Below are positions 1-64,000 of a stretch of DNA of 64,000 nt, in pieces. This DNA is from Sulfurovum sp. XGS-02 (GTDB lineage Bacteria > Campylobacterota > Campylobacteria > Campylobacterales > Sulfurovaceae), in NCBI RefSeq assembly GCF_023213175.1, contig NZ_CP093312.1:1674001-1738000 (forward strand). Reading direction: 5' to 3'. The first letter of the stretch is position 1. Every line of letters starts with the position of its first letter. A model generated the notes under the pieces. That model worked only from the letters and a program-made list of their open reading frames with translations. It did not search any database and was not told the origin of the DNA. The position numbers and the translations under genes are program-made.

Positions 1-548
1 TCTCCGAGCTTTGTATGTGCAAAGCCGTACCCATCACAACCGATCACGGTACCGCTATGAATCATACACTCAGCACCGATTTTTGTATGATGATACAAGG
101 TCACATTAGGATGCAATACTGTTCCGGAACCAACAGTCACATTGTCTCCGAGATAACAACCCGGTAAAATGGTCACGTGGTCTCCAAGTGTCACATTCTT
201 ACCAAAAGAGACGCTCTTGTCTATATCACATCCCTCACCTACAGTAGGCTCTGATGTCCCATTTTCAAGTTTATGTGCAAAGAACTTAGAGGCCAGTGCC
301 AGTTTAAGATAGGCTTCATCAGTGATCAGTGCAATGGTTCCGGAAGGCAGCAGTTTGGCATGCTTTTCATCAATCAATACTGCAGCAGCCTTGGTATCTG
401 CCAATTGTGAAGCATATTTGCTGTCTGTAAAAAAACTGAGTTGTGTGGAAGTAGCTTCACTTAAGGTATGTATCCCTTCTATAGTGATATCTTCACCATG
501 AAAATCTACACCGATATCTTCTGATATTTGAGAAAGCGGGTAAGTCAT
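1..548 (-). CDS. lpxD: UDP-3-O-acylglucosamine N-acyltransferase (partial)
   Basis: LpxD adds the N-linked 3-hydroxyacyl chain to UDP-3-O-acylglucosamine in cytoplasmic lipid A synthesis. The first ~182 residues are present and the C-terminus lies beyond the left edge. The N-terminal uridine-binding region (start MTYPLSQISEDIGVDF) is followed from about residue 100 by left-handed beta-helix hexapeptides such as VTLGDHVTI and VTVGSGTVL, and by a catalytic-type His in the HSGTVIG context. The ATG follows an AAAGGA ribosome site with 8 nt spacing. It lies 69 bp after ilvH on the same strand and may share its transcript. Confidence 0.93.
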   Translation of the reverse strand, partial: MTYPLSQISEDIGVDFHGEDITIEGIHTLSEATSTQLSFFTDSKYASQLADTKAAAVLIDEKHAKLLPSGTIALITDEAYLKLALASKFFAHKLENGTSEPTVGEGCDIDKSVSFGKNVTLGDHVTILPGCYLGDNVTVGSGTVLHPNVTLYHHTKIGAECMIHSGTVIGCDGYGFAHTKLG

Positions 549-617
549 AAAGTGGTCCTTTTAACTTAAAGTAGGGGTCACCCTCCTTAGAGAAGAGTGA
601 CAGAAGTAAAATAATTC

Positions 618-1097
618 TTATCTTTCTATCGCTACAACACCGCCACGTACAATCTCATAAGGATTGTAACGTTGTGCTGCTTCTATAAAATGCTGTATAC
701 GTATAGGTTCATCTGCTACCATTGCAATGATCATCTCTTTACCCACATTTGCGATACCACCATTATATGCTGCACATAATGCGCCAATATCGCTTAAGTG
801 CTCTGTAATAGGGAACTTCACCAATACCATCTCTTTTTCAACCATCTCTTCATGCTCGATCACCTTATAGACAGGTATGAGCTTATGTAGTTGCTTGGTG
901 ATCTGCTCCATGACTTTAGGAGAACCGTTCGTTTCAATCGTAATATGTGACATTTCACTATCAGGGATAGGTGCCACAGTGAGTGATGCGATGTTATACC
1001 CACGTGCTGCAAAAAGTGCCGTTACACGTGCAAGAACAGAACTCTCATTCAATACGATAACAGAAATAACACGTCTTTCATTCATAGAATTTTCCAT
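618..1097 (-). CDS. ilvH: Acetolactate synthase small (regulatory) subunit
   Basis: Regulatory subunit of acetohydroxyacid synthase, the first common step of valine, leucine and isoleucine synthesis. It activates the catalytic subunit and carries valine feedback. At 159 aa it has the family's usual length. An ACT domain occupies about residues 8-80 (VISVIVLNESSVLARVTALF, then the GYNIASLTV strand), and a C-terminal ALS_ss_C-type half follows. Its ATG shares one base with the ilvB stop (TAATG), and an AAAGGAG site inside the end of ilvB supports this start, so translation is probably coupled. Confidence 0.96.
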   Translation of the reverse strand: MENSMNERRVISVIVLNESSVLARVTALFAARGYNIASLTVAPIPDSEMSHITIETNGSPKVMEQITKQLHKLIPVYKVIEHEEMVEKEMVLVKFPITEHLSDIGALCAAYNGGIANVGKEMIIAMVADEPIRIQHFIEAAQRYNPYEIVRGGVVAIER

Positions 1098-2791
1098 TAT
1101 TTCTCTCCTTTTTGCGGTAACATCATATTAAAGAGTGCTCCACCTGCTGGTACCATTGGAAGTACGTTTTCATAACGGTTCACGGCAACATTCATGAAAC
1201 ATACTTTATCTTGCGCTATCGCATCTTTGATCGCTGCATCAAACTCTTCTTTGGTGGTAACATCATACCCTATTCCGCCACATGCCTCAGCCAAGGCTTT
1301 CCAATTTGGTTGGAATGTCAAGTCTGTTTCAGAGTAGCGTTTTTCATAGAAGAATGTCTGCCACTGTCTAACCATCCCCAGGAAATGGTTATTGAGTATA
1401 AGATTGATGACCGGTATTTTATACTCAGCTGCCGTCACCAATTCTTGCATATTCATCAGGATCGAACCGTCACCTGTGACATTAATCACCGTTTTATCAG
1501 GGAAGGCTCTTTTAGCACCCAATGCTGCAGGGAAACCAAAGCCCATCGTTCCCAGTCCGCCGGAATTGATCCACTGGCGCGGTCTGTCAAACGGATAATG
1601 CTGTGCTGCCCACATTTGGTGTTGTCCGACATCTGAAGTAATGATGGCATTTTCACCTACCAGTTCACCGATACGCTCTATGGCCCATTGCGGTTTGATA
1701 ACCTCATCTGAATCGACATAGGATTGAGGGTGAAGCTCATCATAACGCTTCAATATCTCTCTCCATGCCTGGAATCTGTCCGTATCGATACCATCAAGAA
1801 GCGGTAACATCGCCTCAAGAACTTCGGTTACATCACCTACGATAGGATAGTCAACATCAACCAGTTTACCGATATTCGCTGCATCAATATCTACATGAAT
1901 AATGTCTGCATATTTGGCAAATTCGGAAAGTTTACCTGTCACCCTGTCATCAAACCTTGCACCCAGAGAGATAACCAGGTCTGTCTCAGACATCGCCATG
2001 TTAGATGCATAGTTTCCATGCATTCCCAACATACCAAGAAGCAGTGGGTTCTTTGCTCCCATCACACCTCTTGCCATCAATGTTTCAACCGTAGGGATCT
2101 GTGTTTTTTCAGCCAATTTACGTACAAGGTCACTTGCATTTGAAAGTACAGCTCCACCCCCGATATAAAGCAGAGGTTTCTTAGCATTTTTTATCGCTTC
2201 AACTGCTTTCTCTATCTGTTTTTTGTTTCCTTTGTATGTTGGTTTATACGTAGGGATATCTACAGAATCAGGATAAACAAACTCACCGATATCCACAGTG
2301 ATATCTTTAGGAATATCGATAAGTACCGGTCCCGGTCGTCCAGAACGCGCGATGTAAAATGCTTCTTTCAACAAACGAGGAAGTTCTTCCAGTGAACGTA
2401 CCAGAAAGTTATGTTTTGTACATGGTCTGGATATACCTACTGCATCTATCTCTTGAAATCCGTCTGTACCGATAAGCGACAAAGGCACCTGTCCTGAGAT
2501 AACGACCATAGGAATGGAATCCATATAGGCAGTTGCAAGTCCGGTGACCGCGTTTGTAAATCCTGGTCCACTTGTCACCATCGCAACACCCACTTCACCT
2601 GTAGCTCTTGCATAACCATCTGCTGCGTGAACAGCTGCCTGTTCGTGACGGTTCAAGATATGCTCAAACCCTTCTTGTTTGTAAATTTCATCATAAACGT
2701 GCATGATCGCCCCGCCGGGGTAACCGAATACGGTCTTAACACCCTCAGCGATGATCGCTTCACACACCATTTGTGCACCACTCATTTGCAT
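1097..2791 (-). CDS. ilvB: Acetolactate synthase large (catalytic) subunit
   Basis: Thiamine-diphosphate enzyme that condenses two pyruvates, or pyruvate with 2-oxobutyrate from the nearby ilvA product. At 564 aa it is typical of IlvB/IlvI. The TPP-activating Glu is E50 in NRHEQAAVHAADGYARATG. A central nucleotide-binding (FAD-type) domain follows, and the C-terminal TPP/Mg motif begins GDGSILMNMQEL near residue 440. It is preceded on the same strand by ilvA and ppx with a 52-bp gap and followed with a 1-nt overlap by ilvH. All large-subunit landmarks are present. Confidence 0.96.
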   Translation of the reverse strand: MQMSGAQMVCEAIIAEGVKTVFGYPGGAIMHVYDEIYKQEGFEHILNRHEQAAVHAADGYARATGEVGVAMVTSGPGFTNAVTGLATAYMDSIPMVVISGQVPLSLIGTDGFQEIDAVGISRPCTKHNFLVRSLEELPRLLKEAFYIARSGRPGPVLIDIPKDITVDIGEFVYPDSVDIPTYKPTYKGNKKQIEKAVEAIKNAKKPLLYIGGGAVLSNASDLVRKLAEKTQIPTVETLMARGVMGAKNPLLLGMLGMHGNYASNMAMSETDLVISLGARFDDRVTGKLSEFAKYADIIHVDIDAANIGKLVDVDYPIVGDVTEVLEAMLPLLDGIDTDRFQAWREILKRYDELHPQSYVDSDEVIKPQWAIERIGELVGENAIITSDVGQHQMWAAQHYPFDRPRQWINSGGLGTMGFGFPAALGAKRAFPDKTVINVTGDGSILMNMQELVTAAEYKIPVINLILNNHFLGMVRQWQTFFYEKRYSETDLTFQPNWKALAEACGGIGYDVTTKEEFDAAIKDAIAQDKVCFMNVAVNRYENVLPMVPAGGALFNMMLPQKGEK

Positions 2792-2843
2792 GGTCTACAC
2801 TCCATTTAAATTTTTTTTGATTATATCTAAAAAAGATTAGAGT

Positions 2844-3755
2844 TTAATGGGCCTGATGCCCGCAAGCTTCTATCGCTACACCCTCACGTAAGCCATCATC
2901 TATCACAATACCACTTTCAAATCCCAATAATCTGAAAAGTTGTTTATAGATAAGTATACCTGCAGCGATAAGATCGGAACGTCCCGTACCTACAGCGATC
3001 TCTCTCTGTTCAAATGGCATAGAGAGTAATTTTTTCAAGTAAAGGTCCAACTCATCTATCTCAAGGGATGTACCGTTTATCTTTGATGCGTCATAGGTTT
3101 CATAGTTTTGTCCGAGTTTCATGGCCGCTACGGTCGTAGGTGTCCCGGCTGTGGCTACGAAAGTATTGATTTTACCTTTACTATCATAAAGGTGCTCACA
3201 AAATCGTTGCATCTCTGCCATCTCTTTGGGAAGGGCTTTCTCTATCTTTTCCAACGTTTCATAGGTTTGTGCAATGGTCACGATCCCTAAAGGAAAACTT
3301 TTGGAGATCGTTTCATCTCCATAATGAAAGATAAGTTCAGTAGAACCTCCACCTATATCAATAAGCACAAAACTCTCCGAAATAACTTGCAATGCGGAGA
3401 GTCTGTGCTTTACCGCGAGTAAAGTGAGCCTTGCTTCTTCTTCACCGGATATGATATCAAAATGCACACCTGTCTCTTTTTGGATCTGAGCAAGTACCTC
3501 ATCCGAGTTCACTGCTCTGCGCACAGCTTCGGTTGTGACAGCCCTGACTACAGAAGAGGAGAAATCGATCTGTTGTTGTGCTTCCAGTATGGCTGAGATG
3601 ACCCTCTTTACAGCATCGTTATTGATCACCCCATACTGTACCAGACCGTCTGCCGTCTTCACGATCTTTTCAAATTCAGCTGTCTGTGTACCTGTACTAC
3701 ATTCATACTCCAATACCCGTAAGGTATTTGAACCTAGATCTATCGCTATCATCAA
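2844..3755 (-). CDS. Ppx/GppA family phosphatase
   Basis: Member of the ASKHA-fold exopolyphosphatase/guanosine pentaphosphatase family, acting in the cytoplasm on polyphosphate or pppGpp. Phosphate-binding loops are seen near the N-terminus (AIDLGSNTLRVLEYE) and at about residue 128 (LIDIGGGSTELIF). At 303 aa it is the short single-module form, without the C-terminal HD-like domain of E. coli Ppx, so substrate cannot be assigned. Its start overlaps the end of ilvA by 4 nt (ATGA), so it is translated with the isoleucine pathway enzyme. Whether that link to stringent signalling is functional is only inference. Confidence 0.9.
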   Translation of the reverse strand: MMIAIDLGSNTLRVLEYECSTGTQTAEFEKIVKTADGLVQYGVINNDAVKRVISAILEAQQQIDFSSSVVRAVTTEAVRRAVNSDEVLAQIQKETGVHFDIISGEEEARLTLLAVKHRLSALQVISESFVLIDIGGGSTELIFHYGDETISKSFPLGIVTIAQTYETLEKIEKALPKEMAEMQRFCEHLYDSKGKINTFVATAGTPTTVAAMKLGQNYETYDASKINGTSLEIDELDLYLKKLLSMPFEQREIAVGTGRSDLIAAGILIYKQLFRLLGFESGIVIDDGLREGVAIEACGHQAH

Positions 3756-4963
3756 TGCTCTTCTTTAAAAGAAAATCCACCCTCTTTGAGTTGTTCTCTT
3801 ATCTGTTCCTGATGCTCCACCCCTTTGGTTTCCAAGGAGACAGAGACATTTGCATCACCGAATTCCAGGTCTATAGATGTTCTGTCGTAGCCTATCTGTA
3901 CAATATTTGCACCTATTCTTGTAAGTATCTCGGTCAATGCCTGTAAAGCTCCCGGTTTGTCTACGAGCGTAACAAGCAGTTTCATCTTACGTGCAGACTT
4001 CATTAATCCTTTTTCAATGATCAAAGAAAGCATTGTCACATCTATGTTTCCACCACTCAATACTATCGCTACTTTTGAACCTTTAGGTAAGTCTATCTTT
4101 CCATGTAAAAGTGCGGCGACACCTACGGCACCTGCTCCCTCTACCAATACTTTTTGTTTTTCCAGTAAAAAGAGTATGGCAGCAGCGATCTCATCTTCAC
4201 ACACTGTACTAAAAACATCCACATTCTTTAAGATATACTCTAAAGTGACCGGTGAAGTATCTCTTACGGCAATACCATCGGCGATCGTCCTTACAGAAGT
4301 CGTATCGATCGCTGTTTTTGCATCGTAAGACTGTTTCATTGCAGGTGCTCCTGCTGCAGAGATACCGATGATCTTGCACTGAGGTTTCAGTGCTTTGCTT
4401 GCCACAGACATACCAGAGATAAGCCCTCCCCCGCCTACAGGGACAACAAGTGCATCAAGATCAGCTAGATCTTCAAACATTTCAAGGGTTACCGTACCTT
4501 GACCTGACATCACTTCATCATCTTCAAAAGGGTGTACAAATGTATAGTTGTTCTCTTCCCCAAATTTCACAGCATACCCATAGGCTTCATCATAGTTAGA
4601 GCCGTGAAGTATCACATTGGCACCAAACTCTTTCACCCCCATCACTTTGGTAAGCGGTGTGGATTCCGGCATGACAATGGTGGCTTCGATACCAAAATAT
4701 TTTGCTGAAAAAGCCACACCTTGTGCATGGTTACCAGCAGAAGAAGCAACAACGCCACCTCTGTCACCCGCTTCTATCAAAGAAGCGATCTTATTAAAAG
4801 CACCTCTAAGTTTAAAGGCACCGGTACGTTGAAGATTCTCTTTTTTAAGGTACACCTCATAGCCACTCATTTGGCTTAAAATAGGGGCGTAAGAGAAGGG
4901 TGTACGGTGTACAACATCCGATACTCTTTCATAGGCTTTTTGGATACTTTTTAAGTCTAACAT
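3752..4963 (-). CDS. ilvA: Threonine ammonia-lyase (threonine deaminase)
   Basis: PLP enzyme that converts threonine to 2-oxobutyrate, the isoleucine precursor used by the adjacent acetolactate synthase. The PLP lysine is K51 in [12 protein letters not shown]. The glycine-rich phosphate loop [11 protein letters not shown] lies near residue 176. A single C-terminal ACT-type domain (about 330-400, [20 protein letters not shown]) suggests allosteric control. At 403 aa it matches the shorter TdcB-like biosynthetic form common outside enterics. It heads the minus-strand run ilvA-ppx-ilvB-ilvH-lpxD and is divergent from the CoA-binding gene. Confidence 0.94.
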
Positions 4964-4977
4964 TATCTTTCCTAGCT

Positions 4978-5000
4978 ATTATATTGTCCGAAGTATATCA
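4978..5000 (-). promoter_or_regulatory. Candidate promoter(s) for ilvA operon
   Basis: The 53-bp divergent gap holds two possible minus-strand -10 boxes: TATAAT at 4983-4978, and an extended -10 (TGA then TATACT) at 5000-4992. Neither has a convincing -35, which is common for extended -10 promoters. Confidence 0.4.
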
Positions 5001-5016
5001 AAATTAAGGATAAAGC

Positions 5017-5448
5017 ATGAAATGTGAAATGCCGCTGGTCAACTCTAACCGTGAAGAGATGAAAGAAATATTTGAAAGTGTCAAGACGATCGCGATACTT
5101 GGTCTTTCACCGGATGAAAGCAAAGCAAGCAATATGGTTGCAAGATATCTTAAAAATGCCGGATATAAAATAGTCCCTGTATATCCTAAAGAAGAGAAAA
5201 TATTAGGAGAGAAGGTCTACCGTTCACTTGAAGAGATCCCTTTTGAGATCGATATGGTGAATATCTTCAGAAAACCCAATGCTTTTGATGCGATCGCAGA
5301 TGCATGCATTAGAAGAGGTGATGTTAAAGTATTTTGGGGTCAACTTGGACTGGTGAATAATGATGCAGCACAAAAGGCTAAAGAGGCAGGTATGAAAGTG
5401 GTACAGAATTACTGTAGTAAAATTGAACATCAAGCCTTAATAGCATAA
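5017..5448 (+). CDS. CoA-binding domain protein (YccU-like)
   Basis: Small Rossmann-fold protein of the CoA_binding family, 143 aa, the usual size for stand-alone members. The N-terminal strand and loop TIAILGLSPDESKASNMVAR and the strand VPVYPKEEKILGEKVYRSL match the succinyl-CoA-synthetase-like CoA pocket. No catalytic domain is attached. The physiological role of this family is not established. An AAGGATAAAGC leader fixes the ATG. It is followed 11 bp later by the YwqK-like gene, so the two are probably co-transcribed. Confidence 0.85.
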   Translation: MKCEMPLVNSNREEMKEIFESVKTIAILGLSPDESKASNMVARYLKNAGYKIVPVYPKEEKILGEKVYRSLEEIPFEIDMVNIFRKPNAFDAIADACIRRGDVKVFWGQLGLVNNDAAQKAKEAGMKVVQNYCSKIEHQALIA

Positions 5449-5459
5449 CTTGGACTACT

Positions 5460-6140
5460 ATGAAAAAAACACTTATCATCACACTTACCCTACTTTGTAC
5501 AGCTGCACTACAGGCAGAACTTTTTACAGATCATTTTGAAAATGGCGTGGTCAAATCACAGATTGAATATCTCAAAGGTACAAGAACAGAAACTGCAGAG
5601 GGTGTCAAAGACGGAGTAGAAAAGGTCTATTATAATACAGGTCAACTGGCATTCGAAGTGAAGAACGTTAAAGGGTTAAGAGAAGGACCGCTCAATTGGT
5701 ATGACAGAGAAGGAAATCATCTTGAAGTGATCCATTATCAAAAAGGGAAACGTCACGGTATGAATCAAATATTTTATGCTGACGGTACACTGCGTATAGA
5801 GGTCAACTATATCAATGACCATAAAGAGGGTCCTGAGAAATACTATTTTAGTACAGGAAAACTCGCCTCTGAGGTCATGTTTAAACATGGTAAAAAAGAG
5901 GGGTTGCAAAAAGAGTACAATGAAGATGGGACACTTAACAATGATGTCATCTATAAACATGGATATAAAGAGGGAGAAAAACGATGGTATGACAAAGAGG
6001 GGAAAGTGATCAGAACGGAACTCTATAAAATGGACAGGCCTATCAATGTCATGAAAAAAGTACAGGCTAAAAAACCCGATACGGCCATTGAAGCACTTCA
6101 TGGTTTAGATTTTAACCCTAACAACAGAAAAGTAAAATAG
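5460..6140 (+). CDS. YwqK/MORN-like repeat secreted protein
   Basis: A signal peptide (about residues 1-19, ending TAALQA) is followed by about six repeats of ~23 residues built on the pattern Tyr, a few residues, TGxLxxE, then a strand and KxGxKEG (for example YYNTGQLAFEVKNVKG and YYFSTGKLASEVMFKHGKKEG). This is the MORN_2 pattern often auto-annotated as YwqK-family antitoxin. The exported location and lack of a toxin neighbour argue against a toxin-antitoxin role. Function is unknown; the repeats suggest a beta-rich envelope protein. Confidence 0.75.
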   Translation: MKKTLIITLTLLCTAALQAELFTDHFENGVVKSQIEYLKGTRTETAEGVKDGVEKVYYNTGQLAFEVKNVKGLREGPLNWYDREGNHLEVIHYQKGKRHGMNQIFYADGTLRIEVNYINDHKEGPEKYYFSTGKLASEVMFKHGKKEGLQKEYNEDGTLNNDVIYKHGYKEGEKRWYDKEGKVIRTELYKMDRPINVMKKVQAKKPDTAIEALHGLDFNPNNRKVK

Positions 6141-6363
6141 TACGAGATAGATAGACTCTACGCTATACATTTATATAATATGAAAGGTACAGTTTACCGG
6201 TGAAATGTACCTTCCACATATGTTCTACTCTCCAGCAATAAAAAGTCAATTTATTCAAATGGGAAATATACCTTTTCTCCCTCTTTATCTGACGTACTTA
6301 TTCTTCCATTAAAACCTCATTTTTTCACAATTATTCACCAAACTTATAATAACTATTCATATA

Positions 6364-6382
6364 GAAAATAATAATCATTTAT
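6364..6382. promoter_or_regulatory. Fur-box-like site upstream of multiheme cytochrome
   Basis: GAAAATAATAATCATTTAT agrees at 14 of 19 positions with the Fur consensus GATAATGATAATCATTATC. It lies about 95 bp before the cytochrome ATG in a 337-bp gene-free, very AT-rich stretch (6141-6477) in which I see no other feature. AT richness inflates such matches. Confidence 0.35.
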
Positions 6383-6477
6383 TATATTAAAATATTTGTA
6401 TTTTTATGATATTTTAAAGTTTTCTTAACATCACACATGTAAAAATAAATGGTAATCAAATTTAAAAGGAGACTAAA

Positions 6478-8841
6478 ATGATTTCAAAAATTGTAAAAAG
6501 CACCGTAGCCTTGTCACTTCTTACTACTGCTGCTTTTTCTGCCGCTGATTATGACAAAACGCCGCCGTTTTCGATGGATAAATTAGAAGCAGTAAAAATA
6601 AAAGGAAAAACCGCCTATCAACCAAAAGCAGACTATAGCATGTTCGTAAACTACGAACTTGGTATGCACTGTGTCGGTTTTGATATGAGCTATTGTTGTG
6701 TAATCCCTCCATACAACTCCATCCAATCACAAGCGATCAGGGTAGGAAAAGGGAGCAGCCTTCCTAAGCTTATGACACCCAATGACAATGTAAAGCTATT
6801 TGCCTATACCAGAGACAACTCATACTCTGAAGGGAATAAAATGAAATACTGGATGGTAGCGAAAGATGCCGATGGGGATGGGCATCTTGACAGTCCGGGT
6901 GATAATGTTGCCAACTATGTATGGACACACCTTTTTATCTACAAAGATCTTGAAGGTACCATGCCTGCAGGTGTCACAGAGAAGGACCGACTTAGAGTAG
7001 GCCGTCAGATCCAGGTAAAAGTGGACCATGGTCCTTCTGGCGCACCTATGACCGGGTATATGACCTATGCCGGTAAAGACGGTGGTAACGTGGTGATGAC
7101 CGATACCCTCGTACCTCCGGTAAAAGATGTTAAACTTGTCCTGACAGCTTCACACTTATGGGATGCACTGGGTCTGCCTCTGACAGCATTCAACGATAGT
7201 ACAAGAAAAGGTTCACTTCGTACGGTCACAGAAAGAGATTTCCAACCCTTCCAATACTCTACCGTTGAACTTCATACAGATGCAGGACAGCAGATAAAAC
7301 AGCCTGATGGAAGCGCGGTTTCTTACTTCGGTACAAACCCTGTGGATATTCCTAACTGTTATTCATGTCACTCGCGTACCGGTAAAGCAGCTCAAATGGC
7401 TAGAGATGAAGGTCTCAAACAAGGAGATCAAGAGTATGACTACTGGAAATCGTACCCGGATACATCCGAGTATATGGCGAGACTTTCTGAAGGTTCTATC
7501 AATATCCTTTCACTCCACGATAAGCATCATGGTACGACATTTCTTGCAGACTATCGTCCGGATGCACCTGCACAGCGTTTAGGTAAAGTCGGTTTTGTGA
7601 ATTGTACTGACTGTCACGGGGATAATGTTTCTGGTAACCTTCAAGAACCAAGAGTCACAGCAATGGGTTACAAAACCGTGAAGGCAAAACCTCTTTCAGA
7701 AGCGGTGCACGGATTCCACCTTGCAATGGTGCCTATGCCTGATGCTGCGGGGAGATCACAATCATGCCAATCTTGTCACCCAACACACTTCCAAAACCCT
7801 AATATGAATGATGACACGAACCCATTCCGTGTAACAGACAGATATGGTGAAGCAAGATTCTCTAAAGGTGATATCAGAAAATCCGGTGGTGGATGTTATG
7901 TAAGACGTGATGCACACTCCAACCCTAATGCTAAACCTCCGTTCTTCCTTAATGCTTATGGTAAATGGCAGCTTGAGAACGTTGCAACAAAAGATGAGCA
8001 TGGTAAAGATGCCAGTGAACTTCGAGGTTTATACTGTACGAACTGTCACACGAAAGTGGCGCAAGCACTCTATGCTACAGATGACTTGACAAATGATTCC
8101 AAACAAGAAGGGAAAACACTGAGAAACAAATCTCTTAAAGAAATGGTAGCAGGTATCACAGGTGGAGACATGAAGAAATTTGCTTCTTGGGCAGACCCTA
8201 AATCAACTGGTGAGAAGGATGAAGTCCTTAGTTACTACGCAGATCACAAATCTGCAACATTGGTTAAAAATGTAGGTAAAGACGGTAAACTGGATCTCAA
8301 ACCTTGGAATCATAAAACAGGTGGAGATGTACCGTATTCAGCAGCTTCTGCCGGTAATGACTGGTGGTTGGCAGCTTCTGAGCCTCACTGTGCAGATTGT
8401 CACTTAGCACCGTTTGTTGAGCAAGATACCGGTGGTAAATACTTCCCGATCGATCAGCCTAACAAATATTCACTCTATAGATACTCTAAAGCACATGGTA
8501 ACCTTGCATGTCAAACATGTCATGAGTCGACGCATGGTCTTTACTCAACAAGATATGACGGTGATGAGAGATCTGTAGATGTCACAACACACCAGCAAGC
8601 ACTTCAGTATAGCCCAGATGGTAAATATACCGGACCGGTTACATGTTCTGCATGTCACGCAGTCAATAAAAACGGTGTAGCGATACAGCTAGAAGGTACG
8701 GAGTATGCAAATGACTATTGGGCTTCGGTCACATTGGCTCACTTCATGAGAGAAGGAGACCAAAAACTTTCAGTCAAAGAGTTGGTTAAAAAATACCCTT
8801 ACAAAAAATCTGCACAAATTGTGAAAGATGGTTGGAAGTAA
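6478..8841 (+). CDS. Seven-heme c-type cytochrome (exported)
   Basis: A signal peptide (residues 1-21, cleavage near AFSAADYD) is followed by a ~290-residue heme-free N-terminal region containing HCVGFDMSYCC. Seven CXXCH sites then follow with first Cys at 294, 376, 430, 520, 638, 678 and 723. A further Cys473 sits in CYVRRDAH (CX6H), where a heme motif might be expected. The protein is therefore a periplasmic or surface electron carrier or reductase; I recognise no named family and no partner is adjacent. At 787 aa it is long for seven hemes. The ATG follows AAGGAG at 7 nt. It appears monocistronic, with a Fur-like site upstream and hairpins downstream. Confidence 0.85.
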   Translation: MISKIVKSTVALSLLTTAAFSAADYDKTPPFSMDKLEAVKIKGKTAYQPKADYSMFVNYELGMHCVGFDMSYCCVIPPYNSIQSQAIRVGKGSSLPKLMTPNDNVKLFAYTRDNSYSEGNKMKYWMVAKDADGDGHLDSPGDNVANYVWTHLFIYKDLEGTMPAGVTEKDRLRVGRQIQVKVDHGPSGAPMTGYMTYAGKDGGNVVMTDTLVPPVKDVKLVLTASHLWDALGLPLTAFNDSTRKGSLRTVTERDFQPFQYSTVELHTDAGQQIKQPDGSAVSYFGTNPVDIPNCYSCHSRTGKAAQMARDEGLKQGDQEYDYWKSYPDTSEYMARLSEGSINILSLHDKHHGTTFLADYRPDAPAQRLGKVGFVNCTDCHGDNVSGNLQEPRVTAMGYKTVKAKPLSEAVHGFHLAMVPMPDAAGRSQSCQSCHPTHFQNPNMNDDTNPFRVTDRYGEARFSKGDIRKSGGGCYVRRDAHSNPNAKPPFFLNAYGKWQLENVATKDEHGKDASELRGLYCTNCHTKVAQALYATDDLTNDSKQEGKTLRNKSLKEMVAGITGGDMKKFASWADPKSTGEKDEVLSYYADHKSATLVKNVGKDGKLDLKPWNHKTGGDVPYSAASAGNDWWLAASEPHCADCHLAPFVEQDTGGKYFPIDQPNKYSLYRYSKAHGNLACQTCHESTHGLYSTRYDGDERSVDVTTHQQALQYSPDGKYTGPVTCSACHAVNKNGVAIQLEGTEYANDYWASVTLAHFMREGDQKLSVKELVKKYPYKKSAQIVKDGWK

Positions 8842-8855
8842 TCCCAACCCTCTTT

Positions 8856-8882
8856 GAACTTACTATCTTGTATGGTAAGTTC
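8856..8882 (+). other. Stem-loop after cytochrome gene
   Basis: GAACTTAC (8856-8863) and GTAAGTTC (8875-8882) form a perfect 8-bp stem with an 11-nt loop, 15 nt past the stop codon. There is no T-tract; it may protect the transcript 3' end or act with the terminator just downstream. Confidence 0.5.
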
Positions 8883-8887
8883 CATTT

Positions 8888-8910
8888 CCCTTCTTCATTG
8901 AAGGGTTTTT
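8888..8910 (+). terminator. Rho-independent terminator of cytochrome gene
   Basis: CCCTTC (8888-8893), a 6-nt loop, GAAGGG (8900-8905) and then five T. The remaining ~275 bp before the LAB_N gene are AT-rich, with nothing else recognised. Confidence 0.8.
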
Positions 8911-9185
8911 ACTCTACTCACTTCATCTATTAATATATTCAATTTTCAAAAAAAACATAACTTCTATATCTACTTATTTGACTCTTTACAGATAAAATTG
9001 TCACTTATTTAAAATCATATACGCTGCTAAAAAAGAAGTATAGAGATCACTTTTTATGAGGAGATATACTACACACACTGTAGCTGTGTCGCATAAAAGA
9101 AACATGTCATATATAGCCTATGCTATGGAATTCACAGAATGAATCTCTCTTGTTACGACTTACACTTAAAAGAGTGAAAGTCTCT

Positions 9186-9827
9186 TTATGACTCTTTTTT
9201 GAGTCCCATCATGATATTTCGTGTATAGATAATAAACCCAAAAAGTTGCCCTAGAAGCAAAACAGGATCTTTTCTGAAAATGGCATAACTTAAGATCATG
9301 AATGAACCGGTCAGACTTAACATCCAAAAACCAAGTGGAAGATGGGATCTTTTCATCCGCTCAGAGTAGATCCACTGATAGACAAATCTAAATGTAAAAA
9401 GAATCTGTCCGATGCTCCCCCAGAGTAAAAGAAACAAAGGAATATCCTCATTTTTAAAGAGACGGTGCACATCGATCACATTATTGTTGTATGCGTAAAG
9501 GACAATGAGTGCAGGAAAGATCCATAAAAAGATCTGTAACAGATAGGGAAGCTTTCTCCAAGATCCTTGAAGTTGCATATTTCTTATATAGATAAAATAG
9601 GTGATCGACTGCCCCAACATGATCGCAAAGTCATCACGTAACCATCCATAGATAAATAACAAAAAAGAGGCCATAAGACTCAATTCCCAAAAAAGTTCCG
9701 GGGTGAGTACTTTCTTCACTTTTTCTGACTGTATCCATTGTACAAGAAGACGTGCTGAAAAAAGAATTTGTGCACTGAATCCAATAACATAGACAAAGAG
9801 TCCATACGAGAGCCATCCACTACTCAT
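9186..9827 (-). CDS. Membrane protein with two LAB_N domains
   Basis: Integral membrane protein of 213 aa made of two copies of the lipid-A-disaccharide-synthase N-terminal-like (LAB_N) unit, at about residues 8-88 and 122-205. Each has the pattern GxxxQILFxxRxxxQWxxSE, then FWxLSLxxSxxxxxY, a DPVLLLGQ/DFAIMLGQ loop and a final YxRN (FIYIRNMQLQG; IIYTRNIMMG). It starts 4 nt inside the end of the GT2 gene, so the pair is translationally coupled. LAB_N proteins are tied to lipid or glycan modification but lack a proven activity; a membrane partner for the GT2 is plausible. Confidence 0.85.
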   Translation of the reverse strand: MSSGWLSYGLFVYVIGFSAQILFSARLLVQWIQSEKVKKVLTPELFWELSLMASFLLFIYGWLRDDFAIMLGQSITYFIYIRNMQLQGSWRKLPYLLQIFLWIFPALIVLYAYNNNVIDVHRLFKNEDIPLFLLLWGSIGQILFTFRFVYQWIYSERMKRSHLPLGFWMLSLTGSFMILSYAIFRKDPVLLLGQLFGFIIYTRNIMMGLKKES

Positions 9828-10549
9828 ACAGTATGGTTACTCTCTTCAACTTTATAGGTAATATATCTGTTTTTCATCCATCGGTAGGCAAAAGCATCCT
9901 GAAGTGGCTTGATGGAACGGTTAAAGATATTAAATTTTGATACTCCAGCAGTTCGTTCAAAATGTTGAACACTTTTTTGCTGTATCTGGCCGCCCTGAAG
10001 TTTGATCAGGGCAGGAATAAAACGATGCATCCCGTCAAAAAAAGGTATCTTTTTTGCCACATCGGTTTTCATGATCTTTAGAGGACATCCTGTATCGATC
10101 ACACCATCATCGATCAAAGCGCGTCTGATAGAGTTGGCAAAAGAGGATTGTACTTTCTTGCTTAAGGTGTCTTTTCGTTTACCTCTAAAACCAATGACTG
10201 CCTCATACTGGTCTATCTCTTCGAGGAGCAGATCAAAGTCAAAGGGTGTGGTTTGCAGATCTGCATCGATATACCCGACAAGCTCTGTATCACACACATC
10301 AATCCCTGCTTTAATAGCCGTACTCAATCCATAGTTTTGATCAAATTTTATATAGCTGAAATCATCTTTTTTACAAATTTCCATTATTTTCTCAAAACTG
10401 CCATCTGTTGAGCCGTCATCAACGAATATTACTTTACTTTTGGTGTGACTTTTAGCAAAATACTCTGTAAAAACAGCCTCTATCCTATCAAGATTGTCCA
10501 CCTCATTGTAGACAGGTACAATGATACTCATTCTATAGTTATTTTTCAT
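9824..10549 (-). CDS. Glycosyltransferase family 2 (polyprenyl-phosphate sugar transferase-like)
   Basis: GT-A fold transferase of 241 aa related to ArnC/DPM1-type enzymes that load sugar onto undecaprenyl phosphate. It shows SIIVPVYNEVDN at the N-terminus, the VDDGSTDGS loop near residue 42 and a YIDADLQTTP metal-binding DAD near residue 94. The C-terminal transmembrane pair of ArnC is missing; the overlapping LAB_N protein may supply the membrane part. It is divergent from the ArnT-like GT39 at 10861, which would use the lipid-linked sugar. The sugar is unknown. Confidence 0.85.
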   Translation of the reverse strand: MKNNYRMSIIVPVYNEVDNLDRIEAVFTEYFAKSHTKSKVIFVDDGSTDGSFEKIMEICKKDDFSYIKFDQNYGLSTAIKAGIDVCDTELVGYIDADLQTTPFDFDLLLEEIDQYEAVIGFRGKRKDTLSKKVQSSFANSIRRALIDDGVIDTGCPLKIMKTDVAKKIPFFDGMHRFIPALIKLQGGQIQQKSVQHFERTAGVSKFNIFNRSIKPLQDAFAYRWMKNRYITYKVEESNHTV

Positions 10550-10590
10550 ATCACCCTATTTCCATATGTTTTTTTAATGTAGATTCACAG

Positions 10591-10610
10591 TATTATAACG
10601 TACTATAATA
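10591..10610. promoter_or_regulatory. Back-to-back promoter palindrome
   Basis: TATTATA, a 6-nt centre ACGTAC, then TATAATA form a perfect palindrome holding a TATAAT -10 on each strand (10604-10609 plus, 10597-10592 minus). It suits divergent transcription of the GT2/LAB_N pair and the GT39. The plus transcript would have a leader of ~245 nt (10615-10860), in which I see no convincing gene. Confidence 0.5.
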
Positions 10611-10860
10611 TAAAAGCGCTCAATGGTTCTCCATGCATACTTTTTTAGCTATGTCATTATGGCGTATTTTGACTGACCCTTACACTAGGATAGAGATAAA
10701 ATTTCAACCATTGAAAATGATGTTAAAGAGAATAAGGATATACTTTCCGTCACATACCCCATCATACGTTTTATACTCAGGAAAGAGTTCATTCTATCTG
10801 CAAAAGTTAAGACGATATGTATTTGATCTCTATCTATACTGAAGGAAAAACGTACAAGTC

Positions 10861-12441
10861 ATGATAAAACATCTCTCCATTCCCTTTTTCATACTTATTC
10901 TGATAGCAGCTATCGGCATCTATTTTCGTCCTATTTGGATCATCGATGAAACACGTTATCTTAGTGTCGCATGGGAGATGTGGGATAAAGGATCCTTTTT
11001 GGTACCCCTGCTCAATGGTGAACCCTACCACCATAAACCTCCATTTATATTTTGGTTGGTGCATTTAAACTGGTCACTTTTGGGTGTGAATGAAACAACT
11101 GTACGTTTTATTCCTATGTTGTTTGGTTTTGGAACACTGGTCATGGCCTATAGACTCTATCTTGCACTATGGAAAGAGGATGTTCAAGGTGCCCAAAACA
11201 CACTTCTGATCCTCGCAGGTACCCTGATATTCACTTTCTACAATTCACTTTTTATGTTTGATATCATACTGACATTTTGGGTATTTGTCGGTGTTTTGGG
11301 TATCGTACAGGCTGTACAGAAACAGACCCTTCTCTCCTTTGTCCTCATCTCGCTTTCATTCGGCTTTGGCATACTGACCAAAGGGCCGGTCATTTTGGTA
11401 CATCTCCTGCCGCTCTTACTCCTTGCACCCTATTGGAGTGATAACAAAACGGATAAACATTTGTATATGAAATTCTTCTTTGCATTTTTAGGGGGTGTAG
11501 CGATTGCACTTTCCTGGGCGATCCCTGCAGGTATTGCCGGTGGTGAAGCCTATCAACATGCTATCTTTTGGGGACAGACAGCTGACAGGATGGTAAACTC
11601 TTTTGCCCACCAAAGAGGTATTTGGTGGTACTTTGCACTGTTGCCATTACTACTTTTTCCATGGTCATTCCATAAAGCATTGTATCGTTCATTTAGACAG
11701 GCAACAATGGATCATGGGTTGAAAATGCTGTTGATCTGGATGCTCTCAGCACTGCTTGTATTTTCATTCATCAGTGGCAAACAGGTACATTATATCTTGC
11801 CGGAAATTGCTGCATTCTCCCTCTTTTGTGCAAGGCTTCTCACGACTGCTGCCCCTGACATGAAAAACTATACAAAGTCTCTAGGGTATACCTATCTTTT
11901 CTTTGCCATAGTATTTGCCATTGCACCTTTTGTTGCACCGAAATCCATTACATTTACTGTAGACAGTACCGCTTTCTTACTCTCTGCATTGTTGCTGTTC
12001 CTTCTTGGACTCTATCTTTCAAAAAAGAATTTCAAGTTGCAACACAATGCCATACAGGCCATGGCATTAAGTATCATAGTAGCTGTTTTCGCCGTGCATT
12101 TTTCCATCCACAGTTTTTTAGCACAACAGAACATTTCTGGCTTTTCACAAAAAATTTCCTCTTTACAGCAAAAAGGCATACCCGTAGCACAGGATAAAAA
12201 ATACCATGACCAGTTTCATTTTTTAGGAAGACTCCATGATCCTATCATCGTCTTATCGGGTAAAAAAAATATCACTACGTTCATACAGGAGCACCCTGAT
12301 GGTATGATCATTACCTATCGGAAAAAAAAGCATATGCATAAGATAGATCAAGATCTTATTACTGAAAAGACGAGCTTCAAAGGCAAATACGCCATCCTCG
12401 TCAAAGCAGATCTCTACGACAAACTCGATCGTGCCCCTTGA
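10861..12441 (+). CDS. ArnT-like glycosyltransferase (GT39/PMT family)
   Basis: Integral membrane transferase of 526 aa with ~11-12 hydrophobic segments. It moves sugar from a polyprenyl carrier to an acceptor on the periplasmic face, classically lipid A. The first periplasmic loop has the family signature WIIDETRYLSVAWEMWDKG (catalytic-type Asp-Glu) and NGEPYHHKPPFIFW. A soluble C-terminal portion begins near residue 430. Position opposite the GT2/LAB_N pair makes one modification pathway likely. Acceptor (lipid A, glycan or protein) cannot be read from sequence. Confidence 0.85.
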   Translation: MIKHLSIPFFILILIAAIGIYFRPIWIIDETRYLSVAWEMWDKGSFLVPLLNGEPYHHKPPFIFWLVHLNWSLLGVNETTVRFIPMLFGFGTLVMAYRLYLALWKEDVQGAQNTLLILAGTLIFTFYNSLFMFDIILTFWVFVGVLGIVQAVQKQTLLSFVLISLSFGFGILTKGPVILVHLLPLLLLAPYWSDNKTDKHLYMKFFFAFLGGVAIALSWAIPAGIAGGEAYQHAIFWGQTADRMVNSFAHQRGIWWYFALLPLLLFPWSFHKALYRSFRQATMDHGLKMLLIWMLSALLVFSFISGKQVHYILPEIAAFSLFCARLLTTAAPDMKNYTKSLGYTYLFFAIVFAIAPFVAPKSITFTVDSTAFLLSALLLFLLGLYLSKKNFKLQHNAIQAMALSIIVAVFAVHFSIHSFLAQQNISGFSQKISSLQQKGIPVAQDKKYHDQFHFLGRLHDPIIVLSGKKNITTFIQEHPDGMIITYRKKKHMHKIDQDLITEKTSFKGKYAILVKADLYDKLDRAP

Positions 12442-12442
12442 A

Positions 12443-13564
12443 TTACATTGACTTCTTCTTCAAAAATACGCCGCTTTCCACATGCTCCGTATGTGGAAAC
12501 TGATCGAACATTGCTGCTTCGATTACCTCATGTGTTTGGGTCAGTGTTGCAAGATCTCTTGCAAGTGTTTCAGGGTTGCATGAGATATAGATAATATTCT
12601 CTATATTTGAAATGAGTGCTATGGTTCCCTCATCCAATCCTGCTCTTGGCGGATCTACCAGTACCGTACTGAAGTTGTAACTCTCCAGATCTATCCCTTT
12701 GAGTCTGGAAAATTCTCTTACACCATTCAAGGCCTCTGTCATCTCTTCTGATGCCAGTCTTGCAAACGTTATATTTTCGATAGCGTTAAATGCACAATTT
12801 TCAAGTGCCGCGTGAATGGAGCGTTTACTGATCTCCGTAGCCAACACTCTGTCAAAGTAGTGAGAGAGAGGCAGTGTAAAGTTCCCCAGGCCGCAGTAAC
12901 TCTCCAAGAAATCTCCATACCCTACGCTTTTGGCTTGCTTGATGGCCCACTCTATCATTTTGACATTCACTGCAGGGTTTGGCTGGGTAAAACCGCTTTC
13001 ATACTGCACATAGGTGAATCTTTTACCATCGACATCCAACTTTTCTGTGACGAATTCATCCGAAAGGATCACTTTTTGTTTACGGCTTCGCCCCATGATC
13101 TTGCAGTTGAGCTCTGCTTCAAGCGCTTTTGCCTCAGCACTCCACACATCATCGAGTTTTCTATGATAGAGCATGGTAATAAGACACTCATCGGTGGTCG
13201 TTGCCAAAAATTCCACGGCAAAAAGACGTGCTTTTAACACTTCTGTAGAAGCATTGATCTTTTCAAGCAACTTCCACATACGCTTCTCTATGGGTTCAAT
13301 GACCTTAGGACACTCTTCTATGGTGATGGCACCTTTTTTCTCGATGTTTCCCATCGCATAATCACACCTCTCACCCTCATGCCAGATACGAAACTCTGCT
13401 CTGGCCCTGTAATGATCGTTAGGAGAGTCAAAAACTTCCAGGTCACCCTGATAAAAAGGAGCCAAAAGCCCGGAAACCCTCTGCTCTTTTTGCTTTAATT
13501 GTTCCTCATACCCTATTTCATAGAGTCCGCAGGAGCCACAACTTCCAAAATGTTTACAGTTCAA
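12443..13564 (-). CDS. trmA: tRNA (uracil-54-C5)-methyltransferase
   Basis: SAM-dependent enzyme that makes T54 in the tRNA T-loop. At 373 aa it has TrmA length rather than that of the longer RlmC/RlmD proteins with a TRAM domain. SAM-binding region YGDFLESYCGLGNFTLPL, PPRAGLD motif VDPPRAGLDEG, and the catalytic cysteine in YISCNPETLARDL are present. N-terminal cysteines (CKHFGSCGSCGLYEIGYEEQ) resemble the Fe-S ligands of RlmD relatives, which E. coli TrmA lacks, so an rRNA methylase relative is a lesser alternative. It ends 1 bp from the GT39 stop (convergent). Confidence 0.88.
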   Translation of the reverse strand: MNCKHFGSCGSCGLYEIGYEEQLKQKEQRVSGLLAPFYQGDLEVFDSPNDHYRARAEFRIWHEGERCDYAMGNIEKKGAITIEECPKVIEPIEKRMWKLLEKINASTEVLKARLFAVEFLATTTDECLITMLYHRKLDDVWSAEAKALEAELNCKIMGRSRKQKVILSDEFVTEKLDVDGKRFTYVQYESGFTQPNPAVNVKMIEWAIKQAKSVGYGDFLESYCGLGNFTLPLSHYFDRVLATEISKRSIHAALENCAFNAIENITFARLASEEMTEALNGVREFSRLKGIDLESYNFSTVLVDPPRAGLDEGTIALISNIENIIYISCNPETLARDLATLTQTHEVIEAAMFDQFPHTEHVESGVFLKKKSM

Positions 13565-13640
13565 ATTTCATACCTTTAATTTGCATTGGATATAATCACA
13601 ATAATAAAATATATCTGTAATTTTACCCAAAAGGTCCAAA

Positions 13641-14933
13641 ATGTCTATAAGTGTTGTCATACTCGCAGCAGGTCAAGGTACAAGAATGAAGTCCACGACC
13701 CCTAAAGTGCTTCATGAAATCTCCGGAAAACCTATGCTCTTCCATGCCATTGATGCAGCGCAGAAGATCTCGGATGACATCACTGTGGTACTCTACCATC
13801 AGGCAGCACGTATCCAAGAAGCTATAGAGGCTCACTACAGCGGCATACATTTTCATATGCAGGATGCAGAACAGTTTCCGGGTACAGGCGGAGCGATGAA
13901 AGGTGTCAAAGTCACACATGCTAAAGTATTGATACTCAATGGTGACATGCCGCTTGTCACGATGTCTGCACTGGAGTCATTGATGCAGGGAGACGCTGAC
14001 ATCAATATGTCTGTGATCAAACTGGACAACCCTACCGGTTATGGACGTGTGGTCATTAGCCAAGATAAGGTCGTTGAGATCGTGGAAGAGAAGGATTGCA
14101 TTCCTGCACAAAAGGATATACAAACCGTCAATGCGGGTGTATACTGTGTTAAAAAAGAAGTACTGGAACGTTATATCCCTGAACTCAGTAACGACAATGC
14201 CCAAAAAGAGTACTATCTTACAGATATCATCAAAATGGCAGTAGATGAAGCGAAGATCATCCATCCTGTCATGGTAGAAGAAGAGGAGTTCAAAGGGGTG
14301 AACTCCAAACTCGATCTTGCACATGCAGAAGAGATCATGCAAAGAAGAATTAAAACAGAGTGGATGAAAGCCGGTGTCTCGATGCGTTTGCCAGAGACCA
14401 TTTACATTGATTCTCGGGCCACTTTTGAGGGTGAATGTCTATTGGAAAATGGCGTAAGCATCCAGGGTGCTTCACATATCATCGCTTCACACATTAAAAC
14501 GCATTCTGTCATAGAAGATGCACATATAGAAAATTCTGATGTAGGTCCTATGGGAAGAGTAAGACCAAACTCAAAACTCATCGGCACACATATCGGTAAC
14601 TTTGTTGAAGTGAAGAAATCCTCACTGACAGGGGTCAAAGCCGGACACCTCTCTTACATAGGAGATGCAACCATAGATGAGGGTACGAACATCGGTGCAG
14701 GTGTCATTACCTGTAATTATGACGGAAAGAACAAGTACCCAACCAAAATCGGAAAAAATGTCTTTGTCGGTTCTGATACACAGCTTGTTGCACCTGTGAG
14801 CATAGATGATGATGTGATGATAGCCGCAGGAAGCACCATCAACAAAAACGTAGCGCAAGGTGAGCTTGCCATCTCAAGAGCACCTCTAAGAACGGTCAAA
14901 AACTTCTTTTATAAATTTTTCGGAGACAAATAA
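13641..14933 (+). CDS. glmU: Bifunctional UDP-GlcNAc pyrophosphorylase / GlcN-1-P acetyltransferase
   Basis: Makes UDP-GlcNAc for peptidoglycan and lipid A. The N-terminal nucleotidyltransferase starts with [14 protein letters not shown] (uridylyl-transfer loop), followed by LNGDMPLV and NAGVYC. The C-terminal left-handed beta-helix (from ~residue 240) carries hexapeptides and the acetyltransferase segment [20 protein letters not shown], with Asn-Tyr-Asp-Gly next. It ends with the [13 protein letters not shown] tail. At 430 aa it is the compact Campylobacterota size. It leads a plus-strand run and sits 1 bp before coaBC. Confidence 0.97.
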
Positions 14934-14934
14934 G

Positions 14935-16179
14935 ATGCAAATTGATCTAACAGGCAAATCTGTACTCTTAGGTGTCACAGGCAGTATCTCAGCCTATAAA
15001 GCCTGTGATCTTGCACGTCTATTTGTCAAAGCAGGGGCAGAGGTACATGTGGTCATGAGTCCCTCTGCCGAACGTTTTGTGTCAGCATTGACTTTTGAGG
15101 CTCTCACACGTAATCCTGTTTTAACAGAACAGAGTGAGTCATGGGCCAGTGAGATGAATCATATTGAGCTGGGTAAAAAGTGTGATGTGTTTGTGATTGC
15201 TCCTGCCACTGCCAACACCATTAACAAAATCGCACAGGGTATTGCGGATAACATTTTGACCCAAACTGCATTGGCATTTAAAGATAAGATACTTATTGCT
15301 CCTGCAGCCAATACACAGATGCTTGCAAAAACTGCTACATGCAATGCCATGACATTTTTACAGGACAATGGCTATAGTATGATCAACCCGCAAGATAAAC
15401 TCCTTGCCTGCGGAGATGTGGGGTCCGGTGCTCTGGCAGAACCTACTGAGATATTTTTTGAAGTTGCCAAAGCATTATGTAGTGATCCGTTCTGGAAAGA
15501 CAGATCTGTCATTGTGACGGGTGGAGGCACACGTGAAAAACTGGATGAAGTACGCTATATATCGAACTTCTCATCCGGCAAAATGGCAAAGTCACTCTGT
15601 ATTGCACTCTATCTGAGGGGTGCAAATGTCACCTATATCTCTACAATGGGGTTTGATGAGCTGCCCGCTGCCATGACAACCATTGAAGCTAACGATGCAC
15701 AAGATATTCTAGAGGCCACACAGCAATCTATCCAAAAAGTAACCACAGACAGGCACAAAATGAAAACACCTTATATATTTATGGTAGCAGCGGTTGCGGA
15801 CTTTACACCCAAAGCGCCGCAAAGCGGTAAACTGAAGAAATCCATGCTTGGTGATACATGGCATATAGAACTCAAGCAGACTACCGATGTACTGGCCTCT
15901 ATCGATAAAAGCGCTATAAAAACAGTAGGCTTTAAAGCTGAAATGGATACACAAGAGGGATTGAACAATGCTGCCGCTCTTTTAGATAAAAAAGGTGTGG
16001 ATGCAGTGTGTTATAACCTTTTAAAAGATGCCAAGAGTTTCGGTGGCAATGAAAATGAAATTACATTTATTACCAAGGACACACAAGTTTCTCTAGGACG
16101 TGCAGATAAGCTCACACTCTCCAATAAGATACTCGATGAAGCAAAAAAGCTGATCCATGAAGAAGCGTCCAATGTCTGA
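14935..16179 (+). CDS. coaBC: Phosphopantothenoylcysteine synthetase/decarboxylase
   Basis: Bifunctional coenzyme A enzyme of 414 aa. The N-terminal flavin-dependent CoaC half shows GVTGSISAYKACDL, the active-site histidine in NHIELGKKCD, and the PAANTQM and LLACGDVGSGALAEP motifs. The C-terminal CoaB half, from about residue 200, starts VIVTGGGTREKLDEVRYISN and includes SSGKMA. Its 3' end overlaps uppS by up to 23 nt. Confidence 0.96.
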   Translation: MQIDLTGKSVLLGVTGSISAYKACDLARLFVKAGAEVHVVMSPSAERFVSALTFEALTRNPVLTEQSESWASEMNHIELGKKCDVFVIAPATANTINKIAQGIADNILTQTALAFKDKILIAPAANTQMLAKTATCNAMTFLQDNGYSMINPQDKLLACGDVGSGALAEPTEIFFEVAKALCSDPFWKDRSVIVTGGGTREKLDEVRYISNFSSGKMAKSLCIALYLRGANVTYISTMGFDELPAAMTTIEANDAQDILEATQQSIQKVTTDRHKMKTPYIFMVAAVADFTPKAPQSGKLKKSMLGDTWHIELKQTTDVLASIDKSAIKTVGFKAEMDTQEGLNNAAALLDKKGVDAVCYNLLKDAKSFGGNENEITFITKDTQVSLGRADKLTLSNKILDEAKKLIHEEASNV

Positions 16180-16861
16180 AAATTCAATCAAGCATCTTGC
16201 TATCATCATGGATGGTAACGGAAGATGGGCAAAAGAACGCGGTCTCAGTCGTACAAAAGGTCATGAGGCAGGTGCAGAAGTTATTCGTGATATTACCACC
16301 TACTGTGCTGAACATCCAACGATCAAAACCGCTACATTTTATGCATTTAGTACCGAAAACTGGAAACGGCCTAAACTTGAAGTAGAATTCCTTATGAAAC
16401 TGCTTGACCGATACCTCCAAAAAGAACTGGAAACCTACCAATCACATAATATACGTTTCCAGGCTATCGGCAATATTGAAGCCTTTAGCAAGTCTCTGCA
16501 GGAACGTATCAGACAAACGGAAGAACTCACCAAAGACAATTCCAGCCTTACGCAGATACTGGCGTTAAACTATGGTGGACGTGCGGAAATAACCTCTGCA
16601 GTAAACAGACTTATAGCAGAGGGTAAGAGAAGTGTGACAGAGGAAGAGATCTCTTCTGCACTGCAAACGCCCTACAGCGATATAGATCTGCTTATCCGTA
16701 CCAGCGGTGAAGAACGTATTTCCAACTTTCTGTTATGGCAGATCTCTTACAGTGAATTCTATTTCACTCCGACGCTCTGGCCAGATTTTTCAAGCGAAGA
16801 GTTGAAGGAGATCATCGAAAATTTTGAACAACGCAACAGACGTTTTGGAGGTATTAAATGA
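16157..16861 (+). CDS. uppS: Undecaprenyl diphosphate synthase (cis-prenyltransferase)
   Basis: Makes the C55 lipid carrier for cell wall and glycan synthesis. Catalytic Asp in AIIMDGNGRWAKERG near the N-terminus, FSTENWKRP, and the C-terminal RTSGEERISNFLLWQ with SEFYF mark the family; length is about 230 aa. Two starts are possible: ATG at 16157 or ATG at 16172 (MSENSIKH), the second giving a more usual 8-nt overlap with coaBC. Its stop overlaps the next gene's start (ATGA). Confidence 0.95.
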   Translation: MKKRPMSENSIKHLAIIMDGNGRWAKERGLSRTKGHEAGAEVIRDITTYCAEHPTIKTATFYAFSTENWKRPKLEVEFLMKLLDRYLQKELETYQSHNIRFQAIGNIEAFSKSLQERIRQTEELTKDNSSLTQILALNYGGRAEITSAVNRLIAEGKRSVTEEEISSALQTPYSDIDLLIRTSGEERISNFLLWQISYSEFYFTPTLWPDFSSEELKEIIENFEQRNRRFGGIK

Positions 16862-17595
16862 TAGAAACAGTGACAGGCATCCTCGTTTTTATATTGGGTA
16901 TTATGATAGGATCATTTTTGAATGTGGTCATTTACCGTATACCAAAAGGCGAAAGTATCGTCTTCCCTGCATCCAAATGCCAAAGCTGCCAAACTCCGCT
17001 TAAGTGGTATCATAATATCCCTCTTTTTTCATGGATGGCACTGGGCGGTCAATGCGGTTTTTGTAAAGAGAAGATATCTGTACAATACCCGGTCGTTGAA
17101 CTCCTTACAGGGATCATCTTTCTTGTACTCTACTTCAAATTGGGGTTGGTCTGGTATCTGCCTTTCATGGCTGCTTCATTTGCTGCACTCCTTGCCCTTG
17201 TGATGATAGATTTCAAATATATGGCCGTCCCGGACAATGTGAACTTTGCTGCACTTATTTTTGCCCTTGTTCAACCTGAATTCCTGATGGCACTTCTCTA
17301 CGCAAGTATCGCAGCGGGCGGCCTCTACCTGATAGGACTACTCTCATCACTGATCGCAAGAAAACAAGCGATGGGTGGGGCAGATGTCATAGTTGCGGGG
17401 ACGATGGGTGCGTTGCTTGGGTTCCCGAACTTTTTTGTTGCACTCTTCCTCTCTGCCTTGTTAGCAATGATACCTGCACTCATCCGGAGAGACAAAGGTG
17501 TACCTTTCGTACCTTTCTTGGCTTTAGCCACATTTATTGTCTATCTCTATGATACACAAGCTACACAACTCTTGGAAACGATCATTTATGGTTAA
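16858..17595 (+). CDS. Type IV prepilin peptidase (A24 family)
   Basis: Membrane aspartyl protease of 245 aa that cleaves and N-methylates prepilin-like leaders. The N-terminal methylase-type domain has two CXXC pairs (C41/C44 and C66/C69). Catalytic aspartates are D118 in MIDFKYMAVPD and D176 in the GGADV motif (family GGxD). The start overlaps uppS by 4 nt. No pilin or secretion genes are in the window, so substrates are encoded elsewhere. PilD is the conventional name for such proteins, but no pilus context supports it here. Confidence 0.92.
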   Translation: MIETVTGILVFILGIMIGSFLNVVIYRIPKGESIVFPASKCQSCQTPLKWYHNIPLFSWMALGGQCGFCKEKISVQYPVVELLTGIIFLVLYFKLGLVWYLPFMAASFAALLALVMIDFKYMAVPDNVNFAALIFALVQPEFLMALLYASIAAGGLYLIGLLSSLIARKQAMGGADVIVAGTMGALLGFPNFFVALFLSALLAMIPALIRRDKGVPFVPFLALATFIVYLYDTQATQLLETIIYG

Positions 17596-18610
17596 TGTAA
17601 AAGGCTATATATCATCAAACTTCACCAAGTCGTTTTTGACGATATTTCTGCCATTTTTCATTATTATATCTCTCGTATTTTTTGTAAAAATATCCTCACT
17701 TACTTCTAAAATACAGATCAGCTTTGCAGAATTGATCCTCCTGTACAGTTATTCTGTACCAGAGATCATTTTTTATACGATACCCCTCTCTTTTGTCGCT
17801 GCTTTGGCAAATGTACTGATCAACCTCTCTCAAGGCAATGAACTCATTGCACTCTATGCACTCGGACTGAAAGCAAAAAAGATACTCAACAGTCTGCTAC
17901 TTCTCGGCCTTCTCTTTTCACTCCTATTGGCCAGTATCTCTTTTCTGGCTATGCCATTGAGTAAACAGTTCTATAAAGCCTTCAAAGAAGAGAAGAGGAA
18001 TGAAGCAAAACTGAACATCGTTCCTGGTGAACTGGGTCAAAAGTTTGGAGACTACTATATGTATGTCAAAGAGAAAACAGGTGATACTTTTCATGATATC
18101 GTTATCTATAACCGCACAAATAAAGCAGATGAACAGTTCTTTTCATCCCAGACGGGTGAGATCAACAACTATGAAAATGTGACGTCCCTGCTTCTGCATA
18201 AGGGGTATGGATACACGTATGCAAAAACCAAATTGCAGCAGGCAGAGTACGAAACCATGGAAGTGTTTGACAGGTCACAAAGTCATGGGTTTGAGTTTCA
18301 GAGTATCCTCTCCTATTGGAGTGAAGGGAAAGAAAGTAAAGAGAAGGTCATGCACAGGATCCTATTTTATGTTTTCACGAGCCTCATTCCTCTGCTTTCG
18401 GTGTATCTTGTTGCATCTTTTACCATGATCAACCCCCGTTATCAGCAGAACCGTTCATTTCTCATTATCTTTGTCACAACTCTCTTCTTCTATGTCATCG
18501 CATCCTCTTTAGAGAAATGGGGAAATCCTCTTATCTTGATCCTTACTATCTCTATGGTTGAGATACTCGGGCAGTGGCTCTTTAAAAAACGTGTAGCCAA
18601 GTACTTCTAA
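17588..18610 (+). CDS. lptF: LptF/LptG-family lipopolysaccharide export permease
   Basis: Inner-membrane permease of the LptB2FG transporter that extracts LPS. The 340-residue form starting MVNVKGYISSNFTKSFLTIF (ATG 17588, 8-nt overlap with the peptidase gene) has the family N-terminal helix; a longer frame from 17537 lies inside the upstream gene. Three N-terminal membrane segments, a periplasmic region (~residues 130-250) and three C-terminal segments are seen. F versus G is not certain from sequence alone. It is 10 bp before truA. Confidence 0.85.
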   Translation: MVNVKGYISSNFTKSFLTIFLPFFIIISLVFFVKISSLTSKIQISFAELILLYSYSVPEIIFYTIPLSFVAALANVLINLSQGNELIALYALGLKAKKILNSLLLLGLLFSLLLASISFLAMPLSKQFYKAFKEEKRNEAKLNIVPGELGQKFGDYYMYVKEKTGDTFHDIVIYNRTNKADEQFFSSQTGEINNYENVTSLLLHKGYGYTYAKTKLQQAEYETMEVFDRSQSHGFEFQSILSYWSEGKESKEKVMHRILFYVFTSLIPLLSVYLVASFTMINPRYQQNRSFLIIFVTTLFFYVIASSLEKWGNPLILILTISMVEILGQWLFKKRVAKYF

Positions 18611-18620
18611 GGGCCTTTCT

Positions 18621-19346
18621 ATGCGTGTAAAAGCTGTGATCAGTTATGATGGGAGCCGCTATCAAGGCTTTCAAAAACAAAAATCTACCAAATTGACCAT
18701 CACTGCTGACATAGAGGAAGCACTCTCCTCTTTGCAAATAGATTCACCTATCATCGGGAGTGGAAGAACGGATGCCGGTGTCCATGCTACGGGTCAGGTC
18801 ATACACTTTGATCTGCCGGATTTCTGGTATGACCTGGAGAAACTCAAACACAATGTAAACCGAAAATTGACAGATATTTCTTTTAAACATATCTCTGTTG
18901 CTAGCAATGATTTTCATGCTCGATTCAGTGCGAAAAAAAGAGTCTACCGTTATGTCTTTAAAACACATAAACCTTCTGTGTTTGAACAAAAATATATTTC
19001 ATATTATAAAACGTTCGATCCTGTTGTACTGATCAATGCACTTAAAACATTTGAAGGGAAACATGATTTTAACTTCTTTCATAAGACAGGTACCATCACA
19101 CATACTACCGTTCGGGAGATCTATCGTACCGATTATGTAGAACGTAACGGGTACCATTTCATATATTTCCAAGCCAACGGCTTTCTACGTTCTCAAGTAC
19201 GTATGATGGTGGATGCAGCGATGCTTTGTGCCAGAGGTGAACTGAGTTTAACACAACTTCAAGAACAGCTACAATGCCAAAAAAAGCACACCACCAGACT
19301 CGCTCCTCCTGAAGGGCTTTATCTGGCACGAATCATCTATAAATGA
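18621..19346 (+). CDS. truA: tRNA pseudouridine synthase A (positions 38-40)
   Basis: Isomerises uridines 38-40 in the anticodon arm. Catalytic Asp is D51 in GSGRTDAGVHATGQV. SYDGSRYQGFQ at the N-terminus, YRYVFKTHKPSVF and FLRSQVRMMV are family features. At 241 aa length is standard. Last housekeeping gene of the glmU-coaBC-uppS-peptidase-lptF-truA run. Confidence 0.96.
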   Translation: MRVKAVISYDGSRYQGFQKQKSTKLTITADIEEALSSLQIDSPIIGSGRTDAGVHATGQVIHFDLPDFWYDLEKLKHNVNRKLTDISFKHISVASNDFHARFSAKKRVYRYVFKTHKPSVFEQKYISYYKTFDPVVLINALKTFEGKHDFNFFHKTGTITHTTVREIYRTDYVERNGYHFIYFQANGFLRSQVRMMVDAAMLCARGELSLTQLQEQLQCQKKHTTRLAPPEGLYLARIIYK

Positions 19347-19413
19347 CCCTTTTCATTTTCTATCTGCATTTTTTTGTTAGAATGTCATAAGAAGACAGTA
19401 AAGGATCTAATTT

Positions 19414-19767
19414 TTGAAAAAACTCTTTATTTTAACTACCCTCTTATATTTTTCCTATGCAAACAGCGAAATGGAAGCACTCTATCTGCAAAACGGATGT
19501 AACGGATGCCATGGTATGTATGGTGAAGGTATGGGCGCGTCTCCCAGACTACAAGGGATACGGGAAGACATATTACTCAGAAGACTTAAAGATCTACAAA
19601 AAGGAAAGACCCGTTCTGCTTTTGGTACCATCATGATATCATTTGCCAAAGCACTGGATGAAAATCAGACCAGAGAGATGGCAAAGTATCTTTCAAATTT
19701 AAAAACAGATGTAGATGATGAACGATATGAGATAGAGTATACACCCGCCGGAGACGGCGGATCATAA
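19414..19767 (+). CDS. Small monoheme cytochrome c
   Basis: Exported class I-type cytochrome c of 117 aa. A signal peptide (about 1-16) is followed by one CNGCH heme site (C29/C32/H33) and a probable axial Met in the C-terminal half (MISFAKALDENQTREMAKYLS). The start codon is TTG, placed 8 nt after AAGGA; there is no nearby in-frame ATG. Preceded by a possible extended -10 (TGTTAGAAT, near 19374). Likely a periplasmic electron shuttle; partner unknown. Confidence 0.85.
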   Translation: MKKLFILTTLLYFSYANSEMEALYLQNGCNGCHGMYGEGMGASPRLQGIREDILLRRLKDLQKGKTRSAFGTIMISFAKALDENQTREMAKYLSNLKTDVDDERYEIEYTPAGDGGS

Positions 19768-19783
19768 GCTAAAAGATAGCTGC

Positions 19784-20533
19784 TTAATGTGTAGCAATTT
19801 CGGGCTGTACCATCTCTTCGGGCATGCCTTCTACCTGTAATGGTTCTGCTTCTTTTTGCACTTCAGTTTTTACACTTTCTGTGATGGTCTCAACAGGGGT
19901 AGTCTCTACGGCTGTTTTTGCTTCAGTCTGCGTAGTATTTGTTTCCACAGTCTCTTCGCTCTTGGCTTCAGCAGAAGATTTCATCTCTTCAAGTTCTTCT
20001 GTCGTTTCATCAAGTTCTTCTTGAACATCAAAGAGTTCATCATCAAGTACTTTGACCTGTTCAACATTCAGACCATGCTTATAGACAAGTTCTCCACCCT
20101 CTTCACCTTGTTCAAAAATACCTGCAACAAATGCGATAAGAATGACGATATATATGGCTCTTATAACACTTTTCTCGGTAAGCATGGAGATCAGTTTAAA
20201 CAGTAAGATAACCCCTGATGCCAACATCAGGTAAGTCCCTAAGTTTTTGTGCGCAGCAAGGGCTTCTTTCGCCACATCATTCAATGCAGGATAGGCTTCT
20301 TTCCCATCTACCAGTCCTGTAAAATATGCACCAACCGCCGCAACTACAGTTAAAAGGATCAAAAAGAGAGACATACCGCTTATTGCTTTCTTTCTCATCA
20401 CTAAATTGACAAGCTCCAACAAGAGGATCACTACAGGCAAAGCGATGACAAAATGGTCTACAACAGGGTGCCATAAAACCGGGATATCAAACGGAAGTTC
20501 TATTTTTGGTAATGTGATAGTCGGTAACTGCAT
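19784..20533 (-). CDS. DUF2231-like membrane protein with acidic coiled-coil tail
   Basis: Four to five membrane segments in residues 20-155, beginning WHPVVDHFVIALPVVILLLE (the His-Pro...His-Phe pattern of DUF2231 proteins). A charged GEEGGELVYKHG linker then leads to a Glu/Thr-rich coiled-coil or disordered tail to residue 249. DUF2231-type proteins often sit with cytochromes and may bind heme through the membrane histidines, but function is unproven. It follows hemJ on the same strand with a 67-bp gap and faces the small cytochrome gene. Confidence 0.7.
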   Translation of the reverse strand: MQLPTITLPKIELPFDIPVLWHPVVDHFVIALPVVILLLELVNLVMRKKAISGMSLFLILLTVVAAVGAYFTGLVDGKEAYPALNDVAKEALAAHKNLGTYLMLASGVILLFKLISMLTEKSVIRAIYIVILIAFVAGIFEQGEEGGELVYKHGLNVEQVKVLDDELFDVQEELDETTEELEEMKSSAEAKSEETVETNTTQTEAKTAVETTPVETITESVKTEVQKEAEPLQVEGMPEEMVQPEIATH

Positions 20534-20600
20534 ACTACTCTCCTTTTTCTAATCTATTTCTTTTTCTAAGATGATAGCGATTGATTATAACACAAATGGA

Positions 20601-21035
20601 TTAAAAGGGTTTAACCACCACCATAATCACGATAAATATCATCAGAAGAGTCGGTACCTCATTATAGATCCTGAAGTATTTACTGCTTTTATAGTGTGGA
20701 TTTTCTATAAGTGTTCTGCGAATACGCTCCAAAGAGAAATGATAGGCTATAAGGAACGCGAGAAGCAGCAGTTTGGCATGCATCCATCCGCCGCTTGAAA
20801 AAATACCCGAATTCAGATAGAGCATAAAAGCACCAGAGATGATCGTTGCCCACATCGCCGGTACACCTATATACTTAAAAAGTTTATACTCTTGAATTTC
20901 CACAATATCGGTAAATGCTTTCGTATCAGCATTTTCACGATGATAGATGAACAGTCTCGGCAGATAAAACAACATCGCCATCCAGGAGACAAAGCTCATC
21001 ACGTGAAATGCCAACATCCAACTATAATATGCCAT
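20601..21035 (-). CDS. hemJ: Protoporphyrinogen IX oxidase HemJ
   Basis: Membrane enzyme oxidising protoporphyrinogen IX to protoporphyrin IX in heme synthesis. 144 aa with four membrane helices. Family landmarks are the early His (WMLAFHVMSFVSWMAMLFYLPRLF), the AMWATIISG helix, GGWMHAKLLL and YFRIYNEVPTLLMI. HemJ is the form used by Campylobacterota in place of HemG or HemY. It begins 2 bp after the EEP-family gene stop, so it is probably in its transcript. The window is rich in cytochromes that need its product. Confidence 0.9.
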   Translation of the reverse strand: MAYYSWMLAFHVMSFVSWMAMLFYLPRLFIYHRENADTKAFTDIVEIQEYKLFKYIGVPAMWATIISGAFMLYLNSGIFSSGGWMHAKLLLLAFLIAYHFSLERIRRTLIENPHYKSSKYFRIYNEVPTLLMIFIVIMVVVKPF

Positions 21036-21037
21036 AT

Positions 21038-22594
21038 TTACTCCAATATCTCAAAATCTTTTTTATTGTAGATCACTACTTGTAGCTTCTTATAATAACC
21101 AAGATGTGCATAGTGTATCTTTAGACGGCTGCCATTTGCAGGGGTAAATTTCTTCTTTTTAAAATAGAGAGGAACCTTTTTATCATTGAAATACAAAAAT
21201 TTATTTTTATAGATACCCGAGATCTCTTTGAGTACTTCGTTCTGCGGTATTTCATTAGATGCAAAAGTATCACCGCTCAGCATATATTGTTCACTCTCTA
21301 CTACACCTTTGTCTTTTAAGCTGTAGGCATGGGTGATCTCTTTTAACCCATGATAGGTTTTGATGCCTTCTACAAGGAGATCATACTTGTGCCCTTCTTG
21401 TAATCTGCCTGCACAGCCGTACAGATAAATGCCTCGTCCCTGCATACGCTGTTTTACGACGGCATTACGGCCTCTTTTCAATACCACTACGACATTTTCA
21501 AGTTTGATCTTCCCTTCCAAAGCCTCTATGTTATAGAGATCCTCGATGCTTTTTGTTTCTACTCTTTTCAGAGCTCTTTTTTTCTCTTCAGCGATATAAG
21601 ACTTGGTATCAAAATAGGCATAGACAGGGAGATGGTCAGAATAGCCTTTTGCCCTGTGTTTACCGTTTTTATACTCCCATTTGTTGATGTACCCTCTCTT
21701 TGTAAAAAGGTAAGATCTTTTAAAGACTTTAAAAGAGTTGTTGACATAATCCACCCCTTGACCATCGAACATCTGTCTGGGAAGGACGATCTGGTCCAGA
21801 CTGGATTTTTTCCCGTAGAACTTATGGCTCCAGCGCTGATCTACCGGCAACTCCTTCCATAAGGTATAGTGTACACCCTTATCTGCTTTTAGCATCTCCT
21901 CTTCTTCCACAAGATAGGCGCCTACTTTGGTTTTTAGTACATCATTGAATGCCGTTTTACCATACGTATCGTTGATCTTGTTTTCTAATGTCAGGTAAGC
22001 ATTATGATCACTGTTAAAATCACCCAATATGATGTACTCTTTTGTCTCAGGCATCTGTGCGATACGTGACTGCAGGGCTTTGGCATACTTGATACGTTTG
22101 CTCTCATACCCATGATAGGCCTTGGATTTCCAATGGTTCACAAACAATGTTAGCGGGGTCCCTTTGATATCTACCTCCACTTCCAATATATTTCTCACAC
22201 CTGCAGCCGTACTCACCGCTATCTCGTTTTGTTTTGCAATAGGGTAACGTGATAACAGTGCCACTTGGATCGGTGCATTCTTTTTATGGGTGATGGCCGA
22301 ATATCCATAGGGGCATCCCACTCTCTTCAGCCTTGTCATCAGCTGTTGGAGTATATGATCGTTCTCGATTTCCTGAAGCCCCAGGATATCTGCATCAAGA
22401 TCACAGATGACCTCAGCTGTATGGTTCAGTTTGATGTCTACCATACGTTGTGTCCAGTTGTGTTTTACCGTGTAGTCATCATATTCCGTACCAACATACT
22501 CTGCATCAAAAAGGTTTTCCACATTATAGGTGGCTACTTTAAAAGGTTTGGAAAATACAAAAATGGGTAGTAAAAATAAAAGTAAATATCGCAC
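21038..22594 (-). CDS. Secreted endonuclease/exonuclease/phosphatase-family protein
   Basis: 518 aa with a signal peptide (about 1-15). The EEP domain spans residues ~18-330: FKVATYNVENLFD, a metal Glu in LGLQEIEND, NHWKSKAYHG, the catalytic ILGDFNSDHN and C-terminal SDHLPVYAYF. The extra ~190-residue C-terminal region includes an OB-like stretch (KLENVVVVLKRGRNAVVKQ), suggesting nucleic-acid contact, as in extracellular nucleases. Periplasmic or secreted DNase is likely; a phosphodiesterase on another substrate remains possible. Confidence 0.82.
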   Translation of the reverse strand: MRYLLLFLLPIFVFSKPFKVATYNVENLFDAEYVGTEYDDYTVKHNWTQRMVDIKLNHTAEVICDLDADILGLQEIENDHILQQLMTRLKRVGCPYGYSAITHKKNAPIQVALLSRYPIAKQNEIAVSTAAGVRNILEVEVDIKGTPLTLFVNHWKSKAYHGYESKRIKYAKALQSRIAQMPETKEYIILGDFNSDHNAYLTLENKINDTYGKTAFNDVLKTKVGAYLVEEEEMLKADKGVHYTLWKELPVDQRWSHKFYGKKSSLDQIVLPRQMFDGQGVDYVNNSFKVFKRSYLFTKRGYINKWEYKNGKHRAKGYSDHLPVYAYFDTKSYIAEEKKRALKRVETKSIEDLYNIEALEGKIKLENVVVVLKRGRNAVVKQRMQGRGIYLYGCAGRLQEGHKYDLLVEGIKTYHGLKEITHAYSLKDKGVVESEQYMLSGDTFASNEIPQNEVLKEISGIYKNKFLYFNDKKVPLYFKKKKFTPANGSRLKIHYAHLGYYKKLQVVIYNKKDFEILE

Positions 22595-22649
22595 ATCATA
22601 TCCCGTAGTTTTAACACTATTCTAGCGAAGTATGAAAAGAATACGATAA

Positions 22650-22668
22650 GTATGACATATTGTCATAC
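22650..22668. promoter_or_regulatory. 19-bp operator-like palindrome
   Basis: GTATGACATATTGTCATAC is perfect (8-bp arms, 3-bp centre), located 56 bp upstream of the EEP-family gene in the divergent gap. Form and size fit a dimeric repressor or CRP/FNR-like site, but it matches no consensus I can name. Confidence 0.5.
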
Positions 22669-22694
22669 AAAGAATATAAACATTGAGATTAAAA

Positions 22695-22723
22695 ACCTTA
22701 TAAAATATATAATTTTATAAGGT
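22695..22723. repeat. AT-rich inverted repeat, copy 1
   Basis: ACCTTATAAAAT (22695-22706) and ATTTTATAAGGT (22712-22723) with a 5-bp centre. Similar sequence recurs at 25282-25296 (one arm) and 25902-25946 (both arms), bracketing the SHOCT-SDR-crotonase-DUF6713 segment. Confidence 0.6.
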
Positions 22724-22820
22724 ATTAAAGCAGATATTCTGTCTGACTATAGATCCATTTCTTACTAAAAGAGACCATTACTATAATTTATTATTATAAA
22801 ATTTCATTTATATAAATATA

Positions 22821-22834
22821 TTTTGATATACTCT
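22821..22834 (+). promoter_or_regulatory. Extended -10 promoter of SHOCT gene
   Basis: TTTTGATATACTCT holds an extended -10 (TGA then TATACT). The same 14 bases occur at 25310-25323, and the leaders that follow are similar (an ACTTTxTTGTTCxTTT-like block, then ATAAGGA ribosome site) with nearly equal distance to the ATG (79 and 85 nt). Confidence 0.6.
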
Positions 22835-22912
22835 ATAGAAGAACTTTTTGTTCTTTTCAGAGATAGTCAGACCATATCAAATGGTAGATAAAACCATAAG
22901 GAGGAAACGACT

Positions 22913-23176
22913 ATGATAGCAGATCAACCTTGTATGTGGCATGGGGGAGGAATGTGGATTTTCCCTATGCTTATGTTCGTAATTATGATTATCATCTTCT
23001 TTGTATTTTTTGGACGTGGCCACGGAGGCTGCCGAGTACCGTGGTGGGGACCAGAAGGATATTACAAAAAAGGTGAAGAAACGGATTCAGCCTTAGAAAT
23101 ATTGAAAAAGAGATATGCGAATGGAGAGATTACAAAGGAGGAGTTTGAACAGATGAAAAAGGATATCCTTAGTTAA
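22913..23176 (+). CDS. Small SHOCT-domain membrane protein
   Basis: 87 aa. An N-terminal hydrophobic helix (about 15-35, MWIFPMLMFVIMIIIFFVFF) is followed by a Gly/His/Trp-rich stretch and a C-terminal SHOCT motif (ALEILKKRYANGEITKEEFEQ). SHOCT modules are small oligomerisation or recruitment segments; the protein's role is not known. Strong AAGGAGG ribosome site 8 nt before the ATG. Confidence 0.8.
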   Translation: MIADQPCMWHGGGMWIFPMLMFVIMIIIFFVFFGRGHGGCRVPWWGPEGYYKKGEETDSALEILKKRYANGEITKEEFEQMKKDILS

Positions 23177-23192
23177 GGATGTATACCTTATA

Positions 23193-23292
23193 TTTTAAAG
23201 AGCGTCGATGAGTGAAGTTGTGAGTGACCACGGACGCTCACGGGTTTCTCTATCCTTCCAATATAAGTATCTCAACGTAATACTCTTTAAAA
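23193..23292. terminator. Nested inverted repeats between convergent genes
   Basis: TTTTAAAGAG (23193-23202) pairs with CTCTTTAAAA (23283-23292). Inside, GAGCGTC (23200-23206) pairs with GACGCTC (23233-23239). Just upstream, ATCCTTA GT TAAGGAT (23165-23180) overlaps the SHOCT stop codon. Probably the shared terminator region of the SHOCT gene and the convergent SDR gene. Confidence 0.45.
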
Positions 23293-24096
23293 CCTGGCCA
23301 TTAATTTTTGCCAGGTCATAGGGATAAGACGACTTATGAACTCGTAAAAATTAGCGTCCGGCCCTACCAGGATACTAGGTTTATTTTTCTTAATGCCTTT
23401 AATGATTATCTTTGCAGCTTTGTCAGGAGAGATCCAGCATACATATTTTTCAAACCTCGCTGCTTCATCCTCTTTAGAGAGTTCAGGCTGTGAAATCTTG
23501 TAGAATCTTTCGTTCTTCACAATGTTGGTACGCACTCCACCCGGGTATACACAAGAGACATTGACGTTAGAATTTCTTAGCTCCTGGGCCAATGTCAAGG
23601 TAAATCCCCGCACGGCAAATTTACTGGTACAGTATGGGCCGCTGTTGGGGTTAGTAAAAAAGCCTTGTACACTTGAGATGTTGACAAGGTTGGCTATGGG
23701 CTCTTTTTTCAAATACGGAAGGAATGCTTTACAGCCGTATATGACACCGTAAAGGTTGATACCCATCAGCCAATCGAAATCTTCATAAGTGACATCTTCT
23801 AGTGTCTCTTTCAGTTGTACACCTGCATTGTTGATAACGATGTCTACCTTGCCAAAGGCTTCGATCACTTCATCGGCAAAACGATAGACACGTTCTTTGT
23901 CGGAAACATCTACCCGGTATCTTCTGGCCTCTACATTTTTATCTTCAAGCAGTTTGAGAGTTTCGACCAAACCTGTTTCATCCACATCAGCCAAAGCCAG
24001 AGAACATCCTTCTTTTGCCAGGTTGATAGCCAGCCCGCGGCCGATACCGGAGCCCGCGCCGGTAATGACGGCTACTTTACCCCTTAGATCCCGCAT
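23287..24096 (-). CDS. Short-chain dehydrogenase/reductase
   Basis: Classical SDR of 269 aa. Cofactor loop TGAGSGIGRG (residues 13-22), an acidic residue after strand 2 (D37 in ALADVDE) favouring NAD(H), the NNAG motif at 89-92, and the catalytic set S142, Y155 and K159 (YCTSK). The C-terminal region (KAAKIIIKGIKKNKPSILVG) is typical of acyl- or lipid-related SDRs. It starts 3 nt after the crotonase stop, so the two form an operon and probably act on the same acyl-chain substrate, for example hydration then oxidation or reduction. Substrate unknown. Confidence 0.85.
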   Translation of the reverse strand: MRDLRGKVAVITGAGSGIGRGLAINLAKEGCSLALADVDETGLVETLKLLEDKNVEARRYRVDVSDKERVYRFADEVIEAFGKVDIVINNAGVQLKETLEDVTYEDFDWLMGINLYGVIYGCKAFLPYLKKEPIANLVNISSVQGFFTNPNSGPYCTSKFAVRGFTLTLAQELRNSNVNVSCVYPGGVRTNIVKNERFYKISQPELSKEDEAARFEKYVCWISPDKAAKIIIKGIKKNKPSILVGPDANFYEFISRLIPMTWQKLMARF

Positions 24097-24099
24097 CTT

Positions 24100-25080
24100 C
24101 TATTCTCCTTTGAAGTCTGTCAGATTACCACTATTAAGGTCATCATAGAGCTCGAACCGTTTTTCCGGTTCCACACCTTTGAATTGGGAGGCGACACGGG
24201 TCACGTAGGCTTTCATACCACGGCCCGCATCTTCAGAGTTCATGGCTGTAAGTGCTCCAGCCATTTCCAATACTTGCCCCTTGGACCAGTCCATCCGGCT
24301 GCCCTTTCGTACCGATCTACGGATGCATGCCTGTGCTATGGGGGCTCCACGTGAGAGTTTTTTAGCCAGCTTCATGACTGTAGGCATTAATTCATCCGGT
24401 GGAAGGGCATGGTTGATCAGACCCATCGCTTCTGCTTTGGATGGAGGATAGATCCCACCGGTCATTAGCATCTCCATAGCTCTGCCTTCTCCAATGATAC
24501 GTGGAAGCCGAAGCGGTGTACCTGTTCCCCCGGGTGTGATACCTAGTAGTACTTCTGGCAGTCCTATACGGTAATTATCGCCATCGGCCATATATCGAAA
24601 ATCACAGCAAAGAGAGATCTCACAACCGCCGCCAAGTGCCAAGCCGTTGATCGCTGCGATTACAGGCTTAGGAAAGTTCTCGAGGATCTGCAGACAACGG
24701 CTCCAGTAAAAAATACTCTGTTCACCATTGGAACGCTTTTGTGTGTGTTTTAGGACCATACGCTCAAGCCAGGACCATCGATCCATTTTGTCAAACAGCC
24801 AGCAAAGAAAATAAGCAGCCATACGGTTGGCAACGGAGGACCTTTTTTTGGCGATAGCGTTGTGAAAGTCTATGAGATCATCAACATCGTAATGGGTAAG
24901 AAAGGTATCTTCCAGACCGCCGCTGAGTACCATAACCCGTATAGAATCATCATCACGGTCTTTGAGAAGCTGGTCATATAGTTCACGCAGCATAGTAAGG
25001 GTTATATAGTTATACGGTGGATTGTAGAACTCAATGGTCCGTACAGTGTCTTCTTTTTTTATCTTGATCTGTTCGTTCAT
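24100..25080 (-). CDS. Enoyl-CoA hydratase/isomerase (crotonase) family protein
   Basis: Crotonase-fold enzyme. The start at 25080 (MNEQIKIKKED) follows GGAG at 6 nt; the frame extends further upstream, but that part is hydrophobic and lacks a ribosome site. In the 326-residue form both catalytic-type glutamates are present: E154 in ALGGGCEISL and E176 in GLPEVLLGITPGGTG. An unusual ~40-residue insert (residues 75-115, rich in Trp and Arg) precedes the oxyanion region. No other beta-oxidation genes are nearby, and such genes are uncommon in Campylobacterota. Looks acquired together with the SDR. Confidence 0.82.
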   Translation of the reverse strand: MNEQIKIKKEDTVRTIEFYNPPYNYITLTMLRELYDQLLKDRDDDSIRVMVLSGGLEDTFLTHYDVDDLIDFHNAIAKKRSSVANRMAAYFLCWLFDKMDRWSWLERMVLKHTQKRSNGEQSIFYWSRCLQILENFPKPVIAAINGLALGGGCEISLCCDFRYMADGDNYRIGLPEVLLGITPGGTGTPLRLPRIIGEGRAMEMLMTGGIYPPSKAEAMGLINHALPPDELMPTVMKLAKKLSRGAPIAQACIRRSVRKGSRMDWSKGQVLEMAGALTAMNSEDAGRGMKAYVTRVASQFKGVEPEKRFELYDDLNSGNLTDFKGE

Positions 25081-25281
25081 GCATAACTCCAAAATTAGAA
25101 TTGTGATAACCATAACTTCAATACTTAACAGCCATACCAAATATAATAGGAAATACACCGATCAACCATTGATTAAAGAAACAAAATACCAATCGATCGT
25201 GTATAGCAATATTAAGAGTATATCAAAAGTGTCTTGATATAAAAAAAATATCTTCGATGGAAGACCATCATAAAGTTATAT

Positions 25282-25296
25282 ATTTTATAAGGTTTT
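25282..25296. repeat. AT-rich repeat arm, copy 2
   Basis: ATTTTATAAGGTTTT repeats the right arm of the inverted repeats at 22712 and 25933. The left arm here (around 25265-25276) is degenerate. It sits 14 bp upstream of the extended -10 at 25310. Confidence 0.5.
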
Positions 25297-25309
25297 GGAT
25301 GTGAGCTAT

Positions 25310-25323
25310 TTTTGATATACTCT
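25310..25323 (+). promoter_or_regulatory. Extended -10 promoter of DUF6713-like gene
   Basis: TTTTGATATACTCT, identical to 22821-22834, with extended -10 TGA then TATACT, 85 nt before the ATG. Spaced between crotonase and this gene the region is otherwise AT-rich, with no other feature seen. Confidence 0.55.
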
Positions 25324-25407
25324 TACTATTGAAATATCATATGTAGAAAAACACTTTGTTCCTTTAATTAAATAGTTATGAGAACAAAGAGTATAATAAG
25401 GAAACAA

Positions 25408-25779
25408 ATGCTCACTGATACTATTTTTTATATCGGTATAGTACTTCTGTTAACTCACGAACTTGACGCCATTTCATCTCATGAATGGAGGATGTTTCCT
25501 TTTATACACCGACTTGAAGAAAGTCTTGGGTATCGGATTTTTGTTATACTTCATATACCTCTACTGCTATTAATCTTCTGGGCTATAACGCACTCGTCAG
25601 AGAGTATGCGTTATAGGTTTCAGATTATTATGGATATTTTTCTCATACTCCATCTGGGAATTCACTATTTATTTAGATCACATCCCAAAAATGAATTTAC
25701 TGGGACATTTTCATTATCACTCATTGTTTTGACTGCAATGGTAGGGGCTACACATTTGATACTGCTTTTTTTTGGCTAA
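25408..25779 (+). CDS. Small four-helix membrane protein (DUF6713-like)
   Basis: 123 aa from the ATG at 25408, which follows AAGGAAA at 5 nt; an earlier in-frame ATG at 25378 lacks a ribosome site. Four hydrophobic segments, with THELDAISSHEWRMFP after the first helix and the Arg-rich ESMRYRFQ loop. The His-Glu-Leu-Asp-Ala...Glu-Trp-Arg signature is what I associate with DUF6713; function unknown. Its promoter and leader resemble those of the SHOCT gene. Confidence 0.6.
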   Translation: MLTDTIFYIGIVLLLTHELDAISSHEWRMFPFIHRLEESLGYRIFVILHIPLLLLIFWAITHSSESMRYRFQIIMDIFLILHLGIHYLFRSHPKNEFTGTFSLSLIVLTAMVGATHLILLFFG

Positions 25780-25901
25780 AACATCTTCCAGTTCCTTAAC
25801 AATATTTAAGAAGTCATTGAAGAAAAAATCTTCGATAATCCAAATAGCTATTTTAATGCAGTATAAACGAAAAACTTAATACACAAATTTCACAAAAAAT
25901 A

Positions 25902-25946
25902 AAAACCTTATAAAATGTTCTATATTAGTAGTTTTTATAAGGTTTT
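25902..25946. terminator. Bidirectional terminator / inverted repeat, copy 3
   Basis: AAAACCTTATAAAA (25902-25915) and TTTTATAAGGTTTT (25933-25946) form a perfect 14-bp stem with a 17-nt loop between two convergent genes. A-rich on one side and T-rich on the other, so it could stop transcription both ways. Shares its core with copies 1 and 2. Confidence 0.6.
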
Positions 25947-25977
25947 CGCATGATCAGATACATATCATCTAAGATGC

Positions 25978-26424
25978 TTATCTGAACATCTTGCCCAGCA
26001 TCTCCATAGCCCCATTAGGTCCACCGGCATTAGAGAGCATTTCATCCATGACCGTCGCTTCTCCTCTTGTTGCCATATCTACGACCTTAGGTATGACATC
26101 AGCTAAAGCACCTGCTGCACTCTCTTGAGAGATGCCAAGATCTGAAGCAAAGGTGTCAATGTTATCGGCACCCAGAAGTGTTGTGATCTGCTCCAGGGAG
26201 ATAGGTCTGTTTTCACCATTACCTAGCCATGATCCTACGATCTCACCCAAACCATTTTGAGACAATCCGCCTACAAATTTTACAAGATCAAGTCCACCCT
26301 GACCATTTCCTACAAGCGTATTAAGCGCATTAGCGATATCCTCTGCATCTAATCCGGCCGTTGCTTCATCGCCATTGCCTTGTATCATAGATGCAGCTAC
26401 TTTTAATAAATCCATTAATTCCAT
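25978..26424 (-). CDS. YidB-like (DUF937) protein
   Basis: 148-residue soluble protein related to E. coli YidB. The diagnostic stretch is GGLSQNGLGEIVGSWLGNGENRPISLEQITTLLG (residues ~48-81), quoted here by its key parts GLGEIVGSWLGNG and NRPISLEQI, followed by a helix with SAAGALADVIPKVVDM. A Gly/Asn/Met-rich end follows. Role unknown in the family. Preceded by cvfB on the same strand with a 33-bp gap. Confidence 0.75.
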   Translation of the reverse strand: MELMDLLKVAASMIQGNGDEATAGLDAEDIANALNTLVGNGQGGLDLVKFVGGLSQNGLGEIVGSWLGNGENRPISLEQITTLLGADNIDTFASDLGISQESAAGALADVIPKVVDMATRGEATVMDEMLSNAGGPNGAMEMLGKMFR

Positions 26425-26457
26425 ATTTTTTCCTTTATGATTTCACTCATGAGACTA

Positions 26458-27318
26458 TCACAATAAAACGATTGCATCATCTGTTAATTCTATTTTTTTA
26501 CTTTCTATCAGTTCTGTCAACGTACGTTTGAAATTTTTCTTGCTCATGCCAAAGACCTTTTTGATCTCTTCTGCATCACTTTTATAGGTAAAAGGCAACG
26601 TACCATCCGCTTCTTTCAACAGTTGCAAGATATTGCCTTGAGCCTGACTTAACGCTGCTTGTTTTCCAATGGGCTGTAACGAAAGGTCTAACTTATAGTC
26701 TTTTCTCACCTTTTTGATATAGACTTCTTTACGGTCGCCTACACGTATCTCTTCAAAAATCTCATTGTCAAAAAGCATGCCTTCGTACTGGTTATCGGCT
26801 ACGACTTTATACCCCAACGGTGTCTTAGCCAGAACAATGGCATCCAGCTTTTTGTTCTGATGCAGACCGCTCATGTCCCTGTTGAAATATTTGCCTATTT
26901 TCTGTGTACCGTAGAGACGACCCGTCTGCTCATCCAGACAGACACGTAACAGATACTTTTTACCGATATTAAAATACTCTTTTTGCTGTGAAAGAGGAAC
27001 GAAAAGATCTTTAGGAAGTCCCCAGTTCACAAATGCACCGTAAGACTTGTAATCCACGACCGTAAAGTAGCCGTACTCTCCAAGTTTTGCATAAGGCATT
27101 TTGGTGGTTGCTACAGGACGGTCTTCACTGTCGGTATAGACAAAGACATCTATCAGTGCACCTATAGGCATCTCATCTTCCATGACATAGACATTGGGGA
27201 GCAGTACTTCACTGTCATCTTTTGCCTCTAAAAACAAACCGTAGTCCGTATCTCTAGCGACTTCGAGGGTATTGATCTTTCCGATCTCTATATGCAGGTT
27301 TTTTGATTTTTCATTCAT
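26458..27318 (-). CDS. cvfB: CvfB-family S1 RNA-binding protein
   Basis: 286 aa with S1-like OB domains at the N-terminus (KINTLEVARDTDYGLFLEA; TVVDYKSYGAFVNWGLPKDLFVP), a third S1-like part (DAIVLAKTPLGYKVVADNQYEG begins it) and a C-terminal winged helix (GTLPFTYKSDAEEIKKVFGM then KKNFKRTLTELIE), the CvfB/YitL layout. Start chosen at ATG 27318 (MNEKSKNLHIEIGKI) with GGAA 8 nt upstream. The longer frame to 27390 would run through a TATAAT box and a palindrome. Likely RNA-linked regulator; targets unknown. Confidence 0.82.
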   Translation of the reverse strand: MNEKSKNLHIEIGKINTLEVARDTDYGLFLEAKDDSEVLLPNVYVMEDEMPIGALIDVFVYTDSEDRPVATTKMPYAKLGEYGYFTVVDYKSYGAFVNWGLPKDLFVPLSQQKEYFNIGKKYLLRVCLDEQTGRLYGTQKIGKYFNRDMSGLHQNKKLDAIVLAKTPLGYKVVADNQYEGMLFDNEIFEEIRVGDRKEVYIKKVRKDYKLDLSLQPIGKQAALSQAQGNILQLLKEADGTLPFTYKSDAEEIKKVFGMSKKNFKRTLTELIESKKIELTDDAIVLL

Positions 27319-27340
27319 GTGTGTTATTCCGTTTCTTTGT

Positions 27341-27376
27341 ATTGTGATATACTCACAATGTGATAGTGACATTATA
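27341..27376 (-). promoter_or_regulatory. cvfB promoter with operator-like palindrome
   Basis: Minus-strand TATAAT at 27376-27371, then a perfect palindrome ATTGTGATATACTCACAAT (27341-27359, 7-bp arms, 5-bp centre) just past the expected transcription start and 22 bp before the ATG. The position suits a repressor site or a leader hairpin. Confidence 0.55.
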
Positions 27377-27447
27377 GCTGAATAATCCACTAACCTGTAC
27401 TACTATTTACTGCAGAAGGATATCCACCCTTCTACATGCAAACTCGA

Positions 27448-28695
27448 TCAGTATTTATAATCGAACATTACCCAGTATTTATTCGTATCTACATAAGTCG
27501 TTGCAGCATCACCTTTTGCATACATTGCACCTTTGAGCATCATATTTACATCTTTCATCACTTTTTTCGTGTAGACGATATCGAACTCTGAACCGTAATC
27601 GACACTTCCTGCATCACTGTCAAACTTATGATACACACCCAGTATCTTTCCAAATGTTTTATCTCCGTATCCCAGTTTGACAGAGATATCTTCAAGACCG
27701 TCAGCAGGTGTAGCTAGGAACATATCTGCCCACCCGTTATGTGCATGCAGTGTGGCAAGCGGTGTACTAAATGGACTTGCACCGCTTCCAGCTTCTCCCA
27801 ACACTTCATAACATGCACCCGCAGTAAACCCGTGGTGACTCCCGCTCAATCCAAATCTGTAGTAGTCGGCATCCTGCTCAGGTTCAGCATCATTGAATGG
27901 TGCACTCTCTTCAGTGAGTGACGGATCCATCTGTTTCGCATACTCTGCCATGTAGTTCAGTTTCACCCCATTGTCCAGTGTAGTTCCCCCTGTTGCCCTG
28001 ATACCGACATGGTCCGCAAAACTTGCAACCATATAATCATAAGCAGTAATGGTCAACTCAGGCATAGCTTTATAAGAAGCATGCAATAATACTGTATTGG
28101 TATCAAAATCCGGGGTTTTTAGTCCGCCTAGTTCTCTGTCGAAAATTCTATTGACACCCCAAACATATGCGGCCATGAGGTCAAGCTTCTCTATACCCTT
28201 ATATGCTACGGATGCCAGATCATAAGTCTGTGGCATCTGTCTCCAGCCTACTGTTCCTATAAATCTCATATTATCTAAATTGACACCTTTTCGTCCTACC
28301 ATACCGACGAAACCATCTTTGGCATAGGAGAGATTTGCCTGAGTGACTCTCGTCTGCTCACCATCTGCAACCACAGAATATTCTGCACTTTCTGGTGCAT
28401 AATTGTCCGCACCGAAATTGCTTACATTGGTCATTTCCAATTGTGCTGCCAACCCATCAACACCCAATGTATCAAATTTCGCTCCAAGCACTGTTCTCAC
28501 CGTAAATGCATTGGCATTCTCTTTGGCATTGTCTTGATCTACAAATTCATATCTTGGTCTGATCTGAAGAGAGTACTTCCCATTACTCAATATCTCTGAT
28601 ACACTGTTTACTTCTTCTGCTTGCGCTACAGAAGTGGTTCCCATCATCACACTCATTGCAGCGATAGCAATATAACTCATTTTGCTCATTTTCAT
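27448..28695 (-). CDS. Opr-family outer membrane porin
   Basis: 415 aa. Signal peptide of ~26 residues (ending TSVAQA), then alternating beta-strands across the whole length and a terminal aromatic strand (YWVMFDYKY). Pattern of the Campylobacterota Opr/OprD-like porins: YSLQIRPRYEFVDQDNAKENA near the N-terminus, GAKFDTLGVDGLAAQLEM and repeated Y/W-rich turns. General outer membrane channel; solute unknown. Upstream, TGATAAC is repeated with 8-bp spacing (28733-28747), possibly a regulator site. Followed by a 57-bp gap to cvfB's region. Confidence 0.82.
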   Translation of the reverse strand: MKMSKMSYIAIAAMSVMMGTTSVAQAEEVNSVSEILSNGKYSLQIRPRYEFVDQDNAKENANAFTVRTVLGAKFDTLGVDGLAAQLEMTNVSNFGADNYAPESAEYSVVADGEQTRVTQANLSYAKDGFVGMVGRKGVNLDNMRFIGTVGWRQMPQTYDLASVAYKGIEKLDLMAAYVWGVNRIFDRELGGLKTPDFDTNTVLLHASYKAMPELTITAYDYMVASFADHVGIRATGGTTLDNGVKLNYMAEYAKQMDPSLTEESAPFNDAEPEQDADYYRFGLSGSHHGFTAGACYEVLGEAGSGASPFSTPLATLHAHNGWADMFLATPADGLEDISVKLGYGDKTFGKILGVYHKFDSDAGSVDYGSEFDIVYTKKVMKDVNMMLKGAMYAKGDAATTYVDTNKYWVMFDYKY

Positions 28696-28906
28696 ATTTT
28701 ACGTTCCTTGTCTTGTAATATTTGTACAAAAATGATAACATGATAACCACAATTTATAATCAACATAATGGTTAATTTTTAATCATTATAGGATAGTAAT
28801 AAATAAATTCAGTGAATGATACTCCCCCTAGGAGCATCATAGGAACCATATAAAATTCAATGATCAGGTGTAGAAAAATGCTTTATACAGCAAGAAGTAT
28901 GAGAGT

Positions 28907-30694
28907 TTATTGCGTGATACTCTCTAAATGTGTGGCAAAATCTGCAGGAGGAACAAACCCTGTCAAGCTCTTTTCAGGCAAATAGTTATTTGTTTTATCA
29001 AAAAAGATGATGTTCGGTGTACCGAAAAGTTCAAACTTCTTCAGTAATGCTTTGTCGGCATCCGTATTGTCAGTGAGGTCTATCTTGATAAATGTGAAGT
29101 TTTTAAGATGTTCTTGTACACGTGGATCCGGGAACGTAATCTCTTCAAGTTCTGTACATGCAGTACAAGACTTTTTACCAAAGTCCACCACTACAGGCTT
29201 CTCTGACTCACGTACCTCTTTCATAAGGCGCTCGACACTATAGCCTCTGTGACTCTCTTTCTCTACACTCATTGATACACTGTTTGCTGCACCAATATGC
29301 ACCTGTGTAAATCTTTCAAAAGGTCTGAGCATTGAACTTGCGCCGCTTATCCCGCCGATGAAGAGTGATACCCCGTAAAGTAAGAACACCATAGCCAAGA
29401 GCTGAAGGAGTTTCTTTGCACCTTGTGTCGCGCTGCTAGGATTAAAGACTCCCATATAGAGTGCCGTACCTATCAGCAACAATGCCCACAATATCATCGT
29501 AAGACCCTCGGGGAGTATACGTGAAAGCATAAAGATTCCAAGACCCAGCATCATCACACCAAACGTTTGAGAAACCGCTGTCATCCATCCACCAGGTTTT
29601 GGCATAAATTTACCTGCTCCCAGTCCCACGATAAGCAACGGCATACCCATACCGATACTCATGATAAAGAGTGCCGACCCGCCCAAAAGTGCATCACCCG
29701 TATGGGAAATGAACAGTACCGCCCCGCCAAGCGGTGGTGCTACACACGGCCCGACGATCAGTGCAGAGAGTAGACCCATAATAGACGTACCCACGATACC
29801 TTTACCTTGGGCATTGTCGCTTACACTGCTCAATTTTGACTGCCATGAAGCGGGAAGTCCGATCTCATAATATCCAAATAGGGAAAATGCCAACGCTACG
29901 AACATCGCTGCAAAAAGCGTCAGGACCCAAGGTGTTTGCATCGCGGCCTGTATATCTGCACCGACCAGTCCCGCTATGATCCCTACAGCCGTATAGGTCA
30001 GAGCCATAGAAACCACATAGACCAAAGAGGTAAAAAATGCCTGGGCTACGCTTGGTTTTTCATTGCCTCCCTGCTGTGAAACGATGATTGATGACAAGAT
30101 AGGTATCATAGGGAAAATACATGGTGTCAAAGATAACAATAAACCAAAAATAAAGAAAAGAAGCAAGATGAATATGGAACTTTCATTCACCAAAAGATCT
30201 GCTATTTTTGCTGTATTCCCCTCTTTTAAAGATTGTGATATCTTGTCGAACAGACCGAGTTCTTCTCCTTTGAAATCAAAGGTTTTTTTAATAGGTTGAT
30301 AGCAGATACCTGCATCTGAACATCCCTGAAACTCGATCTCAATAGTGTAGTCACCTTTCACTTTGGAGGTGATCTCTTTTGTAGGAATGGTGACAAGCAC
30401 CTCTTTTTCATACACCATATCACCATCAAAATCATGTGCTTGTGGTTTTGTAACCGTCAATTCTAAAGATGAGGGAGAAATGATTCTATAGATCAATGTG
30501 TCTTTATAGACATGGATCTTATCTGCCATGATGATCTTGGTTTCTATCGCATCCTCTTTGAGTACAGCACTCACTTGAAATGCTTCCTCCGGCGATAAAA
30601 ACTTCTGTTTTTTCAATACACTCTCAAAACCTGCAGATGCAAATGTACTGAAAATGAAACTCAATAAGAGTAACTTTTTTACTAAATCATTCAT
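28907..30694 (-). CDS. dsbD: Thiol:disulfide interchange protein DsbD
   Basis: 595-residue inner-membrane protein carrying reducing power from cytoplasmic thioredoxin to the periplasm. All six working cysteines are visible: C125/C131 in the N-terminal domain (GCSDAGICYQP), C192 and C317 in the membrane core (LTPCIFPMIP and VGPCVAPPLGG), and C510/C513 in the C-terminal thioredoxin domain (KKSCTACTEL). Signal peptide 1-21. Supports cytochrome c maturation and other periplasmic reductases, fitting the cytochromes nearby. Divergent from the YyaL-type gene. Confidence 0.95.
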   Translation of the reverse strand: MNDLVKKLLLLSFIFSTFASAGFESVLKKQKFLSPEEAFQVSAVLKEDAIETKIIMADKIHVYKDTLIYRIISPSSLELTVTKPQAHDFDGDMVYEKEVLVTIPTKEITSKVKGDYTIEIEFQGCSDAGICYQPIKKTFDFKGEELGLFDKISQSLKEGNTAKIADLLVNESSIFILLLFFIFGLLLSLTPCIFPMIPILSSIIVSQQGGNEKPSVAQAFFTSLVYVVSMALTYTAVGIIAGLVGADIQAAMQTPWVLTLFAAMFVALAFSLFGYYEIGLPASWQSKLSSVSDNAQGKGIVGTSIMGLLSALIVGPCVAPPLGGAVLFISHTGDALLGGSALFIMSIGMGMPLLIVGLGAGKFMPKPGGWMTAVSQTFGVMMLGLGIFMLSRILPEGLTMILWALLLIGTALYMGVFNPSSATQGAKKLLQLLAMVFLLYGVSLFIGGISGASSMLRPFERFTQVHIGAANSVSMSVEKESHRGYSVERLMKEVRESEKPVVVDFGKKSCTACTELEEITFPDPRVQEHLKNFTFIKIDLTDNTDADKALLKKFELFGTPNIIFFDKTNNYLPEKSLTGFVPPADFATHLESITQ

Positions 30695-30763
30695 TATTTT
30701 CTCTTTTATATTAAACTTTTATAGTATTCTATTGTACTATTCGTGTATACGCTGTGTAATATT

Positions 30764-30776
30764 ACCAATAATTGGT
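30764..30776. promoter_or_regulatory. Small palindrome in dsbD/yyaL divergent gap
   Basis: ACCAATAATTGGT is a perfect 13-bp palindrome 18 bp before the plus-strand ATG. Too short to assign. Confidence 0.3.
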
Positions 30777-30794
30777 TAACAATAAAGGTTAAAA

Positions 30795-32726
30795 ATGGCA
30801 AATCATCTTAAAAATGAGCACTCCCCTTACTTACAGCAACATGCTGACAATCCTGTAGACTGGTACCCTTGGGGAGAAGAAGCCTTTGAGAAAGCACGAA
30901 AAGAGAACAAAGCGATCTTTCTTTCCATAGGGTATAGCTCTTGCCACTGGTGCCATGTCATGGAAGATGAGTCTTTTAAAGATGAAGCGACTGCAAAGAT
31001 CCTGAATAAACATTTCATTGCAGTCAAGGTAGACAGGGAAGAGCGTCCGGACATAGATAAACATTTTCAAGAGGTCTACCAGCTGATGAACCAGCGTCCT
31101 GGAGGTTGGCCTACTTCCATCTTTTTAACACAGGAACAAAAGCCTTTTTACTCAGCCACCTACATACCTGATGAACCGCGTTACGGGATGATGAGCTTTT
31201 CAAGTCTACTCGAGGTCATTGCTGACAAATACAGCAAAGAGAAAGCGCTGCTTACTGAAAAAGCCGATGAGATACTCCGTTTCCTCAATCCAAAAGAAGA
31301 CAGGATACAAGCTACAAAACTGGACCTAAGTATCATTCCAAGGGTCTCAGATCAGGCCAAACAACTCTTTGATAATACGAACGGCGGCTTTAACAAAGCA
31401 CCTAAATTCCCTCAGGCATCCATGCTTGATCTACTTTTGGACCTCTACCGTATCACCGGAGATAAAGAGACACGGGAGATGGCGCTTCACTCACTCACCT
31501 GTATGGCCAAAGGCGGATTGAGAGATCTTGTAGAGGGTGGTTTCTGCCGCTACTCTACCGATAATGAATGGCTCGTACCCCATTTTGAAAAGATGACATA
31601 CGACAATGCCCTGCTGGCAGAGGTCTACCTCAAAGCCTATCATGTCAGTGGCAAGGATTTTTACAGATCTGTTGCTTTTGAAACGATAGACTTTATGATA
31701 CAAAATAGGAGTGAAGAGGGCCTTTTCTACTCTGCCTCGGATGCCGATACGGAAGGAGAAGAGGGTAAATACTTTGTCTATACCTATGAAAAGGCTTTAA
31801 AGTCTTTTGATAAAGCCGGTATCCCAAAAGAGGAGCATGCTGCACTTGCCGAGGCACTGCATATCACAGAAGAGGGAAACTTTGAAGGCAAGAACATCGT
31901 TCGTATAGATGACCCCGCACAATGCGACATTCCTTACTATGATGAAGCGATACAGGCACTGAGAAAACGCAGAGAAAAGCGTACCCATCCTTTCATAGAC
32001 AAAAAAGTACTTGTCTCATGGAATGCCATGATGATCAAAACACTTTTCAAAGCCTCCCGTACAGATAATGCCTACCTCAAACCGGCTATCAGATCTCTGG
32101 ATGCATTGCTGGAGAGTATGTATATCAATTCTGAACTCTTTCACTCTACACTGATGGGTAAAAAACCGAAGATCAAAGCATTTTTGGAAGATTATGCCTA
32201 TCTTGCGGAAACGCTCATCGAAGCGTATCAGAGTACGCTTGATGAGACCTATCTTATGACGGCAACCAAACTGGCGAACAGTGCCATTGAAAAGTACTTT
32301 GACCAGGGAAAATGGAAGTTCTCACGCGGAGAGTTTGAAACCAATGCGGACATTTATGACAGCTCCTACCCTTCTTCCGTTGCTACCATGATCTCAGTAC
32401 TCTATAGCATCTCATCCTTGGTGGATACCGTCTATAAAAAGTTCGTCTTTAAAACGCTGGAGATCTATTCTTATGATATCATGCGCCAACCCATCTCTAC
32501 TCCGCGTATGAGCCGTATGGTGATCCGTTATCTCAAAGATGATGTCATTATCAAAGCCAAAGAGGATGCACTTAAGACACATATCAATGACCTAGATACC
32601 CTTCCTCACCCTTTCTCACTTTTGAAAAATGACACCAATGAGGGTTTTATGCTCTGTAACTCCAACAGCTGTTTTGGGCATGAAAAAGATTTTAAAGGGA
32701 TCATCGAAATATTAGAGAAGCGTTAA
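30795..32726 (+). CDS. YyaL/SPATA20-type thioredoxin-domain protein
   Basis: 643 aa. The N-terminal DUF255 (DsbH-like thioredoxin) domain starts [20 protein letters not shown], has the redox-type C50-H-W-C53 in [11 protein letters not shown] and a REERPD motif. An (alpha/alpha)-barrel resembling N-acylglucosamine epimerases or glycosidases fills residues ~190-600 ([43 protein letters not shown]). No signal peptide, so cytoplasmic. Biochemical role of the family is unknown. Its stop codon shares one base with the apbE start. Confidence 0.88.
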
Positions 32727-33772
32727 TGCGACTTCTCATTGTTCTCCTCTACCCTCTGTTTGTACTTGCACAGGAGGGCCTGCAAACACGTACACAGGTT
32801 CATATGGGGACTTTCGTAAGCATTTCACTACCAGAAACATACAGCCAAGAGATCACCCGATCCTTTGAACTGATTCAGCGTATCGAAAATTCCCTCTCTA
32901 CCTATGATGAGAGTGCCATACTGGCAAAACTGAACAAGACCCATCACGTAGCGTATGACCCTTATCTGGCTGAAGCACTTCGACTCTCCATATCTTACTA
33001 TCATCAGAGCAACGGGTACTTTGATATCACGATCGGATCGATCTCAAAAAAACTCTACCATTTTGGAGAAGAGACAACCTACTCTCCCTCAAGAGAAGCT
33101 TTAGAAAAGGCCCATTTGGATATTCACGGCATAGTTATAGATAATCAGAATATCATGACTGATAAAAACATCACTATAGACCTGGGTGGTATGGGTAAAG
33201 GATATGGTGCAGACAAAGTTGCCCACTACCTTGATGAACAAAATATCACCGAAGGGATCATCGCTCTGAGCGGGGATATCCGATGTTTGGATCGATGTGA
33301 GGTCTATCTTCAGTCACCCTATTCTGAACAGACCTTTGCCAGGGTCAAAAGCAAAAAAGCGCAACTCTCTATCTCTACAAGCGGTACCTATAGGAGATTT
33401 GCCACCACTAAAGAAGAACATCACCTCATCAATCCAAAAACAGCTTCACAGGGGCGTGAATTTGTTTCCGTATCGCTTTTTACGACTGCGAACAATGCCA
33501 AGATCGATGCCTATGCCACCGCACTCTCGGTGATGTCTAAAGCAGAAGCATTGGCATTTTTAAAAGAGAGAAAAGAGATAGGCTTTGTACTGGTAGATAA
33601 TGAAGGAAAGGTTCACTATGGAAATTTGACCGATCTTGTGACTATTGAGTGGTTAGACTACAAAGAAAACCCGACCAGCCCAAGCATCAGCAAAAATAGC
33701 AGTACAAAACCAGAAAGTGCCGCAAGTTTGATCCATCCTGATACTACCAGCCCAAAGGCAACGGCAAAGTAG
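32726..33772 (+). CDS. apbE: FAD:protein FMN transferase
   Basis: Periplasmic Mg-dependent flavinyltransferase that attaches FMN from FAD to a Thr/Ser of target proteins. Signal peptide (1-15); family stretches RTQVHMGTFVSISLP, IDLGGMGKGYGADKVA, ALSGDIRCL, ISTSGTYRRF, HHLINPKT and the metal-site NAKIDAYATALSVM. The catalytic core ends near DLVTIEWLD; the last ~32 residues (Ser/Thr/Lys-rich) are an extension encoded opposite the 3' end of the facing membrane-protein gene (115-bp overlap). Its likely substrate is the FMN-binding protein at 34578, in the facing operon. Confidence 0.93.
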   Translation: MRLLIVLLYPLFVLAQEGLQTRTQVHMGTFVSISLPETYSQEITRSFELIQRIENSLSTYDESAILAKLNKTHHVAYDPYLAEALRLSISYYHQSNGYFDITIGSISKKLYHFGEETTYSPSREALEKAHLDIHGIVIDNQNIMTDKNITIDLGGMGKGYGADKVAHYLDEQNITEGIIALSGDIRCLDRCEVYLQSPYSEQTFARVKSKKAQLSISTSGTYRRFATTKEEHHLINPKTASQGREFVSVSLFTTANNAKIDAYATALSVMSKAEALAFLKERKEIGFVLVDNEGKVHYGNLTDLVTIEWLDYKENPTSPSISKNSSTKPESAASLIHPDTTSPKATAK

Positions 33773-34101
33773 GAAAAGATATCGAACAATGCAAAAACAA
33801 AAAGGGCCATTGCCACGATCAAAGAGATCTTTTGTGAAAAATTGGTACTGAACAGCATAAAGTGTGCCACTACAAAAATAAGCGTACCTATGGCAAACAT
33901 ATGCGGCGTAGCCACTTCGATCAATCCTTCTACACTCTTTTCTGCAGGAGTAATGACAACACTTTTCAGCGTACTGAAAACACTCTCATTGCACTCCAAT
34001 CCCTGAGAAAGCAAAAAGAGCCACAGTCCGCTCACTAAGATTAAAATGACATAGATAACCATATATATGATAGGTATGTTATAGAGTGCTGTATTTTTCA
34101 T
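33658..34101 (-). CDS. Small membrane protein B of flavin operon
   Basis: 147 aa from the ATG at 34101, which overlaps the preceding gene's stop by 4 nt (ATGA). The frame extends upstream but only across that gene. About four hydrophobic segments (10-32, 65-84, 92-118, 125-147). H67 and H80 lie 13 residues apart in the second segment (ATPHMFAIGTLIFVVAHFML), a spacing compatible with heme b ligation. No family recognised with confidence. Last gene of the porin/FMN-binding operon; expected role is electron or proton passage across the inner membrane. Confidence 0.75.
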   Translation of the reverse strand: MKNTALYNIPIIYMVIYVILILVSGLWLFLLSQGLECNESVFSTLKSVVITPAEKSVEGLIEVATPHMFAIGTLIFVVAHFMLFSTNFSQKISLIVAMALFVFALFDIFSYFAVAFGLVVSGWIKLAALSGFVLLFLLMLGLVGFSL

Positions 34102-34571
34102 TTGAACAAAAGTTTCTTCAGAATCAAAAGAGCAACGATAGATGCCAGAAGATGCCACAGTACAAAGCTTATCAGCCATACAGCTGTCAATGATGCAGTG
34201 GCAAAATAGGCAAGCAGCAATGTCACAGGTGCCAGCATTCCCATGATGAAGAGAAGATGTACCACCCATTTGGTCTTTACTTTTTCCGAATAGAGACGGA
34301 TATAGATGGAGGAGAGTATCAAAAGTGCAAAGAGTGTCATAAAGAGATCGATATGTACCTGCAGCAGCAGTGAATCTATCAGTATAGGTTCAACAAAGTT
34401 CTCTGCATCACCCAAAAGTGTCACAGAAACACTCTGCATATCCAAACCGATCACATACCCATGAAGCACCATATCAAACCCGAGATAGAGGAGGATCGCA
34501 AATACGACACTCCCCATCAGATAACTCAGCAGTGTAGAGTGTGCCAGATCTTTTGTCACTAAAAATTTCAT
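34098..34571 (-). CDS. Small membrane protein A of flavin operon
   Basis: 157 aa with four hydrophobic segments (about 18-36, 64-90, 103-124, 128-152). Histidines H11, H37, H73, H105 and H140, the last three in or near helices (QVHIDLFMTL, KWVVHLLFIMG, FVLWHLLASI), could bind heme. No named family recognised. Lies 6 bp after the FMN-binding gene and overlaps membrane protein B, so the three are co-translated. Inferred role: membrane electron donor to the periplasmic flavoprotein. Confidence 0.75.
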   Translation of the reverse strand: MKFLVTKDLAHSTLLSYLMGSVVFAILLYLGFDMVLHGYVIGLDMQSVSVTLLGDAENFVEPILIDSLLLQVHIDLFMTLFALLILSSIYIRLYSEKVKTKWVVHLLFIMGMLAPVTLLLAYFATASLTAVWLISFVLWHLLASIVALLILKKLLFK

Positions 34572-34577
34572 GGTCTC

Positions 34578-35105
34578 TTACTTCAAAATAATTTCATAAA
34601 TGGCTCTGGCCACTCTTGCACCCTCGGTGATCGACCTTGCCGAGAGGGTGGAACCGCTGATCGTCGGTATATCTTTTCCTACAGTCAGTGTCGCTGATGC
34701 ATCTCTATTTTGAAGCTGACCCATCCATGTTTTGTTCGGTATATACTCAGGCGGTTCGCCAAATGCCATAATTTCGGTAAACTTCAAAGTACCAGAGTTG
34801 TCAAATGCATAAAGTACAGTGGCTTTCTTCCCTCTTACTTTTCTTGAAATGAGTACTGCATACCCCAATCTTTCATTCTTACTTTTAATATCGTAATAAC
34901 GATAAATTTTAGTTCTCACAGCTGCCTTCGCTCTGGACTGTACCTGGGAAAACTGTTTTTTTGTCAGTATGATCTGCTTGGGCTCTATCGTACTGACCCC
35001 TGTAAATGAAGATTTTATCACCTCATCCACAGATGCTTTGCTGCCGGCAACACTGCTTTGGGAAAGAAGTGTCCCGAGAAGCAGTGTAAAAAAGATTTTT
35101 TTCAT
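34578..35105 (-). CDS. Exported FMN-binding domain protein (flavinylation substrate)
   Basis: 175 aa with a signal peptide (1-20, ending SSVA). The C-terminal FMN_bind domain contains GYAVLISRKVRGKKATVLYA, TEIMAFGEPPEYI, and near residue 150 the ApbE target-like motif SGSTLS (family S/T-G-A-S/T); T153 is the predicted FMN attachment site. Position 152 is Ser where Ala is usual. A periplasmic electron carrier, as in NqrC/RnfG-type domains but stand-alone. Sits 14 bp after the porin and 6 bp before the membrane protein pair; ApbE lies just beyond. Confidence 0.85.
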   Translation of the reverse strand: MKKIFFTLLLGTLLSQSSVAGSKASVDEVIKSSFTGVSTIEPKQIILTKKQFSQVQSRAKAAVRTKIYRYYDIKSKNERLGYAVLISRKVRGKKATVLYAFDNSGTLKFTEIMAFGEPPEYIPNKTWMGQLQNRDASATLTVGKDIPTISGSTLSARSITEGARVARAIYEIILK

Positions 35106-35119
35106 TGTGTATCCACGTA

Positions 35120-36355
35120 TTAAAATATAAAGCCTAGACCGAAAGAAAATGTATTACTGTCTACATTATTTACTTCTTTCATCGCATAGTCAGCCTTAAG
35201 TACCACCTGATCTGCAGGGAAGAAATTTAAGCCGATTGTAACAATTTCTGTCTGAAATGTATCTTCATTCAAGCCATCTACCGTCTTTTCTACCGGGTTA
35301 TAATCTTCATACTGTGCAAAAACCGGTAACTTATAATCAAGTCCCACCAAAGAAGAGAGATCATAAGATGCATTCACATAATAACCGCTTGCTTTTTCAA
35401 CAGCTGTCCCACTTAAGTTCTCTGCCCCATCCAGGTTCGTCTGTGTATAAAGCCCATACGCTGAGAACGGACCATTGTCATACGTCGCATGGATATCAAA
35501 CATCGTTGTTGTAAGCCCAGAGACATCAGCAGTATCATCTTTAACATTTGAGCCATCTCCATAATAGACAGAAGCACCCACCGTCAGTCCGTTGATACCT
35601 GTATAATCCAATCGACCTACAAATGCCGGTTCAAATGATGCTTTTTCACTTGACCCTAATCTTGCGCTTCTTATCCAAGACCCATCTGGTGTTTTAGTCT
35701 TGTCGTTATTCAAATTCAATGCATTGATCACACCTGCCGTATATTCAATGTCTGCAGTGTCAAATCTACCATAAACCAATGCACCATTTTCATGCCAGGT
35801 ACTTGGAAGAAGGTATTTTTCAATATCCGGTCGTTGTACGGTGTTGAAAAGTGTCGGTTCATGTCTTTGGTTTATAAGACCCATTGGAGTGAGTACATGT
35901 CCCAATCTTAGATTGGCCTGTTCACTGAGCAAGAAGTCAAGATATAAAAACTCAACGACAACTTCACCTCCCTTATCTGCATTAGCACCATGCTCAAACT
36001 CTATTTCTGTATTCAGTACGATCCAATCATTGAACTTGTACCCGAAATAGGTAATGAATCTATAGACATCTGCATAATCACCACCCTCCTCTGGATTTGC
36101 ATAATACATTTCACCATATCCCCCTATAGAGAGCGGATTTTTAGAAAAATAGACTTTAGAGGCTGCCGGTCCCATACCGCTGTAAGATTTTTGTGTATCT
36201 ACCAGTGTAAATCCACCTGTCTGTGTAGCAAGTACCTCTTCTGTAAGTACTGTGTTTTGTTCTTCTAATGCTGCCACTCTCTCCTCTAATGATGCTGCTT
36301 GAACTCCAGTTGCCAATATAGCCGCTAGGCTTAATGCCGTAGTGAATCTTTTCAT
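35120..36355 (-). CDS. OprP/OprO-like porin with N-terminal coiled coil
   Basis: 411 aa. Signal peptide (1-20, ending VQAA), then a short coiled-coil (LEERVAALEEQNTVLTEEV) of the kind that trimerises OprP-type porins, then GIGGYGEMYY-like first strand (SIGGYGEMYYANPEEGG), EFEHGA, LRLGHVLTPMGLINQRHEPT and a final strand ending FSFGLGFIF. First gene of a four-gene operon with the FMN-binding protein. Fur-box-like sites upstream suggest induction by iron limitation, so the channel may pass an iron chelate rather than phosphate. Confidence 0.83.
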   Translation of the reverse strand: MKRFTTALSLAAILATGVQAASLEERVAALEEQNTVLTEEVLATQTGGFTLVDTQKSYSGMGPAASKVYFSKNPLSIGGYGEMYYANPEEGGDYADVYRFITYFGYKFNDWIVLNTEIEFEHGANADKGGEVVVEFLYLDFLLSEQANLRLGHVLTPMGLINQRHEPTLFNTVQRPDIEKYLLPSTWHENGALVYGRFDTADIEYTAGVINALNLNNDKTKTPDGSWIRSARLGSSEKASFEPAFVGRLDYTGINGLTVGASVYYGDGSNVKDDTADVSGLTTTMFDIHATYDNGPFSAYGLYTQTNLDGAENLSGTAVEKASGYYVNASYDLSSLVGLDYKLPVFAQYEDYNPVEKTVDGLNEDTFQTEIVTIGLNFFPADQVVLKADYAMKEVNNVDSNTFSFGLGFIF

Positions 36356-36385
36356 TTGTATTCCCTTTTCTTTTTTCTTTTAAAT

Positions 36386-36400
36386 TGATAATTATTATCT
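36386..36400 (-). promoter_or_regulatory. Fur box, porin/flavin operon
   Basis: TGATAATTATTATCT differs at one position from the 7-1-7 Fur inverted repeat TGATAATnATTATCA. A further half-site ATTATTATC follows at 36403-36411. It lies 31 bp before the porin ATG, where a repressor would block transcription. Confidence 0.65.
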
Positions 36401-36454
36401 AAATTATTATCTAAGCGGAAATTTATCAAAAGAATTCTTAAGAGCTTATTAAAT

Positions 36455-36469
36455 TGATAACAATTATTA
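36455..36469 (-). promoter_or_regulatory. Second Fur-box-like site
   Basis: TGATAACAATTATTA has two mismatches to the 7-1-7 Fur repeat, and lies ~100 bp upstream of the porin start. Two sites suggest cooperative Fur binding across the promoter. The other ~200 bp of this gap are AT-rich, with nothing further recognised. Confidence 0.45.
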
Positions 36470-36673
36470 AAATAAAAACAAAAAAATACTTTTAAATTAT
36501 TTTCACATTCCTGTAATACAGTTACATATCAATATCTTGTTAAAAATGAAAACATACCGAAAAATCTTTGTATAGAGACAACATTGAATATTCTAGATAG
36601 ATATACTATGCGTTACACACTTACTCCTCACAACTATGTCATAATGACACTATCATCATTAAAGGAGTCGATC

Positions 36674-36871
36674 ATGACATGTAACATTGGGAAAGTAGAT
36701 AGAATCATTAGGCTTGTAGTCGGTGCAGCAGTCCTGGGCTGGGGAATCATGAATGGCAATATCATTGCGGATGTGGTTGGAGGATTGCTTCTCTTTACTG
36801 CGATCATCGGATGGTGTCCACCCTATGCACTGTTTGGCATCAATACCGGATGTAAAACCAAGAACGATTAA
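36674..36871 (+). CDS. YgaP-like transmembrane protein (DUF2892)
   Basis: 65 aa from ATG 36674, which follows AAAGGAG at 7 nt; a longer TTG-started frame has no support. Two hydrophobic segments with the family pattern CNIGKVDRIIRLVVGAAVLGW, a NGN loop, and LLFTAIIGWCPPYALFGINT. DUF2892 proteins are small inner-membrane proteins often linked to rhodanese domains or sulfur metabolism; here it stands alone, 118 bp before the DUF1538 gene. Confidence 0.85.
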   Translation: MTCNIGKVDRIIRLVVGAAVLGWGIMNGNIIADVVGGLLLFTAIIGWCPPYALFGINTGCKTKND

Positions 36872-36989
36872 GTTTTAGCCCCCCCTTAACTCTGAGAGTT
36901 GAAACCAGAGGATACAGTTTTACATTTCGATAGAGGAACCTATGCTTTTATACCATATAATAATCTTATAATAGATATAATTTCTTTCA

Positions 36990-38525
36990 ATGAAAGAAAG
37001 TTTACATATATTTTATGGAGATCTAAAAAATTCTTTTAAAGATCTTCTTCCCATTATCATAGTTGTTGCACTGTTTCAAGCTATCATCATCCGGACTGTG
37101 CCTGATAATCTCACTTCGATTGTCATAGGTCTTACGATCGTCGCAATAGGATTGGCACTTTTTATCCGTGGTCTTGAACTGGGTATCTTCCCCATAGGTG
37201 AAGGATTGGCCATAGACTTTGCTAAAAAAGGCTCGGTCTTTTGGCTATTGCTTTTTGCGTTTACCATAGGATTTTCAACCACTGTGGCAGAACCTGCACT
37301 TATCGCTATCGCAGACAAAGCCGCACTGATATCTAATGGTCTGGTAGATGCATTCTGGCTTCGTATGACCGTGGCGCTCTCTGTAGGATTTGCCATTGCA
37401 CTGGGGACACTTCGTATCTTACTGGGACACCCTATCGCTTACTATATCATTACAGGGTACATCTTAGTCGTAGTCGTTACATTTTTTGCCCCTAGAGAGA
37501 TCATAGGCCTGGCTTACGATAGTGGTGGGGTTACCACTTCAACTGTTACAGTACCGCTTGTTGCTGCACTGGGTATAGGTCTATCTTCAAGTATCAAAGG
37601 CCGTAATCCTGCCATAGACGGTTTTGGTCTGATCGCTTTTGCATCCCTGACACCTATGATATTTGTACAGATCTACGGTATCATCGTTTACAATTTAGGA
37701 GAGACAAGCTCCCTATCTCCCGTAGTTACAGAAGCGACTGAAAGTGCAAAGTCTGTAGCAACTGCCTATACATTTTCTGCGATGGACACCTTTATGGAAC
37801 TTCTAGGAGTGATCAAGGACGTTGCTCCTATTCTTATCGTGATATTCTTTTTTCAGTATATCATTATCAAAAAACCTGTAGCACACTTACATAAGATTGC
37901 CACAGGTATCATTATGGTGATCCTGGGGCTTTATGCATTCATCGTAGGACTTGAAATGGGACTTTTCCCTATAGGAGAGACCATAGCCTTTCAGCTTACG
38001 GACATGGAGAACTACCTCCTTATCTATCTGTTCGCATTTCTTATAGGTTTCTCTACGACAATGGCAGAACCTGCACTGTTGGCCATCGCCATTAAAGCAG
38101 AAGAGATAAGTGAAGGGAAAATTAAACAAAATATACTTAGAATAATAGTAGCATTTGGTGTGGCTATCGGGATCGGGTTGGGTTCATACCGTATCGTCGC
38201 TGGTGATCCTATCCATTACTATATTATTGTAGGCTATATCTTCGTGATTATATTTACCTATTTTGCACCAAAATACATTATACCTATTGCCTATGACAGT
38301 GGTGGGGTTACCACTTCCACAGTGACTGTACCACTGGTTGCAGCACTGGGCCTGGGATTGGCAGAAAACTTGGAATGGTGTGACCCGCTGATAGATGGAT
38401 TTGGTCTCATTGCATTTGCCTCACTGTTTCCGATGCTTACTGTGATGGGCTATGGTATCCACGCAGAGTATTATAAAAAGAAACAGAAGGTAGAACCATC
38501 CAATATTGAAGGAGAAGCATTATGA
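36990..38525 (+). CDS. Tandem DUF1538 membrane transporter-like protein
   Basis: 511 aa, ~14 membrane segments, made of two DUF1538 repeats (about 15-245 and 270-500). Each holds [44 protein letters not shown], and [20 protein letters not shown] (the last shared almost exactly, with 20 identical bases at DNA level). The repeat signatures with Asp-Ser-Gly-Gly in helices look like a transport core. Substrate unknown. Overlaps the PII-like gene by 4 nt, implying control by that protein. No classical ribosome site; start taken at the first ATG. Confidence 0.85.
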
Positions 38526-38872
38526 AATTTACCGCACTGATCGTTATCATACAGGATAAAGATGAAGAAGCCGCTATAGAAGCTGCCAAGGGAGCAGGCG
38601 CAGGTTCTGTGACTATTTTACATGGAAAAAATATCGGGCTTGAAGAGAAAAAAGTATTCTTTGGTCTCACACTTGAAGAAAATGTCTCTGTGCTGCTTTT
38701 TGTCTTACCAAGAAAACTCTCACTGCAAGTGATGCGCTTACTTCGTGAAAAGTTTGATCTGGACAACCCGGAAAATAGTGGTTTAGCATTTACCCTACCA
38801 TTAACGCATGTCGCAGGTCTTGATACAAAAGAGCTACACAAATTTGAACATGATATCAAATCGATGATATAA
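38522..38872 (+). CDS. PII-like signalling protein
   Basis: 116-residue protein with the ferredoxin-like PII fold: [47 protein letters not shown] and [17 protein letters not shown]. The T-loop is short and lacks the uridylylated Tyr of GlnB, so nitrogen sensing is not implied. GlnK-like proteins usually gate the transporter they are encoded with; here that would be the DUF1538 protein, with which it overlaps (ATGA). Confidence 0.82.
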
Positions 38873-38883
38873 AGGAGAAATCA

Positions 38884-39276
38884 ATGTTAGTAGAAAAGGT
38901 AATGACCCCTAAAGAAAAATTGATAGTGATCTCAGCAATGTCGACAGTCAGGGAAGCACTGAAGTTAATGAAGGAGCACCGGGTACGCTCTGTCGTTGTA
39001 GATAAGAATACAGAAGATGGCGCCTATGGACTTTTGACCTTTAAAAATATTCTGCAAAGTATTGTTGCAGAAGACGGTGACATCGATCTGCTCAATGTTT
39101 ATGACATCGCCTCGACACCGGCCTTCTCTGTCTCTGCAAAACTGGATGTAAAATATGCGGCAAAAATGATGGTACAAAATAGCATTAAACGTCTACTGGT
39201 CATTGATAACAATGAACTTTACGGTATCCTCACCATGACAGATATCATTGGTATCCTTATGGATAGTGTAGAATAA
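38884..39276 (+). CDS. Two-CBS-domain protein
   Basis: 130 aa consisting of a pair of CBS motifs (residues ~5-60 and 70-130: VEKVMTPKEKLIVISAMSTV, and GILTMTDIIGILMDS). CBS pairs bind adenine nucleotides and act as energy sensors. Lies 11 bp after the PII-like gene with an AAAGGAG site, so the three genes form one unit, a membrane protein with two small nucleotide-sensing partners. Ends 2 bp from the convergent histidine kinase gene. Confidence 0.88.
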   Translation: MLVEKVMTPKEKLIVISAMSTVREALKLMKEHRVRSVVVDKNTEDGAYGLLTFKNILQSIVAEDGDIDLLNVYDIASTPAFSVSAKLDVKYAAKMMVQNSIKRLLVIDNNELYGILTMTDIIGILMDSVE

Positions 39277-39278
39277 CG

Positions 39279-40502
39279 TTATTTTTTCGCCACAGGGAAG
39301 GTCAGTATAAAGGTACTTCCCTCTCCTTTTTCAGACTCCAGGTCCAATTTTATTTTGTATTGTTTACAAATAGCAAGTACGATATTCAACCCTATGCCAA
39401 AACCGCCACGTTCATCATTTTCTCTGTAATAGCGTTTAAAGATATCATCCTGTACCTTTTTATCTATACCAACCCCCGTATCTTTCACTTTTAAGACATG
39501 ATCCTTCAGTGTAATAGAAATACTATCCCCCACATCAGAATATTTGATGGCATTGGAGAGCAGGTTATCTATGAGTCTACACGAAGAGGTTTTAGGCATC
39601 AAAACTTCTGTAGGTTCAAGATCCAGTGAGATATGCAGACGCTTGGAATCAATGAGTTCCTTCACATACTCAACACGCTCTTTGACCACTTCAGAAAAAT
39701 TCAATACCTCTGAAGGCTCCACCTTACCCTCAAGCCTGTAAGTGAGAGAACTGTACATCACAGAAAGCCTTTTGGCACTGGCTTCCAAACGCTGCAACTT
39801 TTTAGGCTCGATATCTTTCAGAGACTGTATCGTCATCAGTATGGCAGAAATGGGGGTATTGAGTTCATGTGTGGTATCTGAAATAAAATTATCCAAAGAC
39901 TCTATCTGTTCCCTGACCGGTCTTAGAAACAGGCGGCCTAAAAAATACCCTACGATTCCCATCAGTATGAAAGAGAGGACTAAATATCCGATGATCCTGA
40001 TACGCATCTTCTGTACGATCTTTGCAAGATTACTCTCTTTCAATACGATATAGTGTACCCCTAAATGATCGCTCTTGTCTTCTGTCACGGTATAGCAACT
40101 ATTATCTTTGATAAAAAAATCTTTATTGACCACTTCAAAATCATCAAATTCCGTATAGATGGGCTTTTTACTCTTATCATAATATCCTGTTTGAAAGCGG
40201 CAAAGTTTTAAATTTTTTAAAAAGTGTTTGAGCTTTTCTCTATCCATGACCTCTTGTTCATCCTCTGTCATGGCTTTCATGATGATGGATGAGGAGAGCA
40301 TGCGTGCCTGGTACATCATTTCAAATTTCATGGCATTTTGCACAGAAACACGGTTATTTTCAAAGAAAAGGTACCCTATGATAGCGAGTAATATAAAGAC
40401 CGATATCAGATAAACAGCTAAAAAACTAAAAAGTGATTTACGCTCATACGATGTTAAAACGATAGCCCTCTCCTTTAATGTTCTCAAAATACTCTTTATC
40501 AA
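39279..40502 (-). CDS. Sensor histidine kinase
   Basis: Membrane kinase partner of the OmpR-type regulator upstream. Two membrane helices (about 25-47 and 171-191) flank a ~120-residue sensor region. The DHp His is H212 in DTTHELNTPISAILM (Asn replaces the usual Arg), followed by the N box NLLSNAIKYS, G1 DTGVGI and G2 GFGIGLNIV. No in-frame ATG exists near the front; the listed end is a TTG deep in the regulator gene. An AAAGGAG site points to a start near 40463, at an ATC codon, giving ~394 aa. Confidence 0.85.
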   Translation of the reverse strand: MIKSILRTLKERAIVLTSYERKSLFSFLAVYLISVFILLAIIGYLFFENNRVSVQNAMKFEMMYQARMLSSSIIMKAMTEDEQEVMDREKLKHFLKNLKLCRFQTGYYDKSKKPIYTEFDDFEVVNKDFFIKDNSCYTVTEDKSDHLGVHYIVLKESNLAKIVQKMRIRIIGYLVLSFILMGIVGYFLGRLFLRPVREQIESLDNFISDTTHELNTPISAILMTIQSLKDIEPKKLQRLEASAKRLSVMYSSLTYRLEGKVEPSEVLNFSEVVKERVEYVKELIDSKRLHISLDLEPTEVLMPKTSSCRLIDNLLSNAIKYSDVGDSISITLKDHVLKVKDTGVGIDKKVQDDIFKRYYRENDERGGFGIGLNIVLAICKQYKIKLDLESEKGEGSTFILTFPVAKK

Positions 40503-41097
40503 ACATCTTTCTCAGATTCTTAATATACGTACGTATCGTTGCATGTGCAGGAATATTTTCATCATCCCAGACATTTTCTATGATCTCATCGCAAGAGATG
40601 ATCTTTCCTATATTACGGATAAAATACTCCAGCACCTGTGATTCTTTCTGTCTCATCTCGATGACACCCTCTTTTAGAAAAATCTGATGTGCTTTTGGAA
40701 TAAACCTCATACCGTCAAACTCTATCTCTTCTTGTAGACGGTAAAGCCTGACAATATGTTCTATCCGGGCATTCAACTCTTCGAGCTCAAAAGGCTTTTT
40801 CAAGTAATCATCTGCCCCCAGATCGAAACCTTTTTTAAGGTCCTCTACCCCTGCAAGAGAGGTGATATATATCGCCGGCGTGGTATTACCGATCTCACGT
40901 AAGTATGAAAGTATCTCAAAGCCATCTATGTTGGGGACATTCACATCTAAAAGCAGCATATCATAAGAACCCGAGCCTATCGCATCAAGTGCTTTTTCAC
41001 CATCAAAGAAACTCTCTACTTCATATCCCTTTTCTACAAGGAATTCTTCCATGATCTCCTGTAGTATCACATCATCTTCAAGCAATAATATATTCAT
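40444..41097 (-). CDS. OmpR-family response regulator
   Basis: 217 aa. Receiver domain with acidic D8/D9, phospho-acceptor D51 (LLLDVNVPNIDG) and the KKPFEL lysine near 101. A winged-helix DNA-binding domain (residues ~125-217) ends IRTYIKNLRKMF and GEGYRFNIV. Cognate kinase follows, overlapping its 3' end. Signal and targets unknown; no metabolic gene adjoins on the same strand. Confidence 0.92.
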   Translation of the reverse strand: MNILLLEDDVILQEIMEEFLVEKGYEVESFFDGEKALDAIGSGSYDMLLLDVNVPNIDGFEILSYLREIGNTTPAIYITSLAGVEDLKKGFDLGADDYLKKPFELEELNARIEHIVRLYRLQEEIEFDGMRFIPKAHQIFLKEGVIEMRQKESQVLEYFIRNIGKIISCDEIIENVWDDENIPAHATIRTYIKNLRKMFDKEYFENIKGEGYRFNIV

Positions 41098-41171
41098 GCC
41101 AAACCTTCTTTTAATTCAATGGTATATTTTAACATACTCTTTGTGTAGAGGAGTACACAAAAAGTTTATGC

Positions 41172-41177
41172 TATAAT
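41172..41177 (+). promoter_or_regulatory. Extended -10 promoter of small lipoprotein
   Basis: TATAAT preceded by TGC (extended -10), 44 bp before the lipoprotein ATG; no good -35. Confidence 0.6.
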
Positions 41178-41220
41178 CCCGCATCAAAATGACAGCCCAT
41201 TCACTACAGGGAGCCACACC

Positions 41221-41394
41221 ATGCCAAGACTTAAAAGATCAACACTCTATCTGCTCATCACTCTGCTTTTATTTTCGGGATGTACACAAGTCGTAACAGC
41301 ACCTATCTCTGTTGCAGGTTCTGTCGTAGATACGACTGTAGATGTAGCGGGTTCAGCGGTCAATGCAGTCACAGATTCAGAGGATGAAGATTAA
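41221..41394 (+). CDS. Small lipoprotein (57 aa)
   Basis: A short gene easily missed. The ATG follows AGGGAG at 7 nt and an extended -10 promoter. Residues 1-20 form a lipoprotein signal with lipobox LLLFSGC (Cys20). The mature part is TQVVTAPISVAGSVVDTTVD and so on, a Val/Ala/Gly-rich repeat-like helix ending in an acidic DSEDED tail. It resembles small Campylobacterota lipoproteins that carry the TQVVTAPISVAG signature (NF038104-type, by memory). Stop codon overlaps the convergent chorismate mutase stop by 4 nt (TTAA). Role unknown. Confidence 0.78.
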   Translation: MPRLKRSTLYLLITLLLFSGCTQVVTAPISVAGSVVDTTVDVAGSAVNAVTDSEDED

Positions 41395-41690
41395 TACCTC
41401 TGTGCATTTTTAAATTCAGAGATCTCACTCTCCACCATCTCATCTATCATTCTTACATAAAGATCATTGATAAGGTTAGGAGACAAGCCAAGAGAAATAG
41501 CTTGTTCTCTCACATGGGCAATCACATCTGAGATCCTATCCTCTGCTTTGACCTCTTCCACACTGGTTTTAAAATGTGCGATCTGTTTAATATACTCATT
41601 GCGTTTAGCGATCAATTCTACTATCTCTCTATCTACACTATCGATCTCATTTCTCGCTTCTTCAAGTGTGCTACACTTTTTAATATCCAT
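41391..41690 (-). CDS. Chorismate mutase type II (AroQ fold)
   Basis: 99-residue all-helical stand-alone mutase converting chorismate to prephenate for Phe/Tyr synthesis. Helix 1 EEARNEIDSVDREIVELIAK carries the Arg and Asp/Glu of the active site, with KRNEYIKQIAHFK and a C-terminal helix containing MIDEMVESEI. The sequence CSTLEEARNEID also resembles PchB-like isochorismate-pyruvate lyases, so salicylate formation is a lesser alternative; no siderophore genes are near. Confidence 0.85.
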   Translation of the reverse strand: MDIKKCSTLEEARNEIDSVDREIVELIAKRNEYIKQIAHFKTSVEEVKAEDRISDVIAHVREQAISLGLSPNLINDLYVRMIDEMVESEISEFKNAQRY

Positions 41691-41724
41691 ATTCTATCCT
41701 TCATGCTATCGCTATCGTAGCTGT

Positions 41725-41766
41725 ATTATAACCTAAAAATATCCAAAGTAATATTTTAGGTATAAT
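41725..41766. promoter_or_regulatory. Divergent promoters in an inverted repeat
   Basis: Minus-strand TATAAT (41730-41725) for chorismate mutase and plus-strand TATAAT (41761-41766) for the outer membrane protein each follow TTTTAGGT: arms ACCTAAAA (41731-41738) and TTTTAGGT (41754-41761). The plus -10 is only 6 nt from the ATG, so that mRNA may be leaderless. Confidence 0.5.
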
Positions 41767-41772
41767 GGTAAA

Positions 41773-43083
41773 ATGAAGAATAAAAAATATCTCTTATTTG
41801 CTTTGTTAAGTACCACTCTTATAAGTGCGGCACAAGAAGATTGCAATGCAACAAAAGGCAAAGAATGGATTTTTTTACCTTATGCATTTTCAAGTGATGC
41901 TACAGGGTTTGCAGGGGGTATCAGTGCCATGAAAAGGGCTTTGTTCCAACCTCAAACTACATTTCTCGCTACTCTCTTTACCGGCCTTCCACAAGATGTT
42001 ACCATCAATGATCAGCCGGATGAAGCGAGCTTTTCCGGAGGGTTTATCTCTTTTTCAGACTATAAACTTCCTTACACAGACCGACTCTTTTTTTCCTTCA
42101 TGGGTTTAAAAAGTTATTTTCCAAAAAACCGCTACTATATAGATGGCTCACATACCTCTGATAAAGCTGATGCCTACATCAGTTCGGGTGACTCCGACTT
42201 CTTCACAAGCACCTTCAGATACACACTCCCTATAGGAGAAGGTGTAGATAACCCTGCCGGCCTCTACAGACTCGAAGGGGGTTTTTGTGTAGGTAGAGAA
42301 GATTGCGGAGGCGGTATTCCTTTTATCACAGGTAGAACTTCGATAGGGATAAAGACATTTTTCCAGACAGATAACACGGAAAACACTGAGATGTGGCAAG
42401 ATTCCATTTGGTGGAAAAGTGGAGCATCTCGACCTACATGGAATACCAATGGACTCAGATTTTTTCTTACCCATGATAATACAGATTTTGATATCAACCC
42501 TGCTAGAGGATACCAGTTCCAACTGCAATACTCAAAAGATTTTGGCTGGGGAGACTCCCTTCAGAGTTGGGATTTTTTAGAGTTTGCATACAACCAATAC
42601 TTTGAACTGGATACGTTTTCATTTACCAAGCAAAATGTGCTGGCTCTAAGTCTATGGACAGGCTACTCATTCTCCTGGGATAATGATACAGAGATCTCTC
42701 CCGGGTTTGATGCACATCGTCCCCCTATGTGGGAGGGTGCCAGACTGGGCGGATTCAACAGAATGAGAGGCTATGACCAGGACCGTTTTTCAGACAAGGC
42801 AGCCTTCTACGCTGCTGCAGAATACAGAGCCATCATCGACTACAATCCTCTAAAGGACATCTCATGGATACCGGCGAAAGTAGATTGGTTCCAGGTCGTT
42901 CTGTTTGCGGAAGCCGGAAGAGTGCATGACCAATACACGCTTGATCTTGTAAGTGACATGAAATATGATGCAGGTATCAGCTTGCGTGCCATGGTATCGG
43001 AGTTACCCATACGGTTTGATGTGGCCACTGGAGAAGAAGGTACCTACCTGTGGCTGATGGCACAGCATCCGTTTGACTTTTGA
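41773..43083 (+). CDS. BamA/TamA-like outer membrane protein without POTRA domains
   Basis: 436 aa. Signal peptide (1-19), then a 16-strand-type barrel of the surface antigen family: LPYTDRLFFSFMGLKSYF, FLTHDNTDFDINPARGYQFQL, the lid-loop motif ARLGGFNRMRGYDQDRF (family RGY/F), YAAAEYRAIIDYNP and final strand WLMAQHPFDF. No periplasmic POTRA repeats, so it is not the BamA insertase; relatives are often found with lipases or as stand-alone channels. The ATG has no ribosome site. Confidence 0.78.
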   Translation: MKNKKYLLFALLSTTLISAAQEDCNATKGKEWIFLPYAFSSDATGFAGGISAMKRALFQPQTTFLATLFTGLPQDVTINDQPDEASFSGGFISFSDYKLPYTDRLFFSFMGLKSYFPKNRYYIDGSHTSDKADAYISSGDSDFFTSTFRYTLPIGEGVDNPAGLYRLEGGFCVGREDCGGGIPFITGRTSIGIKTFFQTDNTENTEMWQDSIWWKSGASRPTWNTNGLRFFLTHDNTDFDINPARGYQFQLQYSKDFGWGDSLQSWDFLEFAYNQYFELDTFSFTKQNVLALSLWTGYSFSWDNDTEISPGFDAHRPPMWEGARLGGFNRMRGYDQDRFSDKAAFYAAAEYRAIIDYNPLKDISWIPAKVDWFQVVLFAEAGRVHDQYTLDLVSDMKYDAGISLRAMVSELPIRFDVATGEEGTYLWLMAQHPFDF

Positions 43084-43089
43084 TTCATA

Positions 43090-43200
43090 GAACGCTAACG
43101 CTGATTCAACTTACGACTCGGCATTTAATGCCTCGCTTACACTGCAATTTAGTTGCTTGTCAGCAGTTGGCTCATACGACTAGTCATATTTTACGACATT
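43090..43200. repeat. Cluster of short palindromes
   Basis: Between the OMP stop and the dnaK terminator: GGCATTTAATGCC (43120-43132), GCAATTTAGTTGC (43144-43156) and ATACGACTAGTCATAT (43174-43189, one mismatch pair). Higher GC than other gaps here. Could be a dispersed intergenic repeat or remnant; not identified. Confidence 0.4.
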
Positions 43201-43250
43201 AATAAAACTCAAAATACAAAATCTTTATTTCGTCTTTTCAATCTTATCTC

Positions 43251-43279
43251 AAGGACAAGAGGCCATGCCTCTTGTCCTT
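43251..43279. terminator. Strong stem-loop after dnaK
   Basis: AAGGACAAGAGGC, loop CAT, GCCTCTTGTCCTT: a perfect 13-bp stem 19 bp past the dnaK stop. No long T-tract on either strand, but its stability makes it the likely dnaK end. Confidence 0.7.
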
Positions 43280-43297
43280 ATATAGGTAAGCTGAGTC

Positions 43298-45172
43298 CTA
43301 CTCTACTTCTGCATCGATAACATCGTCATCGTCTGCTTTTTTTGCTTCCGGGTTTGCACCGCCTTGCTCTTTGGCATACATCGCTTCAGCTAGCTTATGA
43401 CTTTTTTCAGTCAATGCTTTTACTTTTTCGTCTATCTGCTCTTTTGTAGCAGCGTCATCTTTAAGTACAGTTTCAAGCTCTTCGATAGCCGCTTCAATAC
43501 TTGCTTTTTCTGCTGCATCAAAGTTTTCACCTAGGTCACTCAATGACTTTTTCGTTTGGTGAACGAGTGCATCAGCTTGGTTTCTAGCCTCTACCACTGC
43601 TTTTCTTTTCTCATCTTCAGCTTTGTTCGCTTCAGCATCTTGAACCATTTTTTCGATCTCTTCATCCGAAAGTCCTGACGAACCAGTGATCTTGATCTCT
43701 TGAGATTTACCCGTACCTTTATCTTGCGCAGATACAGTCAAGATACCGTTCGCATCGATATCAAATGTTACTTCGATCTGTGGTACACCTCTTGGTGCTG
43801 CCGGGATATCTCTAAGCTCGAACATACCAAGTGATTTGTTGTCTTTTGAGAACTCTCTTTCACCTTGAAGTACATGAATGCTTACCGCTGGTTGGTTATC
43901 TTCTGCTGTTGAGAATACTTGTGATTTCTTCGCCGGGATCGTTGTTCCTTTTTCGATCACTTTTGTTGTGACCCCACCTAGTGTCTCAATACCAAGAGAA
44001 AGTGGTGTAACATCAAGAAGAAGTACATCTTTTACATCACCAGCAAGTACCCCACCCTGGATCGCCGCACCAAGTGCAACCACTTCATCAGGGTTCACAG
44101 ATTTGTTCAACTCTTTACCGAAGAATTTCTTCATCTCTTCTTGAACCAACGGTACTCTTGTAGAACCACCGACCATAACTACTTCGTTAATATCTGAAGT
44201 GTTAAGACCGGCATCTTTAAGTACACCTTGTACTGTTTTGATCGTGCTTGCTACCAGATCACCGATCAATGATTCAAATTTCGCTCTAGTAATCTTTGTC
44301 ACCAAGTGCTTTGGTCCTGATGCATCAGCTGTAATGAATGGGAGGTTTATTTCCGTTTCAGTCGATGAAGAGAGCTCTTTTTTAGCTGTTTCTGCTGCAT
44401 CTTTCACTCTCTGAAGCGCCATGACATCCGCTTTTACATCAATACCGGTCTCTGATTTAAATTGCTCAGCTACATAATCGATGATCTTGTTATCAAAGTC
44501 ATCACCACCAAGGAATGCATCCCCGCCAGTCGCCATAACTTCAACGACACCGTCACCTGTTTCAAGTGCAGTCACGTCAAACGTACCACCACCAAGATCG
44601 TAAACAACGATCTGCTCTGATTCTTTTTTATCAAGACCATAAGCCAATGCAGCTGATGTAGGCTCGTTGATGATACGAAGTACATTCAATCCAGCGATCG
44701 TTCCGGCTTCTTTTGTCGCTTTTCTTTGCGCATCGTTGAAGTATGCCGGCACTGTAATAACTGCATCTGTCACAGTCTCACCAAGGTATGCTTCTGCATC
44801 CTCTTTCATCTTGATAAGAACTTTTGCAGAGATCTCTTGCGGTGTATATGTTTTACCTGCCACTTCGATCGCACATGCACCAGATCTGTCTATAATGTGG
44901 TAAGGAAGTTTCTCTTGTGCTTCTTTTGCCTTATCTTCACTCATCATCAGACCCATAATTCTCTTAATAGAGTAGATCGTCTTCTCAGGGTTAGTGATCG
45001 CTTGTCTTTTCGCAGACTCACCTACAAGGATCTCACCTTTATCTGTAAATGCTACGATAGAAGGTGTTGTATTCTTACCCTCTTTGTTTGCAATGATCTT
45101 TGCTTCACCATTATCATACACTGCCATTGCAGAGTTTGTTGTCCCTAAATCTATTCCTAATACTTTTGCCAT
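43298..45172 (-). CDS. dnaK: Chaperone Hsp70
   Basis: ATP-dependent chaperone, 624 aa. ATPase begins [18 protein letters not shown]; includes [17 protein letters not shown] and [12 protein letters not shown]. Substrate-binding domain contains [14 protein letters not shown]; the lid ends in the acidic [10 protein letters not shown] tail. 28 bp after grpE. Works with GrpE here and with DnaJ at 48959, which is separate from the operon. Confidence 0.98.
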
Positions 45173-45200
45173 ATTAAATCCTTAACTATTCTATTTATTC

Positions 45201-45740
45201 TTATTTACAGGTTGAAACCATCGCTGGTCTCAATACACGGTCTTTTATCGTATACCCTTTTTGCATCACTTGAACGATATCACCTGTTTCATGTGCGTCA
45301 CTTTCCACTTGCATAATCGCTTGATGCACTTCTGGATCAAATTCACCCTCACAAGAAACTTCTTTAATATGATTTTTTTCTAAAATCTTTTTCAGTTGCT
45401 CATGCGTAAGGTTGACACCCTCTTTCATCTTTTCCAAGACTTCAGAACTCTCACCACTCTCTTCCATTGATGCCAATGCATTTTCAAAAGAATCCATGAC
45501 TGTTAAAATATCTTTTGCAAAACTTTCATTTGCATACGACACGGCATTCATTTTATCTTTCTCTAAACGTTTTTTAGAGTTTTCAAAGTCAGCATGGGCT
45601 CTGAGGTACTTATCTTTATAGTCAGCAGCTTCTGCAAGCGCAGCTTCAAGGGGATCAACTTCCGCAGTCTCCTCTCCTTCTGTCTGCGCTTCGAGTTCTT
45701 CAGCCTGGGGCTCTTCAAGATTTTCATTCTCTTGACTCAT
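45201..45740 (-). CDS. grpE: Nucleotide exchange factor GrpE
   Basis: 179 aa. N-terminal acidic segment (EEPQAEELEAQTEGEETAEV), long coiled coil with YKDKYLRAHADFENSKKRLE, and the C-terminal beta-wing with EFDPEVHQAIMQVES and GYTIKDRVLRPAMV. Promotes ADP release from DnaK. In many relatives hrcA precedes grpE; it does not here. Confidence 0.97.
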   Translation of the reverse strand: MSQENENLEEPQAEELEAQTEGEETAEVDPLEAALAEAADYKDKYLRAHADFENSKKRLEKDKMNAVSYANESFAKDILTVMDSFENALASMEESGESSEVLEKMKEGVNLTHEQLKKILEKNHIKEVSCEGEFDPEVHQAIMQVESDAHETGDIVQVMQKGYTIKDRVLRPAMVSTCK

Positions 45741-45841
45741 ATACAGACCTCCTTTTGTTTATGAATTTTATAAATATTGCATCTTCATATCTAATGCTTG
45801 CGGCAATTATACAACATTGAGCGTACCTTTGTCAAGTACTA

Positions 45842-45862
45842 GTTGAGTTGATATGACTAAAC
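45842..45862 (-). promoter_or_regulatory. HAIR-like (HspR) site upstream of grpE-dnaK
   Basis: GTTGAGT, 7 nt, ACTAAAC compared with the HAIR consensus CTTGAGT-N7-ACTCAAG: 11 of 14 arm positions match. About 100 bp before grpE. No CIRCE repeat was seen. HspR is a known heat-shock repressor in Campylobacterota. Confidence 0.4.
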
Positions 45863-45982
45863 TTAGTTAAAAGTGCCTAAGTGTCTATTTGCAGGGTATC
45901 AAATTGATGTGTAGCTTACGTGTAAAATAAAATGTTTGGGGAGTTGGATGGGGAATGTATTTGTATGTAATATGTATAGAAT

Positions 45983-46004
45983 GTATCAGCCCAAAGGCTG
46001 ATAC
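45983..46004 (-). terminator. Stem-loop after rpsO
   Basis: GTATCAGCC, loop CAAA, GGCTGATAC: a 9-bp perfect stem 12 bp past the rpsO stop; weak T-tract. Confidence 0.6.
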
Positions 46005-46015
46005 GAGGTGAAGTA

Positions 46016-46285
46016 TTAGTTTCTAATACCAAGATCTGCTTTGATAGCGTTCCATCTAGCAAGATCTGTTTTCTTAAGATATCTCATAAGTCTTCTTCTT
46101 TGACCTACCAGTTTAAGTAGTCCTAATCTTGAAGAGTGATCTTTTTTATTTGTTTTAAGGTGATCAGTTAAGTATTTGATTCTCTCTGTAATAAGAGCTA
46201 CTTGCACTTCTGTTGAACCTGTATCGCCGTTTCCTCTAGCATATTTAGCAATAATTTCTGCTTTTTTCGCCTGATCTAAAGCCAT
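46016..46285 (-). CDS. rpsO: 30S ribosomal protein S15
   Basis: 89 aa from the ATG at 46285, placed 5 nt after GGAGGT; a longer frame upstream has no support. Family features: [46 protein letters not shown] and the C-terminal [10 protein letters not shown]. Binds 16S rRNA helix 22 early in 30S assembly. Not next to pnp here, although pnp is at the other end of the window. Confidence 0.97.
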
Positions 46286-46383
46286 AATGACCTCCTGATT
46301 GGTATTTAATTTCCAAAATTCTATTTGGGAACGCAATCATAGCATAATAAGCTTAGACGAATATTGTTATCTACCATGCTTGT

Positions 46384-46429
46384 TATAATGTTAGTTTTTA
46401 ATGTAAATTAGAGTAAAATACTCCTAATT
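46384..46429 (+). promoter_or_regulatory. Rrf2 gene promoter and operator-like repeat
   Basis: Extended -10 TGT then TATAAT (46384-46389). Downstream, AATTAGAGTA (46406-46415), AAA, then TACTCCTAATT (46419-46429) form a near-perfect inverted repeat (one extra base in an arm). The site is just after the expected start point, as expected for autoregulation by an Rrf2 protein. Confidence 0.55.
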
Positions 46430-46446
46430 AAGAAAAAGGTTTTATT

Positions 46447-46845
46447 ATGCTATTGACCCGTGCAAGTGAATATGCTCTACTCTCTTTGGATGCTATACGA
46501 AAATCTGACACCCCTATCGGTGCAGAACAGTTGGCCAATGAACTGTGTATCCCTAAAAGTTTTCTTGCAAAGATTTTACAAAGTCTTGCAAAAAAAGGTA
46601 TCCTTGAATCACGTAAAGGTGCACATGGTGGATTTATCTTAGCCAAAGAGGTGAATGAGATCAGTGTGAATGATATTATTTTTGCTGCTGAAGGTAAAGC
46701 GCCTGCTGTTTTTGACTGTACCAGCTACACGAGTACCTGTCCAAACGGGACTATAGGCAGTTGTGCTATTTCACCTTTTCTCATCAATTTCCAAACGAAG
46801 ATAGATGACTTTTTAAATGGTTTGACCCTGGGCGACATACTTTAA
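46447..46845 (+). CDS. Rrf2-family transcriptional regulator with Cys triplet
   Basis: 132 aa. N-terminal winged helix (LTRASEYALLSLDAI, recognition part CIPKSFLAKILQSLAKKGIL, GAHGGFILAK wing). Cysteines C91, C98 and C106 occupy the place of the IscR/NsrR [2Fe-2S] ligands, with wider CX6CX7C spacing. Probably senses Fe-S status, NO or redox. Targets unknown; an operator-like repeat lies in its own leader. Confidence 0.88.
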   Translation: MLLTRASEYALLSLDAIRKSDTPIGAEQLANELCIPKSFLAKILQSLAKKGILESRKGAHGGFILAKEVNEISVNDIIFAAEGKAPAVFDCTSYTSTCPNGTIGSCAISPFLINFQTKIDDFLNGLTLGDIL

Positions 46846-46870
46846 AGCCGCATAAATTACTTCTCTTCAG

Positions 46871-46887
46871 GGTCTATCCTATAGACC
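46871..46887 (+). terminator. Short hairpin after Rrf2 gene
   Basis: GGTCTAT CCT ATAGACC, 7-bp perfect stem, 25 bp past the stop; no T-tract. Confidence 0.4.
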
Positions 46888-46901
46888 TACAAGTACTTCA
46901 T

Positions 46902-46910
46902 TGTTATAAT
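46902..46910 (+). promoter_or_regulatory. Extended -10 promoter of DHH gene
   Basis: TGT followed by TATAAT, 34 bp before the ATG of the DHH phosphoesterase. Confidence 0.6.
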
Positions 46911-46944
46911 ACACTTATATTTAACCCTAAAAAGGCATATTTTA

Positions 46945-47988
46945 ATGAAACAACATGTTTACCACCTCTCACATATTGATCTCGATGGCTACGGATGTCA
47001 ATATCTCTCAGAACAATGTTTCGACACTATCGACTGCTATAATGCAAACTACGGTCCGGAAGTCACAGCAAGACTTGCTGAGATCGTCAAAAAGATCGAA
47101 CAGGACAAATTTTTACATGGAGATGAGATCGAAGCACTTATTCTTATCACTGACCTCAACCTTACGACCAAAGAGGGTAACTGGATAGAAAACGAAGCTC
47201 TTCGTATCGGTGCAAAGCTTCAACTGCTTGATCACCATGCTACAGGCGCAAGTGCTGCGGAACGTTTTGCCTGGTATAAACTTGACACGACACGTTGTGC
47301 TACGCTGATCACTTACGACTGGCTGCAACAACATTATGACTTTGACAAGCGCAGTGACCTGGCTACCATCGTAAAAGCGATCAATGCCATAGATATTTGG
47401 CTCAATGAGGATACACTGTTCGAATATGGAAAAGTGATGCTGGGTATGATCTCCGGAGCAAGAGAGGTCAACCGTATTTTATTTCCGGCAGAGGACAGAG
47501 CCTTTAAACTCTCTCTTATAGAAGCAGCAAAACAGAGAGTCGATAGTAAAGATGCACCGATAGAATTGGATGATGATCTACACCAGATCAAAAAAACTTT
47601 TTTTAGACAGGGGGAGAACAACACCAAAGACAACCTGGTTGCCTCTTATGTCACAGACCTGCTCACAAAAGACAAGCAACGCCTTACCATCCACTATAAA
47701 GACTACAAGGGTATACTTGGCTACAATGTAGGCAATACTTCCATCATAGGAAATGCCTGTATGGTAGAAAATGATGACTATGACTTCTATATGGATGTGA
47801 ACTTCAGAGGGCACTTTTCACTGAGAAGCAACAACAAAATGGATGTCTCTGCGATGGCTGCCCATATAGGAAATGGTGGCGGACATCCCAATGCAAGTGG
47901 CGGGAAGATAGAGGGGTATAAAGACTCTTTTGTCTATGCTGATGTACGTCAATTTGTACAGGAGTACATCGACAAGAAGTGCGAATAG
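46945..47988 (+). CDS. DHH/DHHA1-family phosphoesterase (NrnB-like)
   Basis: 347 aa. DHH-domain metal motifs HIDLDGYGCQ (D12/D14), ITDLNL and LLDHHATG, and DHHA1 motif GNGGGHPNASGGKIEG near the C-terminus. Resembles NrnA/NrnB-type oligoribonucleases and oligonucleotide phosphatases that finish RNA or cyclic-dinucleotide breakdown. Exact substrate (nanoRNA, pGpG, pAp) unknown. Since the window has a predicted c-di-GMP-controlled system, pGpG turnover is an attractive possibility, but only inference. Confidence 0.85.
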   Translation: MKQHVYHLSHIDLDGYGCQYLSEQCFDTIDCYNANYGPEVTARLAEIVKKIEQDKFLHGDEIEALILITDLNLTTKEGNWIENEALRIGAKLQLLDHHATGASAAERFAWYKLDTTRCATLITYDWLQQHYDFDKRSDLATIVKAINAIDIWLNEDTLFEYGKVMLGMISGAREVNRILFPAEDRAFKLSLIEAAKQRVDSKDAPIELDDDLHQIKKTFFRQGENNTKDNLVASYVTDLLTKDKQRLTIHYKDYKGILGYNVGNTSIIGNACMVENDDYDFYMDVNFRGHFSLRSNNKMDVSAMAAHIGNGGGHPNASGGKIEGYKDSFVYADVRQFVQEYIDKKCE

Positions 47989-48006
47989 ACTCGCTATCCG
48001 ATGCTG

Positions 48007-48576
48007 CTAGATCTTTACTCTCGCCTCTAAAGCACGTGAGAGTGACATCACATCTATGTTCTCCAGATCAACCCCTGTCGGTACACCCTGGGCGATCTTG
48101 GTAAAGTTTATCTCAAGACCTTTTAACTTATCTTCTATGTAAAGGATCATCGTATCTGTAGCAATGCTCGGAGGAAATGCAAAAATGATCTCATCCACCC
48201 CTCCTACAGCATAAAACAGGTGTGCTTCATCCAGATCACGTACCTCAGTAACCACATAATAGACACCATCAAACTGTCCACTCTCTTCTATGGTCAAGAT
48301 GTCTTTAGCACTTTGCACAATGCAAAGTTTTGTAGTATCTCTGTAGGGATCAGAACAAATAGCACAAAGCTCATCTTCACTCATATTGTGACATTTACTG
48401 CATTTTTGAATGGCATTAACACCTGTTTCCAAGGCATGTGCCAGCTTCATCGCTCCAAATCCGTCTTCCATCACCGCATGATAGGCTAAACGGATCGCTG
48501 TTTTTTTACCGATGGAAGGTAAAGAACCAAAGGCCTCCACCAGGTTTTCAAAGGCTTCTATCTTGTAGTGTTTCAT
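48007..48576 (-). CDS. recR: Recombination mediator RecR
   Basis: 189 aa. Helix-hairpin-helix (LPSIGKKTAIRLAYH), a zinc finger with four cysteines (CSKCHNMSEDELCAIC), Toprim domain (LCIVQSAKDILTIEES) and C-terminal Walker-B-like segment ending SLSRALEARVKI. Helps load RecA in RecF/RecO-type gap repair. Shares one base between its start and the stop of the Dabb-family gene. Confidence 0.96.
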   Translation of the reverse strand: MKHYKIEAFENLVEAFGSLPSIGKKTAIRLAYHAVMEDGFGAMKLAHALETGVNAIQKCSKCHNMSEDELCAICSDPYRDTTKLCIVQSAKDILTIEESGQFDGVYYVVTEVRDLDEAHLFYAVGGVDEIIFAFPPSIATDTMILYIEDKLKGLEINFTKIAQGVPTGVDLENIDVMSLSRALEARVKI

Positions 48577-48869
48577 TAAGCGCGTACGTAATCCACAACT
48601 TTAGAGTATTCTACAACGGTCTTTATGAAATCAACCACTTTGAGATGTTCAGGGTGTATCGCATAAGCATCCAATCCCTCTTTGCTTTCAAATACTGTAA
48701 TGATACTTAGATCCATCGCGCGTTCTTCCGTCGAAAAATTCACACCGACATCTATACTCCGAAGTGTCGGTACTGCACCCATGAGATTTTCCAACATCTG
48801 TTTTGCCTGTATGATATTGGCTTTTTTATTTTCTTCTTTAAATTTAAATGTGACGATATGTACAACCAT
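48576..48869 (-). CDS. Dabb (stress-responsive alpha/beta barrel) protein
   Basis: 97-residue dimeric ferredoxin-like domain. Starts MVVHIVTFKFKEE (family His), with RSIDVGVNFSTEERAMDLSI, ESKEGLDAYAIHPEHLKVV and the ending VVEYSKVVDYV, all typical of Dabb proteins. Function of bacterial members is mostly unknown. Probably transcribed with recR. Confidence 0.88.
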   Translation of the reverse strand: MVVHIVTFKFKEENKKANIIQAKQMLENLMGAVPTLRSIDVGVNFSTEERAMDLSIITVFESKEGLDAYAIHPEHLKVVDFIKTVVEYSKVVDYVRA

Positions 48870-48958
48870 AATAAACTACCTATATATATATTTTTGTGAT
48901 TATAACCAAATTATGGTAGAATTCGCCCAAATCATTCCCTAGCTATGGAGATATATCA

Positions 48959-50095
48959 ATGACAGATTTAGATTATTATGAAGTACTTGAAGTAAGTAAA
49001 GACTGTTCAGGTGCTGAGCTTAAGAAATCATACAGAAAACTTGCGATGAAGTACCATCCAGACAGAAACCCTGATGACAAAGAAGCTGAAGATAAGTTCA
49101 AAATAGTCAATGAAGCCTACCAAGTACTCAGCGATGAAGAAAAAAGAGCGATCTATGACCGTTACGGTAAAGCGGGTCTTGAAGGCCAAGGCGGCATGGG
49201 CGGCGGATTTGGCGGCGCGAACATGGATGATATCATGGATATCTTTAACTCTATGTTCGGAGGTGCTGGCGGTGGATTCGGCGGTTTTGGACGAGCGCAA
49301 AGAGACCCGGGTCAAAAATATGCACTTGACTTTGAGATAGAAGTGCCTTTAAAATTTCATGAAGCAGTCTTTGGCTGCGAAAAGAAGATAGAGATCCGTT
49401 ACAAAACACCTTGTGGCGAATGTGAAGGTACGGGTGCAAAAGATGCAAAACTAGAAACATGTGACTACTGTCAAGGACAAGGTCAGGTCTTGATGAGACA
49501 AGGACCTATGCAGTTTGCCCAAACATGTCCAAAATGCCATGGTCAGGGACAAAGCATTAAAGAAGAGTGTAAAAGCTGTCATGGTAAAGGGTATCATGAA
49601 AAAGAAGACACAGTCACTGTAAATATTCCTGCCGGTGTAGATTCTGGTAACCGCCTAAGAGCACAAGGCTATGGGAATGAAGCCAAAAATGGACAACGCG
49701 GTGACCTCTACCTTACATTCCATGTAGAAGAAGATGAAAACTTCATCCGTAACGGAAACGATATCTATATAGAGGTGCCTGTGTTCTTCACACAAGCCAT
49801 ACTCGGTGAAACGATCTCTATCCCTGCACTTGATGGTGAATTGGAACTGGAACTTAAACAAAGCACCAAAGATAAGGAGCAGTTCGTCTTCGATGGTGAG
49901 GGTGTGGCTGATGTGCATAGCGGAAGAAGAGGACGACTTATCGCACAAGTACGTATGGTGCTGCCTAAGAAGATCAATGATGAACAAAAAGAGCTCCTCG
50001 AAAAACTTCAGGAGACGTATGGCGTGGAAAGCAGACCACACAAAAGTACTTTCGAATCAGCATTTGACAGAGTGAAAAGCTGGTTTGGAAACTAA
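48959..50095 (+). CDS. dnaJ: Chaperone Hsp40
   Basis: 378 aa co-chaperone that delivers substrates and stimulates DnaK ATPase. J-domain with the HPDRN loop (residues ~34-38), a Gly/Phe-rich linker ([11 protein letters not shown] and [11 protein letters not shown]), four CXXCXGXG zinc repeats ([32 protein letters not shown]) and C-terminal substrate domains. Placed apart from grpE-dnaK. Convergent with the lipoprotein gene, 3 bp apart. Confidence 0.97.
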
Positions 50096-50098
50096 CGT

Positions 50099-50788
50099 TT
50101 AGCTTTTTTTATCTTCCAATAAAAGAACCGGGTCTTCTCCCTGTTCTTTGAGCAGTTTCACCAACTCTTTTTTGACATTTTTATCTGTCTTTTCATCCAC
50201 TACGATCTCTAACATTTTTGTGATCTTTTCATGATGCTGCTGACTTGCCTGCATAAACTCCTCATGTCTTAAAGACTCTTTTTGCATCTTTTCTTCATGA
50301 GCTTTATTCTTTTTATGTATCCATAGCAGAAGTAGCAAAATAAGCAATACAACCAATGTACTTACGATGAGTATGATCTGGGACAGTCTGTTTTGTTCGT
50401 CCTGGTTGGATAAAAGCCGTTTCTCCTGAAGCAAAGCTAGTTCTTTCTCCTGAGCAAGTTTCATCCCCTGCAGTTCTTTTTCATACGCCAGTTTACTTTC
50501 CTCTAATTTGGATCTCTCCTGCGCTTGCAGTTTTGTCTGCTCCAGTTCCAATATTTTAATTTTCTGAAGTTTTTCTGCTTCGATTTTTGCTAAAGTGATC
50601 TGATTGGCCCCGACCAGCTTTTGAAATTCCAAGGTTTCATTCACTTCTTTAACTCTCTTCTGATCAGAGAGATCCGCCTCCTGTTTTTTCGTTGGGTCTT
50701 CCATCAAACGGGCTTTCGAAACATCACTCTGTTCACATCCATAAAACATTACCAATACCACTGCTAGAAAAAAATATCTTATTTTCAA
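50099..50788 (-). CDS. Coiled-coil lipoprotein/membrane protein
   Basis: Start taken as TTG at 50788, 6 nt after GAGAGG; this gives KIRYFFLAVVLVMFYGC, a lipoprotein-like signal with Cys17 (an in-frame ATG at 50851 gives a longer product without a signal at its front). A long charged coiled coil (residues ~30-125, rich in Lys, Glu, Gln) leads to one membrane helix (IILIVSTLVVLLILLLLLWI) and a second coiled coil. About 229 aa. Family not recognised; may be an envelope scaffold. Confidence 0.6.
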   Translation of the reverse strand: MKIRYFFLAVVLVMFYGCEQSDVSKARLMEDPTKKQEADLSDQKRVKEVNETLEFQKLVGANQITLAKIEAEKLQKIKILELEQTKLQAQERSKLEESKLAYEKELQGMKLAQEKELALLQEKRLLSNQDEQNRLSQIILIVSTLVVLLILLLLLWIHKKNKAHEEKMQKESLRHEEFMQASQQHHEKITKMLEIVVDEKTDKNVKKELVKLLKEQGEDPVLLLEDKKS

Positions 50789-50928
50789 ATTCTGCCTCTC
50801 TTCTCTTTTCACTATTTTAGCCAATTTTTCGTTAGTAGCTAAAAAAAGCACTATTTCTCTTTAAGTTTAATAGCGTTACAATGAACAAAGGATAATTTTT
50901 TTCCTTAATAACTTTGAAAGGATCAAGT

Positions 50929-51444
50929 ATGGCAAAAAGAGGTAATTCGATTATCAAAGGTTTAGAGATCAATGAGATCATTACAATGCTCAATAAAGCA
51001 TATGCGGACGAGTGGTTGGCCTATTATCAATATTTCATTGAAGCAAAAGTCATCAAGGGTATTATGAAGGATGCAGCGATAGCGGAACTGACCCAGCATG
51101 CCGCAGATGAACTCAGACATGCGAATATGGTAGCAGATAGGATTATTCAACTGGGTGGAACGCCTCTCCTTCATCCGCAAGAGTGGTTCACCCATGCGAA
51201 CTGTGGATATGCAGAACCAAAAGATTTTGATGTCGTGAGCATACTTGAAGATTCGATCAAAGGGGAACAGTGTGCTATCTCAGTCTATCAAGAGCTCGCA
51301 GATATGACACAGCATAAAGATATCGTCACTTATGATATCGTCTCCGAAATACTTGCAGATGAAGTAGAACACGAAGAGGATCTTCAAGCACTACATGATG
51401 ATATCACTGAATTTATAAGCGACCTCAAAAAAAGTATGCACTGA
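50929..51444 (+). CDS. Ferritin-like protein (bacterioferritin/DPSL type)
   Basis: 171 aa from the ATG at 50929; AAAGGA lies 7 nt before it. Four-helix di-iron fold with ADEWLAYYQYF (Glu), the ELRHANM Glu-His pair, EDSIKGEQCAISVYQ (Glu) and ADEVEHEEDL (Glu-His). Two cysteines (in HANCGY and GEQCAI) near the iron site recall the thioferritin/DPSL class that removes peroxide while storing iron. No regulator site found in its short upstream region. Confidence 0.85.
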   Translation: MAKRGNSIIKGLEINEIITMLNKAYADEWLAYYQYFIEAKVIKGIMKDAAIAELTQHAADELRHANMVADRIIQLGGTPLLHPQEWFTHANCGYAEPKDFDVVSILEDSIKGEQCAISVYQELADMTQHKDIVTYDIVSEILADEVEHEEDLQALHDDITEFISDLKKSMH

Positions 51445-51531
51445 TATATGATGATCGAAGCGTAGGGTGTAAGATGGAGCGTATCTCATAGTGTAAAGTC
51501 ATCATGTCAAAAAGAATCATGGAGTAGAGAG

Positions 51532-52368
51532 ATGCAAGCATTGACTGTGGCAGAGATGTTACCTGCATTTTTGTTAACCCTGTTTGCAGGTCTTTTTACT
51601 GCCCTTGGTGCTCTCCTTTCTTTTTGCGGCGGTGCAAAAAACACGAAGTTTTTATCCATAGGTCTAGGCTTTTCTGCAGGGGTCATGATCTATGTCTCAT
51701 TTGTAGAGATCCTTGTCAAATCCCAAGATGCATTTACGTTAAAATATGGAGAGATATTAGGTGAAAGTTTAGGCCTTGTTGCTTTTTTTGTAGGTATTGC
51801 TCTCTCATTTGTCATTGATCAGTTAATTCCAGATAATATCAATCCCCACCATACACTTGATGTTGAAAACAGTATCGATACTGACGATACACAAACGATC
51901 CAAAACCATAGGGCCCCGCTGGCACGTATGGGGTTCTTTACAGCTATTGCTATTGCCTTGCATAACTTTCCGGAGGGATTTGCTACCTTTGTCTCAGCCT
52001 TGAATAATATGACCACCGGGATATCCATTGCACTGGCCATAGCGCTCCACAACATCCCGGAAGGATTGGCCATCGCTCTTCCTGTATATCATGCAACAGG
52101 AGATCGTAAAAAGGCATTTCTCTATGCCATGGGCTCTGGATTGGCAGAGCCCGTTGGGGCGATCATAGGGTTCCTCATCTTGGTCCCTATCTTGGGAGAT
52201 TTGGCATTAGGAATCACATTTGGTGTGGTTGCGGGTATCATGGTCTATATCTCATTCGATGAACTCTTACCCTCTGCCAGGGTCTATGGTAATGACCATA
52301 CCACCATCTTTGGTCTTGTGCTCGGTATGATGGTGATGTCTGTAAGCTTGATACTTTTTAAACTATGA
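51532..52368 (+). CDS. zupT: ZupT-type zinc/iron transporter (ZIP family)
   Basis: 278-residue metal uptake permease with eight membrane helices. The metal-binding helices IV and V carry ALHNFPEGFATFVSAL and ALHNIPEGLAIALP; helix IV lies near residue 145 and helix V near 175. The loop before them is acidic with several His (NPHHTLDVEN), a usual metal-sensing segment. ZupT takes up Zn, Fe, Mn and Co. Next to the ferritin-like gene, which suggests a metal homeostasis pair. Confidence 0.93.
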   Translation: MQALTVAEMLPAFLLTLFAGLFTALGALLSFCGGAKNTKFLSIGLGFSAGVMIYVSFVEILVKSQDAFTLKYGEILGESLGLVAFFVGIALSFVIDQLIPDNINPHHTLDVENSIDTDDTQTIQNHRAPLARMGFFTAIAIALHNFPEGFATFVSALNNMTTGISIALAIALHNIPEGLAIALPVYHATGDRKKAFLYAMGSGLAEPVGAIIGFLILVPILGDLALGITFGVVAGIMVYISFDELLPSARVYGNDHTTIFGLVLGMMVMSVSLILFKL

Positions 52369-53163
52369 GTTTACTTTCTGATGTAATATAACCTTATGAC
52401 TCGATGGTACCAGACTTGAGTCCTCTGTACGATGGTCATAGGCGATGACATAGACTTCATCTCCATCTTGTAGATAATTCTTCTCACCAAACTCTGCGTA
52501 GGCTGTTGCACCTATAGAGATTAGGGCTTGTTGAGGGTACTCTGTTGCTTGAAGATGTGCAGCGATATCTTCAAGGGGACCAAAATCTTCTTGGGTATTC
52601 ATTTTGTCTATCAGCCATGTTTTGAGCTTGGTATAGAAGTAAGAGTACCCTAGCAGCGGTGCATCCACACCATAGGGATGTAATACACCCTCACGTTTCA
52701 CAAAAGAGCATAGATGGTAATGATCCATCACCCCACCCTCTTCAAATATATCAATCGGTATCCATTTGTCACCGATGCCTTTGGAATTCGGACCCCAAGA
52801 CTTTTTCTCAGAAATCTTTTTTGCCCCTTCTTTACGAATGGTGCAGTCATTAAATGTAGTAAACTTTTGGGCGATGAGATCAATGACTTTTTTCTCATCA
52901 TCGTACACAATATCAAACAATACAGCTATTTCCGGTTCAACTTGTGCATTGGCTTCATAATCCGGAAGCGTGAGTCTGTCTGTACCTATAGAGTAGACTC
53001 CCAAAAAAGAGTCTGATCCGGGAAGATAAAAAGGAAATATACCTTTAGGTGCATCTGGTTCAGCAGTCACAACATTCTCAAAGTCTTTGAGTTCACCTGC
53101 TTGTTCTAAATGGTGTGCAAAATTTCCTGCTACACCTAAACATATTGTATTTTGTAATTGCAT
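52363..53163 (-). CDS. DUF5718-like protein (FAH-fold type)
   Basis: 266 aa soluble protein. TICLGVAGNFAHHLEQAGE at the start and the acidic EVEPEIAVLFDIVYDDEKK-like centre (QVEPEIAVLFDIVY) recall the metal site region of fumarylacetoacetase-fold proteins; KKSWGPNSKGIGDKWIPID is also FAH-like. I associate the whole with DUF5718, common in Campylobacterota, but function is unknown. Overlaps the convergent zupT by 6 bp. Confidence 0.65.
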   Translation of the reverse strand: MQLQNTICLGVAGNFAHHLEQAGELKDFENVVTAEPDAPKGIFPFYLPGSDSFLGVYSIGTDRLTLPDYEANAQVEPEIAVLFDIVYDDEKKVIDLIAQKFTTFNDCTIRKEGAKKISEKKSWGPNSKGIGDKWIPIDIFEEGGVMDHYHLCSFVKREGVLHPYGVDAPLLGYSYFYTKLKTWLIDKMNTQEDFGPLEDIAAHLQATEYPQQALISIGATAYAEFGEKNYLQDGDEVYVIAYDHRTEDSSLVPSSHKVILHQKVNS

Positions 53164-53252
53164 AAAGATCCTTGGAGAAAATAATAATGTAGTATATCTC
53201 AGGGATGGTTATAAGGTGTTTTAAAAAGTGTAAGATGAAATGAAAGTGAAAA

Positions 53253-53280
53253 GTATCTACTACCCAGTGGCAGTAGATAC
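53253..53280 (-). terminator. Rho-independent terminator of HU gene
   Basis: GTATCTACT (53253-53261) and AGTAGATAC (53272-53280), 9-bp perfect stem, followed on the minus strand by TTTTC. Confidence 0.7.
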
Positions 53281-53290
53281 GAAGGTGAAC

Positions 53291-53572
53291 TTAGTTACCT
53301 GCTACAGCATCTTTAAGTGTTTTACCCATTTTGAATTTAGGTGCTGTGTGTGCCGGCTTTGTATATGTTTTATCTGTTCCTGGAACTTTACCGCTTTTTT
53401 CTGCTACATCTACTGTAGAGAATGTTCCGAAACCTACCAATGATACAGTCTCTTTTTTTACTAATGCTTCAGTCACTGAAGTGATAAATGCTTTTACCGC
53501 TCTCTCTGCTGCTGCTTTACTTTCAAACTCACCGTTTTTCTGTACCAATTCTACGAAATCTGCTTTTGTCAT
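53291..53572 (-). CDS. hup: DNA-binding protein HU
   Basis: 93-residue nucleoid protein. N-terminal helices (MTKADFVELVQKNGEFESK), the VSLVGFGTFSTVDVAEKSG hinge strand, and the DNA-clasping arm with KTYTKPAHTAPKFKMGKTLKD. Standard arm residues Arg-Asn-Pro are replaced by KPAHTAP, as in some Campylobacterota HU proteins. Bends and compacts DNA. Confidence 0.93.
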   Translation of the reverse strand: MTKADFVELVQKNGEFESKAAAERAVKAFITSVTEALVKKETVSLVGFGTFSTVDVAEKSGKVPGTDKTYTKPAHTAPKFKMGKTLKDAVAGN

Positions 53573-53600
53573 TCTACTTCCTTGTTTTTAAGATGGAATC

Positions 53601-53609
53601 ATTATATCA
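53601..53609 (-). promoter_or_regulatory. Extended -10 promoter of HU gene
   Basis: Minus strand TGA then TATAAT (53609-53601), 29 bp before the HU ATG. Confidence 0.65.
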
Positions 53610-54013
53610 CAACTAATTCTTAAAAAAAGATAAAAATATAATAAAAAGCCCTATTTTACGGCATTTCATACACTTTTGTTAAAAAAAAGACTAAATATAA
53701 TATTAAATTATTTATATAGATAATAATGAATATATGAACAAATTATATTAGATGAGGAGAAGAAAGTCTATTTGATATAAAAATAGCCTTTAAATGACGT
53801 TGTAAGCGCTATTATACTTATCTGAAATCAATCCTTAAGAAGTCAGCTATTTAAATTTTGATAGTCAAATCACTTATCTAAGTAAACACCAAACACTTCA
53901 AAAACAGATCCAATATTTAAATGACAGGGAAATAAACAATAGTAGTAATAGAATTTTATATGGATATTAATAAAGTAAAGATATATGTAACTATTTAAAA
54001 GGTTTGAGAAAGA
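53610..54013. other. AT-rich gene-free stretch
   Basis: About 400 bp between HU and tRNA-Leu with no frame that has a ribosome site and start, no RNA gene I recognise, and only chance-level palindromes (one AGCGCT at 53805-53810). A minus-strand TATAAT at 53816-53811 is the only promoter-like word. Confidence 0.5.
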
Positions 54014-54098
54014 TGGTGCGTCAGAGAGGATTTGAACCTCCACACCCGTAGGGCACTACCCCCTCAAGGTAGCGTGTCTACCGTTCCACCACTGACGC
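54014..54098 (-). tRNA. tRNA-Leu (anticodon GAG)
   Basis: 85-nt class II tRNA with encoded CCA. Acceptor GCGTCAG pairs with CTGACGC; discriminator A. D-arm has the usual Leu TGGTGGAAC-GGTAGACACG pattern. Anticodon stem CTACC/GGTAG with loop TTGAGGG gives GAG. A long variable arm and a T-arm with GGTTCAAATCC follow. Lies downstream of atpE on the same strand, beyond its terminator. Confidence 0.95.
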
Positions 54099-54154
54099 AC
54101 ATAGACTTGTAGTTTAAAAGTACTACTGAACTTTAAAAAATGAGGGTTTGAAAA

Positions 54155-54181
54155 GTTGTGACGGATTATATCCATCACAAC
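54155..54181 (-). terminator. atpE terminator
   Basis: GTTGTGACGGAT and ATCCATCACAAC (12-bp arms, one mismatch, 3-nt loop), then CTTTTC on the minus strand, 19 bp past the atpE stop. Confidence 0.65.
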
Positions 54182-54199
54182 CTTTCAGTGTCTTTAAAA

Positions 54200-54511
54200 T
54201 TAACCGATAAATGGGTTAGCGTAAAGAGCGATAAGCGCAATTACCAATGTATAGATAACTTGTGCTTCGATCATTGCAAGAGCGATGAACATTGTAGTCA
54301 TTAGTTTACCACCAAGACCTGGGTTTCTAGCAGTACCAGCGATAGTCGCAGCAGCAGTGTTACCCATACCAACAGCACCACCAAGTGCAGCAAGACCAAG
54401 ACCGATACCAGCAGCAACTACTGAGTATGCTTTGATCATAGATTCACCATCTGCTTCACCAGCAAATGCAACAGCACCAAGTGCTAAGAAAAGTAAGAAA
54501 AACTTTTTCAT
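54200..54511 (-). CDS. atpE: F0F1 ATP synthase subunit c
   Basis: Membrane ring subunit of the proton-driven ATP synthase. 103 aa with an N-terminal hydrophobic leader (1-17, ending AVAFAG), two helices joined by the polar ARNPG loop, and the ion-carrying carboxylate E82 in MIEAQVIY. The first helix has no Gln/Ser/Thr ligands for sodium, so H+ coupling is expected. Encoded alone, away from the other atp genes, as is usual for Campylobacterota. Confidence 0.95.
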   Translation of the reverse strand: MKKFFLLFLALGAVAFAGEADGESMIKAYSVVAAGIGLGLAALGGAVGMGNTAAATIAGTARNPGLGGKLMTTMFIALAMIEAQVIYTLVIALIALYANPFIG

Positions 54512-54581
54512 TTTATATCCTTTAAATTAGTAGTTTTTAAGTCTCTTCGACTGTTCTAGAAGTCTGTTCGGATAGCGTAAA

Positions 54582-54597
54582 CGATAATAAATTATCG
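54582..54597 (-). promoter_or_regulatory. Palindrome in the atpE leader
   Basis: CGATAAT AA ATTATCG (7-bp perfect arms) lies in the leader between the atpE ATG and the TATAAT at 54659-54654. It may be an mRNA hairpin or a protein site. Confidence 0.4.
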
Positions 54598-54653
54598 CCA
54601 ACATAGACATAAATGCCTACATTTCCCTACTGATCACTCCAAATAACGATGCA

Positions 54654-54659
54654 ATTATA
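54654..54659 (-). promoter_or_regulatory. -10 box of atpE
   Basis: Minus strand TATAAT; implies a leader of ~135 nt before atpE. The remaining upstream sequence to 54830 is AT-rich. Confidence 0.45.
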
Positions 54660-54830
54660 GCTAAATATATTTAAAAATGCATTGTGTATCGGTAGAAAAA
54701 TATTCCATACAATTTATTTAATTTAAACTTAAAGAATATAATAAATTATGATAGAATAAAATAAGGGATATAGGCAACAATGATTATAGATTTGTTGCTG
54801 CCTAATTAAAAGACAAGGGAAGAAAAGGGA

Positions 54831-56879
54831 ATGGAGTTTGTAGATTATTTTGCAGCATATTGGTTAGTGATAAAATATTTGGTACTCTTTGCAGCCATTA
54901 TTATTTTACTAAGTAGTATAGATGATTTTTTTATAGATTGTTATTATTGGGTCCGTCGTATATGGCGAAAGTTTACTGTGTACAAAACAAATAAGCCATT
55001 TAATGTCAATGAACTTTATAAAGACAAAGAAAAGCCTATTGCTATTATGATCCCGGCATGGCAGGAAAAAGGGGTTATTGCAGATATGGCTGCCTTGGCT
55101 GCTTCAAGTTTTGAGTATTATAACTATCATATATTTATCGGTACCTACCCCAATGATCCTGAGACACAATATGATGTAGATATGGTAGTTGAGCATTATC
55201 GAAATGTGCATAAGGTTATTACCCGTACTCCTGGCCCGACCAATAAATCAGATTGTCTGAATCACATCATTGAAGACATCTTCTTATTTGAGAAAGAACA
55301 TAATATAGAATTTGAGGGGTTTGTACTGCATGATGCAGAAGACTTGATACACCCTTTAGAGTTAAAGCTGTTCAATCACCTTATTGGTAAAAACGATCTC
55401 ATTCAGATCCCTGTTTTCCCGTTTGAAAGGGAATGGTATGATTTCACTACAGGACATTATCAAGATGAGTTTGCAGAAAATCATGGGAAAGACCTTATTG
55501 TTAGAGAAAGTATCTTGGGATTTGTTCCAAGTGCAGGTGTAGGAACAGCCCTGAGTAGAAAAGCCATAGACAAACTCAAAGAGATACACAATGGTGAAGT
55601 ATTCTTAATTGATACGCTTACAGAGGATTATAATTTAGGCTTTGAGCTGTTTCATGAGAATATGAAACTGATCTTTGTAAGAGTACCTGCTGAACTGGAG
55701 TATACAACCAGAAACAGCTACGGTAAGGAAAAAAATGGGAAAAAACAGATACTCATTAGCGTGAGAGAATTTTTTCCTTCTACTTTTCGGCAAGCAGTGA
55801 GACAAAAAGCAAGATGGATCACGGGTATTGCACTTCAAGGATGGCAACAACTTGGATGGTCTAACAGTTTGAGAACCAACTATATTCTGTATAGAGACAG
55901 AAAAGCTATCCTCACTAATCTTGCGAATGTACTGGCGTATATCCTTGTTATCAATATCCTTGGGATGGCATTCTATACAAAGATCACACAAGATATATGG
56001 TGGTTCCCTCCTATCGTTGAAAAGGGCGATCTACTCTGGAACCTTCTTATCATCAACGCTTTTTTCTTTCTTAACCGTATACTCCAAAGAATGTATTTTA
56101 CCTATGAAGTCTATGGTATCAAAGGAGCATTACTCAGTATCCCTAGAATTATTTGGGGGAACTTCATCAACTTTTTTGCCATGTTCAGAGCCTTGGTACA
56201 GTTCTTTAAACTTACAAAAGCAGGTAGGCAAATCCCATGGGATAAGACAACCCACGATTTCCCACTTCGAAGGAAACTCCAAAAAAAACTGGGGGATATT
56301 CTATTAGAAGAAAAACTCATAAACCAAGCTACGCTTGAGCAGGCATTGGCAAAACAGAGAAGTGAACATAAGCCATTAGGGAGACTACTGTTAGAGGAAA
56401 ACATCATAAGCGAAGAAGATCTATCAAAAGCAATGTCAATACAAAGCAATCTGAAATATATCCATGATATAGCCCCAGATCAAATAGATAGTGTGACCAT
56501 GAATAGAGTGGATCAGTATTCATTGCTTGAAAATGACATTATTATCCTCAAGAGTGTCGATCATGTACATCCTATCGTCTCATCAGGGCAGGTAGTTGAT
56601 GTAGTGGTAGATGAATGTAAAAGAAAGCTCTCAGATCGTACCGAACTTTACATTGCGAATGAAAGTACGATCGTAGCAATTCAAAAAGAGGTGCTTTTCC
56701 ATGATCTGAGTGAAACAGAGTTTAGACAACTTCGCAGCGTACTCAAGAAAAAAATGATCCCACGAGGAATGGTGGATGAGATTTTAGAGTATAGAACGCA
56801 GAACAACCAAGACTTTATTGCCAGTTGCCAACATTTTGGCTTTTTACCTGATGACCAACTTACAAGGATTGACGCATGA
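54831..56879 (+). CDS. NfrB-like GT2 synthase with c-di-GMP-type MshEN tail
   Basis: 682 aa. An N-terminal membrane helix (~17-37) precedes a GT2 catalytic domain: IMIPAWQEKGVIADM, metal-site HDAED (~167), TEDYN (~264) and the QKARW acceptor motif (~324) of processive synthases. Three or four membrane segments follow. Residues ~487-540 hold two tandem MshEN half-motifs, KLGDILLEEKLINQATLEQ and PLGRLLLEENIISEEDLSK (pattern LGxxLxxxxxI-L-AL-Q), a c-di-GMP-binding type. NfrB of E. coli, the phage N4 adsorption locus, has this layout and makes a ManNAc glycan. Overlaps the next gene by 4 nt. Confidence 0.85.
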   Translation: MEFVDYFAAYWLVIKYLVLFAAIIILLSSIDDFFIDCYYWVRRIWRKFTVYKTNKPFNVNELYKDKEKPIAIMIPAWQEKGVIADMAALAASSFEYYNYHIFIGTYPNDPETQYDVDMVVEHYRNVHKVITRTPGPTNKSDCLNHIIEDIFLFEKEHNIEFEGFVLHDAEDLIHPLELKLFNHLIGKNDLIQIPVFPFEREWYDFTTGHYQDEFAENHGKDLIVRESILGFVPSAGVGTALSRKAIDKLKEIHNGEVFLIDTLTEDYNLGFELFHENMKLIFVRVPAELEYTTRNSYGKEKNGKKQILISVREFFPSTFRQAVRQKARWITGIALQGWQQLGWSNSLRTNYILYRDRKAILTNLANVLAYILVINILGMAFYTKITQDIWWFPPIVEKGDLLWNLLIINAFFFLNRILQRMYFTYEVYGIKGALLSIPRIIWGNFINFFAMFRALVQFFKLTKAGRQIPWDKTTHDFPLRRKLQKKLGDILLEEKLINQATLEQALAKQRSEHKPLGRLLLEENIISEEDLSKAMSIQSNLKYIHDIAPDQIDSVTMNRVDQYSLLENDIIILKSVDHVHPIVSSGQVVDVVVDECKRKLSDRTELYIANESTIVAIQKEVLFHDLSETEFRQLRSVLKKKMIPRGMVDEILEYRTQNNQDFIASCQHFGFLPDDQLTRIDA

Positions 56880-59305
56880 AACGAATACTAGTATTGATAC
56901 CTCTTTATTGTATGACATTCTTAAATGCAAATGTTGTAAATGACTCTGTGGATCATGTAAAAGAAGAATTCACTGAATATCGAGTCTATCCCAGACTGCA
57001 AAAAGCTGATAACTATATTGCCGAAGGGAAGATCAAAGAAGCAAAAGAACTTCTTCTGAAAGTTTTAGAGATCGACCCAAAGAATGCTAAAGCAGGCAGT
57101 CGAGTTGTTGGACTCTGTATGCAGGATAAAGACTTTGAATGTGCCGAAAAGTATGTAGGATTTATAGAGTCCCCTACGTATGTCAAATATTATCAAGGAT
57201 ATATCTCTTTTCAATTAAAAGAGTATGACAAAGCACTCAAAGCGGCTGCCTCTATAGAAGACCCTACAGCTCTGAAAAAAAGTGAACAGGAACTTAACAA
57301 TCATATCATTCTAAGATCAGCCATTATGTCGGAAAATAAAGAAGCGGCCCATACCTATCTGAAAAAAATATTCCATCCAAAATATAACGCTTCATCTTGT
57401 CCCTCTGAATCTTTAGAAATTATCTATTTACTCTTTACGCATAAACTCTTCGATGAAGCATTTGTAGAAACCCGTTTCTACTTAGACCATTGCAAGTCAC
57501 AGAAGATCCCGGATGAAAAACTTGCTATTTGGTCGGACCTTTTGAGAAAAGAGAACCGGTTTGATCAGGAAGCACGCATCATTGCATATATGGAAGATGT
57601 TGATTTGAAAAATGAACATACTTTATCAATGTATCTCAAAAGCGGTGATGAAACAAAAGCCATCGAAACAATGGAAACAATCTATCAGGCGGATCCTTCT
57701 GATAAGAATAAAGTACGCCTGTTATATCTTTATGAAAATGCCAAAATGCAAGATAAGATCATTACGCTTTATGGCGAAGTATACGAACTTAAGAAGAATC
57801 CAGAAGATCTAAAAAAAGTGCTTTATCTCAACAAGGAGCCTATGCAGCAGTATCAATTACTAGAAAAATACTATCCATATGCGGGACTTACTGATGAAGA
57901 AAAATTTAACTTTTCAGTCTCACTGATCAAGTTTTATAAAGAAGAGAAGAAGGTCACCCAAATACTCTCTATCGTTGATGATCTTACACACCTTGAAACA
58001 TTGACAAACAAACAAAAACTCTATTTGAGCCATCAGTATAGTGAAAATCATCAAGACCAGAAAGCGATAGCACTCATGAAAGCACTCTATCAAAGTGACC
58101 CACGTCCTCAATACAAAGAAAGGCTAGAGTACCTACGTAACAGAAACATCATTCCGAAGAAACCACAACCTAAAATAGTGCAAAAAAAACCACAAGTCAA
58201 ACCAAAACCTACACGTGAAGATAAATTAAGGTCTGAGACACAGATGGCGTATGACCTCATCCATCAAAAGAAATATGATGAAGCGGTCATCCATCTGAAC
58301 AACGTACTCAAATATGAACCGAACAACCCGGTAAGATATGAACAGCTCGGACAAGCGTACTATGCACAGGAAAAGTATGCACCTGCTGCAAAAGCTTTTG
58401 GCAAGGCAGCTTCTCTTTCTCCGAAATCAGGCTATTATGAATCATTGGGCTACTGCTATATAAAGTTAAAAAAGAAGAAAAACGCTATAGAAAACTTTAA
58501 AAAAAGTATTGATATTGTGAAGAAGGAAGAGCCTGAAAACATTGACAAGCTCTATCAGTTAAAATACAGTGTAGCTGAGCTGGACCGAAAATTTTTTGGG
58601 TACTTGACCTATGGTATGCGGCTTGATTCCTATAATAATACCAGGGGAATATCTCCTATACTTTCTGCCAACTATGGCGGATTTTCTGCATTAGAGCTTC
58701 ATTATAAACCAGAAATTTTTAATGACTATGCTACCGTCTATGCAAAAGTCTTGGCAGGAGTACGAGATCAAAGTTTGGCAATCAGGTCAGAAACATGGCA
58801 ACCATCCATAGGCGTACGTTTCCAACCATTGGAAGATGAAAGGCTCTACTTCTTCATAGAAAAATTCTTCAAAGGCGGTGATGAGAGTCGTGACGATACG
58901 ATGCTTAGAGCATCATGGGAACACTTTGACGGATATGACTTTTACCCTACTAAAACAGAGTATCCATGGAAACACCTGTATATGGACAGTGTCTACTATC
59001 TGGATAACGGCACCTACAGTCTTTATGCAAACTATGAGCATGGATATGTATGGAAAAGCGGATATCAGGATGCATGGATGCCTTACCTTTGTACTTCTGC
59101 AGGATACACTAACGATAACGGTCCCAAAGAGGCTCTCAAAAGGTTTGATGTAGGTGCAGGGATCTCCTACCTATTCTGGCGTAATGAACGTGAATATAAA
59201 TCCCATCAATATACCGGAAGAACCAGACTGGAATACCGTCATCAATATGCCGGAGATCCGGAAGATGACCATGCACTAAGACTTATGCTTGAGTTTTTCT
59301 TTTAA
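56876..59305 (+). CDS. NfrA/PgaA-like TPR and beta-barrel outer membrane protein
   Basis: 809 aa with a signal peptide (1-19). Residues ~40-560 are TPR-type helical repeats (GKIKEAKELLLKVLEIDPKN; KKYDEAVIHLNNVLKYEPNN; EKYAPAAKAFGKAASLSP). Residues ~600-809 are beta-strands ending in an aromatic LRLMLEFFF. This is the plan of PgaA/BcsC/NfrA-type exporters: periplasmic scaffold plus outer membrane channel for a secreted polysaccharide. A Pro/Lys linker (~residues 428-445) separates two TPR parts. Start overlaps the synthase gene, so the two are made together. Confidence 0.83.
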   Translation: MKRILVLIPLYCMTFLNANVVNDSVDHVKEEFTEYRVYPRLQKADNYIAEGKIKEAKELLLKVLEIDPKNAKAGSRVVGLCMQDKDFECAEKYVGFIESPTYVKYYQGYISFQLKEYDKALKAAASIEDPTALKKSEQELNNHIILRSAIMSENKEAAHTYLKKIFHPKYNASSCPSESLEIIYLLFTHKLFDEAFVETRFYLDHCKSQKIPDEKLAIWSDLLRKENRFDQEARIIAYMEDVDLKNEHTLSMYLKSGDETKAIETMETIYQADPSDKNKVRLLYLYENAKMQDKIITLYGEVYELKKNPEDLKKVLYLNKEPMQQYQLLEKYYPYAGLTDEEKFNFSVSLIKFYKEEKKVTQILSIVDDLTHLETLTNKQKLYLSHQYSENHQDQKAIALMKALYQSDPRPQYKERLEYLRNRNIIPKKPQPKIVQKKPQVKPKPTREDKLRSETQMAYDLIHQKKYDEAVIHLNNVLKYEPNNPVRYEQLGQAYYAQEKYAPAAKAFGKAASLSPKSGYYESLGYCYIKLKKKKNAIENFKKSIDIVKKEEPENIDKLYQLKYSVAELDRKFFGYLTYGMRLDSYNNTRGISPILSANYGGFSALELHYKPEIFNDYATVYAKVLAGVRDQSLAIRSETWQPSIGVRFQPLEDERLYFFIEKFFKGGDESRDDTMLRASWEHFDGYDFYPTKTEYPWKHLYMDSVYYLDNGTYSLYANYEHGYVWKSGYQDAWMPYLCTSAGYTNDNGPKEALKRFDVGAGISYLFWRNEREYKSHQYTGRTRLEYRHQYAGDPEDDHALRLMLEFFF

Positions 59306-59355
59306 ACGGAGTACACTGTATCTATTAAGTATTGAAAAAGAAGGAGGTTATCACA

Positions 59356-61095
59356 ATGAAAAGATTGATTAAATTTGGTACACTCTTGATGTTTGTACTG
59401 TTTTTTGTTTCCTGTGGGGGAGGTGGAGGTGGTGGCACTCCCACAACTCCTTCCACTGACCCTGACCCTATCGCTCTTCCTCTACCTAGCAATAACCCTC
59501 CTGAGCAAAACGTCCTGATATTGTATGATACTGCAGGTCCTTATGGAGTACAGGGAAAAACTAATGCAATCTTGCTTGAAAACCTCTTGGGACATTTTGA
59601 TCTCAACATTACCTCAAAACCAGCTGACCAATATATCGCCAATGAAATGGTTGATGAAAATATTACAACAGTTTTCTATCTTGGCACAACCTTTGATGTA
59701 TTAGGTTACCATGCTAACGGTTCAAACGAATACAATAGCTATATGAACTTCTATAAAGATACTGCAACACAGAACAAAACCATTGTATGGATCAACTATA
59801 ACCTCGATTTATTAGAAACAGAATGGGATGCAAATGTAACCAACTGGGGAGTCGGTACATTTGAGGAGTCGACTGGGTTTACCAGTTTTGGTATAGAAAC
59901 AAATTATAATCGTGTATGGTATAAAGATACCGAACTATATAAGGGGATCATACCTTTTGCAACACCAGGTGCAGACACAACAAATTGCTACGATGAAGGA
60001 AACAATACCTATGCCTGTGCGTTAGAACTCAACACCATTTTCATCTCTGAAAATAATACTCTTGCCTCTATCTATGCTGAAACAAATTCAACATTTGATT
60101 TAGCTGTATCAACAGAACCTTATATCACGCAAGGTGGAAATTTCTGGTTTATCGGGGATATACCTTTTTCCTACATGTCTGAGGAGGATAGATATCTCGC
60201 ATTTGCAGATCTCTTGCATGATATGCTTGGCATAGACCACATTGAATCCCACAAGGCGATCATGAGACTTGAGGATGTCAATTCAAAAACAGAGTTATCA
60301 GATCTAATAGCCATAGCGGACTATATGCAAAGTCAGAACACCCCTTTTAATGTTGCCACCATTCCTCAATATGAAGATCCTTTTGGGGTCTATAACAATA
60401 ATCTTACTACTACCATTAAACTATATGAATCACCAATAGGTGAAAAACTTAAAGAGTATTACTTTGACAGACGTATAGACATTGTACAGCATGGATTTAC
60501 ACACCAGCTGTATGATTACATCAATCCATATAATGGTGTTACGGCTGAAGATTTTGAATTCATGATCGTAACAGATGTTAACAATGATGGAAATTATACC
60601 TATGAAGGGCCTTCAGAAAATGATGATGGCCTATGGGCAAAGCAGAGAATCTTAGATGGTAAAGCGATTTTAGATGCAGTGGGTATCCAGGCTTTTGCAT
60701 GGGAAGCACCGCACTACATGGCCGGTCCAAACCACTACCGGGCTATCAAAGATATCTACCCGATACAGTATTCAAGACTGATCTACTATCCTGATGAGAG
60801 TGATAAATCCAAATTTGTCGGGCAATTCTACCCGTATGTCATTAGAAAAGATACCTATGGATATTATGTCATTCCTGAGAATATCCATAACATAGAAGAT
60901 ACTCCAAATGAAGGATATAGAACGATCACATCGGCGGATATTATACATTTTTCTAAAAAACTGAAAGTCGTACGTGACGGTGTTGCAAGCTTCTATTATC
61001 ATCCTTATCTTGGAACAGATGAACTTTCAAAGATCATACCGGGATTGCAAAGTGAAGGATATACGTTTGTAAGGGCTACCGAATTGGTAGAGTAA
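59356..61095 (+). CDS. DUF2334 (polysaccharide deacetylase-like) lipoprotein
   Basis: 579 aa from the ATG at 59356 (AAGGAGG, 8 nt before); a TTG 24 nt earlier is not supported. Lipoprotein signal with Cys20 (LFFVSC), then a Gly/Thr/Pro linker. Residues ~50-290 are an alpha/beta domain of unknown type (VLILYDTAGPYGVQGKTNA). Residues ~300-575 match the NodB-like DUF2334 fold: RLEDVN with D307, HGFTH (H379/H383) and WEAPHYM. Expected to remove acyl groups from, or otherwise trim, the exported glycan, in the way PgaB does. Confidence 0.78.
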   Translation: MKRLIKFGTLLMFVLFFVSCGGGGGGGTPTTPSTDPDPIALPLPSNNPPEQNVLILYDTAGPYGVQGKTNAILLENLLGHFDLNITSKPADQYIANEMVDENITTVFYLGTTFDVLGYHANGSNEYNSYMNFYKDTATQNKTIVWINYNLDLLETEWDANVTNWGVGTFEESTGFTSFGIETNYNRVWYKDTELYKGIIPFATPGADTTNCYDEGNNTYACALELNTIFISENNTLASIYAETNSTFDLAVSTEPYITQGGNFWFIGDIPFSYMSEEDRYLAFADLLHDMLGIDHIESHKAIMRLEDVNSKTELSDLIAIADYMQSQNTPFNVATIPQYEDPFGVYNNNLTTTIKLYESPIGEKLKEYYFDRRIDIVQHGFTHQLYDYINPYNGVTAEDFEFMIVTDVNNDGNYTYEGPSENDDGLWAKQRILDGKAILDAVGIQAFAWEAPHYMAGPNHYRAIKDIYPIQYSRLIYYPDESDKSKFVGQFYPYVIRKDTYGYYVIPENIHNIEDTPNEGYRTITSADIIHFSKKLKVVRDGVASFYYHPYLGTDELSKIIPGLQSEGYTFVRATELVE

Positions 61096-61117
61096 CCGGA
61101 AAGCAAGAGAAAGACCT

Positions 61118-62170
61118 ATGTTTCGTCTATTTAAACTGCCCACTGTCATTTGTTGTCTGGCTGTTATCCTTCAGACAGGATATGGCAATGAACCATACAA
61201 GCAGACTAAAGCCGCATGGATCACGGATGCACTCAACTCACTTTCAAGCGGGAGATACCCCAAGGTCAAAGCCGTTGCATGGTGGCATGAGAACTTTGAT
61301 GAAACAAGACTAAGGCTCGACTCATCCAAAGAGAGTTTACTAGCCTATCAAGAGGGTATCGCTCCATCCAACTTTATCTCACAGGCACAGATCATTTCCA
61401 AAAAACTTCAACTACCCCCACTTGGAGCCATCTATCATGCGGCAAATCCTGACTTTGGCGGCACAGAAGATAACGTGACATCAGAGCGTATCAAACGTTT
61501 TGAAGTGCTTGCACAAAAGAAGATCGTTTGGGCATATTTTTCCAATAACTGGTATGATACTATCAAATTTCCTCTTTCAGAAGTCAAAATCATTCATGAA
61601 AGCGGAAAGCTACCTTTTATCAGGCTCATGCCCAGAAGTGATTTTAATGAGGGAGGGCCTGATCCTCTTTACACCATGCAAAAGATCATTGATGGGAAAT
61701 TCGATAAAGCACTGAGTGAGTGGGCCATGGATGCCAAGAAGATCGGAATACCATTACTTGTTGAATTTGGAACAGAAGTCAATGGGGATTGGTTTCCATG
61801 GAACGGAAGCTATAACGGGGGAGGTATAAAAGATATTTATGGTGACAAAAACAAAGCAGATGGCCCGGAACGTTTTCGTGATGCCTATAGACATATTATT
61901 GATCTTTTCCGTAGTCATGGAGTGGATAATATTACATGGTTTTTTCATGTGAATGCATCAAGCTATCCTGAAGAGCCATGGAATGAGATACGTCAGTATT
62001 ATCCTGGGGACACCTATATCGACTGGATCGGGATCAGTGTCTATGGTGTACAATCAAAAGGAGAAACGTACTACTCTTTTGTTGAAATAATGGATACCAT
62101 ATATCCTATCATACTAAAGGTATCAGATAAACCCATCGCCATTTTAGAATGGGGGATGACTGAAATCTAA
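61118..62170 (+). CDS. GH26-like glycosidase, apparently circularly permuted
   Basis: 350 aa with a signal peptide (~1-23). Acid/base-type E220 in EFGTEVNGDWFPWNG and nucleophile-type E344 in AILEWGMTEI match the GH26 mannanase clan (family HEMNGxWFPW, then E near the end). But the protein stops 6 residues after E344. The segment normally found after the nucleophile (K-W-I-x-D-A-L, then YPxxKAV, then RxDSS) is instead residues 31-70 (KAAWITDALNSL, RYPKVKAVAWW, RLRLDSSKESLLAYQ). Fourth gene of the operon (22-bp gap). Probably cuts or trims the glycan in the periplasm. Confidence 0.72.
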   Translation: MFRLFKLPTVICCLAVILQTGYGNEPYKQTKAAWITDALNSLSSGRYPKVKAVAWWHENFDETRLRLDSSKESLLAYQEGIAPSNFISQAQIISKKLQLPPLGAIYHAANPDFGGTEDNVTSERIKRFEVLAQKKIVWAYFSNNWYDTIKFPLSEVKIIHESGKLPFIRLMPRSDFNEGGPDPLYTMQKIIDGKFDKALSEWAMDAKKIGIPLLVEFGTEVNGDWFPWNGSYNGGGIKDIYGDKNKADGPERFRDAYRHIIDLFRSHGVDNITWFFHVNASSYPEEPWNEIRQYYPGDTYIDWIGISVYGVQSKGETYYSFVEIMDTIYPIILKVSDKPIAILEWGMTEI

Positions 62171-62231
62171 GAGAGGAGAAGGAGTTCAAAGAAAAAAGTA
62201 TCACATTTTCCCTCAAGGGGAAAATAGCAGT

Positions 62232-64000
62232 TTATGCTAGGAATTCTGGGGTTGCCAACTCAACCTTTTTACCTTTTTGTTCCATGACCACCACAGTGAT
62301 CGTATCACCTTCGTTGTATCGTTCTGCAAGGTTATTGACGCGCTCTTTAGCTACTTTTGAAATGTGAAGCAATGCATCAAAGCCATCTGGCATTTCAACA
62401 AAAATTCCGAAATCTACGATCTTTTTCACTTTACCCTCATAGCTCTCACCGACCTTATACTCCATCTGCTTTTTCACAGGTGTTGAAGCGATCTCTTCTA
62501 TGTGGGCTTTTGCATCTGCTACTTTTACTTTGTCTTCACCTGAAATCTTTACACCACCTACATCACGGTCAAGATCAACAGAGACTTCAAACTTCTCAAT
62601 GATCTCACGGATCGTAGCTCCTGCTTTCCCGATGATATCCACTATCTTGCTTGGATGTACGGTAAAGTGTTCTGTACTAGGAAGTGCTTCACTTGAAACA
62701 ATGTTTTTTTCTGCCTCTTCCATCAGTCCAAGAATATGTTTTTTACCCTGGCTTGCTTTTTGCAATGCATCTTTCAGTACAGTTAAGTCTATACCGCCGA
62801 GTTTTATGTCCATTTGAAGTGCAGTGATACCTTTTGTAGTACCTGCGACTTTAAAATCCATATCCCCGTCATGGTCTTCCAGTCCCATAATATCTGTCAA
62901 TACAGCATACTTGCCACCTTCACTTACCAGTCCCATGGCAATACCTGCTACAAGTGCTGTAGTATTTACCTCAGCTGCACGCATAGCCAATGCACCACCA
63001 CATATCGTAGCCATGGAAGAAGAACCATTGCTCTCTAAAATTTCAGATACCAATCGGATACTGCCATCATAATTAAGATCTAAAGAAGGTTCCAGTGCTC
63101 TTTTTGCCAGGTTACCATGCCCAAGCTCTCTTCTACCCGGTGCACCGATGAATTTTGCTTCACCCACAGAGTAACCTGGGAAATTGTAATGCACCATAAA
63201 GTTTTCTGACTGCACATTTTTATCGGTAATAAGTTCGTACATCTGTGCATCTTTTTTATCACCCAGTGTCACCGTGACAAGCGCCTGGGTCTGACCTCGG
63301 GTAAAGAGACATGACCCATGTACAGAGGGTAAAAGATTTGTCTCAATGCTGATAGGTCTTACTTCATCAAGTGCCCTGCCGTCTGCACGAATATTTTTAT
63401 CTAGGATCATTGCTCGTACAACTGTTTTTTTATAACGCTCCAGTACTTTGGATACAAGTTCTTTATCTGCTTCTATACCGTCCGCTTCTAAAGCTTCCAT
63501 AATTTTCGTACGTACTTTTTTAAGTTCAGTAGAACGCTCACTCTTTGCCATATGCGAGATCGCTTTTTCTACATCCACCGCATAATTCTTCTCTATCATT
63601 GCATAGAGTGATGCATCTACTTTCTCTTCAGCCAATGGCAGGTTCAGAGGTTCTCTTACGATAGGAGTAAAGGCATCTACATAGGCTGTTGTTGCAGTAT
63701 CTATAGCTTCTGCCGCCATCGCAATCACATCGACCAGTGCTGATTCATCAAACTCATTGGCACTTTGTCCCTCTTCATTTTCAGTGGCGAGTGTACGCAT
63801 CTCTATCATCACTACATCTTTACCTGAACCAACGACCAAAAGATCCAGTTCACTCTCAGATTGCTGCGTAAGTGTCGGATTGATAATGATATCATCCCCA
63901 TCTGTACCTACTCTGACCGCAGCAATACTTGTAGTCACTGGAATATCTGAAACATACAGTGCTGCATTTGCCGCATGTAAAGCGGCTACCTGCATATCAA
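62232..64000 (-). CDS. pnp: Polyribonucleotide nucleotidyltransferase (partial)
   Basis: 3'-5' phosphorolytic exoribonuclease of the RNA degradosome. About 589 residues are in view; the N-terminus (roughly 100-120 aa) lies past the right edge. Visible: the end of the first RNase PH domain, helical linker, second RNase PH domain (RADGRALDEVRPI, GSCLFTRGQTQALVTVTLG, GAPGRRELGHGNLAKRALEP), the KH domain (VDIIGKAGATIREIIEKFEV) and the S1 domain (GESYEGKVKKIVDFGIFVEM). Stop lies 61 bp from the GH26-like gene (convergent). Confidence 0.96.
   Translation of the reverse strand, partial: DMQVAALHAANAALYVSDIPVTTSIAAVRVGTDGDDIIINPTLTQQSESELDLLVVGSGKDVVMIEMRTLATENEEGQSANEFDESALVDVIAMAAEAIDTATTAYVDAFTPIVREPLNLPLAEEKVDASLYAMIEKNYAVDVEKAISHMAKSERSTELKKVRTKIMEALEADGIEADKELVSKVLERYKKTVVRAMILDKNIRADGRALDEVRPISIETNLLPSVHGSCLFTRGQTQALVTVTLGDKKDAQMYELITDKNVQSENFMVHYNFPGYSVGEAKFIGAPGRRELGHGNLAKRALEPSLDLNYDGSIRLVSEILESNGSSSMATICGGALAMRAAEVNTTALVAGIAMGLVSEGGKYAVLTDIMGLEDHDGDMDFKVAGTTKGITALQMDIKLGGIDLTVLKDALQKASQGKKHILGLMEEAEKNIVSSEALPSTEHFTVHPSKIVDIIGKAGATIREIIEKFEVSVDLDRDVGGVKISGEDKVKVADAKAHIEEIASTPVKKQMEYKVGESYEGKVKKIVDFGIFVEMPDGFDALLHISKVAKERVNNLAERYNEGDTITVVVMEQKGKKVELATPEFLA

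Follow-up and report, generated by a model that had tools for sequence, protein, structure and literature searches.

Integrons carry a divergent integrase gene beside a primary recombination site (intI/attI) and arrays of small cassettes with short palindromic sites between them; arrays lacking an integrase also occur, and cassette content varies among relatives. Gene arrays in the genus Sulfurovum are alike in all of these respects, the divergent gene beside the primary site being present in the genomes G043 and G093. They depart from integrons in that their recombinase scores far below the IntI cut-off and consists of a catalytic domain only, that their cassette sites (B) are ~35-bp near-palindromes without an R' box, and that array genes lie in both orientations, with nine primary-site elements (A) counted in one genome. 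The dif modules of Acinetobacter plasmids, in the part of the literature available to us, likewise place gene modules between short two-arm sites and do not encode the recombinase themselves. In contrast to these, the Sulfurovum sites bear no likeness to the dif of their own genus, the arrays are chromosomal, and in some strains the A element and the gene of a dedicated recombinase overlap. Stand-alone small tyrosine recombinases of the FimB/FimE kind are ~190-200 amino acids long, contain only the catalytic domain and act by inversion between inverted sites. They resemble the Sulfurovum enzyme in size and build; the latter differs in its association with cassette arrays and an attI-like double site.

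Here we analyse a 64-kb window (the whole stretch of Sulfurovum sp. XGS-02 DNA under study) in which the first-pass annotation had noted three related inverted repeats around four genes. The repeats are most likely part of a cassette system that is present in many Sulfurovum genomes.

Results

Palindromic sites flank and divide the segment

All three repeats are present in the window (Table 1). The first, noted at 22695-22723, proved to be a 35-bp near-palindrome extending three base pairs further on either side, and by its sequence it is oriented opposite to the remaining array. What had been described as one arm at 25282-25296 belongs to a whole site on the minus strand whose other arm has decayed. 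The third copy had been considered related to the other two; it differs in kind, having a longer centre, and its match to a ~128-bp element, the attI-like A, is confined to hairpin A1, the outer half; the A2 core is absent at this copy. The hairpin also matches the A model on the plus strand (E 7e-6). Exact matches to ACCTTATAAAAT number four in the window; over 200 first-order resamplings of the window the mean was 0.035, and no resampling gave more than one.

Table 1. Sites and cargo genes of the cassette segment (window coordinates)
Feature	Coordinates	Strand	Description
Whole cassette segment	22669..25970	.	Absent in G004 and G005
B site	22692..22726	+	35-bp near-palindrome bounding the segment on its outer left side; aligns with G003's left backbone
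SHOCT-domain small membrane protein gene (cargo)	22913..23176	+	Pfam SHOCT 3.6e-13
Short-chain dehydrogenase gene (cargo)	23287..24096	-	Pfam adh_short 2.9e-53
Enoyl-CoA hydratase/isomerase (crotonase) gene (cargo)	24100..25083	-	Pfam ECH_1 5.3e-43
B site	25262..25296	-	Separates the crotonase cassette from that of DUF6713; its left half is intact and its right half has decayed
DUF6713 gene (cargo)	25408..25779	+	Pfam DUF6713 3e-28
A1 hairpin	25902..25946	-	nhmmer hit on positions 1-46 of the A model, minus strand, E 1.2e-4

Genome-wide, AACCTTATAAAA occurs in 34 exact copies against 2 for its reversed control, and these copies are mostly clustered in gene arrays. Site kind B is a ~35-bp palindrome at cassette boundaries, whereas kind A is the ~128-bp element at one array end, composed of hairpin A1 (~47 nt) and core A2; the window's genome has nine A elements, and its sites are distributed over fourteen loci. 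Filtering left 151 distinct sites, among which all four half-site combinations are found (A/A 53, B/B 89, B/A 7, A/B 2). Within A, the five pairs of a small hairpin (TCGCTAYAGCGA) are each conserved, in part by wobble, in 46 to 54 of the 55 distinct copies, and covariation is weak because two-sided changes are rare. A candidate nine-codon reading frame in A was dropped, its start not being kept when compared by eye. C-type sites (below), ends with A1 only and the inverted site at 22692 fall outside the cassette scheme proposed in the Discussion.

The segment is empty or replaced in relatives

Between the outer copies the locus is empty in two relatives and holds a different gene in a third. 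Matches to window positions 20601-22668 and 25971-27386 are separated by 7 bp in G004; in G005 one match stops at 22668, the next begins at 25977, and 9 bp separate the two. At the same locus G003 has a glutaminase cassette in place of the window segment, between the same site kinds. Relatives of the cargo lie elsewhere in G003: the SHOCT gene at C1:375093-375449 (83%), the short-chain dehydrogenase and crotonase genes at C1:373116-375075 (88%), and a DNA match to the DUF6713 gene at C1:399232-399698 (88%) that starts inside the B site. At the middle site of the window, the side of the left half is common to G003 and that of the right half is not. The empty sites, the replacement and the dispersed cargo relatives support the earlier suggestion that the repeats mark an integrated segment.

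Homology breaks at the sites

Orthologous arrays were compared in six pairs, and in each the gene content differs at a fixed platform. Homology breaks at A in all six, within ~13 bp (at A2 in four, at A1 in two); distally, it returns at or within B in three pairs and not at B in the other three. The close strains G043 and G093 share a 3.3-kb segment, 99.8% identical, whose adjoining left half-site is A-left in one strain and B-left in the other, and both breaks fall within site sequence. Furthermore, G000 and G043 have one cassette (1,012 bp at 95.7%) in common, in arrays that are not orthologous, and the flanks of an orthologous platform of these two genomes are 87.5-91% identical. The hybrid half-sites and the one rearranged 3.3-kb segment are indirect signs of integrase-catalysed excision and insertion of cassettes; we infer that the recombination is probably site-specific in vivo.

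It could be argued that the sites are ordinary repeated palindromes, such as weak intrinsic terminators, REP-like sequences or operators, and that content differences arose through homologous recombination or other mobile elements. The site arms could form RNA hairpins and the copy at 25902-25946 is located between convergent genes; however, the copy at 22692 is located between divergent genes. Scanning 18000-31000 for terminators, with G+C-rich stems required, gave 9 hits against 8.4, no excess, and the single hit touching any site (25255-25270, minus strand) lies at the decayed end of the middle site. The first-pass annotation had offered terminators, or operators of one regulator, as readings of the repeats; both were rejected on position and content exchange, since neither accounts for recombinant half-sites or for genes being exchanged where the sites lie. 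Transposition of the IS200/REP type was also rejected, as the Y1 transposase (PF01797) has no match in G000 or G003 (it is present in 17 of 25 genomes searched). Taken together, this alternative appears highly improbable. Serine recombinases (PF00239) gave one match in each of ten genomes both with and without arrays and are therefore unlinked to the arrays. RNA families were absent from five array loci, and the window gave only a tRNA.

A small tyrosine recombinase gene begins inside A1

Beside some A elements lies a gene for a tyrosine recombinase of ~190 amino acids, comprising the catalytic domain only, which starts inside A1 and diverges from the cassettes. It is found next to A once in G043 (C10) and twice in G093 (C2, C3), with the cassettes on the opposite side. 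Intact copies are present in three of 78 genomes of the genus (G043, G093 and G071); none was found in G000 or G003, both of which have many sites. In the window's genome no divergent integrase gene lies beside a primary site and the small recombinase is missing, and therefore the arrays there may be static. Stubs of the 5′ end of the gene accompany some other A elements, and a loose test for this end is passed by 11 of 44 A elements, including the three intact genes. The expected ATG reads ATT in G043; eight codons upstream, still within A1, there is an ATG that would do instead. A single-sequence structure model of the protein was unusable (pLDDT 35.8). In other genera, inspection by eye, with palindromes scanned in 5 of 14 loci, found no further site copies beside the recombinase gene, and IMG/VR yielded neither the exact site pattern nor, searched with close peptide patterns only, a relative of the recombinase. 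Based on this anatomy, the small recombinase is likely the enzyme for the A and B sites.

An alternative source of activity would be IntI, acting in trans at present or in the past on divergent attC/attI sites (B, C and A), with the arrays representing degenerate classical integrons or CALINs. True IntI proteins are encoded in some Sulfurovum genomes (G009, two in G012, and G015), and G012 has 27 sites together with its two IntI genes. Moreover, the rarer C form of the sites has boxes resembling R'' and R' (ATATAAC ... GTTAGAT), and two CALINs are listed for Sulfurovum sp. NBC37-1 in the machine-read text of Table 1 of PMC10295459, a listing that we count in favour of this alternative. In contrast, the GTTRRRY box is absent from B, TIGR02249 has no match over its cut-off in G000 or G003, and G009 and G015 have 0 and 1 exact sites despite their IntI. 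Over the 0.3-0.9 kb upstream of the four IntI genes, to the contig ends, other repeats and no A element were seen by eye. The recombinase that starts inside A1 is a different one: it scores 26.9 bits against TIGR02249 (cut-off 265) and, in a tree of 24 sequences, groups apart from both IntI and Xer. Classical IntI was thus rejected on the wrong integrase and the other repeats upstream of its genes, and we consider a degenerate integron unlikely.

The sites could also be dif-like and worked by the chromosomal XerC/XerD, as in the Acinetobacter dif modules. They are small, with two arms and a short centre, and G000 and G003 each contain two Xer-type recombinases that would explain exchange without the small enzyme. 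However, the Xer pair is also present in genomes with few or no sites (e.g. G009 and G014), and comparison of B and A2 with the NBC37-1 dif, as given in PMC2731167, found 16/28 identities where the shuffled mean was 16. The sites having no resemblance to dif, Xer/dif was rejected; we judge it very unlikely.

Discussion

We propose that Sulfurovum has an integron-like gene-cassette system and that the palindromes serve as its recombination sites, a reading that we hold with good though incomplete confidence, with the small recombinase as its likely enzyme. According to the model, the right half-site that would open a cassette is GTTAGATTATAAGG or ATAACTTTATAAGG, and the left half-site that would close it is AAAACCTTATAAAATAT, such that two adjoining cassettes would form a complete B site, and element A would serve as the attI-like array end. 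Recombination at or beside the shared core TTATAAAATAT would then lead to excision, insertion or inversion of cassettes. The putative enzyme would be the ~190-amino-acid tyrosine recombinase, whose gene points away from the cassettes, and arrays that lack it, that of the window included, would resemble integrase-less cassette arrays.

On balance we favour, with less assurance, the broader view that, next to integrons and dif modules, this is a third cassette system of independent evolutionary origin, with a catalytic-domain-only tyrosine recombinase, its own attI-like double site, ~35-bp cassette sites, and accessory-gene arrays that it has spread to around a dozen locations within single Sulfurovum chromosomes. 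Integrons are regarded as a single lineage with a single kind of integrase; if our proposal is correct, the same layout with another recombinase would mean that the cassette design arose more than once. It would also offer a small enzyme and simple sites to set against the attC mechanism, which uses folded single strands, and would account for some of the accessory genes of these widespread sulfur-oxidising bacteria.

Recurrent sites bound the window segment

The first-pass annotation had reported related inverted repeats around a SHOCT-SDR-crotonase-DUF6713 segment (22695-25946), read as operators, terminators or the marks of an integrated segment. The repeats are real: the window contains four exact copies of ACCTTATAAAAT, where resampling gives a mean of 0.035, and a count across the whole genome (2,193,079 bases, with the window at C1:1674001-1738000) found AACCTTATAAAA 34 times and the reversed pattern twice. 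Two kinds of element recur. B is a near-palindrome of ~35 bp (AAAACCTTATAAAATATATAACTTTATAAGGTTTT), and A (~128 bp) comprises an outer hairpin (A1), ~47 nt containing a small hairpin, and a core (A2; AACCTTATAAAATATGTTAGATTATAAGGTTTT). Arrays are ordered A - genes - B - genes - B. The left half CCTTATAAAATAT is common to A2 and B, and their right halves are unlike (GTTAGAT or ATAACTT, then TATAAGG); in a less common form, C, B is linked across ~22 nt to a right half of the A type. Of 85 B sites, 22 have an AGTATATCAAAA-like motif no more than 60 nt away, compared with 39 of 1,405 random 60-mers. We take it to be the reverse of an extended -10, and from this motif cassettes may carry their own promoter.

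Sites of the window segment and A elements of the same genome
Feature	Position	Remark
B	22692-22726	
SHOCT, SDR and crotonase genes		between the two B sites
B	25262-25296	
DUF6713 gene		between the second B and A1
A1	25902-25946	
A elements, window's own genome	near C1:156.5k, 225.5k, 687.9k, 1023.8k, 1093.2k, 1107.7k, 1355.3k, 2128.2k, 2160.2k	some of full set decayed

Within this genome, locus L036 (G000:C1:2120160-2128264) is an 8-kb unit from a B site to an A element in which, by eye, apparent cation-efflux (RND) genes and a regulator were seen.

Among 41 genomes searched, exact sites numbered 44, 27 and 15 in the relatives G003, G012 and G024 and 0-9 in each of the remaining 21 genus members; counts in 16 genomes outside the genus were no higher than controls. 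The 29-base A2 form matched 16 stretches in the GTDB contig collection, 15 titled Sulfurovum and one epsilonproteobacterium.

When window positions 20601-27400 were compared with 24 relatives by blastn, the flanks of the segment were found joined in G004 and G005, the two matches being separated by 7 bp and 9 bp. In G003 the left B is retained and an A2-type site lies further right, with a glutaminase gene between them. Its relatives of the SHOCT, SDR, crotonase and DUF6713 genes are grouped at C1:373116-375910 (83-89%) with a B site at the end, and the match to a second DUF6713 cassette (C1:399232-399698) starts in the middle of a B site. Taken together, the joined flanks, the glutaminase swap and the relocated relatives indicate that the window segment is a cassette segment whose cargo is placed elsewhere in G003.

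At the same locus G012 has a Y1-transposase gene in place of the cassettes (L189:2618-3388; PF01797 at G012:C45:32650-32982, 62.9 bits), and thus the locus is also used by other insertions. A palindrome, TATGACA-n3-TGTCATA (22652-22668), little altered in G003, G004 and G005, lies upstream of an exo/endonuclease gene and looks like an operator. The sole Rfam match within the window is a tRNA gene (54017-54098).

Gene content is exchanged at the sites

Of the eight locus pairs compared, six, contributed by three genome pairs, are platforms that are orthologous and carry different genes. On the A side, four of them lose homology at the edge of A2 and the other two at that of A1 (~13 bp precision). 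Distal homology restarts at or inside B in L097/L159, L109/L155 and L110/L157; no such restart was seen in L032/L094, L034/L088 and L107/L095. The flanks of L110/L157, from G000 (the window's own genome) and G043, are 87.5-91% identical, and a 1,012-bp cassette in non-orthologous arrays of these genomes is 95.7% identical. A 5.4-kb A-to-B unit in L162/L161 is mostly 95% identical, its flanks being unmatched within the fetched stretches. Pair comparison rejected L037/L090 as an orthologous array. The 110 distinct proteins encoded between sites include 12 mutually matching pairs (E 1e-8, 60% coverage), three of which are the small recombinase itself.

Hybrid sites also occur. After exclusion of sites with more than two core changes or more than three right-half changes, 151 distinct sites comprised 53 A-left/A-right, 89 B/B, 7 B-left/A-right and 2 A-left/B-right combinations; in ten B-left sites the AA that normally precedes the core is absent. 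A 3.3-kb segment, 99.8% identical, follows A-left in G093 and a B-left half-site in G043, and identity stops within the site at both ends. The simplest reading would be inversion of the intervening piece, which bears the small recombinase.

A small recombinase gene adjoins A

A PF00589 search located a tyrosine recombinase gene directly adjoining A in G043. The ~190-residue product is nearly all catalytic domain (Pfam match over residues 10-180 of 188, E 9.4e-15), in which alignment places Arg, Lys, His-x-x-Arg, His and Tyr where they are expected; the gene starts within A1 and points away from the cassettes. It is intact in 3 of 78 genus genomes: G043, G093 (two copies, 96%) and G071 (43%), which also has a broken second copy. 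A loose test for the gene's 5′ end was passed by 11 of 44 A elements; six agreed in at least 9 of 15 residues, namely the three intact genes and three stubs (two in G045, one in G055). Two A1-only sites in G003 hold 15-17 recombinase codons in the right place, although the E values are 0.17 and 0.32.

A profile search found relatives in 13 of 397 phylum genomes, a sample without the three genus members that have the gene; all belong to genera of the order other than Sulfurovum, and some are incomplete or interrupted by stops. Six plasmid records also matched by tblastn (two Arcobacter, 43%). Ten loci were read by eye on the upstream side of the gene; three of them (L267, L269, L270) resemble A in having a second palindrome ~50 nt beyond the first. 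The G071 gene (L248, G071:C45:1-10000) has what look by eye like ParA-like and DnaB-like genes nearby, a setting suggestive of plasmid or phage origin. Three adjacent tyrosine recombinases, Tn554-like by eye, lie near the array at 2117k in the window's genome (L112, G000:C1:2108.8k-2114k).

Comparison with known systems

The layout of the arrays is that of integrons. However, the small recombinase scores 26.9 bits against a cut-off of 265 for IntI, the classical integron integrase, and the repeats seen by eye upstream of four true IntI genes in the genus are others. A tree of 24 sequences set the small-recombinase family apart from the included IntI, Xer and other recombinases (support 97). 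Against a difference from integrons stands G012, where IntI occurs together with many sites and, on a short contig, an A element lies 17 kb from one IntI. Xer-dependent dif modules follow a similar logic, yet dif itself is unlike the sites described here. Two integrase-less cassette arrays (CALINs), which may be these arrays, are listed for Sulfurovum sp. NBC37-1 in a machine-read table (PMC10295459). Among matches listed from open-licence literature, with subscription journals mostly outside, no description of this system was found.

Proposed working of the system

Because the small recombinase was not found in the window's genome, either by the PF00589 search or in the survey of 78 genus genomes, the arrays there may be static or served in trans. 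The sequences themselves show the sites and arrays, the exchange of content, the hybrid sites and the recombinase gene adjoining A. We infer that the small recombinase would recombine the core common to the sites, so that cassettes would leave as circles bearing one site each and re-enter at another site, or would invert where sites face each other.
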